A DNA stretch of 64,000 bases from Bosea sp. BIWAKO-01 (GTDB lineage: Bacteria > Pseudomonadota > Alphaproteobacteria > Rhizobiales > Beijerinckiaceae): contig NZ_BCQA01000001.1 of NCBI RefSeq assembly GCF_001748145.1, positions 2,506,501 to 2,570,500 of the forward strand. The letters are read 5' to 3'. How positions within the stretch are numbered: position 1 is the first letter of the stretch; the number at the start of each line of letters is the position of its first letter. The notes under the pieces were generated by a model. That model worked only from the letters and a program-made list of their open reading frames with translations, was not told the origin of the DNA and ran no database searches. Position numbers and translations under genes: made by a program. This document shows, one piece after another, positions 1-64,000 of the stretch.

Positions 1-498
1 GGTCCAGTGGAAATTGCCGGAATGCCAGCCAATGAAGCTGGTGACGATGGGATCGCCGATGTTGAAGGTGGCATCGCGCTGGCTGAAGGCGAAGACGCGC
101 CCCAGCCGCGGCGCGGCAACCAGGGCTCCGGCGCTGATCCTCGGGACGCCGAAGGGCAAGGTCACTGCAAAGCCGAGATTGCCGCCCAGGATTTCGAGCG
201 GGGTCACCCAGGTCGGTGTCACGAAGTCGATCCGCGCCTCGACCTTGACATCGCTGAGGACGGCTCCGCCGAGCTGGAGACGGCGGGAACCCGGCAAGCT
301 GCCGGAATAGCTGTAGAAATCATTCTGGAAATAGAAGCCCGGCGGCGGCACCAGGCCCGACAGAGGTCCGCGCAAACCCGGGACATAAAGACTAGCGCCG
401 CCTTCTGTCGCAAATGCCGGGCCCGCTGCCAGGCCGGCGAAGACGCAAAATGCGGCACCGATTTTCGAAACGTGCCGCCGCATCGATTCGGCCCCCAT
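1..498 (-). CDS. SphA/MetA-type outer-membrane protein, C-terminus cut by window edge
   Basis: The frame is open from an ATG at 498 (or the in-frame ATG at 483) to the left edge, 166 codons without a stop. The protein starts MRRHVSKIGAAFCVF, an export signal ending near AFA, and continues with aromatic, glycine-rich text (PPPGFYFQNDFYSYSG, then FNIGDPIVTSFIGWH). This matches the transporter/outer-membrane family called SphA or MetA-pathway phenol-degradation protein (COG4313), beta-barrels near catabolic genes. No strong ribosome site precedes either ATG. The partner genes lie outside the window, so the substrate cannot be said. The family call is from recalled sequence pattern; that it is a coding exported protein is well supported. 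Confidence 0.75.
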   Translation of the reverse strand, partial: MGAESMRRHVSKIGAAFCVFAGLAAGPAFATEGGASLYVPGLRGPLSGLVPPPGFYFQNDFYSYSGSLPGSRRLQLGGAVLSDVKVEARIDFVTPTWVTPLEILGGNLGFAVTLPFGVPRISAGALVAAPRLGRVFAFSQRDATFNIGDPIVTSFIGWHSGNFHWT

Positions 499-685
499 TA
501 CGTTATGGAGGTGAAGCTGGGCCGGGCTCGGTTTCATCGTCAAGCGAAGAGTTTCGTTGCTGTGGCCGAAGACCGCCGAAGATTTTCGAGTGTGGTGTTT
601 ACGACCCGGTAAGACGCAGGCGATGTTATGCTGGGGGTGCGAGACGGGTGCGCAGACCGAAGAGGCTCCAATCCATGACTGTCTC

Positions 686-964
686 ATGAGCAGAGTTCTG
701 TTGAGCGGCCTTGCTGCAGCGACAATCCTTGCTGCACTGTCGTCGCGCGCCGAGGCTTTCTGGGAGCGCTCCCAGATCATGGCCTGTGCCGAGGCGCAGA
801 CCGAAGCGGAACGGATCAGGCGGCAGTGCTGGATCTTCGATCCGGTGCCGGAGTTTCCGGCCCCGGTCTTGTCCGGGTATCGGTACGTGCCTTACGTGAA
901 GCGCTCCGGGCGGGCGCGCGGTCCCTGGCCGCATGGTGAGAAGGTCGTCCGGCGCCTCGGCTAG
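686..964 (+). CDS. Small secreted hypothetical protein
   Basis: A 92-residue product beginning MSRVLLSGLAAATILAALSS, a clear Sec signal peptide with likely cleavage after RAEA. The mature part is short and has two cysteines (ACAEAQ and RRQCWIF), which could form a periplasmic disulfide. The same frame is open back to 557, but the ATG at 686 places the signal peptide at the start, so it is preferred. I recognise no family. The gene stands alone between two genes on the other strand. Confidence 0.6.
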   Translation: MSRVLLSGLAAATILAALSSRAEAFWERSQIMACAEAQTEAERIRRQCWIFDPVPEFPAPVLSGYRYVPYVKRSGRARGPWPHGEKVVRRLG

Positions 965-1009
965 GTCCGTTCTGGCCGGGACGTCAGGACCGAGTCACCG
1001 GGCGAGGTG

Positions 1010-1315
1010 TCAGCACTTATAGACGGTGCCAGCCGTGCTGGGACCTTTCCAGGTATGGGTCGCCACCGGTGAGACGACATGGGTCCCGCCGGCTTCGGCG
1101 GCGCGGATTTTCAGCCGGGCCAGGGCGCTGTCGCGGGCGCTATCGATCAGCAGGGTCTGATTGATGGTCGAATCGCCGTTGATCTCCGCAATCTGCTTGC
1201 AGGATTCAACGATTGCCTTGTTGTCGGTCACGACCACTGCATTGGAGCGCGAGTTCGGAACGGCGCAGGCGGTGAGTGCGAGCATCGACAGGAGCAGTAT
1301 CGGGCGCAGTAGCAT
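1010..1315 (-). CDS. Small lipoprotein, DUF4156-like
   Basis: The 101-residue product begins MLLRPILLLSMLALTAC, a lipoprotein signal peptide with lipobox LTAC, so it should be lipid-anchored in the envelope. The mature part contains VVTDNKAIVESCKQIAE and a segment about RLKIRAAEAGGTHVVSP; the pattern of a cysteine after a short strand and then 'A.E.GG..VV' resembles DUF4156 lipoproteins. The frame extends 11 codons further upstream to 1348, but that start would bury the signal peptide. Function is unknown. Confidence 0.65.
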   Translation of the reverse strand: MLLRPILLLSMLALTACAVPNSRSNAVVVTDNKAIVESCKQIAEINGDSTINQTLLIDSARDSALARLKIRAAEAGGTHVVSPVATHTWKGPSTAGTVYKC

Positions 1316-1524
1316 CGGGGTCTTTCCTGAAGGCCTGTGTGTGGCCATATCACATTTCGCACGATCAGCCGCCTGGCTGCAATTTCGGGAAACAGGCCGC
1401 CGCGGACGATCGCATTGAACCGCGGACGCAGGTGTTCTATCCCGGGGCCGCTTTCACTCAGGTCGCTTCAAGAGCCGCAGGCCCATCGCGCCGCAGCCGG
1501 CGGCCTTTCGCATAAGGATCGACC

Positions 1525-1788
1525 ATGGCCCGCAAGAAATCCAAACCGCTCGATGCCGAGTTCGTCATGTTCGACATCGTCTATTCTGATGGCTCGCGCT
1601 CGTCGAACCGGCGGGTTCCCTCCGACCTGCTCGGTGGGCTCGATGGTGACGAACCGGCGCGCGAGGCCATCATGGAACAGGACCAGATCATCGCGGAGAA
1701 GTCCGGCAAGCCGGCGCTCGCGATCACCTCGCTGACCCGTTCCGGAAAGGCTGCCCCGGAGAAGCCGGCGCAGAAAGCCCGCCGCTAG
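1525..1788 (+). CDS. Small conserved hypothetical protein
   Basis: An 87-residue hydrophilic protein, MARKKSKPLDAEFVMFDIVYSDG, ending in a lysine/alanine-rich tail (PEKPAQKARR). An AAGGA ribosome site sits about 6 bases before the ATG. There is no signal peptide or membrane segment. The N-terminal strand followed by SNRRVPSDLLGGLDGDE suggests a small folded domain with a basic tail. I recognise no function; its neighbours are envelope lipoproteins on either side. Confidence 0.6.
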   Translation: MARKKSKPLDAEFVMFDIVYSDGSRSSNRRVPSDLLGGLDGDEPAREAIMEQDQIIAEKSGKPALAITSLTRSGKAAPEKPAQKARR

Positions 1789-1908
1789 CAGGCGTAACTC
1801 CGACGCCACACATGCGGAAACCTTAATATCTCGTCTGCCTTGACGGTTGCCGTAGCGATAGTTTTCATGCGAATTGGCGGTCTTGGGTGGCTGAAAAAGG
1901 ATATATTG

Positions 1909-2214
1909 ATGCGTTCTCTTATTGTCGTGGGGCTTCTGGCCGCGGGGCTGGCCGGCTGCCAGACCGCACAGGAATCGATGGCCGACGCAGAAATCACCTG
2001 CGAAGCTCAGGGCTTCCGTCCGGGCACACGCGCTTATCAGCAGTGCCGTTCTGCCAATTATGTCGAGAACCGCCGTGCATCGAATGAGACCGCCAGTGCT
2101 GTGACTGCCGGCGTTGCCGCGGGCGTCGTCGGCGGCGCGATTGTCGGTGCCGCAGCGTCCCGTCCCTATTACGGCCGCGGCTATTACTATGGCCGTCCCG
2201 GCTACTGGTGGTGA
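1909..2214 (+). CDS. Small lipoprotein with glycine/tyrosine-rich tail
   Basis: The 101-residue product starts MRSLIVVGLLAAGLAGC, a lipobox (LAGC) signal. The middle holds a conserved-looking CEAQGFRPGTRAYQQC segment. It is followed by an alanine/glycine/valine-rich stretch (VTAGVAAGVVGGAIVGAA) that may lie in the membrane, and a Tyr/Gly tail (YYGRGYYYGRPGYWW). The start at 1909 is chosen over the upstream in-frame ATG at 1840 because an AAAAAGG ribosome site precedes it and it gives the lipobox. A strong terminator follows directly. It resembles the many small rhizobial lipoproteins of unknown role. Confidence 0.7.
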   Translation: MRSLIVVGLLAAGLAGCQTAQESMADAEITCEAQGFRPGTRAYQQCRSANYVENRRASNETASAVTAGVAAGVVGGAIVGAAASRPYYGRGYYYGRPGYWW

Positions 2215-2220
2215 GATTCC

Positions 2221-2255
2221 AAATCCGGGAGGCTTCCGCCTCCCGGATTTTGTTT
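2221..2255 (+). terminator. Intrinsic terminator after the lipoprotein gene
   Basis: A 13-bp perfect stem (AAATCCGGGAGGC / GCCTCCCGGATTT) with a 4-base TTCC loop starts 6 bases after the stop codon at 2214 and runs into TTTTGTTT. It is the clearest factor-independent terminator in the window. Confidence 0.85.
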
Positions 2256-2304
2256 GAAGTGCGCATTGGCTGACCGGCTGCAGATTGCGCCCGGTCATAT
2301 TTTT

Positions 2305-2404
2305 TAGATCATCAGACCGGATCTCGTATCCTGTCCAATGATCTGAGCTTCTGTTGCATCGGCTTGCCCGAAAGCCGCGATCCCCTTCTCGGGCCGATGC
2401 TCTA
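2305..2404 (+). repeat. Dispersed intergenic repeat, copy A
   Basis: Starts TAGATCATCAGACCGG, continues with CGTATC and ATGATCTGAG, then GCATCGGC, a hairpin core CCCGAAA...TCTCGGG and GATGCTCTAG. It is alignable over its whole length with copies at 24730-24830 (inverted), 36867-36970 and 48597-48690. Its right end overlaps the stop codon of the minus-strand gene at 2402. Confidence 0.8.
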
Positions 2405-3004
2405 GCGTTTCGTGCTGCGGCGTCGCACCGGGGCCGGCGCAGGCTCGCTTGACGACGTCAGCAGCGAGCCGAGCACATAGACGGCGATGCCAATGCCGAG
2501 CAACGCTGCAAGTGGTTCCTTCTCCGTCCGTTTCGCCAGCAGGCGGCTGCCGTCACGGGCATAATCCTGGGCGATGTTGCCTGACGATTGCAGCCAGCTT
2601 TCCCCGGCTTTCATCGAATCTCTCCCCGCCTTGATCATGTCGTCTCCGCCGTAATCGGAGAAGAGCCGGCGCAGGCGCCCGTAGTGGGGCTCCCATTGCG
2701 GTCGTGCGGGTCGCATGCTCGCCCAGGCGATCAAGCCGACGCTGAGGGCGCCGAGGCCGAAGGCGACGACCGGATGGCGTTGGATGGCGCGCAGGGCAAC
2801 CTCGCCCTTTTCCTGGGCGTACTGCCCTGCCTCGCCGGGATCGACATCGCGGATCGCGTCCTTGGCGCGATCATAGCCATCCTTGACGGTCCCAGCGAGA
2901 TCGGCCGCCTTGGCGCGGATCGTATTGCCGGCACGCTTGGCCTCATCCTCTACCTCGTCCCAATCCTTCGGCATGTCGGGCGGAAACGCATTGTTGGTCG
3001 CCAT
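2402..3004 (-). CDS. Membrane protein with DUF883/ElaB-like layout
   Basis: A 200-residue protein. The N-terminal half is charged and helical (DWDEVEDEAKRAGNTIRAKAADLAGTVKDGYDRAKDAI) and looks like an amphipathic coiled coil. One hydrophobic segment follows near residues 80-98 (VVAFGLGALSVGLIAWASM). There is a second charged helical part, and a second membrane segment near 165-182 (LAALLGIGIAVYVLGSLL). The tail is basic (RRRSTKR). The layout recalls ElaB/YqjD/DUF883 proteins that link membrane and cytoplasm, duplicated here in one chain. ATG at 3004 has GGAG 8 bases upstream; an in-frame GTG lies at 3013. The function is not known. Confidence 0.65.
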   Translation of the reverse strand: MATNNAFPPDMPKDWDEVEDEAKRAGNTIRAKAADLAGTVKDGYDRAKDAIRDVDPGEAGQYAQEKGEVALRAIQRHPVVAFGLGALSVGLIAWASMRPARPQWEPHYGRLRRLFSDYGGDDMIKAGRDSMKAGESWLQSSGNIAQDYARDGSRLLAKRTEKEPLAALLGIGIAVYVLGSLLTSSSEPAPAPVRRRSTKR

Positions 3005-3196
3005 CGCGGACACTCCAGTCTCTCGTTTCGGGTGTGCAAACTGAACGATGCTGCAGCGACAGAGTTCCGTCAGCGTTCACGGAAATGTGCCGAGCCTGCC
3101 GGCTAAGGCTTGTTGAGGCCGACTTCCGGTCACGAGGGTGCCCAGATTGGATGCGAGGTCGTCATCATCCGATCGGGATCGACTAAGGAGATGATC

Positions 3197-3466
3197 ATGG
3201 AAACACAGCACCTTCAGATGCAGTGCAACCCCATCATGACCGACCCGGAATGGATTGCCCTTGAAAGCCTCGACGAGGAAACCAAGCACTTCATCTTCGA
3301 CGATGCCGTGTTGCTGTCGCTGCGGCAGCGGGGATTCGTGGAGCCGGCCGATGGCCTGTGGCGTGTTACCACGCGCGGCCACCGGGCGCTGAGCGAGCGC
3401 AACTATTGGTGGCTCGCACATACCCAGGCCTCGCGCTCGCTGTGCTCCAGCGCCTTCTCGGGGTGA
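3197..3466 (+). CDS. Small hypothetical protein, winged-helix-like
   Basis: The 89-residue product is METQHLQMQCNPIMTDPEW and onward. The middle, LLSLRQRGFVEPADGLWRVTTRGHRALSERN, reads like the recognition helix and wing of a small winged-helix domain (compare '..L...GL......W.LT..G...L'), but the start of such a domain is short. An AAGGAG ribosome site lies 6 bases before the ATG at 3197; a second ATG at 3191 directly abuts that site and is less likely. No family could be named. Confidence 0.55.
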   Translation: METQHLQMQCNPIMTDPEWIALESLDEETKHFIFDDAVLLSLRQRGFVEPADGLWRVTTRGHRALSERNYWWLAHTQASRSLCSSAFSG

Positions 3467-3580
3467 GCGGAGGCCCTATCGGCCAAAACCGGTCTCATGG
3501 CCATCATTGGCCGGGGGTGCCTCTGGATATCGCGCGGCGATACATCACATGACAGTCAGTCGTCCTGATTGAAGAGCGCC

Positions 3581-3901
3581 ATGGCCAAGCCTGTCAGCAT
3601 CACCGTTTCTCACGACCTCGGACGGGAGGCCGCCCTGGACCGGCTGCGCAGCGGCATCGACCGCATCCGCGACAAGCTCGGCATGGTGAAGATGCAGCTG
3701 GTCGAGGAGAACTGGGACGGGAATACCGTCCAGTTCGGCGTCGCCGCACTCGGCTATACCGTCAGGGGCAAGCTCGAGGTCGAGGAGACGCTTGTCCGCA
3801 TCGAGGTGATGTTGCCCTGGGTGCTCGCGGTCTTCGCCGAGAAGCTCAAGCTCGGGGTCGAGAAGCAGGGACAGGTCCTGCTCGAGAAGCCACACTCCTG
3901 A
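3581..3901 (+). CDS. Polyhydroxyalkanoic acid system family protein
   Basis: A 106-residue protein, MAKPVSITVSHDLGREAALDRLRSG, followed by a helix (IDRIRDKLGMVKMQLVEENW), DGNTVQFGVAALGYTVRGKLEV, and VRIEVMLPWVLAVFAEKLK. The order of strands and the closing LPW...AFAEKL segment match the PHA-granule-region family (PF09650), small proteins often found with polyhydroxyalkanoate genes. No phaC or phasin gene is nearby in this window, so a link to granules rests on the family alone. The ATG at 3581 follows GAAGAG and is preferred over 3569. Confidence 0.75.
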   Translation: MAKPVSITVSHDLGREAALDRLRSGIDRIRDKLGMVKMQLVEENWDGNTVQFGVAALGYTVRGKLEVEETLVRIEVMLPWVLAVFAEKLKLGVEKQGQVLLEKPHS

Positions 3902-4117
3902 TCACAGGTTGCGGGCGCTGCCGGAACGCTTCGCGTTCGTAAAGTTTCCGTTCACCATCAGGCCGTCGCAATGACCCATTGCGACAATTCGCCGGGCACG
4001 ATCGGCAATATTATTGCTGCCTGAAGCGAGAGGGTCGGCGCGCGGCGGTTGAAATTCCACCCTCCGCCCGCCATGGTCTGACAACCCCTTTTCATCACTC
4101 ACCGCTCCGGGAGACCA

Positions 4118-5851
4118 ATGCATCACGGCCCGCTGATCGCCATTCTTGTCGCGGGCCTCGGGCTTGCTTTCGTCTTCGGGGCGCTTGCCCAGAAATTCCG
4201 CTTCCCTCCTCTCGTCGGCTATTTGCTCGCGGGCGTCGCGGTCGGGCCGTTTACCCCGGGGTTCGTCGCGGATCAGGGGCTTGCCAATCAGCTCGCCGAA
4301 ATCGGCGTCATCCTGTTGATGTTCGGCGTCGGCCTGCATTTCTCGCTGAAGGACCTGCTTTCCGTCAAAGCAGTCGCGGTGCCGGGCGCCATTGTTCAGA
4401 TCGGCGTCGCGACCTTGCTGGGCCTCGGCCTCGGCTTGCTGCTGGGCTGGACATGGGTCGCAGGTGTGGTCTTCGGCCTCGCTTTGTCGGTGGCGAGTAC
4501 GGTCGTGCTGTTGCGGGCGCTCCAGGAACGCCGCCTCGTCCAGACTGAGAAGGGCAAGATCGCGGTCGGCTGGCTGATCGTCGAGGATCTCGCCATGGTC
4601 CTCGCGCTGGTCCTGATTCCGGCGGTCGCCGATGCTCTGAATGGCGCGCGACCGGGTGCTCCGAGCCCGCTTGCGGCCCAGTTCGATCTGGGGCTGTGGG
4701 GCGTGCTCGGGCTGACGCTGGCCAAGGTCATCGCCTTCGTCGCGTTCATGCTCATCGTCGGGCGCCGCGTCATTCCCTGGTGCCTGCACTGGGTCGCCCA
4801 TACCGGCTCGCGCGAGCTGTTCCGGCTGGCGGTGCTCGCGGTCGCTCTCGGTGTCGCCTTCCTGGCAGCCAGCCTGTTCGGTGTCTCGTTCGCACTTGGT
4901 GCTTTCTTCGCGGGCATGATCTTGAGCGAGTCGCCGCTCAGCCAGCGCGCCGCCGAAGAATCCCTGCCGCTGCGCGATGCCTTCGCGGTGCTGTTCTTCG
5001 TCTCGGTCGGTATGTTGTTCGATCCGGGCATTCTGCTGCGCGCGCCGGGCCCTCTGCTCGCGACGCTCGCAATCATCCTGATCGGCAAATCGGTCGCGGC
5101 CTGGCTGATCGTGCGAGCCTTCGGCCGGTCGAATGCCGTGGCGCTGACGATATCGGCCAGTCTGGCGCAGATCGGCGAGTTCTCCTTCATCCTGGCCGGG
5201 CTCGGCGTTTCGCTCGCGATCCTGCCGGAGCAGGGGCGCGATCTGATCCTGGCCGGCGCGATCCTGTCGATCCTGCTCAACCCCGTCCTGTTCGCGATCG
5301 TCGAGAAGATCAGCGCGGAGACGCAGCCGGCGAAGCCGAAGCCGAGCGTGGCGGCTCCCGCGCCGGCGCCTGAGCCCGAACGGGATATCGTGCCGACCTC
5401 GCTTTCCGAGCACATGATCGTCGTCGGTTACGGCCGTGTCGGTTCGTTGCTGGGGGCCGGGCTGCTCGCGCATGGCGAGAAACTGCTGGTGATCGAGGAC
5501 CAGTCCGATGCGATCGAGGCGGCCAGGCGCGATGGGGCCGAGATCATCGTCGGGAATGCGGCCGATCCCGAAGTCCTTTCGGCTGCGGGTGTGGCGCGGG
5601 CCAAACGGCTTTTCGTGGCGATTCCGCAGAGCTTCGAGGCTGGCCAGGTTTGCGAGCAGGCCCGGCGCGACAACCCGACGCTGCCGATCGTGGCCCGCGC
5701 GCATTCGGATGCGGAGGTCGAGCACTTGACCAAATGCGGTGCGACGCTGACGATCATGGGTGAGGCCGAGATTGCGCGCGCCATGCTGGCCCTGTGCGCG
5801 AGACCGGGTTCGGCACCAACCGAGCCGCGGCCGTCGGCAGAAGCAGCCTGA
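4118..5851 (+). CDS. ybaL: YbaL/KefB-type monovalent cation:proton antiporter
   Basis: The 577-residue protein has about 12 membrane segments (residues 1-395) of the CPA2 Na+/H+ exchanger fold, beginning GPLIAILVAGLGLAFVFGALAQ and including GVILLMFGVGLHFS and SASLAQIGEFSFILAGLG. After an alanine/proline linker comes a TrkA-N/RCK nucleotide-binding domain (about 430-545) with the Rossmann motif VVGYGRVGSLLG and an acidic residue after the second strand (VIEDQ). There is no TrkA-C domain. This order and length match the YbaL/RosB branch of potassium-efflux transporters. It should sit in the inner membrane and be gated by NAD(H) or a thiol metabolite. It stands as a single gene. Confidence 0.88.
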   Translation: MHHGPLIAILVAGLGLAFVFGALAQKFRFPPLVGYLLAGVAVGPFTPGFVADQGLANQLAEIGVILLMFGVGLHFSLKDLLSVKAVAVPGAIVQIGVATLLGLGLGLLLGWTWVAGVVFGLALSVASTVVLLRALQERRLVQTEKGKIAVGWLIVEDLAMVLALVLIPAVADALNGARPGAPSPLAAQFDLGLWGVLGLTLAKVIAFVAFMLIVGRRVIPWCLHWVAHTGSRELFRLAVLAVALGVAFLAASLFGVSFALGAFFAGMILSESPLSQRAAEESLPLRDAFAVLFFVSVGMLFDPGILLRAPGPLLATLAIILIGKSVAAWLIVRAFGRSNAVALTISASLAQIGEFSFILAGLGVSLAILPEQGRDLILAGAILSILLNPVLFAIVEKISAETQPAKPKPSVAAPAPAPEPERDIVPTSLSEHMIVVGYGRVGSLLGAGLLAHGEKLLVIEDQSDAIEAARRDGAEIIVGNAADPEVLSAAGVARAKRLFVAIPQSFEAGQVCEQARRDNPTLPIVARAHSDAEVEHLTKCGATLTIMGEAEIARAMLALCARPGSAPTEPRPSAEAA

Positions 5852-6068
5852 GGTTTCCGCCGGACCTGACGACGTTCGCGATTGCCGGAACGCGCCCTTG
5901 CGCCACCCGGCGGAAACGGATTTCGGATCGAGTCCCAATGTCCCAATGGCCTCACGCCTGCGATCAGGGCAAGCCCCGGTCGGAGCGCCGGATATCGGGC
6001 CCTGCGGTTGAAATCGGCGGGCAGCTTCCCCACCTGCCTTGCCCGATGTTCTGCCAACCCAAGAGCCG

Positions 6069-6998
6069 ATGAGCCAATTGACCCAGAAGCGCGCGCTGCT
6101 GCTGCGCAATCCCAAGGCGCGGCGTGGCCAGGAGTCGATTACGCCGCTGCTCGAACGACTGGAGGGCGGTGGGCTCACTGTAAGTGTTGAAACCTTCGAG
6201 GCGTTGCCCGAGATCGCCCGCGATATCGTACGCCTGCGCCATATGGCGGACCTTGTCATCGTTTGTGGTGGCGATGGTTCGGTGTCCTCTGCGGCGCTCG
6301 CGGCGATGGAAAGCGGCCTGCCGCTGGGCATCGTCCCGATGGGCACGGCCAATGATCTGGCTCGAACGCTCGACATCCCCATGGATTTGCTTGGAGCCGC
6401 CGATGTGATCGCGCGTGGCGAAACGCGCCCGGTCGATGTCGGCACGGTCAATGGGCACGCCTTCTTCAATGTCGCGAGCATCGGGTTGAGCAGCGAGCTC
6501 GCGCAAAGTCTCGATCCGGTGCTGAAGAGGCGTTTTGGAAGGCTGGGCTATGCGCTGGCGGCCATGAAGGTCATGACCCGGGCGTCGAGGTTCAGCGCGA
6601 CCATCACGGAGAAGGGGCGGGCGATCGACGTCGAGACCTATCAGATCGCGGTGGGCAACGGGCGGCACTATGGCGGTGGCAATGTGGTGCAGGAGGATGC
6701 CGAGATCGATGACGGGCATCTCGACCTCTACAGCCTGGAGATGAAGAACCTCTGGAAGCTGGCATTGATGCTGCGTTCATTCCGCTCGGGAACTCACGGT
6801 GCGTGGCGCGAGGTTCGCACGGCGAAATGCGTCGAGTTCGACATCGAGACGAAGAGGCCCATGCCGATCAACACCGACGGCGAGATCGTCACCGCAACGC
6901 CGGCTCATTTCAAGGTTCACCCCAAGGCCATCTCGATCTTCGCGCCAGCCATCGGCACGCGTCCCGGCACGGTTCGCCCTTCCCTGTATCATCGCTGA
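6069..6998 (+). CDS. YegS/DagK-type lipid kinase
   Basis: A 309-residue diacylglycerol-kinase-catalytic-domain protein. The nucleotide-binding signature VIVCGGDGSVSS lies near residue 65, followed by PLGIVPMGTANDLART near 95, which is the diagnostic 'P.GT.NDLAR' motif. The C-terminal half has the usual substrate domain (VGNGRHYGGG, DGHLDLYSLEMKN, INTDGEIVTATP). It would phosphorylate a diacylglycerol-like lipid or sphingoid on the inner membrane face. The start at 6069 has AAGAG just upstream; the frame opens at 6039. A second paralogue lies at 41014-41910. Confidence 0.85.
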   Translation: MSQLTQKRALLLRNPKARRGQESITPLLERLEGGGLTVSVETFEALPEIARDIVRLRHMADLVIVCGGDGSVSSAALAAMESGLPLGIVPMGTANDLARTLDIPMDLLGAADVIARGETRPVDVGTVNGHAFFNVASIGLSSELAQSLDPVLKRRFGRLGYALAAMKVMTRASRFSATITEKGRAIDVETYQIAVGNGRHYGGGNVVQEDAEIDDGHLDLYSLEMKNLWKLALMLRSFRSGTHGAWREVRTAKCVEFDIETKRPMPINTDGEIVTATPAHFKVHPKAISIFAPAIGTRPGTVRPSLYHR

Positions 6999-7071
6999 CC
7001 GCCGGTACTGCCGCGCTTGCCGCTGCTTCGCAGCAGGCACACCGGGGGCATCGGACCCTGCCCGAAAATAC

Positions 7072-7956
7072 TCAGACGGACAGTTTGCCTAGTGCGCGGA
7101 TCGTTTCCGAGAGCCCTCTATGCAGCTTCTTGTCACGGCGGACGACGATCGCCAGGGTGCGCTTGAGGGGTGGGGTCAGGCTCCGGACCGCGACCCCTGT
7201 TGGAGCCCGGTGCCCCGCGACTGCCATGCCTGGCAGGACGGCACAGCCCAACCCCGCTCCGACGAGTTCCTTGATGGCTTCCACGCTCCCCAAGGACATG
7301 ATCGGCCTGAGCGTCACCCCCGCCTGAGAGAGCCACGCATCGGCGATGCTGCGCGTCCTCCCGCCGGGCTCGAAGAGGATAACGGGGCGGCCTTCGAGCC
7401 AGGCCGGGTCGACCTTGGCGGGGAGCGGCATGTCCTGCGGCGCGATGAGGACGAACTCGTCGTCGAGCACCGGGGTCACGTCCAGCATGCGGCCTGCCGC
7501 AGGCAACGTCACCAATGCGACATCGATCGCGTTCTCCTCGATGGCCTTGAGAAAATCGGTCGTGTTGCCGGTGGTGACCGTGATCTCGAGCGTCGGGAAT
7601 TTCCGGCGGAGTTCCTTCAGCACCGGTGGCAGCAGATAGATGCAGGCCGTCGCGCCTGTCCCGAGCCTGACACGTCCCATCGCGCCCTTGCCATGCCGTG
7701 CCATGGCTTCGGTCGCGCCGCCGACCAGGCGGCCGATCTGGTGTGCATAGCCCAGGAGTTCATCGCCCGCCGGGGTTGTCTGGCATTTGCGGCCGATCCG
7801 TTCGATCAGCGTCACTCCCAGACGTCGCTCCAGCTGGCGCAATTGCAAGCTGACGGCCGGCTGCGAGAGCCCTCGGCGTTCAGCCGCGGCGGTGAAGCTG
7901 CCCAGCTCCACGACGTCGACGAAGGCCTGCAGCTGGTCGAGACTGAGATTGGACAC
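7072..7956 (-). CDS. LysR-family transcriptional regulator
   Basis: A 294-residue regulator. It has an N-terminal winged helix (LDQLQAFVDVVELGSFTAAAERRGLSQPAVSLQLRQLERRLGVTL, residues 6-50) and a periplasmic-binding-type effector domain (from about residue 90, GRVRLGTGATACIYLLPPVL). It is divergent from the GNAT and MFS genes that start 100 bases away, the classic arrangement for a LysR protein controlling its neighbours and itself. The effector cannot be read from sequence. Confidence 0.9.
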   Translation of the reverse strand: MSNLSLDQLQAFVDVVELGSFTAAAERRGLSQPAVSLQLRQLERRLGVTLIERIGRKCQTTPAGDELLGYAHQIGRLVGGATEAMARHGKGAMGRVRLGTGATACIYLLPPVLKELRRKFPTLEITVTTGNTTDFLKAIEENAIDVALVTLPAAGRMLDVTPVLDDEFVLIAPQDMPLPAKVDPAWLEGRPVILFEPGGRTRSIADAWLSQAGVTLRPIMSLGSVEAIKELVGAGLGCAVLPGMAVAGHRAPTGVAVRSLTPPLKRTLAIVVRRDKKLHRGLSETIRALGKLSV

Positions 7957-8056
7957 CCAAAGAATATCTCATGCTCCGCATAATCAGGCAAATCTTCCTT
8001 AATGCCCGGGGGAGGCCTAGCGAAGGTGCCAGGACCCATCTTCGAAGAGCGAAACA

Positions 8057-8656
8057 ATGCCCAGCCTGGCGGAATGCCCATCGCAGCCATCGGCCATCTC
8101 ATCGTCCAGGGTCGCGATCCGCGCGGCGCAAGAGCGCGACCTCGAGACCATCCAGGAGATTTATGCGCACCATGTTCTGCATGGGCTCGCCAGCTTCGAG
8201 ACCGTTGCGCCTTCGCTCGAGGAGTTGGCGGCCAGGCGCGCTGCCGTCCTCGATCTCGGCCTGCCCTTCCTGGTGGCGGAAATCGACGCAGCGGTCGTCG
8301 GCTACTGCTATGCGACGTGCTACCGGCCCCGGCCCGCCTATCGATATACGGTGGAGGATTCCGTCTATGTCGCGCCGGGAATGGCAGGGCGCGGCATTGG
8401 GAGCCGGCTCCTGGCCGCCCTCATCGACCACTGTGAGAGGGGCCCCTGGCGCCAAATGGTGGCCGTCATCGGCAATAGCGACAATCGCGGTTCGATCGCC
8501 TTGCACGGTCGCATGGGCTTCGAACCGGTCGGCACGTTTCGGGCAATCGGCTTCAAGCTGGGAGGGTGGTTGGACACGGTGCTGATGCAAAGGGCGTTGG
8601 GCCAGGGAGCCCTTACGCCGCCAGATGACGGTTCGTATCCATCGGCCTCGGCATGA
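8057..8656 (+). CDS. Phosphinothricin-acetyltransferase-like GNAT
   Basis: A 199-residue GCN5-type acetyltransferase. VAIRAAQERDLETIQEIYAHHV at about 20-40, then SFETVAPSLEEL, the acetyl-CoA loop VAPGMAGRGIGSRLL near 110, and NSDNRGSIALHGRMGFEPVG follow the pattern of PAT/Bar and methionine-sulfoximine/ArsN-type enzymes, which acetylate glutamate-analogue toxins such as phosphinothricin. The substrate is inferred from family only. The gene overlaps the MFS gene by 4 bases (ATGA), so the two are translated together. Confidence 0.8.
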   Translation: MPSLAECPSQPSAISSSRVAIRAAQERDLETIQEIYAHHVLHGLASFETVAPSLEELAARRAAVLDLGLPFLVAEIDAAVVGYCYATCYRPRPAYRYTVEDSVYVAPGMAGRGIGSRLLAALIDHCERGPWRQMVAVIGNSDNRGSIALHGRMGFEPVGTFRAIGFKLGGWLDTVLMQRALGQGALTPPDDGSYPSASA

Positions 8657-9825
8657 TGCGCCGTTGGGCTGTCTTCAATCTCGGTCTCACGCAGCTCATC
8701 TCGTGGGGGGTGACGTATTACCTGATCGGGGCATTCGGCAACCTGATCGTCGCGGATACCGGCTGGTCGCGCGAGGCGGTCTACGGAGGGTATTCGCTTG
8801 CCCTCCTGGTCATGGGGCTGAGCTCTGCGCCGATCGGCGCATTGATCGATCGGAGGGGCGGGCGCTCCGTCATGATCGGCGGAGCGTGGCTCAATGCGCT
8901 CGGCTGCCTCCTGCTCGCGCTGGGAGGCAATCTCGCGCTCTACTTCACGGCCTGGTTCATGCTTGGATTGGGCATGCGCATGTCGCTCTATGACGCTGCC
9001 TTCGCCACCCTGGCGCGGTTGTTGGGCAGCGACGCGCGCCGCCCGATATCCCAGATCACGCTTCTGGGAGGCCTGGCCTCGACGGTCTTCTGGCCGATCG
9101 GCAGTGCTCTTGCGGAAACCCTGGGCTGGCGGGGAGCCGTGTTCGCCTATGCTGCGATTTCTCTGCTGGCGATCCCGCTTCTGACCACATTGCCCGTCGC
9201 CTCGCGGCCGATCATCTCGTCCTCCCGGTCCAGCACCGGCCGCATCGAAACCCCGCGTCGGAAGGTTTGGGCGGCAGGCCTGTTTGCCTTGATCGTGACG
9301 CTGGCGAACTTCCTGAATTCGGGAATGTCGGCGCACATGATTGCGATGATGGTTGGCCTCGGATTGAGCGCGTCGACTGCAATCATGGCCGCGAGTTTCC
9401 GTGGTATCGGCCAGTCGGCGGCGCGCCTCTGCGAGGTGCTGTTCGGAGCCCGGGTCGATCCCATTGCTCTCAACCTCTTTGCCACCGTCGTCCTGCTCGT
9501 CAGTTTCGTCGCCGGCTTCCTGGCGGTGTCGACATGGCAGGCTGCGCTTGTCTTCGCCTTCATGTACGGCGCCGGCAACGGCTTGCTGACGATCACGCGG
9601 GGAACCGTGCCGCTCATCCTGTTCGATCCGGCGAGTTACGGACGCTTCGTTGGAACACTCGTGGCCCCGAGCTTCCTGCTATCGGCCACGGCGCCGATCG
9701 CCTACGCGGCCACGATCACGCGCTATGGCGACGCGGGTGCGCTGCTTTTGTCGGCCGCAGTTGCAGCGGTCGGGGCCCTTGCGGCGCTCGCCCTGTTTGT
9801 TCTCAGCCATGTGCGAGCATCCTGA
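8653..9825 (+). CDS. MFS transporter
   Basis: A 390-residue major-facilitator protein with 12 predicted membrane segments. The loop between segments 2 and 3 carries APIGALIDRRGGRSVMIGG, the family's 'G.l.DR.GRR' signature. It starts inside the GNAT stop codon (ATGA overlap), so it belongs to the same transcript and probably exports or imports the compound that the acetyltransferase modifies. The regulator is the divergent LysR gene at 7072-7956. Confidence 0.87.
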   Translation: MMRRWAVFNLGLTQLISWGVTYYLIGAFGNLIVADTGWSREAVYGGYSLALLVMGLSSAPIGALIDRRGGRSVMIGGAWLNALGCLLLALGGNLALYFTAWFMLGLGMRMSLYDAAFATLARLLGSDARRPISQITLLGGLASTVFWPIGSALAETLGWRGAVFAYAAISLLAIPLLTTLPVASRPIISSSRSSTGRIETPRRKVWAAGLFALIVTLANFLNSGMSAHMIAMMVGLGLSASTAIMAASFRGIGQSAARLCEVLFGARVDPIALNLFATVVLLVSFVAGFLAVSTWQAALVFAFMYGAGNGLLTITRGTVPLILFDPASYGRFVGTLVAPSFLLSATAPIAYAATITRYGDAGALLLSAAVAAVGALAALALFVLSHVRAS

Positions 9826-9878
9826 CCAGAGCGAAGCCAAGCTGAACCGCCGACATATCTGGCTGCCATGGATGCGGA

Positions 9879-10607
9879 TTAGAGGTCGGTGCTCTGGGGC
9901 AGGATCACGAGATCCCGGATGGTGACGTTCCGCGGCCGGGTCAGCATGAAATGGACGGCTTCGGCGACCTCCTCGGCTTCGATCAGACCGCTCCTGGCGC
10001 GCTCCGCCTCGAGCTTCTCCTGTGGCCAGTCGGCGATGAGGGCGGTCACGACCGGACCCGGCAGGACTGCCCCGACACGGAGCCCATGCGGAATGACCTG
10101 GCGCCGCAGGGTATGAACGAAGGCCTGCACCGCATGTTTGGAGGCAGTGTAGATCGGCTCCCACACCACTGGCACAATGCCGGCGATCGAGCTGGTGACG
10201 AGGATATCGCCCGTCTTGCGCGCGGTCATATGCGGCAGCACCGCGTGGATGCTGCGGAATACGGCATTGATGTTGAGATGCAGCATGCGATCCCAGGCGT
10301 CGGGATCTCCGTCGCTGACGGGTCCGCCGACATAGGCCCCGGCATTGGCGTGGAAGATGTCGAGTCCTCCGGCCCGCTCGAGGATCTGCGGCATCATGCC
10401 GGTGACGGAGGCCGCATCGGCCAAGTCCACGACGAGCGGTATCGCTTCCGGGCCGAGAGGCTCGGTGACACGGGCCAGTGCTTCGCGGTCGCGATCGACG
10501 AGAACGACGCGCGCGCCGGCCACGAGCAGCCGTTTCGCGCAGGCCAATCCGATCCCCGATGCGGCGCCGGTAATCGCGGCGACTTTTCCGGCCAGTTCCT
10601 GGGTCAC
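9879..10607 (-). CDS. rbtD: Short-chain dehydrogenase, ribitol 2-dehydrogenase type
   Basis: A 242-residue classical SDR. The cofactor loop TGAASGIG is at residues 13-20, and DRDREAL after strand 2 favours NAD. The active-site segment [25 protein letters not shown] provides Ser, Tyr and Lys. The motif [11 protein letters not shown] instead of the usual 'NNAG' is typical of ribitol dehydrogenases as I know them. It overlaps the kinase gene upstream by 4 bases. The likely reaction is ribitol to D-ribulose with NAD+; the substrate is inferred from context with a pentulose kinase. Confidence 0.75.
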
Positions 10608-12259
10608 GTCATCGCCTCCGACACGGCATGATCATTCGTCTCCTGCAGCAGAGCGCGCGCCGCGCGCGCGGCTGCCTGCAGCGTTTCAAAGGCAGCAAAG
10701 CGCCTGTCGTGCAGCCGGGAGATGTCGCCGCCAACCGGGGCGAAGACGCTGGCGCCCGGTGCCATCTCGTCCATGGCTTGCGCGAGGCCCTCAAATATTC
10801 CGGCTGCCGCCGCGCCGAGCATCGCGGAACCGAGAAGGACGGGATCGACCTCCTCCGGAACGAGCATGGGCAGCCCGGCACAGTCCGCAAGCAATTGCCG
10901 GATCAGCGGCGTACGGCCGGCGCCGCCGCTGAGCACGATCGCTTCGATCGTCGCCCCCTTGGCGCGGCTGGCCTCGATGATCTGCCGGAGGCCGTAGCCG
11001 ATGCCCGTCAGCCCGGCGACATAGAGCGCGACGAGATGGTCGAGATCGCGTTCCATGCCAAGGCCTGCGATCAGGGCCCGGGCCTGCGGATCGGCATGTG
11101 GCGACCGGTTGCCGAGAAAATCCGGCACGACGACGAGACCTTTCGCAAGATATGCGGCCTCTGAAGGGACATGCACCCGCATCGCGGCTTGCGCGGCGAG
11201 CCAGTCCGGCAATGAGCAATGTTCTGCCGCCGCACGCTGCTGCGCCTCCGGCGCTGCCGGATGAAATCCGATCAATTGTTCGATCGCGGCGCCGGCGCCG
11301 GATTGACCGCCCTCGCTGAGCCAGAGATCAGGCGCCATTGCCGAGAAGTAGGGGCCCCACACGCCGGGAATGAAGATCGGCTCGCGGCTGCTTGCCATGG
11401 TGCAGGCGGAGGTCCCGAAGACATAGGCCATGCGGGTCAGTGCCGTGCCGTGCGACGAGCGCACACCAACCGAGCCGACACCGCCGGCATGAGCGTCGAT
11501 CAATCCCGCCGCAACGGCAGTGCCCGGCTTCAGCCCGAGCTCGGCCGCGGCCTTTTCGGTCAGCCCCCGCGCAAGCGCAGTGCCTCCGGGAACGATCTCC
11601 GTGCCGACGCGGGCAAAGCCATCCTCGCCGAGATCGCCGAGTCCGATCCGGTGGAAATAGCCAGAATCCCAGCGCGCTTCATGTGCGAGGTAGGTCCATT
11701 TGCAGGTCACCGTGCAGGTCGAGCGCGCCAGCGAGCCGGTTGCCCGCCAGGTCAGGAAGTCGGCGAGATCAAGGAACTGCCAGGCCGCATCATAGGTGGC
11801 CGGCAGGTTTTCCTTGAGCCAGAGCAGCTTGGGCGTCTCCATCTCGGGCGAAATCGTGCCGCCGACATAGGCGAGCACCGGATGGTTCGTGCGGTTGATG
11901 CGTTCGGCCTGATCGAGCGCACGGTGGTCCATCCAGACAATGATGTTGCGGTCCGGATCGCCGTGGGGACCGACGGGCAGGGGAACCCCACTCTGCCCGA
12001 GCACGACCAGGGAGCATGTCGCATCGAAGCCGATACCTGCGATGGCCTCCGGCGCAAGCCGTGCCGTCGCCATGGCCTCGCGGACGCAGGCGCAGACGGA
12101 TTTCCAGATGTCACCACTCGACTGCTCGGCGATGTCCGGCCCGTCCCGATACAGCGCGATGCCGTGCTTCGCCGTCGCGAGCGTCCGCCCGCTCCGGTCG
12201 AAGATACCCGCGCGGGCGCTCGCGGTGCCGACGTCAATGCCAATGAAGTGCTCTGTCAT
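10604..12259 (-). CDS. FGGY-family pentulose kinase (ribulokinase type)
   Basis: The 551-residue sugar kinase starts [17 protein letters not shown], the phosphate-binding loop of the ASKHA fold, and has [25 protein letters not shown] and [10 protein letters not shown]. The C-terminal ATP-binding loop is [17 protein letters not shown]. The length and the IGxDVGTxSxRAG start fit the FGGY pentulose-kinase subfamily that phosphorylates D-ribulose. It is translationally coupled (4-base overlaps) to the LacI gene upstream and the SDR downstream. Together they would turn ribitol into ribulose 5-phosphate. No sugar transporter is in the operon. Confidence 0.85.
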
Positions 12260-13311
12260 GTCCTCGCGATCCAGTCGGAAAGGGTGGCATCAGCCGCGCC
12301 GGGCACGAGATCGCGAACGGATTCGCGGACCTGCAGGCTTGTCTGCAGCACGATGCGTTGTGGCGCCGAGCCGTCGCCCGCCATGCGCGCGCGCAGGCGC
12401 TGCCAGACGGCTGCGGCGATCTCCGCGATCGGCTGCCGGATTGCGGTGAGGCCGGTCTTGCGCGCGCTCATCCAGGGATAGTCGTCGAAACCGACCACGG
12501 AGACCGGATCGGGGATATCGACCCGCAGGCGGGCCAGCGCCGATAGCGCGCTCAGCGTCGTGACGTTGGTCAGCGCGAGGACTGCGCTCGGCTGCGGGTG
12601 CCGCTCGAGCCAGTGCAGGAAGGCACCAGCCCCGCGTTCGGCATTGGAACCGAGCTCGACGACGACGGCTTCGCGACCGATCGCCGCCCGGATCAGGTCG
12701 CAAGCGCCGCGCGTGCGCTCGCGGATCGGCGAAATGCCGAGGCTCGAGGCAGCGACGACGATATCGCGATGGCCCCTGCCCAGCAGATGCCTTGCCGCGA
12801 TCTCGCCGGCTTCGCGATTGTCGATCGCGACCGTGTCTACGATGCAGCCTTCGGGCGGAACGCGATCCGCGAAAACAAGGGGCAGCCGACCGATCTCGCG
12901 ATCAAGTCCTGCGGGCACGTCGTCGCTGCAGGGTATCGCGATCAGGCCGGAAGGCCGCCAGGCCAGAAGGGCACGCAGCCTTGACTGTTCCAAGGCGGTA
13001 TCGTCACGCGAGCTGGCGACGATGATGTCATAGCCGTCGGCCTGCGCCATCACTTCGAGCTGGGAGACAAGCGAGGTGAAGAACACGTCGTCCAGGTCCG
13101 GCACGAGCACGCCCACGACCTTCGCCTGTCCCGAGCGGAGCTGCGAGGCCGCGCGGTCGACCTGGTAGGACAGCTCACGCGCCGCCTTCTGGACCCGCTC
13201 CTGGAGATCGGCATTGACCGGCTTGTTGCCGCTGAAGACGTTCGACACCGTGGCGATCGACACGCCAGCGAGCGCAGCTACCTCCTTGATCGTGACACGT
13301 TTCGTGCTCAC
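12256..13311 (-). CDS. LacI-family repressor of the pentitol operon
   Basis: A 351-residue regulator. Its N-terminal LacI helix-turn-helix (TIKEVAALAGVSIATVSNVFSGNKPV, residues 7-32) has the hinge helix AARELSYQVDRAASQLRSGQAKVVGV. A periplasmic-binding-type sugar-sensing domain follows. The start is a GTG at 13311; a perfect 33-bp palindrome ends 9 bases upstream of it. It is the first gene of the operon with the kinase and dehydrogenase, so it very likely represses itself and both enzymes. Confidence 0.9.
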   Translation of the reverse strand: MSTKRVTIKEVAALAGVSIATVSNVFSGNKPVNADLQERVQKAARELSYQVDRAASQLRSGQAKVVGVLVPDLDDVFFTSLVSQLEVMAQADGYDIIVASSRDDTALEQSRLRALLAWRPSGLIAIPCSDDVPAGLDREIGRLPLVFADRVPPEGCIVDTVAIDNREAGEIAARHLLGRGHRDIVVAASSLGISPIRERTRGACDLIRAAIGREAVVVELGSNAERGAGAFLHWLERHPQPSAVLALTNVTTLSALSALARLRVDIPDPVSVVGFDDYPWMSARKTGLTAIRQPIAEIAAAVWQRLRARMAGDGSAPQRIVLQTSLQVRESVRDLVPGAADATLSDWIART

Positions 13312-13320
13312 CGCATCAAC

Positions 13321-13353
13321 CTGTTAAACGTTTTACAGTAAAACGTTTAACAG
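13321..13353 (-). promoter_or_regulatory. Perfect 33-bp palindromic operator of the LacI operon
   Basis: The sequence is CTGTTAAACGTTTTAC, a central A, then the exact reverse complement GTAAAACGTTTAACAG. Each arm contains TTAAACGTTTTA, itself a near-symmetric LacI-type core around CG, so the site can be read as two LacI operators with centres 15 bp apart. It lies 9 bases before the GTG of the regulator, where bound repressor would block initiation. Confidence 0.8.
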
Positions 13354-13409
13354 GCGCTGCCGCCTCATGCAACTGTCGTGCACCAGGCAGAGGTGAGAGG
13401 TGTTCGCGA

Positions 13410-14222
13410 CTAGGGCGACTGTACAGTCCCGACGTCGCGCCCGATCCTTGTGTAGATGCCGGCACCAATCATGCCGCCATCGACGGCAAGATCCGCGCCG
13501 GTGATGAAACGGCTATCGGGGCCGAGCAGAAACATCACCGCGCCGGCAATCTCGTCCGGGTCGGCGCCGCGCGCCAGCGGCGTCATCATCCGGTTTCCTT
13601 CGTAGAAGGCGGTGGCGCGCTGAGCGTCGTAGCCTCCGTTGGGCTGATTGATCATCGGCGTATCGACGAGCCCCGGGCAGATCGTGTTCACCCGAATTCC
13701 GCGAGCCGCCAGTTCGATGGCAGCAGCCTTTGCGAGACCGCGCAGCCCCCATTTGCTGGCGGTGTAGGCGGCGCTGTAATAGCCGGTGAGGCCAGCCGTG
13801 GAAGACACGTTCACGATCGACCCACCGTCGGCCATGTGCGGCGCCAGGTGCCGGATACCCAGGAAGGCGGCATTGAGGTTGACGTTCAGCACGGCCAGCC
13901 ACTCGTCATGCGTGGTCTCCGTGACGGCCTTCCGAAGCGTGATGCCGGCATTGTTGACCAGCCCCGAGAGCGAGCCTCCAAGCGTGCCGGCAGCAGCGAG
14001 GATCTCCGCCCAGGATTCCTCCCGCGATATGTCGGCCGTGACGACACTCAGCCTGTCCGTCGTGCCACCCCGGACTGACCAATGCGGGTGATCCGACCCG
14101 AGCACGTCGGCGACCACAACCTTCGCGCCGACTGCGAGAAGGCGCGACACCTCGGCTGCGCCTTGCCCTCTTGCCCCACCGGTGACGACGAAGACGCGAT
14201 CCTGCCAGAAGGATGAACTCAC
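13410..14222 (-). CDS. Short-chain dehydrogenase/reductase (second of pair)
   Basis: The 270-residue classical SDR starts with GTG at 14222 (VSSSFWQDRVFVVTGGARGQG). The cofactor loop is TGGARGQG, followed by LVNNAGITLRKA, and the active-site text is VNVSSTAGLTGYYSAAYTASKWG, giving Ser, Tyr and Lys. The frame is open for 83 codons more to 14471, but that part is arginine-rich shadow of the upstream gene. The GTG overlaps the upstream TGA (GTGA), so the SDR pair is coupled. It probably oxidises a sugar or cyclic alcohol with NAD(P); the substrate is unknown. Confidence 0.85.
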   Translation of the reverse strand: MSSSFWQDRVFVVTGGARGQGAAEVSRLLAVGAKVVVADVLGSDHPHWSVRGGTTDRLSVVTADISREESWAEILAAAGTLGGSLSGLVNNAGITLRKAVTETTHDEWLAVLNVNLNAAFLGIRHLAPHMADGGSIVNVSSTAGLTGYYSAAYTASKWGLRGLAKAAAIELAARGIRVNTICPGLVDTPMINQPNGGYDAQRATAFYEGNRMMTPLARGADPDEIAGAVMFLLGPDSRFITGADLAVDGGMIGAGIYTRIGRDVGTVQSP

Positions 14223-14953
14223 GACCTGCCGATGCCTCCGTCGACACCCAGGACGTGGCCGGTGATGTAGCCGGCGGCATCGGACGCGAGGAAGCTCACG
14301 GAATCCGCGATCTCCGTCGGCTGCCCCATGCGTCCGAGCGGCGTGCGACCGAGATAGATCGCCTTCTGCTCGGGATCGGCGTGCATCCATGCACTCATCG
14401 GGGTTTCGATATAGCCGGGGGCGATGGCATTGACGCGAATGTTCAGGGGGCCCCACTCGATGGCGAGACATGATGTCAGGTGCGCGATTGCTGCCTTGGC
14501 TGCAGCATAAGGGGCGCAGTTGGGCCGGGCCTTCAAGCCGGCATAGCTCGACAGGTTGACGATCGAACCACCGCCGCCGTCCTTCATGACCCGCGCAGCG
14601 GCCTGCGCTCCAAAGAACGCCGCCGTCAGATTGACGTCGATCGACTTGCTCCAGTCATCGACCGTGATGTCGAGTGCGGCCTGGCGCTCCAGGAAGCCCG
14701 CATTGTTCACCCAGATGTCGATGCGGCCGTGATCGGACGCGATCTGAGCGACGGTGTTCTGCAGCGCGGCGGTGTTCGCGATGTCGACGATCCGGCGATC
14801 GATCCCGGCCGAGCCCGGTCCGTCGTGGCGGTCGAGCGCGATGACCTTGGCGCCCTCGGCATTCAGCTTCGCGCAGACGGCTGCTCCAATACCGCCGCTC
14901 GCGCCGGTCACGACGGCGATCTTGCCCCGATGGGCTTTCTGGCAATCTTGCAT
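14219..14953 (-). CDS. Short-chain dehydrogenase/reductase (first of pair)
   Basis: A 244-residue SDR. TGASGGIG is near residue 16, DRHD after strand 2 suggests NAD preference, WVNNAGFLERQA follows, and the active-site segment is VNLSSYAGLKARPNCAPYAAAKAA (Ser, Tyr, Lys). The C-terminus DGGIGRS is typical of the FabG-like group. It lies 46 bases downstream of the MHS transporter gene and is coupled to the next SDR. With the hydrolase and transporter upstream it forms a four-gene catabolic unit of unknown substrate. Confidence 0.85.
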   Translation of the reverse strand: MQDCQKAHRGKIAVVTGASGGIGAAVCAKLNAEGAKVIALDRHDGPGSAGIDRRIVDIANTAALQNTVAQIASDHGRIDIWVNNAGFLERQAALDITVDDWSKSIDVNLTAAFFGAQAAARVMKDGGGGSIVNLSSYAGLKARPNCAPYAAAKAAIAHLTSCLAIEWGPLNIRVNAIAPGYIETPMSAWMHADPEQKAIYLGRTPLGRMGQPTEIADSVSFLASDAAGYITGHVLGVDGGIGRS

Positions 14954-14999
14954 GGTCCCGTTCCTGGAAAATGGGCCGCACGTTGTGCGGCCCGGCTGG

Positions 15000-16322
15000 T
15001 CAGCGACCGCTGCGGATCTGGCTGAGGGGCACGCCGCGGGTTTCGCGGATCATGATCGCGGCGATGACGGCGAGTGCGCCAAGGACCATGATGTAGAGCG
15101 AGAACACCCAGGACAGTCCGATCGAGCTCAGCCAGGCGTTGAGATAGGGGGCCGTGCCACCGAAAATCGCGACCGAAAGCGACGACAGGAAACCGACGCC
15201 GAGCGCCCGCTGCTGGGTCGGGATCTGCTCTGCGATCAGGGTCGGGTAGATCGAGGCGATGATCGCCCAGACCGCCAGGCCGATGCCTTGGGAGACGAAG
15301 AGGGTCCAGGGTTCGTTCGTCAGGATCGCTGCGACGGGAATCGGTGCCAGGATGAGCCCCAACCCATAGACGAACACCATCGGCTTGCGGCCGAACTTGT
15401 CGGCGAGATGCCCGAAGAAGGGCAGCAGACAGAGAACGACGAGCTGCGCGAGCAGGCTCGCGATGAAGGCTCCGCGAGCGTCCATTCCGCGTGCGGAGAT
15501 CGCAAAGCTCGGAGCGAAGGTCACCCAGGTGTAGTAGGCGACATTGGAGCCGGCCGAGAAAAAGACCACCTTCAGCAGGATCTGCAGTTTGTCCCGGCCA
15601 TTCATCGGCGCGACAACCGCAGGTGCGGCTTCGTCCGCGTCATAGACCGGGGACTCATGCGCTGCGCGGCGCATGTAGAGCGCGAACAGACCGAGGATGC
15701 CACCGAACGCGAAGCCGAGACGCCAGCCATAAGCCATCATGTCCGCCGGCGAGAAGAGCGACGTCAGCACGATACCCAGGAGGGTCGCCGCCATGACGCC
15801 GAGCGTCACGCTGATGAAGACGCTGCTTGCCCAAAGGCCGCGCCGTTCGGCGGGAGCGATCTCTGCAACATAGGCATAGGAGACGCCGGACTCACCGCCA
15901 TGTGCCAGGCCCTGCAGCAGGCGCGCGATCAGCAACAGTGCCGACGCCCAAATCCCGATGTTCGCGTAAGAGGGGATGAGGGCGATCATCAGGCTGGCCG
16001 CAGCCATCGTCGACATCGTCACGATCAGGGTGTTCTTGCGGCCGATCCGATCGCCGAAGCGCCCGAAGATGATGCCTCCGATCGGTCTCGCAACGAAGCC
16101 AACCGCAAAGACGGCGAGCGTCGAGAGCAGCGCGGATGTGGAGTCCGTCTTCTCGAAGAAATTGGCTGCGAGATAGACGGCGAAGGTGCCGTAGAGTGTC
16201 CAATCGAACCACTCGAGCAGATTACCGACCGCGGCTGCTCGGAGCGACTGGAGCGATTTGCTCCTGGCGACGCGATCGTGTGGACGCGCGGCCTCGCCGC
16301 CCGCCAGAATATCGGCTGACAT
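15000..16322 (-). CDS. MFS metabolite:H+ symporter (MHS family)
   Basis: A 440-residue transporter. It opens with AAAVGNLLEWFDWTLYGTFAVYLA, the 'GN.lEWyDf..Y' signature of the MHS family (ProP, KgtP, ShiA relatives), and has IIFGRFGDRIGRKNTL in the loop after segment 2. Twelve membrane segments are evident. MHS proteins import organic acids, osmolytes or aromatic acids with protons. The ATG at 16322 has GGGAGG 6 bases upstream; the longer frame to 16526 is shadow. It sits between the hydrolase and SDR genes of the same operon. Confidence 0.88.
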   Translation of the reverse strand: MSADILAGGEAARPHDRVARSKSLQSLRAAAVGNLLEWFDWTLYGTFAVYLAANFFEKTDSTSALLSTLAVFAVGFVARPIGGIIFGRFGDRIGRKNTLIVTMSTMAAASLMIALIPSYANIGIWASALLLIARLLQGLAHGGESGVSYAYVAEIAPAERRGLWASSVFISVTLGVMAATLLGIVLTSLFSPADMMAYGWRLGFAFGGILGLFALYMRRAAHESPVYDADEAAPAVVAPMNGRDKLQILLKVVFFSAGSNVAYYTWVTFAPSFAISARGMDARGAFIASLLAQLVVLCLLPFFGHLADKFGRKPMVFVYGLGLILAPIPVAAILTNEPWTLFVSQGIGLAVWAIIASIYPTLIAEQIPTQQRALGVGFLSSLSVAIFGGTAPYLNAWLSSIGLSWVFSLYIMVLGALAVIAAIMIRETRGVPLSQIRSGR

Positions 16323-16356
16323 GAATTCCTCCCTGATGGCTCTTCGGCCGTTCTGT

Positions 16357-17250
16357 TTAGAGATGAGTCGAGAACCAGCGCGCTGCCGCGCTGCTCGTCG
16401 TCTCGAAATGCTGCTGATAGGCGCAGTAATGGCCGCCCTGGAGCAGCAGCAATTCCTTGGGCTCGCGCGCCTGGGTGAATGCGTCGAGCTGAAGATCGGT
16501 CGGCGTCTGAAGGTCGTTGTCGGCAACGATCATCAGGAGCGCTGCGGGCCCGATCCGCGACACCCATTGCCCTGGCTCGTAGCTGCGCGCGAGTTCGAGA
16601 GAGCGAATGGTCACTTCGTTGCGCCATTCGGGGCAGCGCGCGGCCTGTCCGATCATGTAGTCGTATGATTCCGCGCCGGGATAGGCGACGTCCGGTCCCT
16701 CATCCTGCCCGACCTCGCGCATCGTGCCTGGCGGTTGTCCGTTCAGGCGCGCCAACCGGTCATCCGCGAAGAAGCGCTGGAGCTTATCGGCGTGGCGCGG
16801 GTGGATCTTCCGCAGGCCGGACAGGTAGCCGCTGATCGTCGGAACCTGGCTCACCACGCATTTCACCCGGCGATCGGTGGCACCGACTGCGAGGACATGG
16901 CCTCCGCTGTAGCTGGTTCCCCAGATCCCGATGCGCTGCGCGTCGATTTCGGGGCGCGAACAGAGATAGGTGATCGCAGTCCTGTAATCCTCCTGCTGCC
17001 AGGCGGGATCGATCTCCTGGCGGGGCAGTCCGGAGCTCTTGCCGAGCCGCCGATAATCGAAGGTCAGGCAGGCGATGCCCTGTGCCGCAATGATGCGGGC
17101 ATAGTCCTCGAGATCACCGCCCGCGACCATTCCCCAGCCGTGTCCGAGGGCAACGGCGGGAAGCGGTCCGCTCGTCGACGGCAGATGGAAGGAGCCGCGA
17201 ATGACATCCTCACCGGCGCGAAATTCCACAGGGGTGGTTGAAACGTCCAT
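16357..17250 (-). CDS. Alpha/beta hydrolase
   Basis: A 297-residue protein with the alpha/beta hydrolase pattern. PAVALGHGWGMVAGGDLEDYARIIAAQG forms the oxyanion region, and the nucleophile elbow is GIWGTSYSGGH (Ser in G-T-S-Y-S-G). A late Asp lies in MIVADNDLQTP and a late His in LQGGHYCAYQ, completing the triad. No signal peptide is present, so it is cytoplasmic. It is the first gene of the operon and divergent from a LysR gene; AGGAGG lies 8 bases before the ATG. It may hydrolyse an ester or lactone imported by the MHS transporter; this is inference. Confidence 0.83.
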   Translation of the reverse strand: MDVSTTPVEFRAGEDVIRGSFHLPSTSGPLPAVALGHGWGMVAGGDLEDYARIIAAQGIACLTFDYRRLGKSSGLPRQEIDPAWQQEDYRTAITYLCSRPEIDAQRIGIWGTSYSGGHVLAVGATDRRVKCVVSQVPTISGYLSGLRKIHPRHADKLQRFFADDRLARLNGQPPGTMREVGQDEGPDVAYPGAESYDYMIGQAARCPEWRNEVTIRSLELARSYEPGQWVSRIGPAALLMIVADNDLQTPTDLQLDAFTQAREPKELLLLQGGHYCAYQQHFETTSSAAARWFSTHL

Positions 17251-17302
17251 TCGCCTGTCCTCCTGATCCGTCTTGGCGCTGGCTGCGGGAACGGATCTAT
17301 TT

Positions 17303-17377
17303 TCAAGAGGTTTTGGCGAATGGTGCCTCTTGATCAACGCCGCCAAACAACTTTATCAATCGGCATTCCCGATTGAT
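17303..17377. promoter_or_regulatory. Two inverted repeats between hydrolase operon and LysR gene
   Basis: Site 1 (17303-17333) is TCAAGAGG, 15 bases, CCTCTTGA. Site 2 (17355-17377) is ATCAATCGG, CATTC, CCGATTGAT, exact in both arms, ending 8 bases before the LysR ATG. Both lie in the 135-bp divergent intergenic region. Site 2 is well placed for LysR autorepression and site 1 is nearer the hydrolase promoter. Binding is inferred from position and symmetry. Confidence 0.65.
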
Positions 17378-17385
17378 CAGGCGCC

Positions 17386-18306
17386 ATGGATCTCCGCAAA
17401 CTCGATTGCTTCCTGGCCGTGGCTCACCGGCTGCACTTCGGTCAGGCCGCCGAAGCATTGGGCGTGAAGCAATCCGTCGTGTCGGAGTCGATCAAGTCGC
17501 TCGAGAGCCATCTTGGAGGTCAGCTGTTTGAGCGGACGAGCCGGCGCGTATCGCTCACAGCTCTTGGGCAAGCCCTGCTGAAGGATCTCGAACCACCGGT
17601 CAATGCGCTCAGGGCAGCGCTTGGCGATGCGCGAAGACGCGCTCAGGGCCAGCAGACCGAATTGCTCGTCGGCTACCTCGGCGGCGGATTCTACGAGCTC
17701 ACATCGGCGGTCGTCGCGGAGTTCGCTCGCTCTCGTCCCGACATCTCGCTCCGCTTCGTCGAGCTCAACTATCTCAACCAGGGATCGGCGGTCCTGGACG
17801 GCAAGGTCGACGTGGCGCTGGCGAGGCTGCCGCTTGCGACACACAGCCTGACGCGAGGCGCCATTCTCTTCCAGGATGCACGCACGCTCGTTGTGCCAAG
17901 CGGACACCGCCTGGCGGCCCACAAGCTGGTGGATCCAGAAGAGCTGCAATACGAGCGAATGGTCCGATTGCCCGCCGGCGCAGCGTCCGACGAGTGGTGC
18001 AACTATCATTTTCCGCGCGTGACCCCGTCGGGGCAGGCCATCGCCGACGGACCCGAGATCGCGACGGTGCGAGAAGGGCTGGTCGCGGTCGCAGCCGGCC
18101 AATGCGTCATGACCTTGACCTCGCGAGCCCGGAACTATTTCGCCCATCCTGGCGTCGAGTTCATCGAGATTGATCTGCCGCCGATTCAGAGCGCCCTGAC
18201 CTGGCGCACTTTCGATCACCGCTCAGGGCCCCGAGATCTCGAAATGGCGGCAAGGGCCGTCGCTGCCCGCCTTGGCACGCTCGCCCTGGCAGAAGGCCCG
18301 CGCTGA
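17386..18306 (+). CDS. LysR-family regulator of the hydrolase/MHS/SDR operon
   Basis: A 306-residue LysR protein. DNA-binding part: MDLRKLDCFLAVAHRLHFGQAAEALGVKQSVVSESIKSLESHLGGQLFERTSRRVSLT (1-58). The effector domain begins about 90 (ELLVGYLGGGFYELTSAVV). The gene is divergent from the alpha/beta hydrolase gene with paired inverted repeats between them, so it likely activates that operon in response to the substrate or an intermediate. Confidence 0.9.
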   Translation: MDLRKLDCFLAVAHRLHFGQAAEALGVKQSVVSESIKSLESHLGGQLFERTSRRVSLTALGQALLKDLEPPVNALRAALGDARRRAQGQQTELLVGYLGGGFYELTSAVVAEFARSRPDISLRFVELNYLNQGSAVLDGKVDVALARLPLATHSLTRGAILFQDARTLVVPSGHRLAAHKLVDPEELQYERMVRLPAGAASDEWCNYHFPRVTPSGQAIADGPEIATVREGLVAVAAGQCVMTLTSRARNYFAHPGVEFIEIDLPPIQSALTWRTFDHRSGPRDLEMAARAVAARLGTLALAEGPR

Positions 18307-18347
18307 TCGGGCGGCCTCGCAATTCCGGTCTTCGCGGGGCCTGGCGG

Positions 18348-19277
18348 TCAGCTCTCGTCGGCCAGCGGGTGCAGGTCGCGCACCATGCTCTTCAGGCGCT
18401 CGTCGAGGACATGGGTGTAAATCTGGGTCGTGGCGATATCGGCGTGGCCGAGCAGTTCCTGCACGACGCGAAGATCCGCACCGTTCTGCAGCAGGTGGCT
18501 GGCGAAGGCGTGGCGCAGCACGTGCGGGCTCAGCGTCGCCGCCAATCCTGCTGCCCCGGCCAGCATCTTGAGGTCGCGGCCAAAGGCCTGGCGCGTCAGA
18601 TGCCCACTCTCGCCATCGGACGGGAAGAGCCAGCGGCTGTCCGCGCCTCCAGCCTGGCGCAGTGCCTCCAGATAGCTGCGTGCGGCCTCGCGGGCAGCGT
18701 CGTTCAGCGGCACCAAACGGTCCTTGTTGCCCTTGCCTCGCACGACGAGAAACCGCTCGCGCGTCGTTGCCGCGGAGAGCGGAAGTGCCATCAGTTCGGA
18801 CACGCGCAGGCCCGTGGCGTAGAGCATCTCGATCAGGCAGCGCATGCGCAGGGCCTTCAACCGCGCCGCCGGGGTAAGACCATCCCGTTCGCTGAGGAGC
18901 CGGGCCGTCTCGATCAGGCGATCGACATCGGCGACGGAAACGACCTTGGGCAGCGGCCGGCCCTGCCTTGGTCCGTCGATCGCAGCGGAGGGGTCGGCGC
19001 CCGTCAGCCCTTCCGTATAGAGGAAGCGATGGAACTGGCGCACCGCGGAAAGCCGGCGCGCTGTCGAGGATGGCTTCAGCCCGCGCGCGGCAAGATCGGC
19101 GAGCCAGTCCCGGATGTCCTGGGCGCCGATGGAGCCGAGGTCGCCGCGACCGGCGATGAAGCCGGTATAGTCATCGAGGTCGCGCTCATAGGCCTCGAGC
19201 GTGTTCTTCGCCGCGCCGCGCTCGGCCGCGAGCATGTCGAGAAAGGCCGTGATCCGGCTGCGCGCCAGCCGGCTCAT
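18348..19277 (-). CDS. xerD: Site-specific tyrosine recombinase XerD
   Basis: A 309-residue recombinase for chromosome dimer resolution at dif. The N-terminal SAM-like domain (1-100) is followed by the catalytic domain. All catalytic residues are visible: Arg158 (YATGLRVSEL), Lys184 (GKGNKDRLVP), His251 and Arg254 (SPHVLRHAFASHLL), His277 (LLGHADIATT) and the nucleophile Tyr286 (IYTHV). The length is the XerD norm. The gene overlaps a small membrane-protein gene upstream by 4 bases and is divergent from aroK, as in many alphaproteobacteria. Confidence 0.9.
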   Translation of the reverse strand: MSRLARSRITAFLDMLAAERGAAKNTLEAYERDLDDYTGFIAGRGDLGSIGAQDIRDWLADLAARGLKPSSTARRLSAVRQFHRFLYTEGLTGADPSAAIDGPRQGRPLPKVVSVADVDRLIETARLLSERDGLTPAARLKALRMRCLIEMLYATGLRVSELMALPLSAATTRERFLVVRGKGNKDRLVPLNDAAREAARSYLEALRQAGGADSRWLFPSDGESGHLTRQAFGRDLKMLAGAAGLAATLSPHVLRHAFASHLLQNGADLRVVQELLGHADIATTQIYTHVLDERLKSMVRDLHPLADES

Positions 19278-19420
19278 CGCTGCTGCAGCTTGGATGGCGG
19301 CACGATCTCGACGATCTCGCGCTGCTCCGGCTGGACGAAGGTGACCAGCGCGACCATTCCGGCGAAGATCAACCCGCCGACGATGGCGAGAAAGGCGATG
19401 AATCTGAAGAGGGTCGGCAC
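19274..19420 (-). CDS. Small single-span membrane protein upstream of xerD
   Basis: The sequence is about 48 residues from a GTG at 19420 (VPTLFRFIAFLAIVGGLIFAGMVALVTFVQPEQREIVEIVPP). It has one hydrophobic segment and a short charged tail. AGGAG lies 11 bases before the GTG; the frame is also open to an ATG at 19495, but the extra residues look non-coding. The 4-base overlap with xerD suggests coupled translation. I know no function; similar tiny proteins occur at this spot in related genomes as far as I recall. Confidence 0.55.
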   Translation of the reverse strand: MPTLFRFIAFLAIVGGLIFAGMVALVTFVQPEQREIVEIVPPSKLQQR

Positions 19421-19576
19421 GGGCCGGATGTCTCCTGGAACCTTGCCCCGATTCAGGACTATCCGGTTATTCCCGATGCCTGGCGGTTCGCGCAAGTGCA
19501 GACCGGTTCATCAGCGTCGTGAGGGCATGACGTCGGCCGACAGCTCATGCTAGACCGGCTGCGAGGAAATGCCGCG

Positions 19577-20167
19577 ATGACAATAGCCGACCCCATCGAG
19601 AACCTGGACAATTCCGAGTTGCGCAGTCTGCTCGGAAAGCGCGCAGTCGTGCTTGTCGGCATGATGGGCTCGGGCAAGAGTTCCGTGGGGCGGCGGCTGG
19701 CAACGCGGCTCGGCCTGCCTTTCGTCGACGCCGACGTCGAAATCGAGACTGCGGCCGGCATGACGATTCCCGAGATTTTCGCGCAGCGCGGCGAAACCGA
19801 GTTCCGTGACGGCGAGAGGCGCGTCATCAGCCGGGTTCTGGCGACGCGCGCGCCGCTCGTGCTCGCGACCGGGGGTGGCGCCTTCATGAACGCGGAAACG
19901 CGGGAGCGCATCATCGAACTCGGCATCTCGATCTGGCTCAAGGCGGATGCCGATGTGCTGATGCGCCGGGTGCGCAAGCGCTCCAACCGGCCATTGCTGC
20001 AGACGGCCGACCCTGAAGCGACGATGCGGCGGATGCTGGCGGAGCGCGAACCGGTCTATGCTCTGGCTGATGTCACGGTGACTTCGCGCGATGACCCCCA
20101 TGAGGTCGTCGTCGAGGAGGCGATAGTCGCGCTCGATCGCCATTTGCGTTCCCTTGAGAGCCTTTGA
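19577..20167 (+). CDS. aroK: Shikimate kinase
   Basis: The 196-residue enzyme phosphorylates shikimate at the 3-hydroxyl (chorismate pathway, cytoplasm). It shows the Walker A loop GMMGSGKSSVGRRLA, the substrate-binding DADVEIE and TEFRDGERRVI (Arg for the carboxylate), GGGAF, and the lid RKRSNRPLLQ. An in-frame ATG at 19547 would add ten residues; 19577 is chosen because GAGG precedes it. It is followed by aroB with an 18-base gap, the usual aroK-aroB pair. Confidence 0.92.
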   Translation: MTIADPIENLDNSELRSLLGKRAVVLVGMMGSGKSSVGRRLATRLGLPFVDADVEIETAAGMTIPEIFAQRGETEFRDGERRVISRVLATRAPLVLATGGGAFMNAETRERIIELGISIWLKADADVLMRRVRKRSNRPLLQTADPEATMRRMLAEREPVYALADVTVTSRDDPHEVVVEEAIVALDRHLRSLESL

Positions 20168-20185
20168 GCTGCTGAGAGCGAAGAC

Positions 20186-21328
20186 ATGACCAAACCTGCG
20201 AACGAGAAGTCCGGCGCGCGGATCGTGGTTCCCGTTGCGCTCGAAGGGCGCGGCTACGACATCCATATCGGCCGCCACCAGCTTTGCGAGGCGGCGAGCC
20301 TGATCGCCAGCTTCGCGCCTGGCGCTAAGGCGGCGCTGGTTACCGACGAGCATGTCGCCGGCCTGCATGCGCCCGCCTTCGAAACCTGCCTCCAACAGGC
20401 GGGCGTTGCGACCACGCGGATCGAGATTCCGCCCGGCGAGGCGTCGAAATCCTATGCCCGGTTCGCGGCACTCTGCGACGCGCTGCTCGCTGCGAAGATC
20501 GAGCGCAACGATCTCGTCATCGCCTTTGGTGGCGGGGTGGTCGGCGACCTGACCGGTTTCGCGGCGGCCGTGCTCAGGCGCGGCGTGCGCTTCGTGCAGA
20601 TCCCGACGACGTTGCTGTCGCAGGTCGATTCATCCGTCGGCGGCAAGACAGGGATCAACTCCTCGCATGGCAAGAACCTGATCGGCGCCTTCCACCAGCC
20701 AGCCCTGGTCATTGCCGATACGGCGCTGCTCGATACGCTGAGCGAGCGAGAGTTCAAGGCTGGCTATGCCGAGGTTGTGAAATACGGGTTGATCGGTGAC
20801 CCGAATTTCTTCGACTGGTGCGAAGTCAACTGGAGCCGCATCATTGCAGGCGGACCCGAGCGCGATCATGCTGTCGCCGTGTCCTGCCGCGCCAAGGCGG
20901 CGATCGTGGCACGGGACGAACGCGAGGAGGGGGACCGCGCCTTGCTCAATCTCGGCCATACCTTCGCTCACGCGCTGGAGCGCCTGACTGGATATGATGC
21001 GAGCCGGCTGGTGCATGGTGAGGCGGTGGCGATCGGTCTTGCGCTCGCCTTCCGCTTCTCGCAGCGGCTCGGCCTTTGTTCCGGACAGGATGCAGGGCGG
21101 GTCGCGGCACATCTCGATGCCGTCGGCCTGCCGAGCCGATTGCAGCAGGTACCGGGCGGGGCCGGCAGCACGGAGGAGATCGTTGCCGCGATGACCCAGG
21201 ACAAGAAGGTCAAGCGCGGCGTGCTGACCTTCATCCTGGCGCGCGGCATCGGCAAGAGCTTCATCGCGCCGGGCGTCGCGGCGGACGAGGTCAGGGACTT
21301 CATCGAGGCCGAGCTCGCGGCCGCCTGA
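20186..21328 (+). CDS. aroB: 3-dehydroquinate synthase
   Basis: The 380-residue NAD- and metal-dependent enzyme converts DAHP to 3-dehydroquinate. Landmarks are IPPGEASKSYARF, the NAD/metal region AFGGGVVGDLTGFAAAVLRRGVRFVQIPTTLLSQVDSSVGGKTGIN, AEVVKYGLI and the metal-binding His in NLGHTFAHALE and VHGEAVAIG. Its length is normal. It lies in the aroK-aroB-corC-like operon. Confidence 0.95.
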   Translation: MTKPANEKSGARIVVPVALEGRGYDIHIGRHQLCEAASLIASFAPGAKAALVTDEHVAGLHAPAFETCLQQAGVATTRIEIPPGEASKSYARFAALCDALLAAKIERNDLVIAFGGGVVGDLTGFAAAVLRRGVRFVQIPTTLLSQVDSSVGGKTGINSSHGKNLIGAFHQPALVIADTALLDTLSEREFKAGYAEVVKYGLIGDPNFFDWCEVNWSRIIAGGPERDHAVAVSCRAKAAIVARDEREEGDRALLNLGHTFAHALERLTGYDASRLVHGEAVAIGLALAFRFSQRLGLCSGQDAGRVAAHLDAVGLPSRLQQVPGGAGSTEEIVAAMTQDKKVKRGVLTFILARGIGKSFIAPGVAADEVRDFIEAELAAA

Positions 21329-21341
21329 GCACGCTGGGTCC

Positions 21342-22634
21342 ATGCTCGAGAATATCAACCCCTGGCTGGCCGCGCTGATCGTCCTGATCTGCCTGTTGCT
21401 ATCAGCCTTCTTCTCGGGCAGCGAGACGGCGCTGACGGCTGCCTCGAAAGCCCGTATCGCCGCGTTGGAGAAGGCGGGAAGCCGACGGGCTGGCATTGCG
21501 ATGCGGCTGCTGGCGATGCGGGAGCGGCTGATCGGCGCCATGCTGATCGGCAACAATGTTGTCAATATCGGCGCCTCGGCCTTCGCCACCAGCGTGCTGG
21601 TCGCGGCCTTCGGCGACGCCGGGGTGATCTATGCGACGGCCGTGATGTCGGTCCTCGTGATCATCTTCGCGGAGATCATGCCGAAGACGGCGGCGATCGC
21701 GAAGCCCGACCAGGCGGCGCTGCGGCTGGCGCGGCCGGTGGCCTGGGTCGTTGCCGTGCTGGGTCCGCTGACCCTGGCGATCGAATGGTTCGTCCGGCGC
21801 TTCCTGCGCCTCTTCGGTATCCGCATCGACGAGAACCAGTCGATCCTGACGCCCAACGAGGAGCTGCGTGGTCAGGTCGACCTGATGCACCAGGAGGGGG
21901 CGGTCAAGAAGGCCGATCGCGACATGCTCGGCGGGCTGCTCGATCTGAAGGAGCTCGGTGTCGAGGACGTGATGATCCACCGCACCAAGATGCGGACGAT
22001 CAATCTTGATATCGGACCGGAAGCGATCGTGCGCGAGGTCTTGGCCTCGCCCTATACGCGGATGCCGCTTTGGCGCGACAAGCCTGAGAACATTGTCGGT
22101 ATCCTGCACGCCAAGGACCTGCTGCGGGCGCTCGACGCTGCCGGCGGCGATGCCAGCAAGCTCGACGTGGCGCAGATCGCGCTCGCGCCCTGGTTCACCC
22201 CGGTCACGACCTCGCTGCCTGATCAGCTCAAGGCCTTCCTGGCGCGCAAGACCCATTTCGCGCTTGTCGTCGACGAGTATGGCGAGGTGATGGGGCTGGT
22301 GACGCTCGAGGATATCCTCGAGGAGATCGTCGGCGATATCCGCGACGAACATGACATCGCGGTGCCGGGGCTGCGCCAGCAGGTGGACGGTTCGGTGGTC
22401 GTCGACGGTGGAGTGCCGATCCGCGATCTGAACCGCGCGATGGACTGGGACCTGCCCGACGAGGAGGCGACGACGATCGCCGGCCTCGTCATTCACGAGG
22501 CCCGCACCATCCCCGAGGCCGGGCAGGCCTTCACCTTCCACGGCTTCAAGTTCGAAGTGGTGCGCAAGAGCCGCAACCGCGTGACCTCGCTCCGGATCAC
22601 CCCGCTGGCGCTGGCCCTGGCCGCTACGGGCTGA
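21342..22634 (+). CDS. CNNM/CorC-type CBS-domain membrane protein
   Basis: A 430-residue HlyC/CorC family protein. The N-terminal CNNM domain has membrane helices (LAALIVLICLLLSAFFSGSETALTAAS) with the signature SGSETAL and a later GNNVVNIGASA. Two CBS domains (about 200-330) include EDVMIHRTKM and FALVVDEYGEVMGLVTLEDILEEIVGDI. The terminal transporter-associated domain carries VDGGVPIRDLNRAMDWDLP. The family is linked to magnesium or cobalt homeostasis. It begins 13 bases after aroB and overlaps the convergent antiporter gene by 11 bases at the end. Confidence 0.88.
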   Translation: MLENINPWLAALIVLICLLLSAFFSGSETALTAASKARIAALEKAGSRRAGIAMRLLAMRERLIGAMLIGNNVVNIGASAFATSVLVAAFGDAGVIYATAVMSVLVIIFAEIMPKTAAIAKPDQAALRLARPVAWVVAVLGPLTLAIEWFVRRFLRLFGIRIDENQSILTPNEELRGQVDLMHQEGAVKKADRDMLGGLLDLKELGVEDVMIHRTKMRTINLDIGPEAIVREVLASPYTRMPLWRDKPENIVGILHAKDLLRALDAAGGDASKLDVAQIALAPWFTPVTTSLPDQLKAFLARKTHFALVVDEYGEVMGLVTLEDILEEIVGDIRDEHDIAVPGLRQQVDGSVVVDGGVPIRDLNRAMDWDLPDEEATTIAGLVIHEARTIPEAGQAFTFHGFKFEVVRKSRNRVTSLRITPLALALAATG

Positions 22635-23727
22635 ACACCAGCACCAGGAAGACGAAGAAGACGCAGAGATGCACGGCGCCTTCCAGCATCGTCGTGCGTG
22701 AGCCGGTGAAGGTCAGCGTGCTCAGCATCAGCGTCATCGCCAGGATGACCATATTGGTGGCCGACAGGCCGAGCGTGACCGGCTGGCCGGTGAGAAGGCC
22801 GATGCCAAGTACGGCAGGCACCGTCAGGCCAAGCGTCGAGGCTGCGGCACCGAGGCACAGATTGATCGCGCGCTGAAGCTGGTTCGCATTGATCGCGCGC
22901 AGGGCCGTGATGCATTCCGGCGTGAAGACGACCATCGCGATCAGGATGCCGCCGAGCGCCGGGGGGGCGTCGAGCTTGGCGATGCCGAAATCGAGCACGG
23001 CCGCCAGGCTCTTCGCCAGGATGACGATCGGCAGGATATTGGCCAGCAGCAGGGCGATATTGGGCAGGAGGCTCCCGGATGCGGCGTGCCCGACCTCTTC
23101 GACCTGATGCTGCGCTTCGCCGTTGCGTGCCGGCAGGTCAGGCTCGATGAAGAAATCGCTATGGCGGCCGGTCTGCAGGATCAGGAAGGACGCGTAGAGC
23201 GCCAGCGTGAACAGCGAGAAGCAGATGGCCTGCAGATTGGTCAGCGTGCCGTCGCTGGTTGAGGTGGTGAAATTCGGAAGGACCAGCGCGATGACCGTCA
23301 GCGGGATGATCACGACCAGATAGGCGGTGGCGCCCTGCAGATTGTAGCTCTGCTGGAAATGGCGCAGGCCGCCGAAGATCAGCCCGATGCCGACGACGCC
23401 GTTGAGCACGATCATCAGCACGGCGAACATCGTGTCGCGGCCGAGTGTCGGCGCCCCCGTCGCCCCGAGCATCACGGCTCCGATCAGCGCCACCTCGATG
23501 ATGACGATCGAGAGCGTCAGGATCAGCGTGCCATAGGGTTCGCCCAACCTGTGCGCCAGTTCCTCCGCCTCATGCACGACGCCGATGGCCGACCAGGCGA
23601 TGATGCCGAGCAACCAGGCAAAGATCAGCATGGACAGCAAGGGGGAGCCAAGCTGCCCGAGAATCGTCTTGCCGAAGAACAGATAAGCAAGGACCGAGGC
23701 CCAGGCGCAGGTGAGGCGGATGATCAT
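22624..23727 (-). CDS. chaA: Calcium/sodium:proton antiporter (ChaA/CAX type)
   Basis: The 367-residue protein has about 11 membrane segments in two homologous halves. The first alpha-repeat is GVVHEAEELAHRLGEPYGTLILTLSIVIIEVALI and the second is LGGILIAMVVFTPECITALRAINANQLQRAINLCLGAAASTLGLTVPAV. The acidic residues in 'GE P.GTLILTLSVTIIEV' and 'F.PE..TA' are those of the CAX cation-binding site, and an acidic/His loop lies between the halves. The ATG at 23727 is preferred over the long upstream frame. It exports Ca2+ or Na+ in exchange for protons. Confidence 0.85.
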   Translation of the reverse strand: MIIRLTCAWASVLAYLFFGKTILGQLGSPLLSMLIFAWLLGIIAWSAIGVVHEAEELAHRLGEPYGTLILTLSIVIIEVALIGAVMLGATGAPTLGRDTMFAVLMIVLNGVVGIGLIFGGLRHFQQSYNLQGATAYLVVIIPLTVIALVLPNFTTSTSDGTLTNLQAICFSLFTLALYASFLILQTGRHSDFFIEPDLPARNGEAQHQVEEVGHAASGSLLPNIALLLANILPIVILAKSLAAVLDFGIAKLDAPPALGGILIAMVVFTPECITALRAINANQLQRAINLCLGAAASTLGLTVPAVLGIGLLTGQPVTLGLSATNMVILAMTLMLSTLTFTGSRTTMLEGAVHLCVFFVFLVLVFSP

Positions 23728-23869
23728 GCTGGTCAAATACAGAACCCATTCTTGTGGCAGGTGGGCGACAAACGAGACATCGCCCGGCGAGGACGCCGGG
23801 CGATGGACCGAGGGATATACGCGCGGCGTTCGAGAATTGTTGGCTCCACGGCGCCTCGTTCGCAAGTAT

Positions 23870-24196
23870 TCACTGCCGGCGTAGCACGTCCGTCGCCAGA
23901 TGGTCGGACGAAACACCGTCGATGAAGAAGACCGCGCCGGTGGAGTTGCGAATGCGCAAGGGCAGGATCGCCTGATAGGCCTCTGATTCATACCAGGCCT
24001 TCGCGGCTGCCCGGTTCGGGAACTCGATCACGATCACGTCGCCCGACCAGCTGCCCTCCAGCAGCTCCGGCGGACCGCCATGGATGATGAAGCGCCCCTG
24101 GAATGGCGCCAGCGTCGCGTCGATGCCTTCGAGATAGCCAATGATCTCGGGGCCGAGGGCGACGTGGGTGAGGTGGGCCATGGCGTAGGTCTTCAT
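23870..24196 (-). CDS. DUF1330 family protein
   Basis: A 108-residue single-domain protein: TYAMAHLTHVALGPEIIGYLEGIDATLAPFQGRFIIHGGPPELLEGSWSGDVIVIEFPNRAAAKAWYESEAYQ is split over a ferredoxin-like fold. The motif 'GG..E.LEG.W.GD.VVIEFP....A..WY.S..Y' defines DUF1330, a dimeric alpha-beta barrel family of unknown chemistry. The ATG at 24196 follows AGGGGATC; the frame further upstream is not needed. It is monocistronic. Confidence 0.88.
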   Translation of the reverse strand: MKTYAMAHLTHVALGPEIIGYLEGIDATLAPFQGRFIIHGGPPELLEGSWSGDVIVIEFPNRAAAKAWYESEAYQAILPLRIRNSTGAVFFIDGVSSDHLATDVLRRQ

Positions 24197-24337
24197 CGTG
24201 GGATCCCCTTGTTGGCAGCCGGGCTGGTCTGCCGATATCGCGACCTTCGCCCGCAAGTGGAATGAAGTCGATTACCTCAAGGGTTATCGCGGCAGCCTGT
24301 TCGCAATCCCGCCGCAAACCGGCGCGACAGCTGGGGC

Positions 24338-24733
24338 ATGACCAAGCGCCTCCTTCGTTCGCTGCTCTGCGGCGCCACCCTCGTTACTGAGCTGATCGCG
24401 GCGGATCAGGGCAGGGCGCAGCCCGAGCCGAGCTTGCGTGTGGCCTGTTCCGAACTGCGGCAGGCACTGCGCGGGCTCGAAGGGAAGGAGGGCGAACTCA
24501 CGACCATCCAGGTCGAGGGAGAGTTGACCATGGTCCGCTCCGACGGGGTGCTGGTCTATCTCGCGCTCTGTCATGCGCCGGATCCGCAGGTTCTGTGCGT
24601 CACCTACGCCGAGAATGGCAGCAAGCTCGGCGACGGGGTCGTGGCCAGCGGCAGCTACGAACGGGTCGGCCCCAACCATGTGAAGCTCGATCCCTGCCTG
24701 CATCACGAACCGGACAAGGAGCGACCGCGCTAA
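24338..24733 (+). CDS. Secreted hypothetical protein
   Basis: A 131-residue protein with a signal peptide (MTKRLLRSLLCGATLVTELIAADQGRAQ). The mature part has four cysteines (ACSELRQ, ALCHAPD, VLCVTYAE and DPCLHHE), probably two disulfides. A segment DGVLVYLALCHAPDPQVLCVTY suggests a beta-rich fold. No family is recognised. Its TAA stop codon overlaps the beginning of an inverted copy of the dispersed repeat. Confidence 0.65.
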   Translation: MTKRLLRSLLCGATLVTELIAADQGRAQPEPSLRVACSELRQALRGLEGKEGELTTIQVEGELTMVRSDGVLVYLALCHAPDPQVLCVTYAENGSKLGDGVVASGSYERVGPNHVKLDPCLHHEPDKERPR

Positions 24734-24830
24734 GGCCCAGGCCCGAAAAGTGGATTGCGGTTTTCGGCACCGCCGATGCACACAAGGTTACATCATCGGG
24801 CCAGGTAGGAGATCCGGTCCGATGATCCAA
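24730..24830 (-). repeat. Dispersed intergenic repeat, copy B (inverted)
   Basis: Reads CTAAGGCCCAGGCCCGAAAA, GTGGATTGCGG, TTTTCGG, then GCCGATGCA and finally GGTCCGATGATCCAA, the reverse complement of copy C. The core CCGAAAA/TTTTCGG forms a hairpin. Its first bases provide the TAA stop codon of the gene at 24338-24733. Confidence 0.85.
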
Positions 24831-24850
24831 GGCCGTCCGGTGCAGCGCGG

Positions 24851-26668
24851 TCAATCGGCCGCGAGCTTCTGGGCGAGTGGGCTGACTGCGTCTTCTGCCA
24901 GGATCGCGACCGGCTTGTCTGCGACGAGATACTGCGCCCGGGCCAACGCGGCGAAGCGCCCGCCCTTGGCGACGAGTTCGTCGAAGGAACCCATCTCGAT
25001 GACGCGGCCCTGCTCGAAAACGAGGATTCGATTGGCGTTGCGGATGGTGGCCAGGCGATGCGCAATGACGAAAGTCGTGCGGCCCTTCATCACCTCGTCG
25101 AGCGCCTTCTGGAGCTTCACCTCCGTCGCAGCATCGAGCGCGGAGGTGGCTTCGTCGAGAATCAGGATCGGTGGGTTTTTGAGCAGCGCGCGGGCAATCG
25201 AGAGGCGCTGGCGCTCACCGCCCGAGAGCGTGCGGCCGCGTTCGCCAACCAGGGTGTCGAGCCCGTCGGCCTGGCGCGCCATGACTTCGGTCGCCTGGGC
25301 CCGGTCGAGCGCCTCCAACATCTCGGCATCGGTCGCGTCGGGCTTGCCGACGGTGAGATTTTCGCGGATCGAGCGGGCGAAGAGCATCGGCTCCTGAAAG
25401 ACGACGCCGATGTTGCGGCGCAGGCTGAGCAGCGAGATCTCCCGAATATCCCTGCCGTCGGCGAGGATACGGCCGGATTGCGGATCGAAGGCGCGGTGCA
25501 GCAGGCCGAGCGTGGTCGACTTGCCGGAGCCGGTCGAGCCGACAATGGCGATGGTCTCGCCCGGCTCGACCGTGAAGGACACGTCGGCCACCGCGGCGCG
25601 CTTGCCGTCATAGGAAAACGAAACGTCATCGAAGGTGATGCGGCCCTCAAGGCGGCCGGCATCGGGCGCGCCCGGGAGATCGCGCACGGCCGGCATGGTG
25701 TCGAGCACCCCGAAGAATTCGCGCATCTTCGGTGCCTGCATGAAGATGAAGTTCACGAAGGAGACGATCTGCTCGAGCCGGCCGACCAGCATGGTGGCGA
25801 AGCCCATGAAGGTGACGATTTCACCGACGGTTGTCTGCCCCATCATCAGGAGCCAGGTGCCGACGACGAAGATCGCCAGCACGGTCAGCGTCGCCGAGGC
25901 GCGGGTTGCCACCGTCGCTATCGCCCACCAGGACAAGACCGGAAGCTGCGCCTCCAGCAGGCTGGCGATGGTGTTGCGCAGTCCGCGTACCTCCGCTTCG
26001 ATGCGGGTGAAGCTCTGGATCACCGGGACATTGCCGAGCGCGTCCGAGGCGCGTTCGGCAAGGTTGGAGTGGTAACCTTCGACATTGCTCTGGAGCTGCT
26101 CGGTCTTGCGCAGCACGAACGCCGTCAGCGTGCCGAAGAGCACGACGAGGCTGATCAGCAGCAACCCGAGCTGCCAGTTCTTCCAGAGGGTGAAGGGCAA
26201 CAGGATGAAGAGCGCGACGAAGCTGGCGCAGTGTTCGCGGAAGAAGGAGAGCCACAGCGCCCACATGCCGCTGGTGCCCTCCAGCATCACCTTGAGCACC
26301 CGGCCGGAATGGGTCTGGGTGTGGTAGGCCAGCGGCAGCGTCAAGGCGTGCTCGAAATAGTCGGCCATCACGGCGAGGCGGCGGCGATGGGCCAGCCGGT
26401 CGGCATGGAGGGCAACGAAGACGCTGGCTCCGATATTGAAGAGCCCGAAGCCGACCCAGGCCGCGATCAGGACATTGATGTCGCTCCAGCTCGGTCGTTG
26501 GCCGGAGCTTTGGATCCCGGTCAATCGGTCGATCAGCGTGCCGAACAGCATCGGCTCGGCGAAGGCTGCGGCCGCCAGCAGGATATTGGCGAGCGCAAGG
26601 ATCAGCCCCAGCCGCTTTTCGGGGCCGAGTTCGCCGAGGACGCGGGCATAGAGCGCAAACAAAGACAT
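24851..26668 (-). CDS. ndvA: Cyclic beta-1,2-glucan exporter (NdvA/ChvA type)
   Basis: A 605-residue half-transporter. Six membrane segments (about 20-310) are of the ABC type-1 exporter fold, followed by a nucleotide-binding domain with Walker [13 protein letters not shown] near 374, signature [16 protein letters not shown] and Walker [15 protein letters not shown], and the H-loop [12 protein letters not shown]. The start [21 protein letters not shown] and the whole layout match NdvA/ChvA, which move cyclic glucan from cytoplasm to periplasm for osmotic adaptation and host contact. The synthase ndvB is not in the window. It is monocistronic and divergent from the stator genes. Confidence 0.87.
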
Positions 26669-26809
26669 CTGCGGAGCATTATCCGACCCGCGGCCCTGAG
26701 CAAGTGCTCAAGCTTAACGCTTCGTTCAAACCGCTCCCGCTATGGTTACCAGACTGCCAAGACGGGGCGCTGCGCGGATGCTGGATCTGCGTGGATCAGG
26801 GTGGCTTAA

Positions 26810-27580
26810 ATGGATATCGCAACCGGCGTTGGCATTCTGGGCGGTATCGCGACAATCGTTTCGCTGATCATGATCGATGGCGGCAATTTCGCCGCCTATT
26901 GGGACAAGCACGCCGCCATCATTATCTTCGGTGGCGCGTCGGCTGCGACCATGCTGCGCTTCCCGTTCTCCGTGATTGCCCATGGCATTCCGATGGGCTT
27001 CCGCTTCGCCTTCACGATGCGCTCGATCCATCCGCGCGAGCTGATCGACGAGATTACGCGCGTCGCCGCGATCGCCCGCAAGAGCGGCCCCGTCGCGCTG
27101 GAAAGCGTCGAGGTCTCCGATCCGTTCCTGGCCCAGGGCCTGCGCTACATCGCCGACGGCTATGACAAGGAGTTCATCCGCGACACGATGGAGCGTGACC
27201 GCGACAACTTCCTGCAGCGGCTCGACGAAGGTTCGAAGGTCTATCGTGCCATCGGCGACTGCGCCCCGGCCTGGGGCATGATCGGCACGATACTCGGCAT
27301 GGTGACGATGTTCGCCAATATGAGCGACCCGTCAAAGCTCGGCCCCGCCATGGCGACGGCGCTGCTTGCGACGCTCTATGGAGCGATGGTCGCGAACATG
27401 TTCACGCTGCCCATCGCCGACAAGCTGCACATCAAGCTCGAGGAAGAAGAGATCTCGCGCACGCTGATCATCGACGGCGTCCTGCAGATGCGCGATGCCA
27501 AGAGCGCGACGCTGGTGCGCGAAATGCTGCTCGCCTATCTCCCCGACCATCATCGGGCCGAGATGGCGGCAGCTGCCTGA
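26810..27580 (+). CDS. MotA/PomA-type stator proton or sodium channel subunit
   Basis: A 256-residue MotA family protein with four membrane segments: two near the start (ATGVGILGGIATIVSLIMID and AIIIFGGASAATMLRFPF) and two late (GDCAPAWGMIGTILGMVTMF and ATALLATLYGAMVANMFTLPIADKLH). A charged cytoplasmic loop (about 60-165) interacts with the rotor in flagellar homologues. The proline after GDCA and the ATALLATLYGAM segment match the PomA/MotA channel-forming helices. It is followed by motB-like gene after 14 bases. Confidence 0.87.
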   Translation: MDIATGVGILGGIATIVSLIMIDGGNFAAYWDKHAAIIIFGGASAATMLRFPFSVIAHGIPMGFRFAFTMRSIHPRELIDEITRVAAIARKSGPVALESVEVSDPFLAQGLRYIADGYDKEFIRDTMERDRDNFLQRLDEGSKVYRAIGDCAPAWGMIGTILGMVTMFANMSDPSKLGPAMATALLATLYGAMVANMFTLPIADKLHIKLEEEEISRTLIIDGVLQMRDAKSATLVREMLLAYLPDHHRAEMAAAA

Positions 27581-27594
27581 CGGAAACCTGAGCG

Positions 27595-28419
27595 ATGCCG
27601 AAGAAAAATCGCGGCGGCCACGGCGGTCACGGCTGGTTCGTGACCTTCGCGGATCTGATGGCGCTGCTGATGGCGTTCTTCGTCATGGTCGCGGCCTATT
27701 CGAGCCAGGACAAGAACAAGCTCCAGATCGTCGCGGGCTCGATGCGCGAGGCCTTCGGCACGCAGACCGACATGCGGCTAGCCGGCATCGTCGAGGTCGA
27801 CGGCATCCCGACCAAGACCCATATCAAGAACGCCTATATTCGGCCGCTCAGCGATGCGTCCGACACGACAGCGCCCAATCACAACCAGCAGAAGGAAGAC
27901 GGGCTGGTCTCGGCGACGCATGACCGTGGCTTTGCGCTCGCGGCCGCCTCGCTCAGGCAGGCCCTGCGCGAGATGCCGGAGATCGCCGAGCTTTCGCGCA
28001 ACATCCTGGTGGAGGTTTCAGAAGCGGGCATCGACATTCAGCTCGTCGACCAGGACGGGCGGGCGATGTTTGCCGAGGGCTCGGCGCAGCCGAACGAGCG
28101 CATGCGCAAGTTGCTCGCGGCCGTCGCCCCGACGCTGCGGCGGATGTCCAACAAGATCGCGATCACCGGCCATACGGCCGCGCCACGTCCCGGAGCGACA
28201 CCGGAAGGCAATCCCTGGGAGCTTTCTGTGGCTCGTGCCGCGGCGGTCCGCGAGATCCTCAGCACTGCGGGCTTCCCAGATGACCGCTTCGCCTCCGTCA
28301 CCGGTAAGGCAGACACCGAGCCGCTGATCAAGGACAATCCCTATCTCGCCTATAACCGGCGCGTGGGGATCGCTCTCAAGGCGGATGCACCGCCGCTGCC
28401 CTTCGCCGCGAAACCCTGA
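27595..28419 (+). CDS. MotB/PomB-type stator subunit with OmpA domain
   Basis: A 274-residue protein. One membrane segment near the start (WFVTFADLMALLMAFFVMVAAYSS) carries the ion-binding Asp20. A periplasmic linker follows, then an OmpA/MotB peptidoglycan-binding domain (about 140-265) with KIAITGHTAAPRPGATP, NPWELSVARAAAVREILSTAGF and NRRVGIAL. The segment 'TFADLM.LLM.FFV' resembles the sodium-type PomB/MotS text more than E. coli MotB ('YADFMTAMMAFF'). No flagellar genes surround it. Confidence 0.86.
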   Translation: MPKKNRGGHGGHGWFVTFADLMALLMAFFVMVAAYSSQDKNKLQIVAGSMREAFGTQTDMRLAGIVEVDGIPTKTHIKNAYIRPLSDASDTTAPNHNQQKEDGLVSATHDRGFALAAASLRQALREMPEIAELSRNILVEVSEAGIDIQLVDQDGRAMFAEGSAQPNERMRKLLAAVAPTLRRMSNKIAITGHTAAPRPGATPEGNPWELSVARAAAVREILSTAGFPDDRFASVTGKADTEPLIKDNPYLAYNRRVGIALKADAPPLPFAAKP

Positions 28420-28450
28420 CTGAGTCTCGTCTCAGGGCACCAGCCTTGCC

Positions 28451-28978
28451 TCACGGCGCAAGGATCAGTGCCCAGTAGACCTGATATTTCGAGCCCGGCG
28501 CATAGGCGGTGGCAATGCCCATGCGGGTGGCGCCAGGTGTCTTCATGACGCGGTCGTGCTGCGGGGAGTCGCGCCAGCCCGAGAAAGCCTCGGCCAGACG
28601 GCGGTAGCCGGCGGACAGATTGGCTTCCGCTCCCGGCTGGCCGGCCCGCGCCAGCCGCGCCTTGACGGCTTCGGCCTGAACGGGCTTGTCGGCCGAGGCC
28701 ATGGCGGCGGCCTCCTGCTCGGCAGCCTCGACCAGGGCCGGATCAAGTTTCAGCGTGCCGAGCCCGTGGTTCATCCGGTAGGCCGAGATCATGGCGCGCG
28801 CCTCGTTTGCATCGACCCGGGCCGAGGGGGAGCCGAGATCGCGGTAGAAGGCAGGCTGGCTCGTCCGGGCAGGCTCGGTGCAGCCGGCAATGCCGAAGAC
28901 GGCGAGCGCACCGGCGACAAGGGCGGGGCAGGTCATGCTCCGGTGCGCCACGACGGCTGCGCGGAAAGGCTTGGGCAT
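28451..28978 (-). CDS. CAP/SCP-domain lipoprotein
   Basis: A 175-residue protein with a signal ending in the lipobox GIAGC, then a CAP (SCP/PR-1) domain: SAYRMNHGLGTLKLDPALVEAAEQEAAAMA, GYRRLAEAFSGWRDSPQHDRVMKTPGATRMGIATAY, and a closing YWALILAP strand. The segment 'W..SP.H...M..P.....G' is the family hallmark. Such proteins sit in the envelope with unknown activity. It lies 4 bases downstream of the mechanosensitive-channel gene and is probably in one operon with it. Confidence 0.82.
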   Translation of the reverse strand: MPKPFRAAVVAHRSMTCPALVAGALAVFGIAGCTEPARTSQPAFYRDLGSPSARVDANEARAMISAYRMNHGLGTLKLDPALVEAAEQEAAAMASADKPVQAEAVKARLARAGQPGAEANLSAGYRRLAEAFSGWRDSPQHDRVMKTPGATRMGIATAYAPGSKYQVYWALILAP

Positions 28979-28982
28979 CGCA

Positions 28983-31598
28983 TCATTCCTTGCTGTCGTC
29001 CTTGGACGCATCCTTGGCCGGCTCGGACGCAGGCGTGGCTTCGCGCCGCACCTGCTCATCCGGCACCTCCTCACCCGTCTCACCGTTGAGGAGGCGGGGC
29101 TTTGATGCGCGCGCGGTGGTTACGGCTTTCTTGCGATGCGAAGGCTTTGTTTCGCGCCCGACGGCGGCAGCGATGTCTCCGAGCGATTGTTCGATGCCGT
29201 CGAGGCCCTTGACGAGCAGCTCCGCGCCGGCTGCCGGCCCTTCCATTTCGGTCAGGCGCTTGTGAATGGCGAAGTTGAGATCGCTGGTGACGCGACCGAC
29301 GATGTCGACATCTGCGACGACGCAGATCAGGTCGAAATCCATCGTCGAGGTGCCGATCTTCTTGAACTGCACGGTTGGCGGCGGCTTCTGCAACACGTCG
29401 CCATGGGAGTGGGCGGCCTCGGCCAGCATCGTGCGCACGTCAGACGCGTCCAAACTCCGCGGCACGGTGATCGAGATCAGCGAGCGCCCGGTGCGATCGG
29501 CACGCACCCGGTTCCTGACCACGCCAGAGACAAGGTTGGAGTTCGGCACGATCACGGTCGAGCGATCGAAGGTCGCGATCTCGGTCGAGCGGACATTGAT
29601 ACGCTTGACGATGCCTTCCGCGTCGCCGACCACGACCTGATCGCCGACCCGGATCGGGCGCTCCCACAGCAGGATCAGCCCCGAGACGAAATTCGAGACC
29701 ACGGACTGCAGGCCAAAACCGATACCGACGGAGAGGGCGCTGGCGACGAGGGTCAGCCGTTCGAGGCTGAGACCCAGCGCAGAGACCGAGAGCGCAACGG
29801 CCGCGGCATAGCCGAGATAGCCGGCGGCGGTGATGATCGAGTTGCGCAGGCCGGTATCGAGCTGCGTCGTCGGCAGGAACTTGCCTTCGAGCCAGCCCTG
29901 GGCGCCGCGTGTCGCCGTCAGGGCGAGCGCGAAGAGCAACCCTGAGACGATGATCGAGGAGAGCGAGATCGTGACGCCGCCGACCTGGAAGCCGAAGAAG
30001 GCGGCGCGCAGCGATGTCAGGAAATCGACCGATTCCAGGCCCCAGGGGGCCAGCGCGAGCATCAGCGTCACCACGATCAGCACGAGCTTGAGCAGCCCGG
30101 TGACGATGACGGCGATCTTCTGCAGCGCCGAGCCCCGGATGCCGACGCCGGCCTTCAGGGTCAGTGCGAAATGTCCGTTGCCGGTCAGAAGCTCGCTGAT
30201 GCCGAGATCGAGCAACTGGTAGGCAAGGACGAACAGGCAGGCGAGGATGCCGAGCCAGAGCACCTGCTCGGTCAGGAAGGAGGCGAAGACGACATAGCCC
30301 GTCAGTGCAGCCAATGCGATGACGAGGCCGACGATCCAGCCGAAGACGCGGATCGGCCCGAGCGAGGCGCCATCGACCGCCACATAGGGGCCGAGACAGG
30401 CCTCCTCCTCGACTTCCTTGTCGTCGCGAAGCTGGTAAAGCCCGGCGATAAGGACCGCCGCGAAAACGAGCACAACCACGCCGCGGACGACAATCGACGA
30501 TGCCAGGCTGGCGGCGATGGCTTGGAGCCAGGCCTCGAGCACCTTGCCGGTCGATACGACGAGCGCGAGCGACGCCGCGATCCAGACCACTGTCCGGGCT
30601 GTCGAATCCATGACGCTGACAAGGCGCCGCTGCGGCTTGTGCGGAGCAAACAGGGCGTCGGCCAATGCCTGGACGAAAGCGAAGATCGCAAGCCCGACGA
30701 CGATGGCCCAGATGACCGGCTGGATGCGTGGCGGCAGAAGGCCCGCAGTCTTGAGCGCGGCGTAGATCAGCCAGCTTGCGAGTGCAGGCGGGGCCGCACC
30801 GGCCACGATATGGGCGAGCGCGACATGAAGGCAGCGCAAGCTGTTGGTCTCGCTGGTCGGATCGAGCCGTTCCGCAAAGCGTGGCAGGTAGCGGGCGCGG
30901 GCGACGTAGAGCAGGATCGCCCCGAGGAAGGCGATGGCGACGAGCGCTCCGCGGGCCGTGCTGGATGCTTCGAGGACGACGGAGAGCCAATCCCCGAAGA
31001 TCAGGCCAGACGCGCGCATGTCCTCCGGCGAAGTCGACAACGCTGCGCCCCAGAGCTCCGGGTTGACGATGGCGGGACCCGGCGCGAACAACGCCTTGGC
31101 GAAGAGGTCGCGGCGCCGGTCGCCGATGCTGGCCAGAAGCTGTTCGGCCTGGAGAAGGGCCGAGCGTGAGATCTTCAAGGTCTCGTCAGCGTCGGCAAAC
31201 GCCTTCTCTCGTGTTTCGCGCTCGCGGACGACTTCGGCGGATTCGGCTGGCGCCTTTGCGTCGGGCTTCGGGCCGAGTTGCTCGATGCGCAGCTTGGCCT
31301 GCTCGGTCTTCGGAGCCTGTTCCTCGGTAATATGGCGGAGCTGTTCGAGCAGAGGCTGCAGCCTGAGCCTGTGCCGCTGCAGCTCGGCGTCGGTCGCATT
31401 CGGGTTGGCGAAGAGGGTCTCGATCTGGGCGAGTTCAGCACGCGCTGCGTCGAGACGGGTCCTGGCCGGAGCCGGATCGGGAGCCTGGGCCCAGCTCTGT
31501 GCGGCAAAGATCAGGGCTATGGCCAGAAGCCCGAGCGCCGCCAGTGCGGCGCGCCACGCTGTGGCGATGGAAAGCTCTCGAATGGCGCGGGCCGTCAT
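28983..31598 (-). CDS. Large mechanosensitive channel, DUF3772 plus MscS domain
   Basis: An 871-residue inner-membrane protein. It has a signal peptide (ending near SWAQA) and a periplasmic coiled-coil DUF3772-like domain (about 35-190, ARTRLDAARAELAQIETLF). About eleven membrane segments follow, then the MscS core (LVASALSVGIGFGLQSVVSNFVSGLILLWERPIRVGDQVVVGDAEGIVKRINVRSTEI) and the beta/cytoplasmic domain. A basic, acidic tail follows. The ATG at 31598 gives the signal peptide; the frame extends upstream to 31709 without merit. It releases solutes after osmotic down-shock and also belongs to the large MscK/DUF3772 class. Confidence 0.87.
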   Translation of the reverse strand: MTARAIRELSIATAWRAALAALGLLAIALIFAAQSWAQAPDPAPARTRLDAARAELAQIETLFANPNATDAELQRHRLRLQPLLEQLRHITEEQAPKTEQAKLRIEQLGPKPDAKAPAESAEVVRERETREKAFADADETLKISRSALLQAEQLLASIGDRRRDLFAKALFAPGPAIVNPELWGAALSTSPEDMRASGLIFGDWLSVVLEASSTARGALVAIAFLGAILLYVARARYLPRFAERLDPTSETNSLRCLHVALAHIVAGAAPPALASWLIYAALKTAGLLPPRIQPVIWAIVVGLAIFAFVQALADALFAPHKPQRRLVSVMDSTARTVVWIAASLALVVSTGKVLEAWLQAIAASLASSIVVRGVVVLVFAAVLIAGLYQLRDDKEVEEEACLGPYVAVDGASLGPIRVFGWIVGLVIALAALTGYVVFASFLTEQVLWLGILACLFVLAYQLLDLGISELLTGNGHFALTLKAGVGIRGSALQKIAVIVTGLLKLVLIVVTLMLALAPWGLESVDFLTSLRAAFFGFQVGGVTISLSSIIVSGLLFALALTATRGAQGWLEGKFLPTTQLDTGLRNSIITAAGYLGYAAAVALSVSALGLSLERLTLVASALSVGIGFGLQSVVSNFVSGLILLWERPIRVGDQVVVGDAEGIVKRINVRSTEIATFDRSTVIVPNSNLVSGVVRNRVRADRTGRSLISITVPRSLDASDVRTMLAEAAHSHGDVLQKPPPTVQFKKIGTSTMDFDLICVVADVDIVGRVTSDLNFAIHKRLTEMEGPAAGAELLVKGLDGIEQSLGDIAAAVGRETKPSHRKKAVTTARASKPRLLNGETGEEVPDEQVRREATPASEPAKDASKDDSKE

Positions 31599-32064
31599 GG
31601 CGATCCTGGCTCGTTCAGGCTGATTCGACGCGATGGCGCACCTCGCCCTCTCCAGCTGCGTAAGGCAAGGCGAGATCGGAAAATGCGTCGGATAGGGCAA
31701 GGACGGCACCTTGTTGCTGGAAATGCTGAACGCGCGCCCGATTCATCACATTGATGTGAGAAATGGTGCTGTCAGCGTAAGGCGAGGATCGTCGTGATCG
31801 TCGATAATCGGGACGTGATCATGGCAATCAGGGGGCCGATTGCGCATATTTGGGTCGATAGCGCTCGGGTCGCATGGCATCCCGGGGCGTGGCGGCTGGA
31901 GAAACGGGCGCGGCGCTCGCATTTTTGGCATTGGCGCAACCTCGCTTTCAGGGTTTCAATCTCATCTAAATACAATCTGGCCGCGTGCCCGTTGGCATGA
32001 CGGACTTTTGGCGAGGCGCGCTGGCTCTCTCGCCACTCTTCTGAAATCGAACCGGGAGGTTGCG
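31599..32064. other. 466-bp divergent intergenic region without a convincing gene
   Basis: This lies between the channel gene (minus) and the hydroxylase small subunit (plus). It is less GC-rich than its flanks in the part around 31920-31990. Short open frames on both strands have no family match or ribosome site. One symmetric element, TCACAT-TG-ATGTGA at 31746-31759, could be a regulator site. A promoter for the hydroxylase/sox unit is expected here but I cannot place it. Confidence 0.5.
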
Positions 32065-32532
32065 GTGGCGAAGCTGAGCATAAACGGCAAAGTGCTGGAT
32101 GTGGCGGTCGATGGCGACACGCCACTGCTTTGGGTGATACGCGAACAGATCGGCCTGACCGGAACGAAATATGGCTGCGGCGTCGCGCAATGCGGTGCCT
32201 GTACCGTGCATATCGACGGGGTCGCGACGCGCTCCTGCGCGCTCCCCGTGAGCGCCGTTTCGGCGGAACAGAAGATCGTGACCATCGAAGGGCTTTCGCC
32301 GGATGGATCGCATCCGGTGCAGAAGGCCTGGATCGCCCATGATGTTCCGCAATGCGGCTACTGCCAGAGCGGCATGATCATGGCCGCTGCTGCGCTCCTC
32401 CAGGCCAATCCCAAGCCGAGCGAGGCCGATATCGCCAATGAAATGACCAATATCTGTCGCTGCGGTACCTATACGCGGGTCAAGGCGGCGATCCTGGATG
32501 TGGCGGCCAGCGGCACGCTCGGCCGCGGCTGA
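32065..32532 (+). CDS. iorA: Molybdenum hydroxylase small (2x 2Fe-2S) subunit, IorA type
   Basis: A 155-residue protein from a GTG at 32065, chosen because GGGAGG lies 6 bases upstream. The plant-type 2Fe-2S cluster is bound by Cys38, Cys43, Cys46 and Cys58 ([17 protein letters not shown]...SC). The second, xanthine-oxidase-type cluster is bound by Cys97, Cys100, Cys131 and Cys133 ([17 protein letters not shown]). It passes electrons from the molybdenum subunit encoded by the next gene. It has no export signal and would travel with the Tat-targeted large subunit. The substrate (aldehyde or N-heterocycle) is unknown. Confidence 0.88.
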
Positions 32533-32656
32533 GCTTCATCGAGCGGCCCGACTGAGCGTCGGTCCGCATCTTTCACGTTTTGCCTGGGTAGGGTCGAGCG
32601 CGACGGGCCAGGTGCCCCTGCTCCCCTGCTTCCCCCACCGAAATCTGGAGGACGCC

Positions 32657-34849
32657 ATGATTTCTGCCTCGGCTGACACATCTCCGACCCTGTCCCGCCG
32701 CACCATGCTCGCCGGCTCCGCTGCGGCGGCCGGCGCCTTCACTTTCGGCTTTGCCATACCGTTCGCTGACGAGGCGATGGCGCAGGGGGCGGTCAAGGAA
32801 ATCAATGCCTGGGTGGTGGTCCATCCCGACGACAAGGTGGTGATCCGCATCGCCCGGTCCGAAATGGGGCAGGGGACGTTGACGGGTCTCGCCCAGCTCG
32901 TCGCCGAGGAACTGAACTGCGACTGGGCAAGGGTGACGACCGAATATCCGACGCCAGGCCAGAACGTCGCGCGCAACCGCGTCTGGGGTAATTTTTCGAC
33001 GGGTGGCAGCCGTGGCATCCGGGAATCGCATGAGTATGTCCGCAAGGGCGGCGCGGCGGCGCGAATGATGCTGATCCAGGCTGCTGCGAACCAGTGGGGC
33101 GTGCCGGCGGCGGACTGCTCCGCCGAGAAGAGCATCATCACGCACAAGGCTTCCGGACGTTCGCTGCGCTATGGGCAGGTCGCCGAGGCGGCTTCGAAGC
33201 TCGAGGCCCCCAAGGATGTTCCGCTCAAGGATCCGAAGGACTGGACGATTGCCGGCAAGCCGCTGAAGCGGCTCGACACGGTCGACAAGACCAATGGCGC
33301 CAAGATCTACGGCATCGATCTGAATATGCCCGGCATGCTCAATGCCGCAATCAAGGACTGCCCGGTCTTCGGCGGCAAGGTGAAGAGTTTCGACGCTGCC
33401 AAGGTCAAGGCCATGCCGGGTGTGACGCATGTCGTGCCGGTGGGCGAGACGGCCGTCGCCGTCGTCGCCGAGACCTGGTGGCAGGCGAAGACGGCGCTCG
33501 ATGCGCTGCCAATCGAGTGGGACAATGGCGAGAATGCCAAGGTCTCGAGCGAGAGCATCGCTGCCTGGCTCAAGGAAGGTCTCGATGCGCCCGAAGCCGT
33601 CATTGGCAACCAGGTCGGAGACGCGAAGGCTGCGATCGCCAGGGCCGCGCGTGTCGTCGAGGCGGTCTATTCCTATCCCTTCCAGAACCACGCCACGATG
33701 GAGCCGATGAACGCGACGGCGCGCTACACGCCGGAGCGTTGCGAGGTCTGGACTCCGACCCAGAACGGGGAGGCGGCGTTGGCTGCGGCGTCCGAAGCCT
33801 CGGGACTGCCGATCGCCAAATGCGAGGCCTACAAGATCGATCTCGGTGGCGGGTTTGGCCGGCGCGGCGCGGTGCATGACTGGGTCAGGCAAGTGGTTGC
33901 CATCGCCAAGCAGATCCCCGGCACGCCAATCAAGCTGGTCTGGTCGCGCGAGGAGGACATGCTGCACGGCCGCTACCACCCGGTGACGCAGTGCAAGCTG
34001 ACCGGCGGGCTCGACAAGGATGGCAATCTGACCGGGCTGCACATGCGCATTTCCGGCCAGTCGATCGTTGCCGGCATCTTCCCGCAGAACATCCAGAACG
34101 GGCGCGACCCTGCCGTCTTCCAGGGCCTCAATCCACCGGGGCCGGAGGCTTCGATCGGATATGGCATCCCGAATCTGCTGATCGACCATGCGATGCGCAA
34201 TCCGCATGTGCCCCCTGGCTTCTGGCGCGGCGTGAACCTGAACCAGAACACGATCTATCTCGAGTGCTTCATGGACGAGCTCGCCCATGCGGCGGGCAAG
34301 GACCCGCTCGAATTCCGCCGGGCGCTGATGAAGAACTATCCCAAGCATCTGGCTGTTCTCAATGCGGTCGCCGAGAAGGCGGAATGGGGCAAGGCGCTGC
34401 CGGCCGGGGTCTATCGCGGCATCTGCCAGACCATGGGTTTTGGCTCCTATGTCGCGGCGGTCGCAGAGGTTTCGGTCAGCGCTGAGGGCAAGCTGAAGAT
34501 TCACCGCATCGTCGCGGCGACCGACCCGGGCCATGCCGTCAACCCGGCCCAGATCGAGCGCCAGGTCGAGGGCTCCTTCGTCTATGGCCTTTCGGCGGCG
34601 CTCTATGGGGAGTGCACGGTCAAGGACGGGCGCATGGTCGAGGAGAATTTCGACACCTACACCGTGCTGCGCCTGGATGAGATGCCGGTGGTCGAGACGG
34701 TGATCGTTCCGTCCGGCGGCTTCTGGGGTGGCGTCGGCGAACCGACGATCGCGGTTGCCGCCCCGGCGGTGTTCAACGCGATCTTCGCGGCGACGGGCAA
34801 GCGTGTGCGCTCAGTCCCGCTGAAGAACGTGGATCTGCGGAAGGCTTAG
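32657..34849 (+). CDS. iorB: Molybdenum hydroxylase large subunit, IorB type, Tat-exported
   Basis: A 730-residue subunit with a twin-arginine signal (LSRRTMLAGSAAAAGAFTFGF). The two-domain molybdopterin-cytosine-dinucleotide fold shows IDLGGGFGRRGAVHDWVRQ, PVTQCKLTGGLDKDGNL, PPGFWRGVNLNQNT and, near the end, GGFWGGVGEPTIAVAAPAVFNAI, whose Glu in GVGEP is the catalytic base. This is the isoquinoline-1-oxidoreductase/aldehyde-dehydrogenase branch that lacks a separate FAD subunit and usually donates to a cytochrome c. GGAGG precedes the ATG at 32657. soxX begins only 10 bases after its stop. Confidence 0.88.
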   Translation: MISASADTSPTLSRRTMLAGSAAAAGAFTFGFAIPFADEAMAQGAVKEINAWVVVHPDDKVVIRIARSEMGQGTLTGLAQLVAEELNCDWARVTTEYPTPGQNVARNRVWGNFSTGGSRGIRESHEYVRKGGAAARMMLIQAAANQWGVPAADCSAEKSIITHKASGRSLRYGQVAEAASKLEAPKDVPLKDPKDWTIAGKPLKRLDTVDKTNGAKIYGIDLNMPGMLNAAIKDCPVFGGKVKSFDAAKVKAMPGVTHVVPVGETAVAVVAETWWQAKTALDALPIEWDNGENAKVSSESIAAWLKEGLDAPEAVIGNQVGDAKAAIARAARVVEAVYSYPFQNHATMEPMNATARYTPERCEVWTPTQNGEAALAAASEASGLPIAKCEAYKIDLGGGFGRRGAVHDWVRQVVAIAKQIPGTPIKLVWSREEDMLHGRYHPVTQCKLTGGLDKDGNLTGLHMRISGQSIVAGIFPQNIQNGRDPAVFQGLNPPGPEASIGYGIPNLLIDHAMRNPHVPPGFWRGVNLNQNTIYLECFMDELAHAAGKDPLEFRRALMKNYPKHLAVLNAVAEKAEWGKALPAGVYRGICQTMGFGSYVAAVAEVSVSAEGKLKIHRIVAATDPGHAVNPAQIERQVEGSFVYGLSAALYGECTVKDGRMVEENFDTYTVLRLDEMPVVETVIVPSGGFWGGVGEPTIAVAAPAVFNAIFAATGKRVRSVPLKNVDLRKA

Positions 34850-34859
34850 GACCCGGCGC

Positions 34860-35306
34860 ATGACGCGCCTCGGCCTCGCCACAGCCCTTCTGCTCGGACT
34901 GGCTTCCTCCGGGCCGGGCGCGGCGCTGGAGCCCTACGCCGTCGTCGGGGACGCGATTCCGAAGGCTCTCGGCGCGCTTGCCGGCGATGCGGCGCGAGGG
35001 CAGGTCATCCTGCGCGACCGGGAGCGCGGCAATTGCCTGATCTGTCATCAGGGGGCGGATCCGGCAGAGCCGTTCCAGGGCGCGATAGGGCCGCCACTGG
35101 CCGGCATCGGGACCCGGCTCGACGCCGGGCAGATCAGGCTGAGGCTGGTCGATTCATCGCGGCTCAATCCGGAGACGGTGATGCCGCCCTATTACCGGAC
35201 CGAGGGCTTGCACGATGTCGCCCCGGTCTATCGTGGCAAGCCGGCTCTATCGGAGCAGGAGATCGAGGATGTCGTTGCCTATCTCGCCACTCTCAAGACA
35301 TTCTGA
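34860..35306 (+). CDS. soxX: Sulfur-oxidation cytochrome c subunit SoxX
   Basis: A 148-residue periplasmic cytochrome with signal peptide (ending near GAALE). Its haem is bound by Cys59 and Cys62 with His63 (CLICHQ), and Met108 in TVMPPYY is the second ligand, as in SoxX. It forms the SoxXA complex that attaches the sulfur substrate to the SoxYZ carrier. It starts 10 bases after the hydroxylase stop and overlaps soxY by 38 bases. Confidence 0.88.
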   Translation: MTRLGLATALLLGLASSGPGAALEPYAVVGDAIPKALGALAGDAARGQVILRDRERGNCLICHQGADPAEPFQGAIGPPLAGIGTRLDAGQIRLRLVDSSRLNPETVMPPYYRTEGLHDVAPVYRGKPALSEQEIEDVVAYLATLKTF

Positions 35307-35763
35307 GTCCGCCCCGAGTCGGCGTGACATCGTCGTCGGTGCTGCGGCCGGGATCGGCCTGGCCAGCCTGCCGAAGGCGGCGATGGCTGCGACGCAGCCG
35401 GCGCTGCCGGAGCTGATCGCGCGGCTGACCGATGGCGCAGTGCCGGTGCGCGGCAGGATCACGCTGGAGATTCCGGCGCTCGTCGAGAACGGCAATTCGG
35501 TCGATACGAGGATCGTGGTCGAGTGCCCGATGACGGAGGCGGACCATGTCCGCTGGATTCATCTTATCGCCGAGAAGAACCCGTTCCCGGACATGGCGCG
35601 GTTTCATCTTGGGCCCCGCTCCGGCCGCGCCGAGGTCGCGACCACCTTGCGGCTGGCGACCTCGCAGAAGGTCACCGCCGTCGCTGCGCTCAGCACGGGG
35701 AGCTATCTCATGAGCGATGCCGATGTCGTCGTGACGTTGAGCGCCTGCATCGACGGCGGATGA
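35269..35763 (+). CDS. soxY: Sulfur-carrier protein SoxY with unusual C-terminus
   Basis: A 164-residue SoxY. The start at 35269 lies inside soxX and has AGGAG 7 bases upstream. It gives an export signal (SAPSRRDIVVGAAAGIGLASLPKAAMA, Tat-like with two arginines). The mature part has the SoxY immunoglobulin-like core (RITLEIPALVENGNSVDTRIVVECPMTEADHVRWIHLIAEKNPFPDMARFHLGP). SoxY normally ends GGCGG with the substrate-carrying cysteine; here the end is ACIDGG, with Cys160 followed by Ile-Asp-Gly-Gly. The swinging-arm cysteine is thus present but in an altered tail. Confidence 0.88.
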   Translation: MSLPISPLSRHSESAPSRRDIVVGAAAGIGLASLPKAAMAATQPALPELIARLTDGAVPVRGRITLEIPALVENGNSVDTRIVVECPMTEADHVRWIHLIAEKNPFPDMARFHLGPRSGRAEVATTLRLATSQKVTAVAALSTGSYLMSDADVVVTLSACIDGG

Positions 35764-35774
35764 GGGGAGATCCG

Positions 35775-36098
35775 ATGGCATTCAACGCCCGCATCAGCAT
35801 GCCGACGGAAGCGCGCGCCGGCGAGATCATCGAGATCCGCGTTCTGACGCGGCATCCGATGGATCGCGGCGGCCAATCCGACGGCAAGGGGGGCACCGTT
35901 CCACGGAAAATCCTGAACCGGCTGACGGCGACCTATTCCGGGGAACCGATCTTCCGGCTCGACATGTATACGGGGGTCTCGGCCAATCCCTTCGTCTCCT
36001 TCACGACGCGCGCGGTCGAGACCGGCGACATCGTCTTCGAATGGCGCGAGGATGGCGGAGCGGTCTTCACCCGGACGGCCAGGCTGACGGTGACGTGA
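35775..36098 (+). CDS. soxZ: Sulfur-oxidation carrier partner SoxZ
   Basis: A 107-residue SoxZ: ARISMPTEARAGEIIEIRVLTRHPMDRGGQ, then PRKILNRLTATYSGEPIFRLDMYTGVSANPFVSFTTRA and the closing FEWREDGGAVFTRTARLTV. These are the family's typical features, including the 'HPM..G' and 'F.W.D..G' segments. It has no signal of its own and would be exported bound to SoxY. It follows soxY by 11 bases and precedes soxA by 10. Confidence 0.9.
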   Translation: MAFNARISMPTEARAGEIIEIRVLTRHPMDRGGQSDGKGGTVPRKILNRLTATYSGEPIFRLDMYTGVSANPFVSFTTRAVETGDIVFEWREDGGAVFTRTARLTVT

Positions 36099-36108
36099 GC
36101 ACCGGGCG

Positions 36109-36867
36109 ATGTGGTTGAAGCTGGCTTTGGGACTCCTGATCGCGACGCTTGGCACGGCCGCGGGCGGCGAAGAGGTCACCTCGGGGAGCGCCTTCCTGTC
36201 GCCCGATCTGCGCCGACAGCAGGATGATCCGACGCGCAACCCGGCCTGGTTCTGGGTCGAGCAGGGTCAGGAACTCTTCAGCCGCAAGCCAGGGACCAGC
36301 CAGGCCTGCAGCCAGTGCCATGCCGAGCCGGAGAAGGGTCTGCGTGGCGCGGCGACGCATTATCCGCAGGTGGATGCCGGCACCGGGCAGCTCCTGAATC
36401 TCGAGGGACGCATCGAACAGTGCCGCGTGGAGCGGCAGAAGCAGCCAGCCTTCGGCTATGAGAGCGGTGAACTTCTGGCACTGACGGCCTATGTCGCTTC
36501 GTTGTCCCGGGGCTTGCCGATGGACGTCGAGACCCGGGGTCCGGCACAACCCTTCTATGACGCGGGCAGGGCCTTTTTCGAGCGCCGCCAGGGGCAGCTC
36601 AACCTCTCCTGCAAGCAATGCCATGACGGGCTGGTTGGCCAGAAGTTGCGTGGCGACACGATCAGCCACGGCACGGGGACCGGCTATCCGGCCTATCGGC
36701 TGGAATGGAACGGCGTCGGTTCGCTGCATCGGCGCCTGCGCGCCTGCTCGCTCGGCGTCCGGGCGACGCAGTTCGACTATGGCGCGCCGGAATATCTGGC
36801 GCTCGAGCTCTATCTTGCCGGGCGTGCGCGCGGCCTGCCAATCGAGACGCCGGCCATGCGGCGTTAG
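36109..36867 (+). CDS. soxA: Dihaem sulfur-oxidation cytochrome SoxA
   Basis: The 252-residue protein has a signal peptide (ending near TAAGG) and two CxxCH haem sites: Cys67-Ser-Gln-Cys70-His71 and Cys168-Lys-Gln-Cys171-His172. Cys105 (IEQCRVERQ) is the expected axial ligand of haem 1, and Cys213 (LRRLRAC-S region) the modified cysteine ligand of the active haem. It is therefore the dihaem SoxA form and pairs with SoxX. The stop codon TAG is part of the dispersed repeat that follows. No soxB, soxC or soxD lies downstream. Confidence 0.9.
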   Translation: MWLKLALGLLIATLGTAAGGEEVTSGSAFLSPDLRRQQDDPTRNPAWFWVEQGQELFSRKPGTSQACSQCHAEPEKGLRGAATHYPQVDAGTGQLLNLEGRIEQCRVERQKQPAFGYESGELLALTAYVASLSRGLPMDVETRGPAQPFYDAGRAFFERRQGQLNLSCKQCHDGLVGQKLRGDTISHGTGTGYPAYRLEWNGVGSLHRRLRACSLGVRATQFDYGAPEYLALELYLAGRARGLPIETPAMRR

Positions 36868-36970
36868 ATCATTGGATCGGATATCGTATCCCGTCCGATG
36901 ATCTAGCCATCTGTGATGGCATCGGCTTTGCCCCGAAAACCGCAATCCACTTTTCGGGCCGATGCTTTAG
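36867..36970 (+). repeat. Dispersed intergenic repeat, copy C
   Basis: Starts AGATCATTGGATCGG (preceded by the T and A of the soxA stop), has CGTATCCCGTCCGATGATCTAG, GATGGCATCGGC, and a hairpin at 36932-36939 / 36951-36958 (CCCGAAAA / TTTTCGGG) before GATGCTTTAG. It is the best-preserved copy of the family and lies 45 bases before the next gene. Confidence 0.88.
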
Positions 36971-37014
36971 CTCTTGGCGGACCGACCGAGAACCGTCACG
37001 ATCCCGGCACATTC

Positions 37015-37962
37015 ATGTCGGAGATCCGGCGGATGCTTCGCCTGCCTGCCCTGCTTGCCGCCTTCGGGTTCGCCAGCGTTGCCGTTGCCCAGCCGGCTCC
37101 AGAACCTCCGGCTGCTGCGGCCGCCTCATCGAATCCGGCGCCGTTCGTTCTGAAGGACACCGAGGTCCGGACGATCCACGCCAAGGCGCTGCAGCGCGAC
37201 TACGAAATCTATGTCAGCCTGCCGGCCTCCTATCACTCCTCGCCCCGCCGGCGCTTTCCCGTGCTGTTCGTCACCGACGCCGATTACGCCTTCCCGCTGG
37301 TGCGCAGTATTGCCCGCCGGGTCGGCAATCGCGGTCAGGGGCTGGAAGAGTTCATCCTGGTCGGTCTCTCCTACGCGCTCGGCGACACGCCGCAGTTCAG
37401 CCGCCGCCGCGACTACACGCCGACGCCCAATGGCGAAAAGACGAAGGACGAGTCCGGGCGCACGCCAATCTTCGGCGAAGCGGAGCCCTATCGCCGCTTT
37501 CTTGCCGACGAGGTGATGCCCTTTGTCGCTTCGACCTATCGCACCGACACCCATCGCAGCATCTTTGCCGGACATTCCTATGGCGGGCTGCTTGGCGTCC
37601 ATATCCTGCTGACCGAGCCGAAGATGTTCTCGCATTACATCATCGGCAGCCCTTCGCTCTGGTACGACCAGAAGGTGATGCTTGCGCGCGAGCGTGCCTA
37701 TGCAGAGGCGAACAAGGAGCTGAAGGCCGACGTGCTGATGGCGATCGCCTCCTTCGAGACGATCAGCAAGGCCTCGCCGCGCTATAGCAGCAAGCTCGAC
37801 ATGATCGCCGACCTGCAGGAATTCGAGAAGGCGCTGCGCTCGCACAACTATCCCGGCCTGAAGCTGACCACAGAGATCATCCAGGACGAGGATCATCTCA
37901 CCGTCTTCCCCGCGATCATCACGCGTGGGCTGATGTGGGCGCTGCCGGCAAAGCGGAGCTGA
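37015..37962 (+). CDS. Secreted esterase of the enterochelin-esterase/antigen-85 fold
   Basis: A 315-residue exported alpha/beta hydrolase. A signal peptide ends near VAVAQ, and a proline/alanine linker follows. The PF00756-type domain (YEIYVSLPASYHSSPRRRFPVLFVTDADYAF) has the nucleophile elbow IFAGHSYGGLLGVHILL (Ser in H-S-Y-G-G) and the late acid/His (IIQDEDHLTVFPAII, His in EDH). Such IroE/Fes-like enzymes hydrolyse siderophore or other ester bonds; the substrate is not determined. No iron-uptake genes are in the neighbourhood. It is convergent with the ROK gene, 4 bases from its stop. Confidence 0.83.
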   Translation: MSEIRRMLRLPALLAAFGFASVAVAQPAPEPPAAAAASSNPAPFVLKDTEVRTIHAKALQRDYEIYVSLPASYHSSPRRRFPVLFVTDADYAFPLVRSIARRVGNRGQGLEEFILVGLSYALGDTPQFSRRRDYTPTPNGEKTKDESGRTPIFGEAEPYRRFLADEVMPFVASTYRTDTHRSIFAGHSYGGLLGVHILLTEPKMFSHYIIGSPSLWYDQKVMLARERAYAEANKELKADVLMAIASFETISKASPRYSSKLDMIADLQEFEKALRSHNYPGLKLTTEIIQDEDHLTVFPAIITRGLMWALPAKRS

Positions 37963-37966
37963 GCGG

Positions 37967-39079
37967 TCAGCCCTTCCTGTCGTCGGCCTTTCCATTCTTG
38001 GCCCGGTCGCCGCGGCCCTTCGGCTTCGTCCGGTTCCGGTAGCTCGCATTGCCCAGGCCGGTGCCGATGGTCAGCACCGCCCAATGCTCGACATCCTGCA
38101 TCGAGGGCATCTCGCTTAAGCCCTGGATGACGGCGTCGTTATGCATCACGACCGTCGTCTCGTGTCCGCCGATCTCGGGGACCATCTCGCGGACGCTCTC
38201 GACCAGGTTGAACCGGCTGCTCTGCCAGTTGCCAGGCAGATTCTGCGCCCCGCGGTCGATCGAGCCGTCCCGCTCGATCAGGCCGGGGCAGCCGACGCCG
38301 ATGAAGGGAGCAACGCGAAGGCCCGCCTTGCCGGCCTGCTTGATTTGGCCATCGAGCATCTTGCCGAGCCGCTTGATTGCGTCGTCGCGGTTGGTCTCCT
38401 CGTCGGCGTGGCGCCAGAGTTCGGATTGCCAGACCTTGGCCTTGGCGAGGTCCGGCGCCTTGTCCTGGCGCAGCTCGACGATGCCGGCGCGAATATTGGA
38501 GCCGCCGATATCGACGGCGACGAGGCTGTCATAGGCCTCGAAGATCCATTTCGGCGCAAGATGGGCGCTGCCGACCAGTCCCGCCTCGTCGGGATGATGG
38601 CGGATCGGCACAAGGTCGATACTATGTCCGTCCGTCTGCAGGATGATGCCGGCGCGTGCGATCGCGAGTTCGCCGACGCGGCTCTGGCGGAACCCGCCGC
38701 CGACCACGATACGCTCGACGGCGCTCCAGGGCTTCAGCCTGGCGAAGCGGCGAATGACGAAGGCCAGAGACTGGGCGTAGCGTTCGATGGCGCTGAGGAT
38801 GAGAGCCGCCTCGCGCGGCTCACCTTCGCCGAGCAGCGCGTCGAACTCTTTCTTGCCGATCTTGTCGGAGTCGACCGTGATCGGGTCGTCGCCGGTCCGG
38901 CGCAGATGCTCGCGAAGGGCGTCGAGATGGTCCAGGAATGCGCCACGCTTGGCCTTGTCACCGACGAAGCCGTCCTCGTCGCGAACCTCCAGATTATAGC
39001 TGGTGACGACAACCGAGGGCAGTTCGTCCACTCCGTGAGGACCGCCCGCGCGTGCTTTCACCGTCGTTTCCAATGCCAT
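37967..39079 (-). CDS. ROK-family kinase-like protein with permuted halves
   Basis: A 370-residue protein with all main ROK/ASKHA motifs but in swapped order. Residues 80-175 carry the text that normally ends a ROK protein (RYAQSLAFVIRRFA, IVVGGG at 124-129, DEAGLVGSAHLA at 164-175). Residues 186-350 carry the normal beginning (VAVDIGGSNIRAG, GVGCPGLIER, MHNDAVIQG with the catalytic Asp315, LTIGTGLG). The zinc motif CxCGxxGCxE is absent. ATG at 39079 has GGGGA upstream. I infer a sugar-kinase-like or regulatory role; there is no helix-turn-helix. Confidence 0.8.
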   Translation of the reverse strand: MALETTVKARAGGPHGVDELPSVVVTSYNLEVRDEDGFVGDKAKRGAFLDHLDALREHLRRTGDDPITVDSDKIGKKEFDALLGEGEPREAALILSAIERYAQSLAFVIRRFARLKPWSAVERIVVGGGFRQSRVGELAIARAGIILQTDGHSIDLVPIRHHPDEAGLVGSAHLAPKWIFEAYDSLVAVDIGGSNIRAGIVELRQDKAPDLAKAKVWQSELWRHADEETNRDDAIKRLGKMLDGQIKQAGKAGLRVAPFIGVGCPGLIERDGSIDRGAQNLPGNWQSSRFNLVESVREMVPEIGGHETTVVMHNDAVIQGLSEMPSMQDVEHWAVLTIGTGLGNASYRNRTKPKGRGDRAKNGKADDRKG

Positions 39080-39303
39080 GTTCCGCTATCCCCGTTCTGT
39101 CTTCTGAAGGGAACGGCGTCGGTGGTCCCAGGGTTCCACCGGGAGCCGGCTGTCGCGTCATGCGATGAACGGCGCATGACGCCCCTGCACAGAGGGCGCG
39201 GGGAAAACCACGCCCAGCGATTGACCACACGCGGTCTCTTCCCTTCCATTGCCGGCGAGGCGCGGCGGCCGACGCGCCCATGGGTGGATTCCGGGGATGT
39301 GCG

Positions 39304-39783
39304 ATGCTTGAGTTTCTTGTGCGTGCGGTGCTGATCGGCGTCGGTGCGACCCTCCTGTTCGATCTCTGGGGCCAGTTCTTGAAACGTGCCTTCGGCTTGC
39401 CTGCCCCGAACTGGGCCATGACCGGGCGCTGGTTCGGCCATCTGGCGCAAGGTCGACTGGCGCATGAGGATATTGGCCGCTCCGAGCCGGTGGTGAACGA
39501 ACATGCCCTCGGCTGGATCGCGCATTATCTGATCGGCATTCTGTTCGCGGCGGTCCTGCTGGCGATCTGGGGGCTCGACTGGGCCCGCAATCCGAGTCTC
39601 GCACCCGCGCTGATCGTCGGTCTCGTCACGGTCGGCTGCGGCTGGTTCATCCTGCAGCCGGGCATGGGCGCCGGGATCGCGGCGTCGAAGAAGCCGAATG
39701 CCGGCCAGATCCGCGCCATGAACATCGCGGGCCATATCGTCTTCGGCGTGGGGCTCTACGGTTCGGCGCTGTTGCTGCGCTGA
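39304..39783 (+). CDS. DUF2938 membrane protein
   Basis: A 159-residue protein with four membrane segments (LEFLVRAVLIGVGATLLFDLWG, HYLIGILFAAVLLAIWGL, APALIVGLVTVGCGWFILQPG, NIAGHIVFGVGLYGSALLL) and the conserved loops PNWAMTGRWFGHL and QPGMGAGIAASKKPNA. These match DUF2938, a family of unknown function. The ATG at 39304 is chosen over 39280 because it puts the hydrophobic segment at the start. Confidence 0.82.
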   Translation: MLEFLVRAVLIGVGATLLFDLWGQFLKRAFGLPAPNWAMTGRWFGHLAQGRLAHEDIGRSEPVVNEHALGWIAHYLIGILFAAVLLAIWGLDWARNPSLAPALIVGLVTVGCGWFILQPGMGAGIAASKKPNAGQIRAMNIAGHIVFGVGLYGSALLLR

Positions 39784-39824
39784 GCGTGCCGGCGGCAGCT
39801 CCCCGGTTCAGGACCTTCCTCGGT

Positions 39825-40583
39825 TCAGGACCTGGCGAGAAGGGCCGCAAGCGCGGGCGACAGGCCGACACTCCCGACCGGCGCCGGGAAGGCGAGATCG
39901 CCGCTCGCCGGTTTCGCCGCGCCGCCGTTGAGAGCGGCCAGGACCGCTTTCATGCCGGTCTGGACCGAGCAGATCACCGGAATATCGAGATGTGGCTGGA
40001 CGCGTGCGGCGAGGCCGGCCAGTCCGGCGCCGCCGAGAATGACGGCTCCGGCGCCGTCGCGTTCCGCCGTCTTGCGGCAGGCTGCGGCGAGCAGTGCAAT
40101 CGAGCCATCCGGGTCACGGGCGATATCGGCCCCCGTTGGAGTGACGGTCTCGACCGAGGCAAGCCGGCCGTCGAGGCCAATCATCGCGACGAACTCGTGC
40201 AGGATCGGTCCCCAGCGCTCGCCGCCGGTGACGATCGAGAACTGCCGGGCCATCGCCGCGGCGGCCAGGCAGCTCGCCTCCGCCATGCCGACGACGGGAA
40301 CGGGAGAGATCTCCTTCAGGGCGTGAAGCCCTGGGTCGCCAAAGCAGGCGAGATAGACCGCGTCGCAGCCGGCGCCATGCTCGGCATAGGCCTCAAGGGC
40401 GGCATGGGCCGCGATCGCCCCCGCGCTGCGGCTCGAAATATACTGCGCGCCGAAGCGGCCGGTCACCGGATGCAGGGCGACATCGGACGGAGCATGCGGC
40501 GCCACCACCTGCATGACGAGATCCGTCATCGCCTGGGTCGTGTTGGGATTGATCAGCAGGATACGCAAGAGAGCCTCGGGCAA
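39825..40583 (-). CDS. Asp/Glu/hydantoin racemase-like protein, one catalytic Cys replaced
   Basis: A 252-residue two-domain racemase fold: LLINPNTTQAMTDLV near the start, then YLACFGDPGL with Cys80 as the first catalytic cysteine, and VVGMAEASCLAA. In hydantoin racemases the second cysteine sits in 'LGCAGM'; here the text is VILGGAGLAGL, Gly185. The codon is GGC (TGC expected). With one cysteine it may act as a lyase/isomerase of a different kind, or be inactive as racemase. No hydantoinase gene is near. Confidence 0.8.
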   Translation of the reverse strand: MPEALLRILLINPNTTQAMTDLVMQVVAPHAPSDVALHPVTGRFGAQYISSRSAGAIAAHAALEAYAEHGAGCDAVYLACFGDPGLHALKEISPVPVVGMAEASCLAAAAMARQFSIVTGGERWGPILHEFVAMIGLDGRLASVETVTPTGADIARDPDGSIALLAAACRKTAERDGAGAVILGGAGLAGLAARVQPHLDIPVICSVQTGMKAVLAALNGGAAKPASGDLAFPAPVGSVGLSPALAALLARS

Positions 40584-41013
40584 GGTGCAGGATCCAGGCT
40601 TAGCGAGCCCGCGGCCTCAGGCCAAGCCGCCAGCGCGGACAAGGTCCAAGTCACGTACGCATAGAGGGCGTTTCGCAGATGGAGCGATCGGGCTTTCCCG
40701 GCAGTCCGGAGCTACGGCCTGTAAGCGACGATGAAGGGCGGTCGTGGGTTGGTAGCGGGGGCTATCAACCCGAACCGCCCGGCTCGCGCATCGTCTTCCC
40801 AGATTTGCGAGCCCCGCGCGTTCAATCCAGTGGGCTTGTGGACAGGTGCGGCATCGGGCTTCGTGCAGGTTCTTGAGGGGCGCGTCCTAAACCTTGCAGT
40901 TATAGTCCCGGATGGTCGAATTCTTCGGCCAACCTCGTTGCGCCTGCTGCAATGTCCGCATGTCGAGGCCCAAAAATGGCTGGCTCATCAAAAGCGAAGC
41001 AACTAGGTCGCGA
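40584..41013. other. 430-bp intergenic region without a recognisable gene
   Basis: This separates two oppositely oriented genes. Short plus-strand frames (for example one over 40679-40876) have no signal, motif or ribosome site that I trust. The right half (40870-41000) is somewhat AT-richer and probably holds the promoter of the lipid kinase, but I cannot place a clear -35/-10 pair. Confidence 0.5.
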
Positions 41014-41910
41014 ATGATGTTCGTTCTATTCAACCCTGTTGCGGGAAGGGCTCGTGGGCTTTCGGTTCGCGAGCTCGCCAGGCTCTTTCCCGAATCGACC
41101 GTCGTCGAGACCAGGATGGCGGGAGACGCGGAAAAGCTGGCGCGGCAAGCTGCCGAGGATGGGCATGACTGCATCGTGGCTGTCGGAGGCGACGGCACGA
41201 TATCGGAAGCCGCGTCGGGAATGATCGGATTGCCTGCGGAACTCGGTGTGTTGCCACTCGGCACGGCGAATTTGTTCGCGCAGGAACTCGGCATCCCGCT
41301 TGATATCGCGGAAGCTGCTCGCATCATCAACGAAGGGTTTTCAGCGCCGGTTTATCCGGGATTATACTCTGCTGCTGGCGTTCCGGAGCGAGTATTCGTC
41401 CAAACTCTGGGAGTTGGATTTGATGGTTCGGTCGTCCGACGCTTAAACAAGGATGCGAAGAAGCTCGTTGGTAAGCTCGCCTATGTCATCGCGGCGATAC
41501 AGTGCCTGCTGCTGCATCGAGATCCAAAGTTCACAGTACGAATTGATGGAGGCCCGGATGAAATCGTTTCGGGCTTGCTCGTGATGAAGGGCAGGTTATA
41601 CGCAGGCCCCTTCATTATCAGCGAGAACGCCACGCCAAAGGCCTCAGGTTTCATCGTTGCGCTTCTGCGTGAAGGAAGCCGGTTCGCGCTGTTGAAGTCC
41701 GCATTCTGTCTCGTCACGAATCGGTTTTCGTCGCTTTCGTTCGTCGAAATGAAACGCGCCAACCATGTCTCCGTTCGTGGAACGTCAGATGTGCAGATCG
41801 ATGGCGATCTGGCGCCGCCGCCTCCGGCGGAGATTCATGACGCCGACTCCTGCGTTCATGTGCGCGTCCCCCGATCGACAGCAGTGAAAGGCTCCGGAAC
41901 GCTGACCTGA
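41014..41910 (+). CDS. Second YegS/DagK-type lipid kinase
   Basis: A 298-residue diacylglycerol-kinase-domain protein: FVLFNPVAGRARGLSVRELARLFP, CIVAVGGDGTISEAASGMIG (nucleotide site), LGVLPLGTANLFAQELGIP (the 'P.GT.N.FA' motif) and QIDGDLAPPPP near the end. The sequence is only distantly related to the enzyme at 6069. Base composition is visibly lower in GC than neighbouring genes (TTATCCGGGATTATACTCT and similar stretches), suggesting a different origin. ATG at 41014 or 41017 are both possible. The lipid substrate is unknown. Confidence 0.82.
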   Translation: MMFVLFNPVAGRARGLSVRELARLFPESTVVETRMAGDAEKLARQAAEDGHDCIVAVGGDGTISEAASGMIGLPAELGVLPLGTANLFAQELGIPLDIAEAARIINEGFSAPVYPGLYSAAGVPERVFVQTLGVGFDGSVVRRLNKDAKKLVGKLAYVIAAIQCLLLHRDPKFTVRIDGGPDEIVSGLLVMKGRLYAGPFIISENATPKASGFIVALLREGSRFALLKSAFCLVTNRFSSLSFVEMKRANHVSVRGTSDVQIDGDLAPPPPAEIHDADSCVHVRVPRSTAVKGSGTLT

Positions 41911-42104
41911 AGCGGCTTGAGGCCTCGGCAATCATGAGGTGGGACATCTTGCGCCCCGTGCCTGAAGACGGTGCCGCGCTGTATCTAAGGGGGACCGCGA
42001 GAAGCCCGCGACATCCGCCATCGGCCAAGTCGCGCGATAAGACTGGATACCGGCCTCGCGCACTTTCCGCGAACGCAAGTGAACACGCGCGTTTCGAAGA
42101 TGAA

Positions 42105-42189
42105 TGGTGCCCCTGGCCGGGATCGAACCAGCACTCCTTGCGGAACTCGATTTTGAGTCGAGCGCGTCTACCAATTCCGCCACAGGGGC
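42105..42189 (-). tRNA. tRNA-Leu(CAA)
   Basis: Reads on the minus strand GCCCCTGTGGCGGAATTGG, a D arm with GGTAGACGC, an anticodon stem CTCGA/TCGAG with loop CTCAAAA (anticodon CAA, reading UUG), a long variable arm TTCCGCAAGGAGT as in class II tRNAs, a T arm GGTTCGATCCC and acceptor CAGGGGC-A-CCA. The 3'-CCA is encoded. It is 85 bases long. Confidence 0.96.
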
Positions 42190-42246
42190 CCAAGCACGAC
42201 ACCGCCGATCTTTCGACCGCGGTACATGCCCTCAACGGGCCGGCGG

Positions 42247-42274
42247 ACTATAGCGATGGCGCGCGCGCGGTCAA
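42247..42274 (-). promoter_or_regulatory. Sigma-70 promoter of tRNA-Leu
   Basis: On the minus strand TTGACC (42274-42269), a 16-base GC-rich spacer and TATAGT (42252-42247) form a near-consensus promoter about 58 bases upstream of the mature tRNA 5' end. The rest of the 304-bp gap (42190-42493) up to the next gene holds no other recognisable feature. Confidence 0.75.
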
Positions 42275-42493
42275 CGGATCGTGAGCAGGCATTGTGCGGA
42301 GCTGTGAATGATGGACAGCCTGACGCTATCGGGGCTAGACAGCCTCGCTAGCGGAGCCAGCCCGGTTGGCCGGCGACGCCCGCCGGAAGATGGCCTTTGC
42401 GCGCGCAGGCACGCTTGAGGGCTATTGTCCGCTCCTGAGGACAAAACAGCCGCATGTCGGCCCTCATCGGGCGGCGCGAACCGGTGGATGAAC

Positions 42494-43084
42494 ATGTTTC
42501 GACGCCTCTACGAATGGACCATGGCGCTCGCAGCCAGTCCGCGCGCACCTTATGCGCTGGGTGCCGTCTCCTTCGCGGAAAGCTCCTTCTTCCCGATTCC
42601 GCCCGACGTGATGCTGGTGCCGATGGCGCTGGCCAGGCCCCAGAAAGCCTGGTTCTATGCCGGGATCTGCACGGTGACCTCGGTGCTCGGGGGGCTGCTC
42701 GGCTACGCGATCGGTGCGTTGCTCTATGATTCGCTCGGCCAGTGGATCATCAAGCTCTACGGCCATGGCGACGGGGTCGAGGCCTTTCGCGCAGCCTATG
42801 CGCAGTACGGTGCCTGGATCATCCTGCTGAAGGGGCTGACGCCGATCCCCTACAAGCTGGTGACGATCACCTCGGGCTTTGCCGGATACGATCTGCTCTG
42901 GTTTGTCGTGCTCTCGATCATTACGCGCGGGGCACGATTCTATCTTCTGGCCGGGCTGCTCAATCGGTTCGGCGGTCCGATCCGGCGCGTTCTCGACGAG
43001 CATTTCACCACGGCGATGATCGTCCTGGTCGTCGGGATCGTGGGCGGCTTCTTCGCCTTCAAGCACCTGTTCCCGGCGGTATGA
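42494..43084 (+). CDS. YqaA/DedA-like membrane protein (VTT domain)
   Basis: A 196-residue membrane protein. ALGAVSFAESSFFPIPPDVMLVPMALARP, with 'ES..FPIPPD', and GAWIILLKGLTPIPYKLVTITSGFAG, with 'G.TPIPYK..T..SG', are the two hallmark re-entrant segments of the YqaA branch of the SNARE-associated/VTT superfamily. It is followed 4 bases later by dsbB. Members are thought to help lipid carrier recycling. The ATG at 42494 has GGTGG nearby; 42488 is an in-frame alternative. Confidence 0.85.
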   Translation: MFRRLYEWTMALAASPRAPYALGAVSFAESSFFPIPPDVMLVPMALARPQKAWFYAGICTVTSVLGGLLGYAIGALLYDSLGQWIIKLYGHGDGVEAFRAAYAQYGAWIILLKGLTPIPYKLVTITSGFAGYDLLWFVVLSIITRGARFYLLAGLLNRFGGPIRRVLDEHFTTAMIVLVVGIVGGFFAFKHLFPAV

Positions 43085-43088
43085 TGCA

Positions 43089-43613
43089 ATGCCCGGCAGC
43101 GATTCCCGGCTCGATATGCTGATGCGCCCGATGCGGTTGATCCTGCTTCTCGGTCTCGGTTCGACGGCCCTGATCGCCGGAGCATGGTGGTCGCAACTCG
43201 TCTGGCATCTCGTGCCCTGCAAGCTCTGCCTCGAGCAGCGCATTCCGCACTACGCTGCCATGGCGCTTGCCGTCGCGGCGCTGGTGGTTGCTCGCTCGCG
43301 TGCCTTGCAAATGACGGTGCTCGCCGGCTTCGCCCTGCTGATGCTCTGGAGTACGGGGCTTGGTGCCTATCATTCCGGCGTGGAATGGGGCTGGTTCCTC
43401 GGCCCGAATGATTGCGGCGGCGGTGCCCCGGCGGCTGCCGCAGGCGTCCAGGATTTCATGAAGCAGCTTCAGACCACGCGTGTGGTGTCCTGCGGCGAAG
43501 CAGCGTGGCGGTTTCTTGGATTGTCCCTGGCGGGCTGGAATGCTCTGGCTTCGCTGGGGCTTGCCGCCCTGGCTCTGCTGGGCCTGATCAAGGCCTCGAA
43601 GCAAGGCAGATAA
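43089..43613 (+). CDS. dsbB: Disulfide bond formation protein B
   Basis: A 174-residue quinone-linked oxidant of DsbA with four membrane segments. The first redox pair is Cys44/Cys47 (VPCKLCLEQRIPHY) and the second Cys109/Cys135 (GPNDCGGG, VVSCGEAAW), both placed in periplasmic loops as required. The motif KLC.EQR is typical. It reoxidises a periplasmic DsbA, whose gene is not in the window. It is cotranscribed with the YqaA-like gene. Confidence 0.88.
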   Translation: MPGSDSRLDMLMRPMRLILLLGLGSTALIAGAWWSQLVWHLVPCKLCLEQRIPHYAAMALAVAALVVARSRALQMTVLAGFALLMLWSTGLGAYHSGVEWGWFLGPNDCGGGAPAAAAGVQDFMKQLQTTRVVSCGEAAWRFLGLSLAGWNALASLGLAALALLGLIKASKQGR

Positions 43614-43628
43614 TCGGCACCGAGCATC

Positions 43629-44186
43629 TCAGGGTTCGAGTTCGGAATCCCAGTAGAGATAGTCGAGCCAGCTCTCGTGCAGATAGTTCGGCGGGAAGAG
43701 CTTGCCGTTGCGGTGCAGGTCGTTGACCGTCGGCGCGAAGGGCCTTTGCAGTGGTAACATGCCGACGACGGTCGGCATCTTGTCGCCCTTGCGCAGATTG
43801 CAGGGCGAGCAGGCCGCGACCACATTGTCCCAGGTCGTCAGGCCGCCCTTCGAGCGTGGCACGACATGGTCGAAGGTGAGTTCGTCGCGCGTGCCGCAGT
43901 ACTGGCAAGAGAAGCGGTCGCGCAGGAAGACGTTGAAGCGGGTGAAGGCGGGGGTGCGGGACGGCTTGATATAGGTCTTCAGCGAGACCACCGACGGGAG
44001 CTTCATGTTGAAGCTCGGGCTGTGCACGATCGTGTCGTATTCCGAGACGATGTTCACCCGGTCCATGAAGACCGCCTTGATGGCGTCCTGCCAGCTCCAG
44101 AGCGAGAGAGGGTAGTAGCTCAGCGGCCGAAAATCGGCATTGAGCACCAGAGCCGGACAGCCATCCGGAGAGGCCATCGGATGCAT
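43629..44186 (-). CDS. HNH endonuclease of the conserved alphaproteobacterial type
   Basis: A protein of 185 residues: VLNADFRPLSYYPLSLWSWQDAIKAVFMDRVNIVSEYD, then the zinc-HNH module FSCQYCGTRDELTFDHVVPRSKGGLTTWDNVVAACSPCNLRKGD with two CxxC pairs (CQYC, CSPC) and the catalytic DHVVP histidine. The ending PPNYLHESWLDYLYWDSELEP is also typical. It is a highly conserved single gene whose role is not established. The start is uncertain between ATG 44186 and 44177; the frame extends to 44246. Confidence 0.85.
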   Translation of the reverse strand: MHPMASPDGCPALVLNADFRPLSYYPLSLWSWQDAIKAVFMDRVNIVSEYDTIVHSPSFNMKLPSVVSLKTYIKPSRTPAFTRFNVFLRDRFSCQYCGTRDELTFDHVVPRSKGGLTTWDNVVAACSPCNLRKGDKMPTVVGMLPLQRPFAPTVNDLHRNGKLFPPNYLHESWLDYLYWDSELEP

Positions 44187-44364
44187 CACATGCGCCGTCA
44201 AACCCGTCGCACCTCCGCTGATCGAAGCAGGACGAATCCTGCTCACAGCTCAATGTACGCGCGAGACGACAGGAATGTGAAGATGCCGCAGTGCGAAGTT
44301 GATGTGCGTCATAGTGGCCGGCCTTGAGCCGACCGACGCCATCCATTCCGAATTCTGGGGTGAT

Positions 44365-44383
44365 ACCCGGCTTAATGCCGGGT
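44365..44383. terminator. Hairpin downstream of the hydroxybutyryl-CoA dehydrogenase gene
   Basis: ACCCGGC, TTAAT, GCCGGGT forms a perfect 7-bp stem 11 bases after the stop codon at 44395 (minus strand). There is no T run beside it, so it is a weak or Rho-assisted terminator candidate only. Confidence 0.4.
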
Positions 44384-44394
44384 CGGGATGCCGG

Positions 44395-45279
44395 TCAGCG
44401 GGTCGGGACCGGCTTTTCTCCGCGATAATCGTAGAAACCGCGCTTGGTCTTGCGGCCGAGCCACCCGGCTTCGACATATTTTACCAGCAGCGGGCAGGGG
44501 CGATATTTCGAATCCGCCAGGCCATCATGGAGCACCTGCATCACGGAGAGGCAGGTATCGAGGCCGATAAAGTCGGCAAGCTGGAGCGGACCCATCGGAT
44601 GATTGGCGCCGAGCTTCATGGCGGTGTCGATCGCCTCGACCGAGCCGACGCCCTCATACAGCGTATAGACCGCCTCGTTGATCATCGGCAGCAGGATGCG
44701 GTTGACGATGAAGGCCGGGAAATCCTCCGAGACCGTCACCGTCTTGTGCAGCTTGCTGATGAAGCTGCGGGCTGCCTCGAAAGTATGGTCGTCGGTGGCG
44801 ATGCCGCGAATCAGCTCGACGAGCTGCATCAGCGGCACCGGGTTCATGAAATGGATGCCGATGAAGCGCTCCGGCCGGTCGGTCGCCGCGGCAAGCCGGG
44901 TGATCGAGATCGACGAGGTGTTGGATGCAAGCATCGTCTCCGGCTTGATATGCGGGCAGACGGCGGTGAAGATCTTGCGCTTGACCTCCTCGCTTTCGGT
45001 CGCGGCCTCGATGATCAGGTCGCAGTCGCCAAGCCCTTCGAGGGTCGGCGTTGCGACGATCTTGGCCATGGCTTCGCGCCGTAGCGAGTCATCCATGGCG
45101 CCCTTGGTGACCTGACGCGCCATATTGCCGTCGATCGTCGCCAGTGCGGCCTTGATGCGGTCTTCGGCGAGGTCGTGCAGCCGGATGTCGAAGCCAGCGA
45201 CGGCTGCGACATGGGCAATGCCGTTGCCCATCTGCCCCGCGCCAATGATGCCGATCGTCTTGATCGCCTGGTCCGACAT
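44395..45279 (-). CDS. hbdA: 3-hydroxybutyryl-CoA dehydrogenase
   Basis: A 294-residue enzyme that interconverts 3-hydroxybutyryl-CoA and acetoacetyl-CoA with NAD(P). The Rossmann start is KTIGIIGAGQMGNGIAHVAAVAGFDIRLHD. Active-site segments are SNTSSISITRLAA, RFIGIHFMNPVPLMQLVELI (catalytic His), and FPAFIVNRILLPMINEA. The dimer domain contains HPMGPLQLADFIGLD. The start is taken at 45279 to give the usual length; 45291 is also possible. It ends the etfB-etfA operon. Confidence 0.92.
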   Translation of the reverse strand: MSDQAIKTIGIIGAGQMGNGIAHVAAVAGFDIRLHDLAEDRIKAALATIDGNMARQVTKGAMDDSLRREAMAKIVATPTLEGLGDCDLIIEAATESEEVKRKIFTAVCPHIKPETMLASNTSSISITRLAAATDRPERFIGIHFMNPVPLMQLVELIRGIATDDHTFEAARSFISKLHKTVTVSEDFPAFIVNRILLPMINEAVYTLYEGVGSVEAIDTAMKLGANHPMGPLQLADFIGLDTCLSVMQVLHDGLADSKYRPCPLLVKYVEAGWLGRKTKRGFYDYRGEKPVPTR

Positions 45280-45390
45280 GTCCTGATCCATCTTTCGTCT
45301 GATCGCCTTCATCGTGAAAGCGACGCGGGCCGCCCAGAGCAAGCGGCCCGGATATCACATTCGTGCCGCTGGCGTCAGCGGCCGATCCTG

Positions 45391-46338
45391 TCAGCGCCCG
45401 ATCTTGGCGAGTTCGGCCTCAAGCTCGGGCATGATGGTGAAGAGGTCACCAACGAGGCCGTAATCGGCGATCTGGAAGATCGGGGCTTCCTCGTCCTTGT
45501 TGATGGCGACGATGACCTTCGAATCCTTCATGCCGGCGAGATGCTGGATCGCGCCCGAGATGCCGACGGCGATATAGAGGTCGGGCGCCACGACCTTGCC
45601 GGTCTGGCCGACCTGCCAGTCGTTCGGGGCATAGCCGGCATCCACCGCGGCGCGCGAGGCGCCCATGGCGGCTCCGAGCTTGTCGGCGACGGGTTCGATC
45701 ACCTTGCCGAAATTCTCGGCCGAAGCGAGCGCGCGGCCGCCCGAGATGATGATCTTGGCCGAAGCGAGCTCCGGACGATCGGACTTGGCGACTTCCTCGC
45801 CCTTGAAGCTCGAGGTGCCGGCATGCTCGGCAGCGGCAACTGCTTCGATCGGCGCGGTCGCGCTGCCGTCGCCGGTCGCGGCGAAGGATGCGCCGCGCAC
45901 GGTGAGCACCTTCTTGGCCTCGCCGCTCTGCACGGTCTGGATCGCGTTGCCGGCATAGATCGGACGCTCGAAGGTATCGGGCGAGACGACCTTGGTGATT
46001 TCCGAGATCTGCATGACGTCGAGCAGGGCAGCGACGCGCGGCATCACATTCTTGCCGGTCGTGGTGCCCGGCGCGACGATCGCGTCATAGGGGCCGGCCA
46101 GCGAGACGATAAGGGCAGACAGCGGTTCGGCCAGCCGGTGCTCGTAAGCAGCATCGTCGGCCAGCAGCACCTTCTCGACGCCGTCGAGCTTGGCTGCGGC
46201 CTCGGCAACCGCCTTGCAGCCCGTGCCGGCGACCAGGACATGCACAGGCGCGCCGAGCGCCTTGGCGGCGGTCAGGGCCTTGCGGGTGGCCTCGTTGAGG
46301 CTCTTGTTGTCGTGCTTGGCGAGAAGCAGCGTCGTCAT
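45391..46338 (-). CDS. etfA: Electron transfer flavoprotein alpha subunit
   Basis: A 315-residue subunit that binds FAD. The FAD domain motif is [75 protein letters not shown], followed by [29 protein letters not shown]. It takes electrons from acyl-CoA dehydrogenases and passes them to ETF-quinone oxidoreductase. It lies 4 bases after etfB. The ATG at 46338 is used; the frame starts at 46362. Confidence 0.95.
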
Positions 46339-46342
46339 GATT

Positions 46343-47092
46343 TTAGAGAACTCCTGCTTCATTCTTCAGCTTGGAAACCAGCTCGGCGACCGAGCCGACC
46401 TTGACGCCGGCGGATCGGCTTGGCGGTTCGGTGGTCTTCAGGACCTTGAGGCGCGGCGCGATGTCGACGCCGAGCGCTTCGGCGGTGGTCTCATCAAGCG
46501 GCTTCTTCTTGGCCTTCATGATGTTGGGCAGCGAGGCGTAGCGCGGCTCGTTCAGTCGCAGATCGGTGGTCACGATCGCCGGCAGCTTGAGACCCACGGT
46601 CTGCAGGCCGCCATCGACCTCGCGGGTGACGTCGACCGAACCCTCGCCGATCACCACCTTGGAGGCGAAGGTCCCCTGCGGCCAGCCAAGCAGGGCGGCC
46701 AGCATCTGGCCGGTCTGGTTGCAGTCGTCGTCGATCGCCTGCTTGCCGAGAATGACGAGCTGCGGGCTCTCCTGCTCGACGATCTTCTTCAGGAGCTTGG
46801 CGACGGCGAGAGGCTCGACCGTGCCCTCGGCCTTCACCAGGATGCCGCGATCGGCACCCATGGCGAGACCCGTGCGGATGGTTTCCGCAGCCTGCGCCGG
46901 GCCGATCGAGACGACGATGACCTCGGTCGCCTTGCCGGCTTCCTTGAGCCGCAACGCTTCCTCGACGGCGATCTCATCGAACGGATTCATCGACATCTTG
47001 ACATTGGCAAGCTCGACGCCCGAGCCGTCCGCCTTCACGCGGATCTTCACATTGTAGTCGACAACCCGCTTGACGGGCACAAGGATCTTCAT
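46343..47092 (-). CDS. etfB: Electron transfer flavoprotein beta subunit
   Basis: A 249-residue subunit: [24 protein letters not shown] region [35 protein letters not shown] and the conserved [34 protein letters not shown], then [41 protein letters not shown]. It carries AMP and forms the ETF heterodimer. It is followed by etfA. Confidence 0.95.
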
Positions 47093-47236
47093 CGTCGCTT
47101 CACCGTTCGGGAGAGATACGATCGAGGCCGCGCCGCGCGACGCGGCAGGATGACGGCATCGTGGCTCTCGGCTGGAATGCCGGGGGACCGTAGCGATGGC
47201 TGTTTAGGCTTGTCAACGCCGCGAAAGTCGCGGGCG

Positions 47237-47932
47237 TCACCCTCTTGCAGCGCGCCCGAACAGCCCGACGCCGCGATGGATGAAGATCGGGGTCAGCCCC
47301 GCCCCGGTCGCAAGCCCGCCGAGATGCGCCCACCAGCCGACATTACCCTGCGGGTCGACGAAGGCTGACATGAACTGGAAGAGGATCCAGGCGCCGAGCG
47401 CGTACATCGCCGGAATGTGCAGCGGAATCCATTTGAAGGCGAGGCCCCAGATCCGGACCTGCGGATAGAGCATCAGATAGGAGGCGATGACGCCCGAAAT
47501 TGCGCCCGATGCCCCGATCAGCGGCTGCTCCGAATCAGGATTCATGACGGCATGCGCCAGCGACCCGGCCAGGCCGCAAAGAAAGAAGAAGGCCAGAAAG
47601 CGGAAATGGCCCATCGCGTCCTCGACATTGTCGCCGAAGACCCAGAGGAACAGCATGTTGCCGACGAGATGGGCGAAGCTCGCATGCAGCAGCACATTGC
47701 TGAACAGCGTCAGCCAGGCCGGAGCCTGCATGATCTCGATGGGTAGTTGCGCGGTGCCGAAGAAGACGGAGGGGATCAGGCCGAAGCCGGCCATGACGGC
47801 GATCTCGCCAGGCGGTTCGTGCAGGATCCAGATCGCGAGATGGATGCCGATGCAGGCACTGACCAGGGCATAGGTCACATAGGGCGCGCGCATGAAGCGC
47901 AGCGGAACGCCGTCATGCAGCGGTACGAACAT
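47237..47932 (-). CDS. Rhomboid-family intramembrane protease
   Basis: A 231-residue protein with six or seven membrane segments. The catalytic Ser lies in IGASGAISGVIASYLML and the catalytic His in WWAHLGGLATGAGL. The first-loop sequence LLHASFAHLVGNMLFLWVFGDNVED is typical. It cleaves membrane-embedded substrates in the inner membrane; targets are unknown. It lies 8 bases after the adenosyltransferase gene on the same strand. Confidence 0.9.
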   Translation of the reverse strand: MFVPLHDGVPLRFMRAPYVTYALVSACIGIHLAIWILHEPPGEIAVMAGFGLIPSVFFGTAQLPIEIMQAPAWLTLFSNVLLHASFAHLVGNMLFLWVFGDNVEDAMGHFRFLAFFFLCGLAGSLAHAVMNPDSEQPLIGASGAISGVIASYLMLYPQVRIWGLAFKWIPLHIPAMYALGAWILFQFMSAFVDPQGNVGWWAHLGGLATGAGLTPIFIHRGVGLFGRAARG

Positions 47933-47940
47933 GTCCGGCT

Positions 47941-48522
47941 CTAGCGGTTCTGCCCGGGAACCCAGAGCACATCGCCCCCGGCCCTGGCATTGAGGAAACG
48001 TGAGGCGACGAACAGGAAGTCCGAAAGCCGGTTGATGTATTTTAGCGCCGGCGCGGAGACGCGCTCCCCCTCGGTCTGGGCGAGTTCGACCATCAGGCGT
48101 TCAGCCCTCCGGCTGACCGTGCGGGCGAGATGAAGATAGGCGGCCGACGGTGTTCCGCCGGGCAGGACGAAGGAGCGCAACGGGGCGAGCGCTGCGTTCA
48201 GCTGATCGATTTCCGCTTCAAGGCGGTCGACCTGAGCCTGGACGATGCGCAGCGGCTCATAGGCGAGCGGCTCGCCGGTGTCGGGCGTCGAAAGATCGGC
48301 TCCGAGATCGAAAAGATCGTTGGCGATCCGTCCGAGCATGGCATCGACCTCGCCATCCTCGGTTGCGGCATGCAGCCGTGCCAGTCCGACACAGGCATTG
48401 GTCTCGTCGACGGTGCCATAGGCTGCGATGCGCAGGTCGTATTTCGGCCGGCGTGGGCCGGTCGCGAGCCCGGTGGTGCCGTTATCCCCGGTGCGCGTAT
48501 AGATGCGATTCAGCTTGACCAT
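47941..48522 (-). CDS. pduO: Cob(I)alamin adenosyltransferase, PduO/MMAB type
   Basis: A 193-residue enzyme: VKLNRIYTRTGDNGTTGLATGPRRPKYDLRIAAYGTVDETNACVGLA, then DLFDLGADLSTP, FVLPGGTPSAAYLHLARTVSRRAERLMVEL and INRLSDFLFVASRFLNARAGGDVLW. All parts of the ATP- and corrinoid-binding PduO-type fold are present. It makes adenosylcobalamin from cob(I)alamin and ATP. It is in the conserved alphaproteobacterial block with ETF genes. Confidence 0.93.
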   Translation of the reverse strand: MVKLNRIYTRTGDNGTTGLATGPRRPKYDLRIAAYGTVDETNACVGLARLHAATEDGEVDAMLGRIANDLFDLGADLSTPDTGEPLAYEPLRIVQAQVDRLEAEIDQLNAALAPLRSFVLPGGTPSAAYLHLARTVSRRAERLMVELAQTEGERVSAPALKYINRLSDFLFVASRFLNARAGGDVLWVPGQNR

Positions 48523-48596
48523 GACGCGTTATAGCGCGTCGCGTCCGCAACGGAAGGCTTGGAGCGCCGCAGCCTGCGCCGTGCCGAGATGCTTTC

Positions 48597-48690
48597 GATC
48601 ATCGAATCGAAACGCGTATCCGGTCAGGCGATCCAACCTTCTGTGTCCGCGTCGGCATTCCCGAAAGCCGCAATCCGCCTTGCGGGCCGT
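48597..48690 (+). repeat. Dispersed intergenic repeat, copy D
   Basis: Reads GATCATCGAATCGAAACGCGTATC, then CAGGCGATCCAACCTTCTGT, GTCGGCATTCCCGAAAGCCGCAATCC and GCCTTGCGGGCCG. It matches copies A and C in order and spacing but the hairpin core is worn and the last ten bases are not conserved. It lies in the gap between the adenosyltransferase and PagL-like genes. Confidence 0.75.
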
Positions 48691-48705
48691 CTCTCCGGCG
48701 AAGGG

Positions 48706-49296
48706 TCAGAAGGTGTAGCCGAGCCTGGCGCCGAAATTGGCGGGGCCGCGCGGCTTGTCCTTGTCGGAGCAGCCGGTGGTGCCGAATTGCTCGAGCGTCG
48801 CGATCAGGCTCCAGCGATCGCTGAGGCGAACCCCGAGCGCCGCGGCACCGCGCGTGCCGGTATCGCAGCCGACGACGAGCCGGTTCTCCGGGACGACCGG
48901 ACCGGTCTTGCCGTCATTGACGGCGGCGCCGAAGCTGGCCTCGACGAAGACATTCTTCGAGAGATCCACGGTCCAGGTCGCGCCCGCATAGGCATAGCGC
49001 GTGCCGTTGAAATTGATGCTGGAGCCGAGATGGAAGCGCGGCACGAAGGCCGAGGCGATGCGATCGTTCAGCGGGATGATGCGTGGCGTCATCACCTCGC
49101 CATTGAAGTTCAGCAATCCGCTTTCGCGTCCGCCGGGATTCGCGGGAGCAATGCCGAGGCGCGCTTCCCAGGACGGAAGCGGCGTTTCGGTTGCGGGGGC
49201 GTAGCTGGAAACTCCGGGAGGCAAGGCCTGCGACTGCGACAGGGCAGGCGAGGCAGCCAGGAAGCCGGCAAGGATCAGCAACGCGACGCGCGGCAT
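48706..49296 (-). CDS. Outer-membrane protein of PagL-like (acyloxyacyl hydrolase) type
   Basis: A 196-residue exported protein with signal peptide (ending ALS) and alternating beta-strand pattern: PSWEARLGIAPANPGG, HLGSSINFNGTRYAYAGATWTVDLSKNVFVEASFGAAVNDGK, RGAAALGVRLSDRWSLIATLEQFGT, ending NFGARLGYTF with a terminal Phe. Layout and ending match the lipid A 3-O-deacylase/PagL barrel of alphaproteobacteria. The expected catalytic His-x-Ser in the last strand is replaced by LEQFGTTG, so enzyme activity is doubtful. Two cysteines (VVGCDTG, TGCSD) may form a disulfide. Confidence 0.65.
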   Translation of the reverse strand: MPRVALLILAGFLAASPALSQSQALPPGVSSYAPATETPLPSWEARLGIAPANPGGRESGLLNFNGEVMTPRIIPLNDRIASAFVPRFHLGSSINFNGTRYAYAGATWTVDLSKNVFVEASFGAAVNDGKTGPVVPENRLVVGCDTGTRGAAALGVRLSDRWSLIATLEQFGTTGCSDKDKPRGPANFGARLGYTF

Positions 49297-49470
49297 GGGC
49301 TACAGGTTCTTTTTATCGTTTGAACGGGCGTTAGTGAAACGCATAGACTCGTGTCCAGAATGCGGCAAGCGCGGTTGAGACCCCTGGCGGGTTATCCAGA
49401 ACATCTGATTTATCAACAGCTTACGCATGGTCAGTCAGAACTGTCGCACCCGCCGAGAAGCGAGGCGGGC

Positions 49471-49659
49471 TCAGCCTCCGCGCCACCAGAGCACGCCGAT
49501 GATCACCAGGATCGCGACGAATTGCAGCACCACACGGAGTCGCATCAGGTTCTGCGATGTGTTCGCGCTGCCGCCGCGCAGCATGTTGGCGAGACCCAGC
49601 AGCAGCACCAGGGCGACGGCGCCGACTGCGATGGGGACGAGCGATCCGGAAATGGTCAT
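49471..49659 (-). CDS. Twin transmembrane (HIG1-like) protein
   Basis: A 62-residue protein with two membrane segments, SLVPIAVGAVALVLLLGLANML and RVVLQFVAILVIIGVLWW, joined by RGGSANTSQNLMRLR. The loop 'RGGS.N.SQ.LMR.RV..Q' is the conserved signature of the twin-TM protein that stands upstream of cobalamin adenosyltransferase and etf genes in many alphaproteobacteria. A role with respiratory complexes is suggested by the HIG1 resemblance. Confidence 0.8.
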   Translation of the reverse strand: MTISGSLVPIAVGAVALVLLLGLANMLRGGSANTSQNLMRLRVVLQFVAILVIIGVLWWRGG

Positions 49660-49747
49660 GCGCGAGATTTAGAGTGCTGCCGCGCGCTTGACCAGTGGAA
49701 GCGCCACTGAGACCGGCGGCAACATGCCGCTGCGGCCAGCGGCGCAC

Positions 49748-50620
49748 TCAGCGATAACGCCGCTGCACGATCAGGTGGGCCGCCACGGTCAGCAGGAGCG
49801 TCGCCGTCATCAGGATGAAGGAAATCGCACCGCCGAAGGGCCAGTTGTTCTGTTGTGCGAACTGGCCATAGACGAGGGGCCCCATCGTCTGGAATTTCGG
49901 GCCTCCGAGCAGAACGGGGGTCGCATAGGCATTCATCGCCAGGATGAAGGTCAGGATCGTGCCAGCGAGAATCCCCGGGAGCGCCAGGGGCCAGAGGACG
50001 CGGCGGAACATCGCGACGGGGCCGGCGCCCAGGCTGAACGCTGCCTCCTCGACATTGCGGTTGATACCTTCGATCACGCTCTGCAAAGTCAGCACCATGA
50101 AGGGCAGGTTGACCGCGACGATGCCGATGATCACGGCCGTCTCGGTGAACATGATCTCGATCGGCTGATTGATCAGGCCGAGCCCCATCAGAGAGGCGTT
50201 GAGCGCGCCCTTGTTGCCGAAAGCGGTCATCCAGCCGGCGGCACGAACAGCGTTGCCGACGAACAGGGGGAGCACGACCGCCATGATCAGCAGATTCTTG
50301 AACCGGCTTTCGGTGCGCGCCAGCACATAGGCCAGGGGGAAGCCCATGATCAGGCAGGCAATGGTGCAGATCACCGCGACGCGCACGGTGCGCGTGAGCA
50401 CGTTGAGATAATAGGCGTCGGTGAAGAACTTGACGTAGTTCTCGATGGTCAGTCCGTCGACCATGAACTGGCCCGGAATGAACTGGTTCAGCGAATAGCG
50501 GAACAGGATCGCGACCGGGCCGATCAGCCCGATCGCGACGAAGATGGTCGCGGGCACGACGAGCGCCCCGGCGAGTCCGGTGCGGCCGCCCGCAACAGCT
50601 TCTGGGGCAGTCGTGCTCAT
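49748..50620 (-). CDS. ABC importer permease, PotB type
   Basis: A 290-residue permease with six membrane segments. The EAA loop near its end (VEEAAFSLGAGPVAMFRRVLWPLALPGILAGTI) contacts the ATPase. It belongs to the spermidine/putrescine (PotB) branch. It is the last of four transporter genes (PotC-like, PotA-like, PotD-like, PotB-like, in transcription order), 8 bases after the binding-protein gene. Confidence 0.87.
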   Translation of the reverse strand: MSTTAPEAVAGGRTGLAGALVVPATIFVAIGLIGPVAILFRYSLNQFIPGQFMVDGLTIENYVKFFTDAYYLNVLTRTVRVAVICTIACLIMGFPLAYVLARTESRFKNLLIMAVVLPLFVGNAVRAAGWMTAFGNKGALNASLMGLGLINQPIEIMFTETAVIIGIVAVNLPFMVLTLQSVIEGINRNVEEAAFSLGAGPVAMFRRVLWPLALPGILAGTILTFILAMNAYATPVLLGGPKFQTMGPLVYGQFAQQNNWPFGGAISFILMTATLLLTVAAHLIVQRRYR

Positions 50621-50627
50621 GGCCGCA

Positions 50628-51674
50628 TCACGCCTTGAAGACCTTGTCCCACCACTCCTTCATCGCCGAATCATTCTTGGCGAGGAAGCCGTAGTCGAGA
50701 TCCTTGAGGCGCTTTTCCTCCTCGGGCGTGAAGCCGATCCGCTTCTGCAGCGCGGGCGCCACGTTGAGGCCGGTGACGGTGCCGTTATAGCCCATATCGA
50801 CCGCGAAAGCCTCCTGCGGAGCCGTCTCGAGCATGGCGTTCATGTAGGCGTAGGCGTTCTCCTTGTTCGGCGCATTCTTCGGAATGACGAAACCGGAGAC
50901 ATAGGCGGGGATGCCTTCAATCGGGGAAACCGCCTCGCAGGGAATGCCGGCATCCTGCCACTGGACGACGCGCGCTTTCCAGATCGCGCTGATGCCGACC
51001 TCCTCGTTCTTCATCGCCTGGGCGAAGGCCTCGTTCGTCGGGTAGACGCGCGCGCCCGCCTTCTTGACGGCGAGCAGAACCTCCTTCGCCTTGTCGAGGT
51101 CGTTCATGCTGGCGCCGTTCGTTGCGGCCATCGAGGCGGCGACCATGATCGACTGATACTGAATGTCGATGAAGCCGATCTTGTTGCCCCATTTCGGGTC
51201 GAGCCAATCCTTGAAACCGGTCGGCGCGGGGCTGATCAGCTTGGGATTGTAGATGACGACGTTGCCGGAATAGATGTGCCCGATGCCATAGGGGTACTTC
51301 ATCGTCGGCAGCAGGTTCTTGGCGTTCGGGATCTTGGAGAAGTCGAGCTGCTCCACGACGCCGGCCTCGTTCATCTCGTACATATTGGCGGCCGAGAGTC
51401 CGTGGATGTCGACTGTGCCGCGCGGCAGGCGACGCTCGGCGACCATCTTGGCGCGGCGTGGGGCGTCGCCGGCCTGGTCCTGCAGGACCTCGATGCCCTT
51501 GGGCTTCAGGATCGGGTCCTCGATGTTCTTGGTGAGGAGGCGGGCATAGTCGCCGCCCCAGGTTCCGACCACGACCTTGCCGCCTGACTGGGCCAAGGCC
51601 GGGCCGCCCAGCGCCGCGGCGCTCGCTCCCGCCGCGAGACCTTGCAGGACATGGCGCCTGTTGATCGAGTTCAT
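50628..51674 (-). CDS. ABC importer substrate-binding protein, PotD/PotF type
   Basis: A 348-residue periplasmic protein with a Tat-like signal (NRRHVLQGLAAGASAAALGGPALA). The mature part (VVVGTWGGDYARLLTKNIEDPI) resembles the PotD/extracellular type-1 fold: WLDPKWGNKIGFID, VVIYNPKLIS, GFVIPKNAPNKENAYAYMNAMLE. The ligand is not readable. It begins 96 bases downstream of the ATPase stop, so it may have its own promoter or a processing site. Confidence 0.85.
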   Translation of the reverse strand: MNSINRRHVLQGLAAGASAAALGGPALAQSGGKVVVGTWGGDYARLLTKNIEDPILKPKGIEVLQDQAGDAPRRAKMVAERRLPRGTVDIHGLSAANMYEMNEAGVVEQLDFSKIPNAKNLLPTMKYPYGIGHIYSGNVVIYNPKLISPAPTGFKDWLDPKWGNKIGFIDIQYQSIMVAASMAATNGASMNDLDKAKEVLLAVKKAGARVYPTNEAFAQAMKNEEVGISAIWKARVVQWQDAGIPCEAVSPIEGIPAYVSGFVIPKNAPNKENAYAYMNAMLETAPQEAFAVDMGYNGTVTGLNVAPALQKRIGFTPEEEKRLKDLDYGFLAKNDSAMKEWWDKVFKA

Positions 51675-51769
51675 GTGAGTTCTCCCCTGTTGGACGCCTG
51701 TCGAGCTAGAAACCGTGATCGAGCCATGTTCGGACGGAGAGCCGCAATGCGCCTTTCCCGATCATGGCC

Positions 51770-52828
51770 TTACGGCTCGCGCGGATAGACGAGCCCGGCG
51801 TCTTCGGCCCAGCCTATCGTGATGGTATCGCCCGGCTTCGGCTCGATGCTGCCCTGGCGATTCGGGAGCTGCAGCAACATCCGGTCGTGCTCGGAAAGAC
51901 GGACATCGATATCGAGCAGCGCGCCGAGATAGGAGACGTGCTCGACACGGGCCTCGAAGCGATTGACGCACGCTCCGGCCTCGGCTGCCACCGAAATGCG
52001 CTCTGGCCGAAGCGCGAGTGTCGCCGGTCCGGTGCCGCTCGCGGCGCCGACAGTGATATCGAGCCCGCCGCGGCTGCGGAAGCGGCCAGGCGTGGTGGTT
52101 TCTCCGTCGAGGAAGGCGCTGCGGCCAATGAAGCCCGCGACGAAGCGGTCGGCCGGCTTCTCGTAGAGCTCGCGCTGATTGCCGATCTGCCGAACCTTGC
52201 CCTTCTCCATCACCACCAGCCGGTCAGCCATGGTGAGTGCTTCCTCCTGGTCGTGCGTGACCATGATCGTGGTGAGGCCGAGCTTGCGCTGCAGGTCGCG
52301 GATCTCGACCCGAACCTCCTGCCGGAGTTTCGCGTCGAGATTGGAGAGAGGCTCGTCGAGGAGCAGCACGTCGGGTTGCATCGCAAGCGCGCGAGCGAGC
52401 GCCACGCGCTGCTGCTGCCCCCCCGAGAGCTGGCGCGGGTAACGCTCGTCGAAGCCTGAAAGCTGCACGAGACGGAGCGCCTCCGCGACGCGCGGGGCGC
52501 GGTCGGCGGGAGGGACCTTGCGCATCTCGAGGCTGAAGGCGACGTTCTCGGCGACGGTCAGATGCGGGAACAATGCGTAGCTCTGGAACACCAGGCCGCA
52601 ATTGCGCTTCCAGGGCGGCAGCACGGTGACGTCGCGCTCGCCGATGGTGATCTTGCCGGCGCTCGGCGGCACGAAACCGGCGACCATGCGCAAGGTCGTG
52701 GTCTTGCCGCAGCCGGACGGACCGAGCAGGACCAGGAACTCGCCATCGGCGATGTCGATGGTGACGTCGTCGACGGCGTTGAAGTCGCCATAGACTTTCT
52801 GGAGATGGGTGAGCGAGAGCCGTGCCAT
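51770..52828 (-). CDS. ABC importer ATPase, PotA type
   Basis: A 352-residue ATP-binding protein: LGPSGCGKTTTLRMVAG (Walker A), LSGGQQQRVALARALA (signature), VLLLDEPLSNLDAKLR (Walker B) and the H-loop TIMVTHDQEEALTMADR. A TOBE domain follows at the end (SAFLDGETTTPGRF onward). It energises import of the solute bound by the neighbouring binding protein. It is 4 bases after the PotC-like gene. Confidence 0.92.
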   Translation of the reverse strand: MARLSLTHLQKVYGDFNAVDDVTIDIADGEFLVLLGPSGCGKTTTLRMVAGFVPPSAGKITIGERDVTVLPPWKRNCGLVFQSYALFPHLTVAENVAFSLEMRKVPPADRAPRVAEALRLVQLSGFDERYPRQLSGGQQQRVALARALAMQPDVLLLDEPLSNLDAKLRQEVRVEIRDLQRKLGLTTIMVTHDQEEALTMADRLVVMEKGKVRQIGNQRELYEKPADRFVAGFIGRSAFLDGETTTPGRFRSRGGLDITVGAASGTGPATLALRPERISVAAEAGACVNRFEARVEHVSYLGALLDIDVRLSEHDRMLLQLPNRQGSIEPKPGDTITIGWAEDAGLVYPREP

Positions 52829-52831
52829 GGG

Positions 52832-53692
52832 TCAGACCACCCGGCTCAGCTTGACGTAACGGTCGGTGATGATCATCGCGGTGCCGATCAGAACGATCTG
52901 GATGACGGAGGCGGCAGCAACCGTCGGATCGATCTTCCATTCGAGATATTGCAGGATCGCGATCGGCAGGGTCGTACGGCCCGGTCCGACGAGGAACAGG
53001 CTCATTTCGAGATTGCCGAAAGAGGTGACGAAGCCGAACAGGCCGGCTGCCACGATACCCGGCCGGATGCTTGGCAAGGTGACGCGCCAGAAGGTTTTCC
53101 AGGGACCGGCGCCCAGATTCTGGGCAGCTTCCTCGATGGTGCGGTCGAAGCCGGCAAGGCTTGCCGTGACCAGCCTGACGACCCAGGGCACGACCACGAG
53201 CGTGTGGGCCGCGATGAGGCCGCCTGCCGAGCCCAGGACCGGCCAGCCGGTCGCGATCTCGGTTTCGATCTGGAAGACATAGAGTGCGGTGCCGAGCACG
53301 ATGCCCGGCATCACCAGCGGCAGCAACAACAGGGTATTCACCAGCGGGCCGAGAGGGATGCGGTGGCGGACGAGCGCCAGACTTGCCGGAACCCCGAGTG
53401 CCAGTCCGATCAAGGTCGCCAGCACGCCGACCTGCAGGCTGAGAATGAAGCCGTCGACAAAGGCCTTCTGCCCGGGAACGGCCGCAAACCATTTCAGGGA
53501 GTAGCCTTCGGGCGGGAAGGACGGAATCTCCTGCCGGAAGAAGGCAAGCCAGATCACGAAGACCAGCGGCAGCAGGATGAAGCCTAACGACAGGCCGGCA
53601 GCGCCATTCAGCGCGATTCGGCCGAAGCTTGGGCGCTGGGCGGCGCTCAAGCGGCGAATCCAGTCGGGCCATCGGCCAGCCGCGACGACCAC
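52832..53692 (-). CDS. ABC importer permease, PotC type
   Basis: A 286-residue permease. The start is GTG (VVAAGRWPDWIRRL). Membrane segments follow, including LSLGFILLPLVFVIWLAFF, with the EAA loop IEEAAQNLGAGPWKTFWRVTLPSIRPGIVAAGLF. It pairs with the PotB-type permease at the far end of the operon. It is the first transporter gene, 152 bases downstream of the amidohydrolase gene. Confidence 0.86.
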   Translation of the reverse strand: MVVAAGRWPDWIRRLSAAQRPSFGRIALNGAAGLSLGFILLPLVFVIWLAFFRQEIPSFPPEGYSLKWFAAVPGQKAFVDGFILSLQVGVLATLIGLALGVPASLALVRHRIPLGPLVNTLLLLPLVMPGIVLGTALYVFQIETEIATGWPVLGSAGGLIAAHTLVVVPWVVRLVTASLAGFDRTIEEAAQNLGAGPWKTFWRVTLPSIRPGIVAAGLFGFVTSFGNLEMSLFLVGPGRTTLPIAILQYLEWKIDPTVAAASVIQIVLIGTAMIITDRYVKLSRVV

Positions 53693-53843
53693 GCGGGGCG
53701 TGTTGCGTTGTGGTCGCTCTGCGATTGCTGCCAGCTCATCACTGTCATGCCCTCCGCCCTTCGATCCGCTCCGACAGCAGGCTGCGGTTCAACTTACAAA
53801 CAATCAAGCCGGTTTTTGTCTTCCCATTGTCGCCGCCCGGTTC

Positions 53844-55079
53844 TCACTGCAGGCGGTTCTTGTGGAAGTTCCCGCCCTTCATGATCGCCGACAGAGCCGC
53901 GCCCTGGTTCTGGAAGAGGCCGAGATCCTTCAACGGGTCACCATCGATCAGGATGATGTCGGCAAAGGCGCCTGCACGCAGCGTGCCAAGCTTGCCCTCC
54001 ATCCGCAGCAGATGGGCGCCGACGGTCGTCGCGGAGCGAATGATCTCGATCGGCGAGAGAACCTCGCTGCGCAGCAGGAACTCGCGGGATTGATCGACCT
54101 GGAGCTGGCCGAGCAGATCGCTGCCATAGGCGACGGGAACCCCGGCGCGCTTGCAGATCTCGAGCGAACGCAGGCCACCATCGATGACCAGATCGTTCTT
54201 GGCCAGCATATCCCCGGTCATCCCGAACTCGGCCGCACGCTCCTTCATCGCGTAGTAGGCGACGAGATTGGCGGTGAGCACCATATTGTTCTCTGCCATC
54301 AGTTTGGCGGAGGCCTCGTCGATCAGATTGCCGTGCTCGATGGCACGAACGCCACATTGCGCGGCACGGGTGATCGCTTCGGGCGTGTAGGCATGAGCGC
54401 AGACATAGCGGCCAAATGCCTTGGCCTCCTCGACGGCCGCCTTCACCTCGTCGACGCTGAACTGCATCGAATCCAGCGGGTCATAGGGCGAGGCGACGCC
54501 GCCCGACATCATGATCTTGATGTGGTCGGCGCCGAGCCGCATCTGCTCGCGCACCGACTTCTTCACCGCGGAAACGCCGTCGGAGACGTTCATCGTATAG
54601 GCCATGGCGTTGCAGCAATGGCAGCGGGCGCCGAAATCGGTACGCCGGCGCGGGTCGCTGTGGCCTCCGGTCGGGCCAATCGCCTGGCCGGCGATGAACA
54701 GGCGCGGAGCCGAGATATCGCCCTTCTCGACGGCTTCCTTGATGCCCCAATCGGCGCCGCCGGTGTCGCGCACCGAGGTGAAGCCGCGATCGATCATGCC
54801 CTTCATCAGCCTGACGGAGCGGGCCGTCATCAGTGTCAGCGGCATGCTTTCCATGGCTCGGATATAGACTTCCGAGAGGAAGACATGGACATGGCTGTCG
54901 ATCAGGCCGGGCATCAAGGTACGCCCGCCACAATCGATCACATCAGCCTTGGCCGTCTTGATCGGCTTGTCGGAGACCTCGCGGATCGTATCGCCTTCGA
55001 CCAGCAATTCGTAGCCGCGGCGCAATTCGCCATGGTCGGGCTCGAGCATGGCGAAATTCTTGAACAGCAGCTGCGCCAT
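53844..55079 (-). CDS. Metal-dependent amidohydrolase, imidazolonepropionase-like
   Basis: A 411-residue amidohydrolase: IDSHVHVFLSEVYIRAM gives HxH near 70, FTSVRDTGGADWGIKEAVEKGDI, AHAYTPEAITRAAQCGVRAIEHGNLIDE gives metal-binding His residues, and VPVAYGSDLLG gives the final Asp. The C-terminal beta domain with LRAGAFADIILIDGDPLKD is normal. It belongs to the Xaa-Pro/imidazolonepropionase-like amidohydrolases (AtzC relatives). It probably hydrolyses a cyclic amide or dipeptide taken up by the ABC importer following it; this is inferred from position. Confidence 0.85.
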   Translation of the reverse strand: MAQLLFKNFAMLEPDHGELRRGYELLVEGDTIREVSDKPIKTAKADVIDCGGRTLMPGLIDSHVHVFLSEVYIRAMESMPLTLMTARSVRLMKGMIDRGFTSVRDTGGADWGIKEAVEKGDISAPRLFIAGQAIGPTGGHSDPRRRTDFGARCHCCNAMAYTMNVSDGVSAVKKSVREQMRLGADHIKIMMSGGVASPYDPLDSMQFSVDEVKAAVEEAKAFGRYVCAHAYTPEAITRAAQCGVRAIEHGNLIDEASAKLMAENNMVLTANLVAYYAMKERAAEFGMTGDMLAKNDLVIDGGLRSLEICKRAGVPVAYGSDLLGQLQVDQSREFLLRSEVLSPIEIIRSATTVGAHLLRMEGKLGTLRAGAFADIILIDGDPLKDLGLFQNQGAALSAIMKGGNFHKNRLQ

Positions 55080-55226
55080 CGAGAACGAACTCCCATGAAG
55101 AGGCGCCGGTGCGGCACCGTCCTTCTACCTGGCTGATATATTGCGAAGTTTCCGCAGCCTTGTCAGCCCATTTTCTCACGCGAATTCGGGCTCTTTCGCG
55201 GCCCTGGAGCACGGGCCGCGCAAGGC

Positions 55227-56510
55227 TCAGCTGACTGCCGCGCTGTTCTGGGCCAGCGCCCGGCCGCGGATCGGCATCGAGAGATTGTCGGCAAGCGCGC
55301 GGTTGATGGCGGGCAGGCCGTCGAGCAGGCTCGGAACGAAGGCCTGAGACGGCGGCATGCGCTTGGGAAGGGCATGAAGGGCGGCTGCCATGATCGCCGG
55401 ATCGCGCGTACCCTGACCATCCTGAAGCGGGTCGTGCAGCATGGTGGCGAGCTTGAGGCTGTCGGCGCGTTCGGCGCGGATGCTCTGCTCCCGCCGCGGC
55501 CGGACGCGCGGCACGATCAGCGCCGGCTTGTCGAAGGATAGGATCTCGCAAAAGGTGTTATAGCCGCCCATCGCAACCACGCAGTGAGCGCGATTCATCA
55601 GGAGTTCGAGGCGCGGCTCGAACCCGAGGCTTTCGAGCTTCGGGATGCGTGCAATCCGCTCGGCGAAATCCTTGCGCTTCTCGCGCGACATGAACGGGCC
55701 GAACACGATCAGCGCCGGCAGCTCGATCGTCGGGTCGGATTCGTAGGCCGAAATCACCCAGTCGGTCAGGCCCATGCCGTCCCCGCCGCCGCCGGGGGTG
55801 ACCAGGATGAAAGGGCCCTTGGTGATCTTCGGGTGACGGGTCGGCGGCATCGGGCTTGGCACGGCGCGCTTGAGATAGCCGGTATAGCGGATCTTGTCGG
55901 CGAAGAGATGCTGGTCGGGCAGGCCCTGAAGCGGCTGGTAGACACTTTCCAGCCCATAGACGAAGATATCGTCATAGACCGAACCCAGCGCATCGAGCGC
56001 GCCGCTGTGTCGCCATTCCTCGAGGACCTTGCTCGGCTCGTCCAGCACGTCGCGCAGACCGAGCACGATGCGGGCACCGCGCCGGCGCAGGATCTCGAGT
56101 GACGACAAGAGCTCGCCGCGCAAGCCCACGGGCTCCTTGTCGACGATCACGACGTCCGGATCGAAGGACAGCACGGTCTGTCTGATCAGGTCGGCGCGCA
56201 GGCGTAGCGTGTCGCCGAGATCGAGATTGAGATGATGCGGTGCATAGCCCCCGTCATCCTGCTTCTCGACACCGGGAACGCGGACATAGTCGACACCATC
56301 GCCGAACTGAAAGCTCGAGATCATCGACGAGCCCGAGACGATGATCACTGATATATGAGAATAGCTGGCGACCAGGGAATTGGCGATCGCGCGGCAGCGG
56401 CGGATATGGCCGAGTCCGAAGGTGTCGTGGCTGTAGATCAGCACCCTCGGGGCCTGAGGGCTGCGCGGCGCGCGGTCGGCGCCGCCGATGTCGATGACGT
56501 TATACGGCAT
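55227..56510 (-). CDS. Predicted glycosyltransferase (COG4671 type)
   Basis: A 427-residue GT-B fold protein: LIYSHDTFGLGHIRRCRAIANSLV is the acceptor-binding 'D..G.GH..R' segment, VIVDKEPVGLRGEL, and the donor part RAHCVVAMGGYNTFCEILSFDKPALIVPRVRPRREQSIRAERA. It belongs to the glycosyltransferase family with the MurG-like C-terminus. The ATG at 56510 is preferred over 56609, since GGAGG lies about 11 bases before it. It is the last of a three-gene saccharide cluster on the minus strand. Confidence 0.82.
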   Translation of the reverse strand: MPYNVIDIGGADRAPRSPQAPRVLIYSHDTFGLGHIRRCRAIANSLVASYSHISVIIVSGSSMISSFQFGDGVDYVRVPGVEKQDDGGYAPHHLNLDLGDTLRLRADLIRQTVLSFDPDVVIVDKEPVGLRGELLSSLEILRRRGARIVLGLRDVLDEPSKVLEEWRHSGALDALGSVYDDIFVYGLESVYQPLQGLPDQHLFADKIRYTGYLKRAVPSPMPPTRHPKITKGPFILVTPGGGGDGMGLTDWVISAYESDPTIELPALIVFGPFMSREKRKDFAERIARIPKLESLGFEPRLELLMNRAHCVVAMGGYNTFCEILSFDKPALIVPRVRPRREQSIRAERADSLKLATMLHDPLQDGQGTRDPAIMAAALHALPKRMPPSQAFVPSLLDGLPAINRALADNLSMPIRGRALAQNSAAVS

Positions 56511-56662
56511 AGACGGCTCGCCCTCCGCGAAACGGCCAAACGACCTCGAGCGAGGGCGAACGCACCTAGAACTGTTCGGATTCGGATATAGCGCCACAAG
56601 CGCGTCCATCCAAGTCCGGCTTCGCCAGGCGGCGGACGCTCACCCAGCGTCGCAGCTTTACT

Positions 56663-57436
56663 CTAGGCAGTGTTCGAGCCCGAAAACAACTGTCGAAGGC
56701 CGACCAACTCCACCGCGGGGTGATGGACGATCGAGCCGAGCAAGGCATCGAGAACGGCCCAGGCCCCCTCATCATGGTCGCGGTGATGCAGCAACAGGCC
56801 AAGTGGGCTGTCCCCTGTTCCAGCCTCACGTCTTCGTGTGAGTTCCGTGACGATCTCCTCGGCAATGGCCGGGGTCGGGCGACCAATGCGCCCGCCATGC
56901 CAGTCGATGATGTCGATCTGGGTGTTGACGATGGAAAACCCGTGGGGCGCCGCGAAGCCGAAATTGCGGAAGCAGGAGAGCCCGCTGAAGCCGAGTTCCG
57001 GCAAGCCTGCCGCGATATCCCTGTCGATCCGGTTCCACGGGGGGACGAAGACCGGCAGCAGGGTCGGGCCAAACAGATCCATAAGCCGGCGTCGCCCAGC
57101 CGCGATCTCCGCAACAATGATGTCCCGAGGCCGGTGGCTTCCGAACTCGGACTTCTTCTCGCCCTGAGGGGCGTGATTGCGGTGCCAGGCGCCATGCTGG
57201 CAGGGCAGCAGGAGCGGGGCGCTCCGCAAGCGCTCGCAGAGGGCGGATTGCGCCAGGAAGGGGATGACTGCGAGCAGCACGGGCGCATCGAAATGTTCGG
57301 CAAGGGCTGCCAGCCTGTCGAGCTGCGGGCTTGGCGCGATCGCGTCGTCATCGCGAAGCCAGAGCTGCAGGCGCCGGCCCTCGGCGCTCCAGCGATCGAG
57401 TTCGGCGAGAAGCGGAGCCCAGAGCGGGTTGCTCAT
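56663..57436 (-). CDS. Polysaccharide deacetylase family protein
   Basis: A 257-residue protein: LQLWLRDDDAIAPSPQLDRLAALAEHF carries the acidic triad at the start of the NodB-homology fold (DDD near 28). CQHGAWHRNHAP carries the His residues (metal-binding HxxxH), and PPWNRIDRDIAAGLPELGFSGLS is the 'PPwNr' segment. The last part is LLLHHRDHDEGAW. It most likely removes an acetyl or formyl group from a sugar. It is coupled to the upstream glycosyltransferase gene by a 4-base overlap. Confidence 0.82.
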   Translation of the reverse strand: MSNPLWAPLLAELDRWSAEGRRLQLWLRDDDAIAPSPQLDRLAALAEHFDAPVLLAVIPFLAQSALCERLRSAPLLLPCQHGAWHRNHAPQGEKKSEFGSHRPRDIIVAEIAAGRRRLMDLFGPTLLPVFVPPWNRIDRDIAAGLPELGFSGLSCFRNFGFAAPHGFSIVNTQIDIIDWHGGRIGRPTPAIAEEIVTELTRRREAGTGDSPLGLLLHHRDHDEGAWAVLDALLGSIVHHPAVELVGLRQLFSGSNTA

Positions 57437-58572
57437 GGTCCCGTCGATTCCGCGCGCGGGGCCCGATGTGCGGCGCGAGCCGCCTGTGCCAATGCGAGGC
57501 CCTGCGAGATGATCTCGCTCGTCCGATCGAGCGTCCGTTCCTGCAGGACGAAGTTTCGCGCGGCGCGACCCATATCTTCGCGCTGTTTCGTGTTCGCGAC
57601 GAGCTGCGCCAACGCTCTTGCCAAAGCCGCGAGGTCACCATCCTGCACCAGGAGCGCGGTCTCTCCATTCCGGACGGTGGCTGCGACGCCGCCGCTGTCG
57701 TAGGCAACAACCGGGAGACCCGCAGCCTGGGCTTCGAGATAGACCAGGCCATAGGCTTCGCCGACGCCGGGCCACACGAATATGTCGTGCTCCGCCAGCG
57801 CCGCGCCGACGGCAGGGCGATCCAGCTCACCGCGCCATTCGATGCGCTCGCGCGGCAGGGTCGCGAAGGCCGCTTCGACCTGATTGCGCACGGGTCCGTC
57901 GCCAATGATGGTGAGCGTCCAGGGACGATCGATCAGGCGGGAGAGGCTGGCGGCAAGCGCTTGATAGCTTTCGAGCTTAACGCCTGGGCGCATCATCGCG
58001 ACAGTGATCAGGCGCGTGGCTGCGGCACCGGATCGGCGGTGGGGCGTGGAGGGCTCCAACGCGATGAAGGGGGGCAGATCGAGGAAATGCGTGCGGTCCG
58101 AGGAGCGGGCCTCGACGCCGCCACGGTCACGCTCGGTGAAGCAGAAATGCAGATCGGCAGCACGGAAGCCGCGCCTCGCGAGTGCGACATGCCGGGCCCA
58201 TTCCCCCTCGGAACGCCGGCCGGAATCGCTTGCTTCGGCGACGACATAGGGAATGTCGAGCCGTTTCGTGATCTCGGGCCCCAGGAGGTCGGGTGCCTTG
58301 TAATAGCTGTGATAGGTGAACCAGAGTCCCGGTCGGTTGCCATTGGTCTCCCAGGCGGCCAGCAAGGCATCGCGCCGGCCGGCCGCCTCGGCGAGGCGCT
58401 GATCCAGCAGCGCCGGCTCCGAGCTGCGCATATAGGAGCGCGCATCCGCGATGGGGGCGACGACATGGCCGAGCCGCGTCATTGCCTCGACGAGCTGGTG
58501 CGCCATGCGCCGGTCACCGGAAATCCTGCCGTCCTCGTACGCATTGAGCGGCGTGTGAAATGCGATCCGCAC
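57433..58572 (-). CDS. Glycosyltransferase family 4 protein
   Basis: A 379-residue GT4 enzyme: MRIAFHTPLNAYEDGRISGDRRMAHQLVEAMTRLGH at the start, LITVAMMRPGVKLESYQALAASLSRL, LTIIGDGPVRNQVEAAFATLPRERIEWRGELDR and EHDIFVWPGVGEAYGLVYLEAQAAGLPVVAYDSGGV with the E-x7-E nucleotide-sugar motif (EAYGLVYLE). It is first of the cluster with deacetylase and COG4671 glycosyltransferase. It likely builds an envelope or extracellular saccharide. Confidence 0.88.
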   Translation of the reverse strand: MRIAFHTPLNAYEDGRISGDRRMAHQLVEAMTRLGHVVAPIADARSYMRSSEPALLDQRLAEAAGRRDALLAAWETNGNRPGLWFTYHSYYKAPDLLGPEITKRLDIPYVVAEASDSGRRSEGEWARHVALARRGFRAADLHFCFTERDRGGVEARSSDRTHFLDLPPFIALEPSTPHRRSGAAATRLITVAMMRPGVKLESYQALAASLSRLIDRPWTLTIIGDGPVRNQVEAAFATLPRERIEWRGELDRPAVGAALAEHDIFVWPGVGEAYGLVYLEAQAAGLPVVAYDSGGVAATVRNGETALLVQDGDLAALARALAQLVANTKQREDMGRAARNFVLQERTLDRTSEIISQGLALAQAARAAHRAPRAESTGP

Positions 58573-58609
58573 AGGATGTCAGGTCCGCGAGCAGGAGGTG
58601 GCGGCGCGC

Positions 58610-59785
58610 TCAGCGGTAGGGATCGGCCGCATCGCGCAAGCCGTCGCCAAGGAAGTTGAAGGCCAGGATGATCAGGATCACCGGAACGACCGGATAGAGC
58701 AACCAGGGATAGAGCGCCACCACATTGACGTTCTGCGCCTCGTTCAGCATCACGCCCCAGCTGGTGATCGGTGGCCTGAGTCCAAGTCCGAGGAAGCTGA
58801 GCGCCGTCTCGCCCAGGATCGTTTTCGGCACGGTGATGGTGGCCGAGGCGATGAGATGGCTCATGAAGCCCGGCACGAGGTGCAGGCCGATGATCCGCGC
58901 AGGCTTGGCGCCCATCAGTTGGGCGGCAACGACATAGTCTTCCTCGCGCAGCGAGAGCAGTTTCGAGCGGACCGCGCGGGCAAGACCGGTCCAGTCCATC
59001 AGGCCGAGAATCATCGTGATGCCGAAATAGACGAGCAGCGGACTCCAGGATGGCGGCATGATCGAGGCCAGCGCGAGCCAGAGCGGGATATGCGGCAGTG
59101 ACTGCACGATTTCGATCACGCGCTGGATGAAGAGATCGATCTTGCCGCCGTAATATCCGGCGATCCCGCCGATGATGACGCCGAGGATGAAGCTGACACC
59201 GACCCCGAGCAGGCCGATGCTGAGCGAGATTCTGCCGCCATAGATGATGCGCGAGAGCATGTCGCGCCCGAGCCGATCGGTGCCGAGGAGAAACAGGGTG
59301 CCGTCCTTGGGTGGGCAGACGAGGTGAAGGTTGCCGGGTACCAGGCGCCAGAAATCGTAATCGTCGCCCCGGCAGAAGAAGCGGATCGGCTGCGGCCGGC
59401 TGCGGTCGACATCGTATTCGCGCTTCAGGTTCTCCATGTTGAGGCGCTGCGTATAGGGATAGACGAAGGGGCCGAGGAAGCGACCTTCGTGGAAGAGATG
59501 CACTTCTTGCCGCGGGGCGCGGATGAAGTCGGTATTGCGGGTGGTGTAATGGTAGGGCGCCAGGAACTCGGCGAATATCACCGCCAGATACATGAGGATG
59601 ATGAAGACGCCGGAGATCACCGCGAGCCGATGCTTGCGGAATTTCCACCACATCAGCTGCCATTGTGACGCGAGGTAGACACGCTCCTGCTCAGGCGTCA
59701 TGCGTTCGACGGCGTAGGGTTCGAACGGCGCGGTCGAGGCCGTGTGCAGCAGCGGCGCGCCGTCTGGCGGGAGAGCGGGCTTCAC
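58610..59785 (-). CDS. yejE: Peptide ABC permease, YejE type
   Basis: A 391-residue permease of the DppC/OppC class. A long periplasmic insert after the first membrane segment (SQWQLMWWKFRKHRLAVISGVFIILMYLAVIFAEFLAPYHYTTRN then FHEGRFLGPFVYPYTQRLNME) is typical of YejE. The EAA-like loop is VVAAQLMGAKPARIIGLHLVPGFMSHLIASATITVPKTILGETALSFLGLGLRPP. It pairs with YejB. Its start overlaps the yejB stop by 4 bases. Confidence 0.9.
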   Translation of the reverse strand: MKPALPPDGAPLLHTASTAPFEPYAVERMTPEQERVYLASQWQLMWWKFRKHRLAVISGVFIILMYLAVIFAEFLAPYHYTTRNTDFIRAPRQEVHLFHEGRFLGPFVYPYTQRLNMENLKREYDVDRSRPQPIRFFCRGDDYDFWRLVPGNLHLVCPPKDGTLFLLGTDRLGRDMLSRIIYGGRISLSIGLLGVGVSFILGVIIGGIAGYYGGKIDLFIQRVIEIVQSLPHIPLWLALASIMPPSWSPLLVYFGITMILGLMDWTGLARAVRSKLLSLREEDYVVAAQLMGAKPARIIGLHLVPGFMSHLIASATITVPKTILGETALSFLGLGLRPPITSWGVMLNEAQNVNVVALYPWLLYPVVPVILIILAFNFLGDGLRDAADPYR

Positions 59786-60783
59786 TTGGTGGCCGCTCCC
59801 TGGAGGCGGATGCGCGGATCGAGGATCGCGAGCGCGATGTCCGAGATCAACACCCCGATCACGGTGAGGAACGAGAGGAACATCAGGAAGGAACCAGCGA
59901 GGTACATGTCCTGCGCCTGCAGGGCGCGGATCAGCAGCGGACCGGTCGTCTGAAGCGAGAGCACGATCGCGACGATCTCTGCGCCGGAGACGATCGATGG
60001 CAGAATGTCGCCAATATCGGAAATGAAGAAGTTCAGCGACATGCGCAGCGGATATTTGCGCAATGCCTTGCCGGGCGGCAGCCCCTTGGCGCGGGCGGTG
60101 ACGTAATACTGCTTCTGGAGTTCGTCGAGCAGGTTGGCGCGCACGGCGCGGATCATGCCGGCGGTGCCGCCGGCGCCGATGATGATCACGGGGATCCAGA
60201 GATGCTCCAGCACCGAGCGGAGCTTTGCCCAGCTCATCGGCTGGTTGAGATATTGTGGATCGACGAGCCCCCCGATCGAGGTGCCGAACCAGACATTGGC
60301 GAAATACATGAAGACCAGCGCCAGCAGGAAATGCGGCACGGCAAGCCCGATCAGCCCGAGGAATGTGAGGCCGTAGTCACCCCAGCTGTATTGATGGGTG
60401 GCGGAATAGATGCCGATCGGGAAGGCGACGACCCAGGTGAAGATGATGGTGACGAAGGAGACGATCATCGTCAGCAGCAATCGATCCCCGACGATCTCGC
60501 TTACAGGGCGCTGATATTCGAAGGAATAGCCCATGTCGCCGCGCATGAGCCCGGTGACCCAGTGGAAATAGCGCTCGATTGGCGGCTTGTCGAAGCCATA
60601 CTCCGTCTTCAGGAACTCGATGCGGCTGAGGTCGGCCTTTTCGCCCTGGGCCTGCATCTCGGCGGCAAGCGTCTCGAAATAGTCGCCCTCGGGCAGGTTG
60701 ATGACGGTGAAGATCAACGCACTGGTCACCAGCAGCGTCGGCACCATCAGCAGGATGCGCTTGAGGATGTATTTCAGCAGCAT
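59782..60783 (-). CDS. yejB: Peptide ABC permease, YejB type
   Basis: A 333-residue permease of the DppB/OppB class. It starts MLLKYILKRILLMVPTLLVTSALIFTVINLPEGDYF and has the insert of YejB proteins (ETLAAEMQAQGEKADLSRIEFLKTEYGFDKPPIERYFHWVTGLMRGDMGYSFEYQRPVSEIVGDR). The coupling loop is YYVTARAKGLPPGKALRKYPLRMSLNFFISDIGDILP. It lies 3 bases downstream of the binding-protein gene. Confidence 0.91.
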   Translation of the reverse strand: MLLKYILKRILLMVPTLLVTSALIFTVINLPEGDYFETLAAEMQAQGEKADLSRIEFLKTEYGFDKPPIERYFHWVTGLMRGDMGYSFEYQRPVSEIVGDRLLLTMIVSFVTIIFTWVVAFPIGIYSATHQYSWGDYGLTFLGLIGLAVPHFLLALVFMYFANVWFGTSIGGLVDPQYLNQPMSWAKLRSVLEHLWIPVIIIGAGGTAGMIRAVRANLLDELQKQYYVTARAKGLPPGKALRKYPLRMSLNFFISDIGDILPSIVSGAEIVAIVLSLQTTGPLLIRALQAQDMYLAGSFLMFLSFLTVIGVLISDIALAILDPRIRLQGAATK

Positions 60784-60786
60784 CGG

Positions 60787-62745
60787 TCAGCTCTTCACCT
60801 GAGCATCGTCGAACCAGAACGTATCGGGCATGTAGCGACCGAAAAAGGCACCCGGCTCGAAGCTGTACAGACCCTTTTCGGGAACATTGCGCAGATTGCG
60901 CGAGACCACGACCGGCTGCAGCGTGCCATTGACCACGCCGATGGTGAAAAGCTGCTCGGCATTGATCCTTAGCATCGCACGCCAGATCGTCCGGCGCTCG
61001 TCATGGGTCACGCTGCCGCGCCAGGCCTGGTAGAGCTTCACCAGTTCCTGCACCTCGGGGAGTTCAGGTTCTTCGCCTTCGCGGCCTCCGCTCTCCAGGA
61101 ACTGTCCCCAGCGCGGCCAGTTGAACTGCATCGACGACGTGGGGGCAAGCGCATCGGGCTCCATTTCGGCCGCGACCAGCGCGTTATCCATGCCCGCCCA
61201 GGCCGACATCACGGTCTGGCCGGCAAGGATGCGGCGGCGGAAAACGTCACGCTGGGCCGAGCGGGGAAAAATCTTGATCCCGACCTCATGCAGATCCTGT
61301 TTGATCAGATCGAGAATATCCGTCTCTTCGGTGCTCTCGCCGGCGGTCTCCACGGTAAATTCAAGACGCTGGCCATTGGGCAGGAGCCGCACACCGTCCG
61401 GAGCACGTTTGGTCAGTCCGATCTCGTCAAGCAGCCGGTTGGCCAGCGCCCGGTCAGCCTGCATCCACATATTGGCGTTTTCGGCATCATAGAGCGGGCT
61501 CTCGGGGAGTGCCGTATTGCCGCTTTCCTTGGCAAGGCCAAAGAAAATCACCTGGTTGATGTCCTTGCGATTGATCGCGACGGAGAGGGCGCGCCGATAA
61601 CGGACATCGCGATTGAGATCGCGCCAGACCGGATCGATGGCATTCAGATTCGGCATAAGCGCGAACCAGGAGCCTTCGGCCCGTTTCCAGAGCCTGACGT
61701 CGAAATTCATCCGCTTCGAGGCGTCCTTCAGGAAGGTGTAGTTGTCGAAGCGGAGATAACGTGCCTGCAGGTCGCTTTCGCCGGCTGCGGTCTTCGCCGG
61801 GATCAGCGAATTCGTCCCGATCGTCATCGTCACTTCGTCGACATAGGGCAGTTGTCGCCCGGCCTGGTCGATGCGGTGGAAATAGGGGTTGCGCTGGAAG
61901 GTGAACTGTTCAGCCGGAAGTGGCGTCAGATTGCGCCAGGGGTCGAGCGTCGGCAGGTCGGGGTTCTCGGGCCTATACATGCGTGAGAACCGTTCGTGCA
62001 GGGAGCCCCAGTCCTTGACGCGCGCTGCCTTGACGCGGGCGTAGAGCGTGACCTTGTCGGCGTAGCGCTCATGGAACTGCTTCAGATAGCCCGACGGCAT
62101 ATAGATATAGGTCGGCTGGGCGCCAGCTAGCGAGGGCAGGAAGATCGGGTTCGGCTTGGTCCAGCTGTAGCGAATCTCGGTCTCGCTCAGCACTTCGAAG
62201 ACCGGCTTCTCGCCGCCCGCCAGCAGGGCCTGGGGCGGCCCGCCAGGGGAGAGCCGCCGGTTATTGGCGAAGTCTTCCCACCAATAGCGGAAATCCTCTG
62301 TCGTGAAGGGGCTGCCGTCGGACCAGCGATGCCCCTTCCGCAGCCTGAGGGTGAAGATGCGTCCGTCCTTGACGTCGACAGTCTCCAGAACGTCCGGCGC
62401 CAGTTCGAGATTGTCGTCATAGACGAGGAGCCGAGTATAGCCGTAGAGCGTCATCATCCGGATGTCGCGCTGGTCGCCCATCAGCATGCGCATCGTGCCG
62501 CCATGCCGCCCGGGAATCCGGTCGGGGCCGGACACATCGATCACGCGAGGTTCCTCCGGAAGGCGGAGTGTGATCACCGGTAGCGCGCCTGCGGCCACCT
62601 TCCCGGCCCAGTAGGGGCTGTCGATGAAGTCCATCGGGTTGGGTTCGCGGGCGAGCGCGCCGCGCGGCAGGCCCTGAGCGGCGAAGGCTCCGGCCCCGAG
62701 CAGGAGGGCGGTGCGGCGTGTGGGGTGCTGCCGGCGGGATGTCAT
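60787..62745 (-). CDS. yejA: Extracellular solute-binding protein, YejA type
   Basis: A 652-residue periplasmic binding protein (SBP family 5). The start at 62745 is chosen because its ATG overlaps the TGA of the ATPase gene (TGATG) and gives a Tat-like signal (RRQHPTRRTALLLGAGAFAAQGLPRGALA). Hallmarks are LRLRKGHRWSDGSPFTTEDFRYWWEDFANNRRLSPGG, FTFQRNPYFHRIDQAGRQLPYVDEVTM and RRALSVAINRKDINQVIF. The frame continues to 63171, but that part is shadow. It binds peptides or peptide-like compounds. Confidence 0.88.
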   Translation of the reverse strand: MTSRRQHPTRRTALLLGAGAFAAQGLPRGALAREPNPMDFIDSPYWAGKVAAGALPVITLRLPEEPRVIDVSGPDRIPGRHGGTMRMLMGDQRDIRMMTLYGYTRLLVYDDNLELAPDVLETVDVKDGRIFTLRLRKGHRWSDGSPFTTEDFRYWWEDFANNRRLSPGGPPQALLAGGEKPVFEVLSETEIRYSWTKPNPIFLPSLAGAQPTYIYMPSGYLKQFHERYADKVTLYARVKAARVKDWGSLHERFSRMYRPENPDLPTLDPWRNLTPLPAEQFTFQRNPYFHRIDQAGRQLPYVDEVTMTIGTNSLIPAKTAAGESDLQARYLRFDNYTFLKDASKRMNFDVRLWKRAEGSWFALMPNLNAIDPVWRDLNRDVRYRRALSVAINRKDINQVIFFGLAKESGNTALPESPLYDAENANMWMQADRALANRLLDEIGLTKRAPDGVRLLPNGQRLEFTVETAGESTEETDILDLIKQDLHEVGIKIFPRSAQRDVFRRRILAGQTVMSAWAGMDNALVAAEMEPDALAPTSSMQFNWPRWGQFLESGGREGEEPELPEVQELVKLYQAWRGSVTHDERRTIWRAMLRINAEQLFTIGVVNGTLQPVVVSRNLRNVPEKGLYSFEPGAFFGRYMPDTFWFDDAQVKS

Positions 62746-64000
62746 CAGACCAACTCCCTGTGGTTCGCTTCCGGGCGCGCCAGGACGTAGTGGCCCTCGC
62801 CCAGGGACAGCGGCTCGAGGCTGACGCCTGCCTCCGGTCTGAAGGCCGGGGCCCAATGGCTGTAATCGGAGGCGCCGCCGGGCGCGACGAGTTTGAAATC
62901 GAGCTTCCGGTCGAGATCGGCGAAGGGAACCGAGCGCAGCAGGGCCTTCGTGTAGGGGTGAGCCGGCGAGGCAAAGAGGGCGTGGCGCGGCGCAAGCTCG
63001 ACGATGTGACCGTTGGCCATGACCGCGATCCGGTCCGCCATGTAGTTCACCACGGCAAGATTGTGCGAAATAAACAGGAAGGTGAGGCCGCGCTCGGCCT
63101 GCAGGTCCTTGAGCAGGTTGAGAATCTGGGCCTGAACCGAAACGTCGAGGGCAGATACCGGCTCGTCGCAAACGATCAGGTCCGGATCGAGCGCGAGCGC
63201 GCGCGCGATGCCGATGCGCTGGCGCTGGCCGCCGGAGAAAGAGTGCGGGTAGCGGCTGAGGAAGCGCGGATCGAGCCCGACACTCTCCATCAGGCTGCGC
63301 ACGCGGGCTGTCTGCTCAGCGCCGTCACCGCGCTCATGAATGACCAGCGGCTCGCGCAGGATGTTCATGACGGTCATGCGTGGCGACAGAGACGAGACCG
63401 GGTCCTGGAAGATCATCTGGACCCGCTGACGGAACCGCCGCAGCTCCTCGCCCTGCAGGGAGAGGACGTCTGTCGGGCCGAACCCGTCATTGAAGGTGAC
63501 CGCGCCGGCATCGGGCGTGACCGCGCGCATGATGATCTTGCTGACGGTGGTCTTGCCGCAGCCGCTCTCGCCGACAAGGCCAAGACATTCGCCGCGTGCG
63601 ATGTCGAATCCGACATCGTCGACCGCCAGGACGGTCGCCTGGGTGCCTTTGCCGAAGAACCCCCGCGAGCCAGTGGTGTAGGTCTTGCGCAAGTGGCGCA
63701 CGCTCAGCAAGGGCGGCGCATTGGCAGGCCGGGAGATGACCGGGGCGGCACGCGGCGTTGCCGCAGGCTGGGCACGTGCCTCGCGCAATGCGACCAGCCG
63801 CTCGCCCTCCTGCATGTCGAAATGCGGCGAGGCTTTCAGCAGTGCCTTGAGATAGGGGTGCCGCGGACGTCGGAAGATATCCTCGACAGGACCGCTTTCC
63901 ATGATCTCGCCGTGATAGATCACCACGACTTCGTCGGCCATGTTGGCAACGACACCGAGATCATGGGTGATGAGCAGGATCGCCATGCCCATCTCGGCCT
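62745..64000 (-). CDS. yejF: Double ABC ATPase, YejF type, N-terminus cut by window edge
   Basis: The open frame runs off the right edge. What remains is the tail of a first nucleotide-binding domain ([33 protein letters not shown]-loop region) plus oligopeptide-type C-terminal extension ([16 protein letters not shown]). The complete second domain has Walker [16 protein letters not shown], signature [32 protein letters not shown] and its own HPYTKALL segment. Two fused domains are the YejF hallmark. It is first in the yejF-A-B-E order here; transcription starts outside the window. Confidence 0.9.

Follow-up and report, generated by a model that had tools for sequence, protein, structure and literature searches.

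The window, by which we mean the whole stretch of DNA analysed (64,000 nucleotides of Bosea sp. BIWAKO-01), contains on its minus strand the gene of a ROK-type kinase whose two halves stand in swapped order, preceded by a promoter motif and a divergent neighbour:

37967..39079, minus strand: open reading frame of the circularly permuted ROK-type kinase, 370 amino acids, ATG at 39079
38537..39037, minus strand: half matching the ROK C-terminal lobe (residues 15-181), containing HG..LPSV.VDSYN, GFVGD, a helix, IVVGGG and DEAGLVG, all conserved
38525..38554, minus strand: linker of about 10 residues (176-185) from the would-be ROK C-terminus to the ROK N-terminus, placed by alignment and secondary structure
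38024..38524, minus strand: half matching the ROK N-terminal lobe (residues 186-352), containing DIGGSNIR, CPG, QNLPGNW, HNDA and GTGLGN
39112..39137, minus strand: EcfG-type promoter motif GGAAC-N17-CGTT, with 32 bases between motif and ATG
39280..39783, plus strand: divergent neighbour encoding a DUF2938 protein, for which no link to the kinase is claimed

The frame is read from 39079 to 37967, on a strand that the first-pass annotation had not given, and plus-strand open reading frames overlapping it were taken as shadows of a GC-rich gene. Every motif quoted in that annotation proved exact: IVVGGG lies at residues 124-129, DEAGLVG at 164-170, VAVDIGGSNIRAG at 187-199, CPG at 264-266, HNDA at 313-316 and GTGLG at 339-343. 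The Pfam ROK family (PF00480) aligned residues 187-351 of the query to positions 2-143 of its 294 with 29.9 bits, above the gathering cut-off of 22.9, and the NCBIfam NanK model weakly matched residues 98-175 (E 0.0034) with positions 214-286 of 288, the end of that protein. For family-wide comparisons we used an alignment (A1) of 38 members, the query and 37 of the 72 homologous loci described below, all 38 of which matched PF00480 at E <= 0.01. A PF00480 search of the whole genome did not list the query gene, probably owing to a limit in its first-look step, though hmmscan puts it above the Pfam cut-off, and in the same search of genomes G071 and G055 the permuted genes were reported by their N-lobe half only.

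We compared the family profile with an ordinary ROK profile built on open reading frames from 29 ROK loci out of 34 retrieved; five lacked 'GGTK' and were dropped. In native order there were two matches in swapped order, columns 73-178 aligning to ROK positions 201-299 (50.6) and columns 188-324 to positions 4-114 (46.3). When the halves were rejoined in the order of ordinary ROK proteins, a check that the first-pass annotation had proposed, these half matches gave way to a single full-length alignment of columns 2-333 to positions 4-299, with a score of 80.7 and a probability of 97% (98.3% in global mode). Column-shuffling (one shuffle) or reversing the N half reduced the rejoined score to 48. 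However, the single query sequence gained nothing from rejoining: TIGR00744 gave 36.7 bits for the native and rejoined forms alike and 29.5 with the N half shuffled, a loss of 7 bits, and PF00480 was missing from the matches listed for the rejoined query, although its C half alone scores 26.4 bits. Among five rejoined members searched against Pfam the best stretch lay in the C lobe in L057 only, and of two rejoined proteins searched against NCBIfam, L052 had full-length matches of 27.4 and 23.1 bits. A rejoined five-sequence profile found no full-length match among PDB sequences (best E 0.016), and the native 38-row profile reached ROK and hexokinase chains there at E 1.1e-4 at best, for the most part within the N lobe. 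Since the single sequence gained nothing and the PDB search gave no full-length match, the proof of the permutation proposed in the first-pass annotation rests on the family profile and the lobe models, and on these we regard it as virtually certain that this ROK-type kinase is a natural circular permutant.

The whole protein was predicted with a pLDDT of 90 and a pTM of 0.87. A model of the C half (residues 184-351) fits residues 1-145 of 6q26, the N-acetylmannosamine kinase of S. aureus, and the N half modelled alone fits residues 141-286, so that the two halves tile a ROK enzyme whose own lobe order is normal. The expectation of a two-lobe fold was thus borne out in prediction, each half taking the shape of one ROK lobe.

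When 10 rejoined members were aligned jointly with eight ordinary ROK proteins, GTGLGNARFTNR fell on the GTGxGGG strand, HGA..LPSV over GExGHxPLP and GFVGDRAS over CGxxGCxExxxSG. By this alignment, the second phosphate loop is followed by the hairpin in which the new termini lie; the break, first put just past the GTGLG loop, is best positioned in the hairpin that follows GTGLGNAxxxNR. A passage of PMC2742894 calls the zinc motif GHx9-11CxCGx2G(C/H)xE characteristic of all ROK members. The permuted family lacks it, as had been noticed in the query: there is no CxCG..GC motif, the zinc ligands are absent, and the corresponding half (residues 13-182) has at most two cysteines, with none, one and two in 26, 10 and 2 of the 38 members, respectively. 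The same source lists N516, D517, E566, H569 and E588 as the sugar contacts of the GNE kinase, H569 also binding zinc. Of these five residues the Asn and Asp are retained as the invariant N314 and D315, and E566 and H569, the Glu and His of ExGH, are without counterpart in the joint alignment; E588, the Glu of GCxE, may be replaced by Asp41, which is the same in all 38 members. Each of the 38 also keeps the Asn-Asp pair, both phosphate loops (DxGGT and GTGxG, with Ser or Thr at residue 194) and the adenosine GGG. As to these motifs, the earlier statement that all ATP-site elements remain is correct; lost as well, however, are the Glu and His with which ExGH binds sugar.

The permuted proteins share with ROK sugar kinases (PF00480; NanK, NagK, GlcK) both lobes, the DIGGT, PG, NDA, GTGxG, IVxGGG and D..GLxG motifs and matching predicted lobe folds, but differ in the exchanged lobes, the missing zinc motif and ExGH, GTGLGNA in place of GTGxGGG, and extra inserts around W222/R231 and W118. 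The human GNE N-acetylmannosamine kinase domain (2yhy, 3eo3), by contrast, has its lobes in normal order and possesses the HC3 zinc site as well as the full set of five sugar-binding residues. Because the zinc motif is absent and the ROK order of N lobe before C lobe is reversed, we file the family as a permuted, zinc-less ROK relative and not as an ordinary member. Computation shows the homology of both halves, their swapped order, a confident two-lobe model and catalytic motif residues that do not vary among the 38 members.

A protein-to-DNA scan of representative genomes recovered 72 loci, 37 of Bosea type and 35 others, with 48-95% identity in the best segments, each covering query residues 20-345 or more without a change of order. 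The longest open reading frame of one locus (L034) spans residues 72-354 only, and the gene is broken or split in genome G030 and in one of its copies in G035. Counting the genome under study, the gene occurred in 34 of the 61 nearest genomes, in 32 of 37 of its own genus, and in 12 of 289 sampled Alphaproteobacteria and 22 of 398 genomes of the phylum. Furthermore, 205 plasmid records matched, mainly from Rhizobium (111) and Sinorhizobium (79), and in 204 of them one place covered at least 80% of the query. The search for homologues that had been suggested at the outset thus found the swapped order kept in the 72 genome loci and in 204 of 205 plasmid records. Among the matches listed, plasmid records were named 'ROK family protein' or 'hypothetical protein' or were unnamed; with such generic names, and with Pfam seeing only half of the protein, annotation hides the rearrangement. 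Four genomes (G012, G025, G558 and G574) carry two permuted-kinase copies each, the second copy in G012 and G025 being only about 70% like the query.

In a tree of 45 members with weak deep support, the family comprised Hyphomicrobiales (Rhizobiales), Reyranella and Rhodospirillales-like lineages; the few betaproteobacterial members (Pseudorhodoferax) lay on a long branch. As all members seen are permuted, the permutation is older than they are. Circular permutants usually arise by tandem duplication followed by loss at both ends, but no intermediate was found. The rejoined five-sequence profile, searched against the 289 Alphaproteobacteria genomes, detected the 12 genomes with the permuted gene, in every one of them as a pair of half matches, and one weak partial match (G235, E 4.1e-4), but no match over the full length and no unpermuted close relative; with at most seven candidates scored per genome, this absence of an unpermuted sister is not proof.

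The motif in front of the kinase gene resembles that of the EcfG/RpoE2 target genes of the alphaproteobacterial general stress response, which have the same GGAAC-N16/17-CGTT pattern, and EcfG-dependence is predicted here; an excerpt of PMC3892343 gives the R. etli EcfG1 motif as GGAAC-N16-CGTT. In a fixed upstream interval, the strict form (GGAAC-N16/17-CGTT) was present at 24 of the 72 loci and the relaxed form (GGAAC-N18/19-TT) at 47, compared to 18 and 41 of 4200 random stretches, respectively. All 37 Bosea-type loci had the relaxed motif, with 36 different spacers, as did 10 of the 35 other loci, and the motif was found in nine of nine plasmid relatives, in its strict form in seven (the start of one, L160, was guessed). 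Three chromosomal Bradyrhizobium loci (L035, L036 and L072) had GAAAC or GCAAC variants by eye. Two observations speak against EcfG control: the motif was absent from all loci labelled Reyranella (4) and Pseudorhodoferax (3) among the 72, and genome-wide the pattern was no commoner than a reversed control. The Bosea genome also encodes NepR, and a strict motif lies about 210 bases before the NepR match. On balance, the kinase gene is probably under EcfG control in Bosea and the Rhizobiaceae, and less so elsewhere, and its expression would belong to the general stress response (sigma EcfG/RpoE2).

Within the window, the neighbours of the kinase gene, an esterase and the DUF2938 gene, say little about function, and across the loci examined no neighbour was common to most lineages. 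Outside Bosea, the widest neighbour group was DUF892, present at 7 of the 35 loci (confirmed with Pfam in L040 and L044) and adjoining the kinase in Hyphomicrobium and Ancylobacter, followed by a group at six loci whose one checked member (L064) is a Crp-like regulator; in three Bradyrhizobium loci rplU lies beside the kinase (Pfam-checked in L036). Among eight annotated plasmid regions, a divergent otsB, encoding trehalose-phosphatase, adjoins the kinase in four from Rhizobium and one from Shinella (L158, L162, L163, L165 and L166), and the neighbour is an osmoprotectant-system peptidase in S. meliloti and a ferritin-like protein in Bradyrhizobium; the region of Sinorhizobium sp. B11 has no evident stress gene beside the kinase. 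The EcfG-type motif in part of the family and the stress-gene neighbours in several lineages are new here.

Our best reading, to which we give a probability of roughly 80%, is that the protein is a permuted sugar kinase that depends on ATP, belongs to the stress response of Alphaproteobacteria and has its new termini in the hairpin after GTGxG. In the proposed mechanism, the old C-terminal helix of ROK would be joined to the old N-terminus through the linker of about 10 residues, and new termini would have been opened in the beta-hairpin following the GTGxG phosphate loop. In ROK proteins the two lobes are RNase-H-like domains that flank a cleft, so the swapped order can still bring DIGGT, GTGxG and the adenosine GGG to one ATP site. 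This site would hold Asp315 of HND, presumably the catalytic base, and would support ATP-dependent phosphoryl transfer to a sugar, in a pocket that is remodelled: Asn and Asp kept, the ExGH Glu and His and the zinc ligands lost, and Asp41 perhaps replacing the Glu of GCxE. The protein is probably an active kinase. As expression in the general stress response is predicted, the substrate would most likely be one of the sugars used in stress metabolism; the first candidates are glucose and sugars derived from trehalose, and a glucose- or trehalose-linked substrate is suggested tentatively. The genome encodes a separate glucokinase-like protein (L096, G000:C1:3601008-3601391) with DIGGTNSRL near its start, and the permuted kinase is therefore probably not the sole glucose-type kinase.

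The same losses could instead point to a permuted ROK fold that no longer phosphorylates sugar and, within the stress response, senses a ligand or has a regulatory role; it has lost the zinc ligands and two of the five residues that bind sugar, and some ROK family members are regulators according to an extract from PMC12696579. We consider this unlikely, since the Asn-Asp pair and both phosphate loops would not be expected to persist in 38 of 38 members after catalysis was lost, and no helix-turn-helix family was among the matches. Somewhat less probable still is a permuted kinase with a non-sugar or unusual acceptor, as the remodelled pocket might allow, or with polyphosphate as donor: a polyphosphate-glucose phosphotransferase model matched 32 of 38 members at E <= 0.01, but the query scored 20.4 bits against a curated cut-off of 250, over the N lobe only (residues 188-346). 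That the N half comes from some unrelated family and was fused to a ROK N lobe, with IVVGGG a coincidence, is very improbable. Alone, this half has no Pfam match, reaches NanK only at E 0.084 and gives weak Foldseek matches; however, its profile matches the ROK C lobe at 90%, falling to under 1% after one shuffle or reversal, its model has ROK C lobes as top structural matches, and no other family matches it convincingly, a point on which the first-pass annotation could have been refuted. An assembly artefact, or two broken adjacent ROK genes read as one, is refuted by the order conserved in 72 loci of different species and the 204 of 205 plasmid records, nothing having been found in its favour beyond tandem duplication with loss at both ends as a plausible origin.

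The permutation is nearly certain, and of the possible roles that of a stress-response kinase is best supported. Beyond this, we propose as a possibility, held at somewhat less than even odds, a long-lived family with a natural circular permutation of the ASKHA (actin-hexokinase-Hsp70) two-lobe fold, enabled by its internal pseudo-symmetry: a stress-response kinase with a zinc-free pocket, acting on a substrate that known ROK enzymes do not handle. It is uncommon, to our knowledge, for a natural circular permutation to be kept throughout a family. The circularly permuted GTPases (cpRAS, YqeH/YlqF type) have a P-loop fold unrelated to ROK. Like the permuted kinase, they are a nucleotide-binding fold with its conserved motifs rotated, as described in the abstracts of PMC2430557 and PMC2741578. 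Among the matches listed from the open-access literature, to which the search was confined, there was no report of a permuted ROK kinase or ASKHA fold, and the rhizobial ROK proteins in PMC11387232 and PMC6200981 are other genes. The family is a natural test of giving up lobe order and zinc site with the catalytic motifs retained. Moreover, its swapped order is common to relatives in other soil and root-nodule bacteria, where the signs point to a role in stress survival, and in Bosea, Bradyrhizobium, Rhizobium and Sinorhizobium it provides a stress gene that can be put to the test. Elsewhere in the window, at 34860-36867, genes for a cytochrome c, SoxY and a SoxA/TsdA-type cytochrome stand in a row and form a Sox-like sulfur oxidation cluster.
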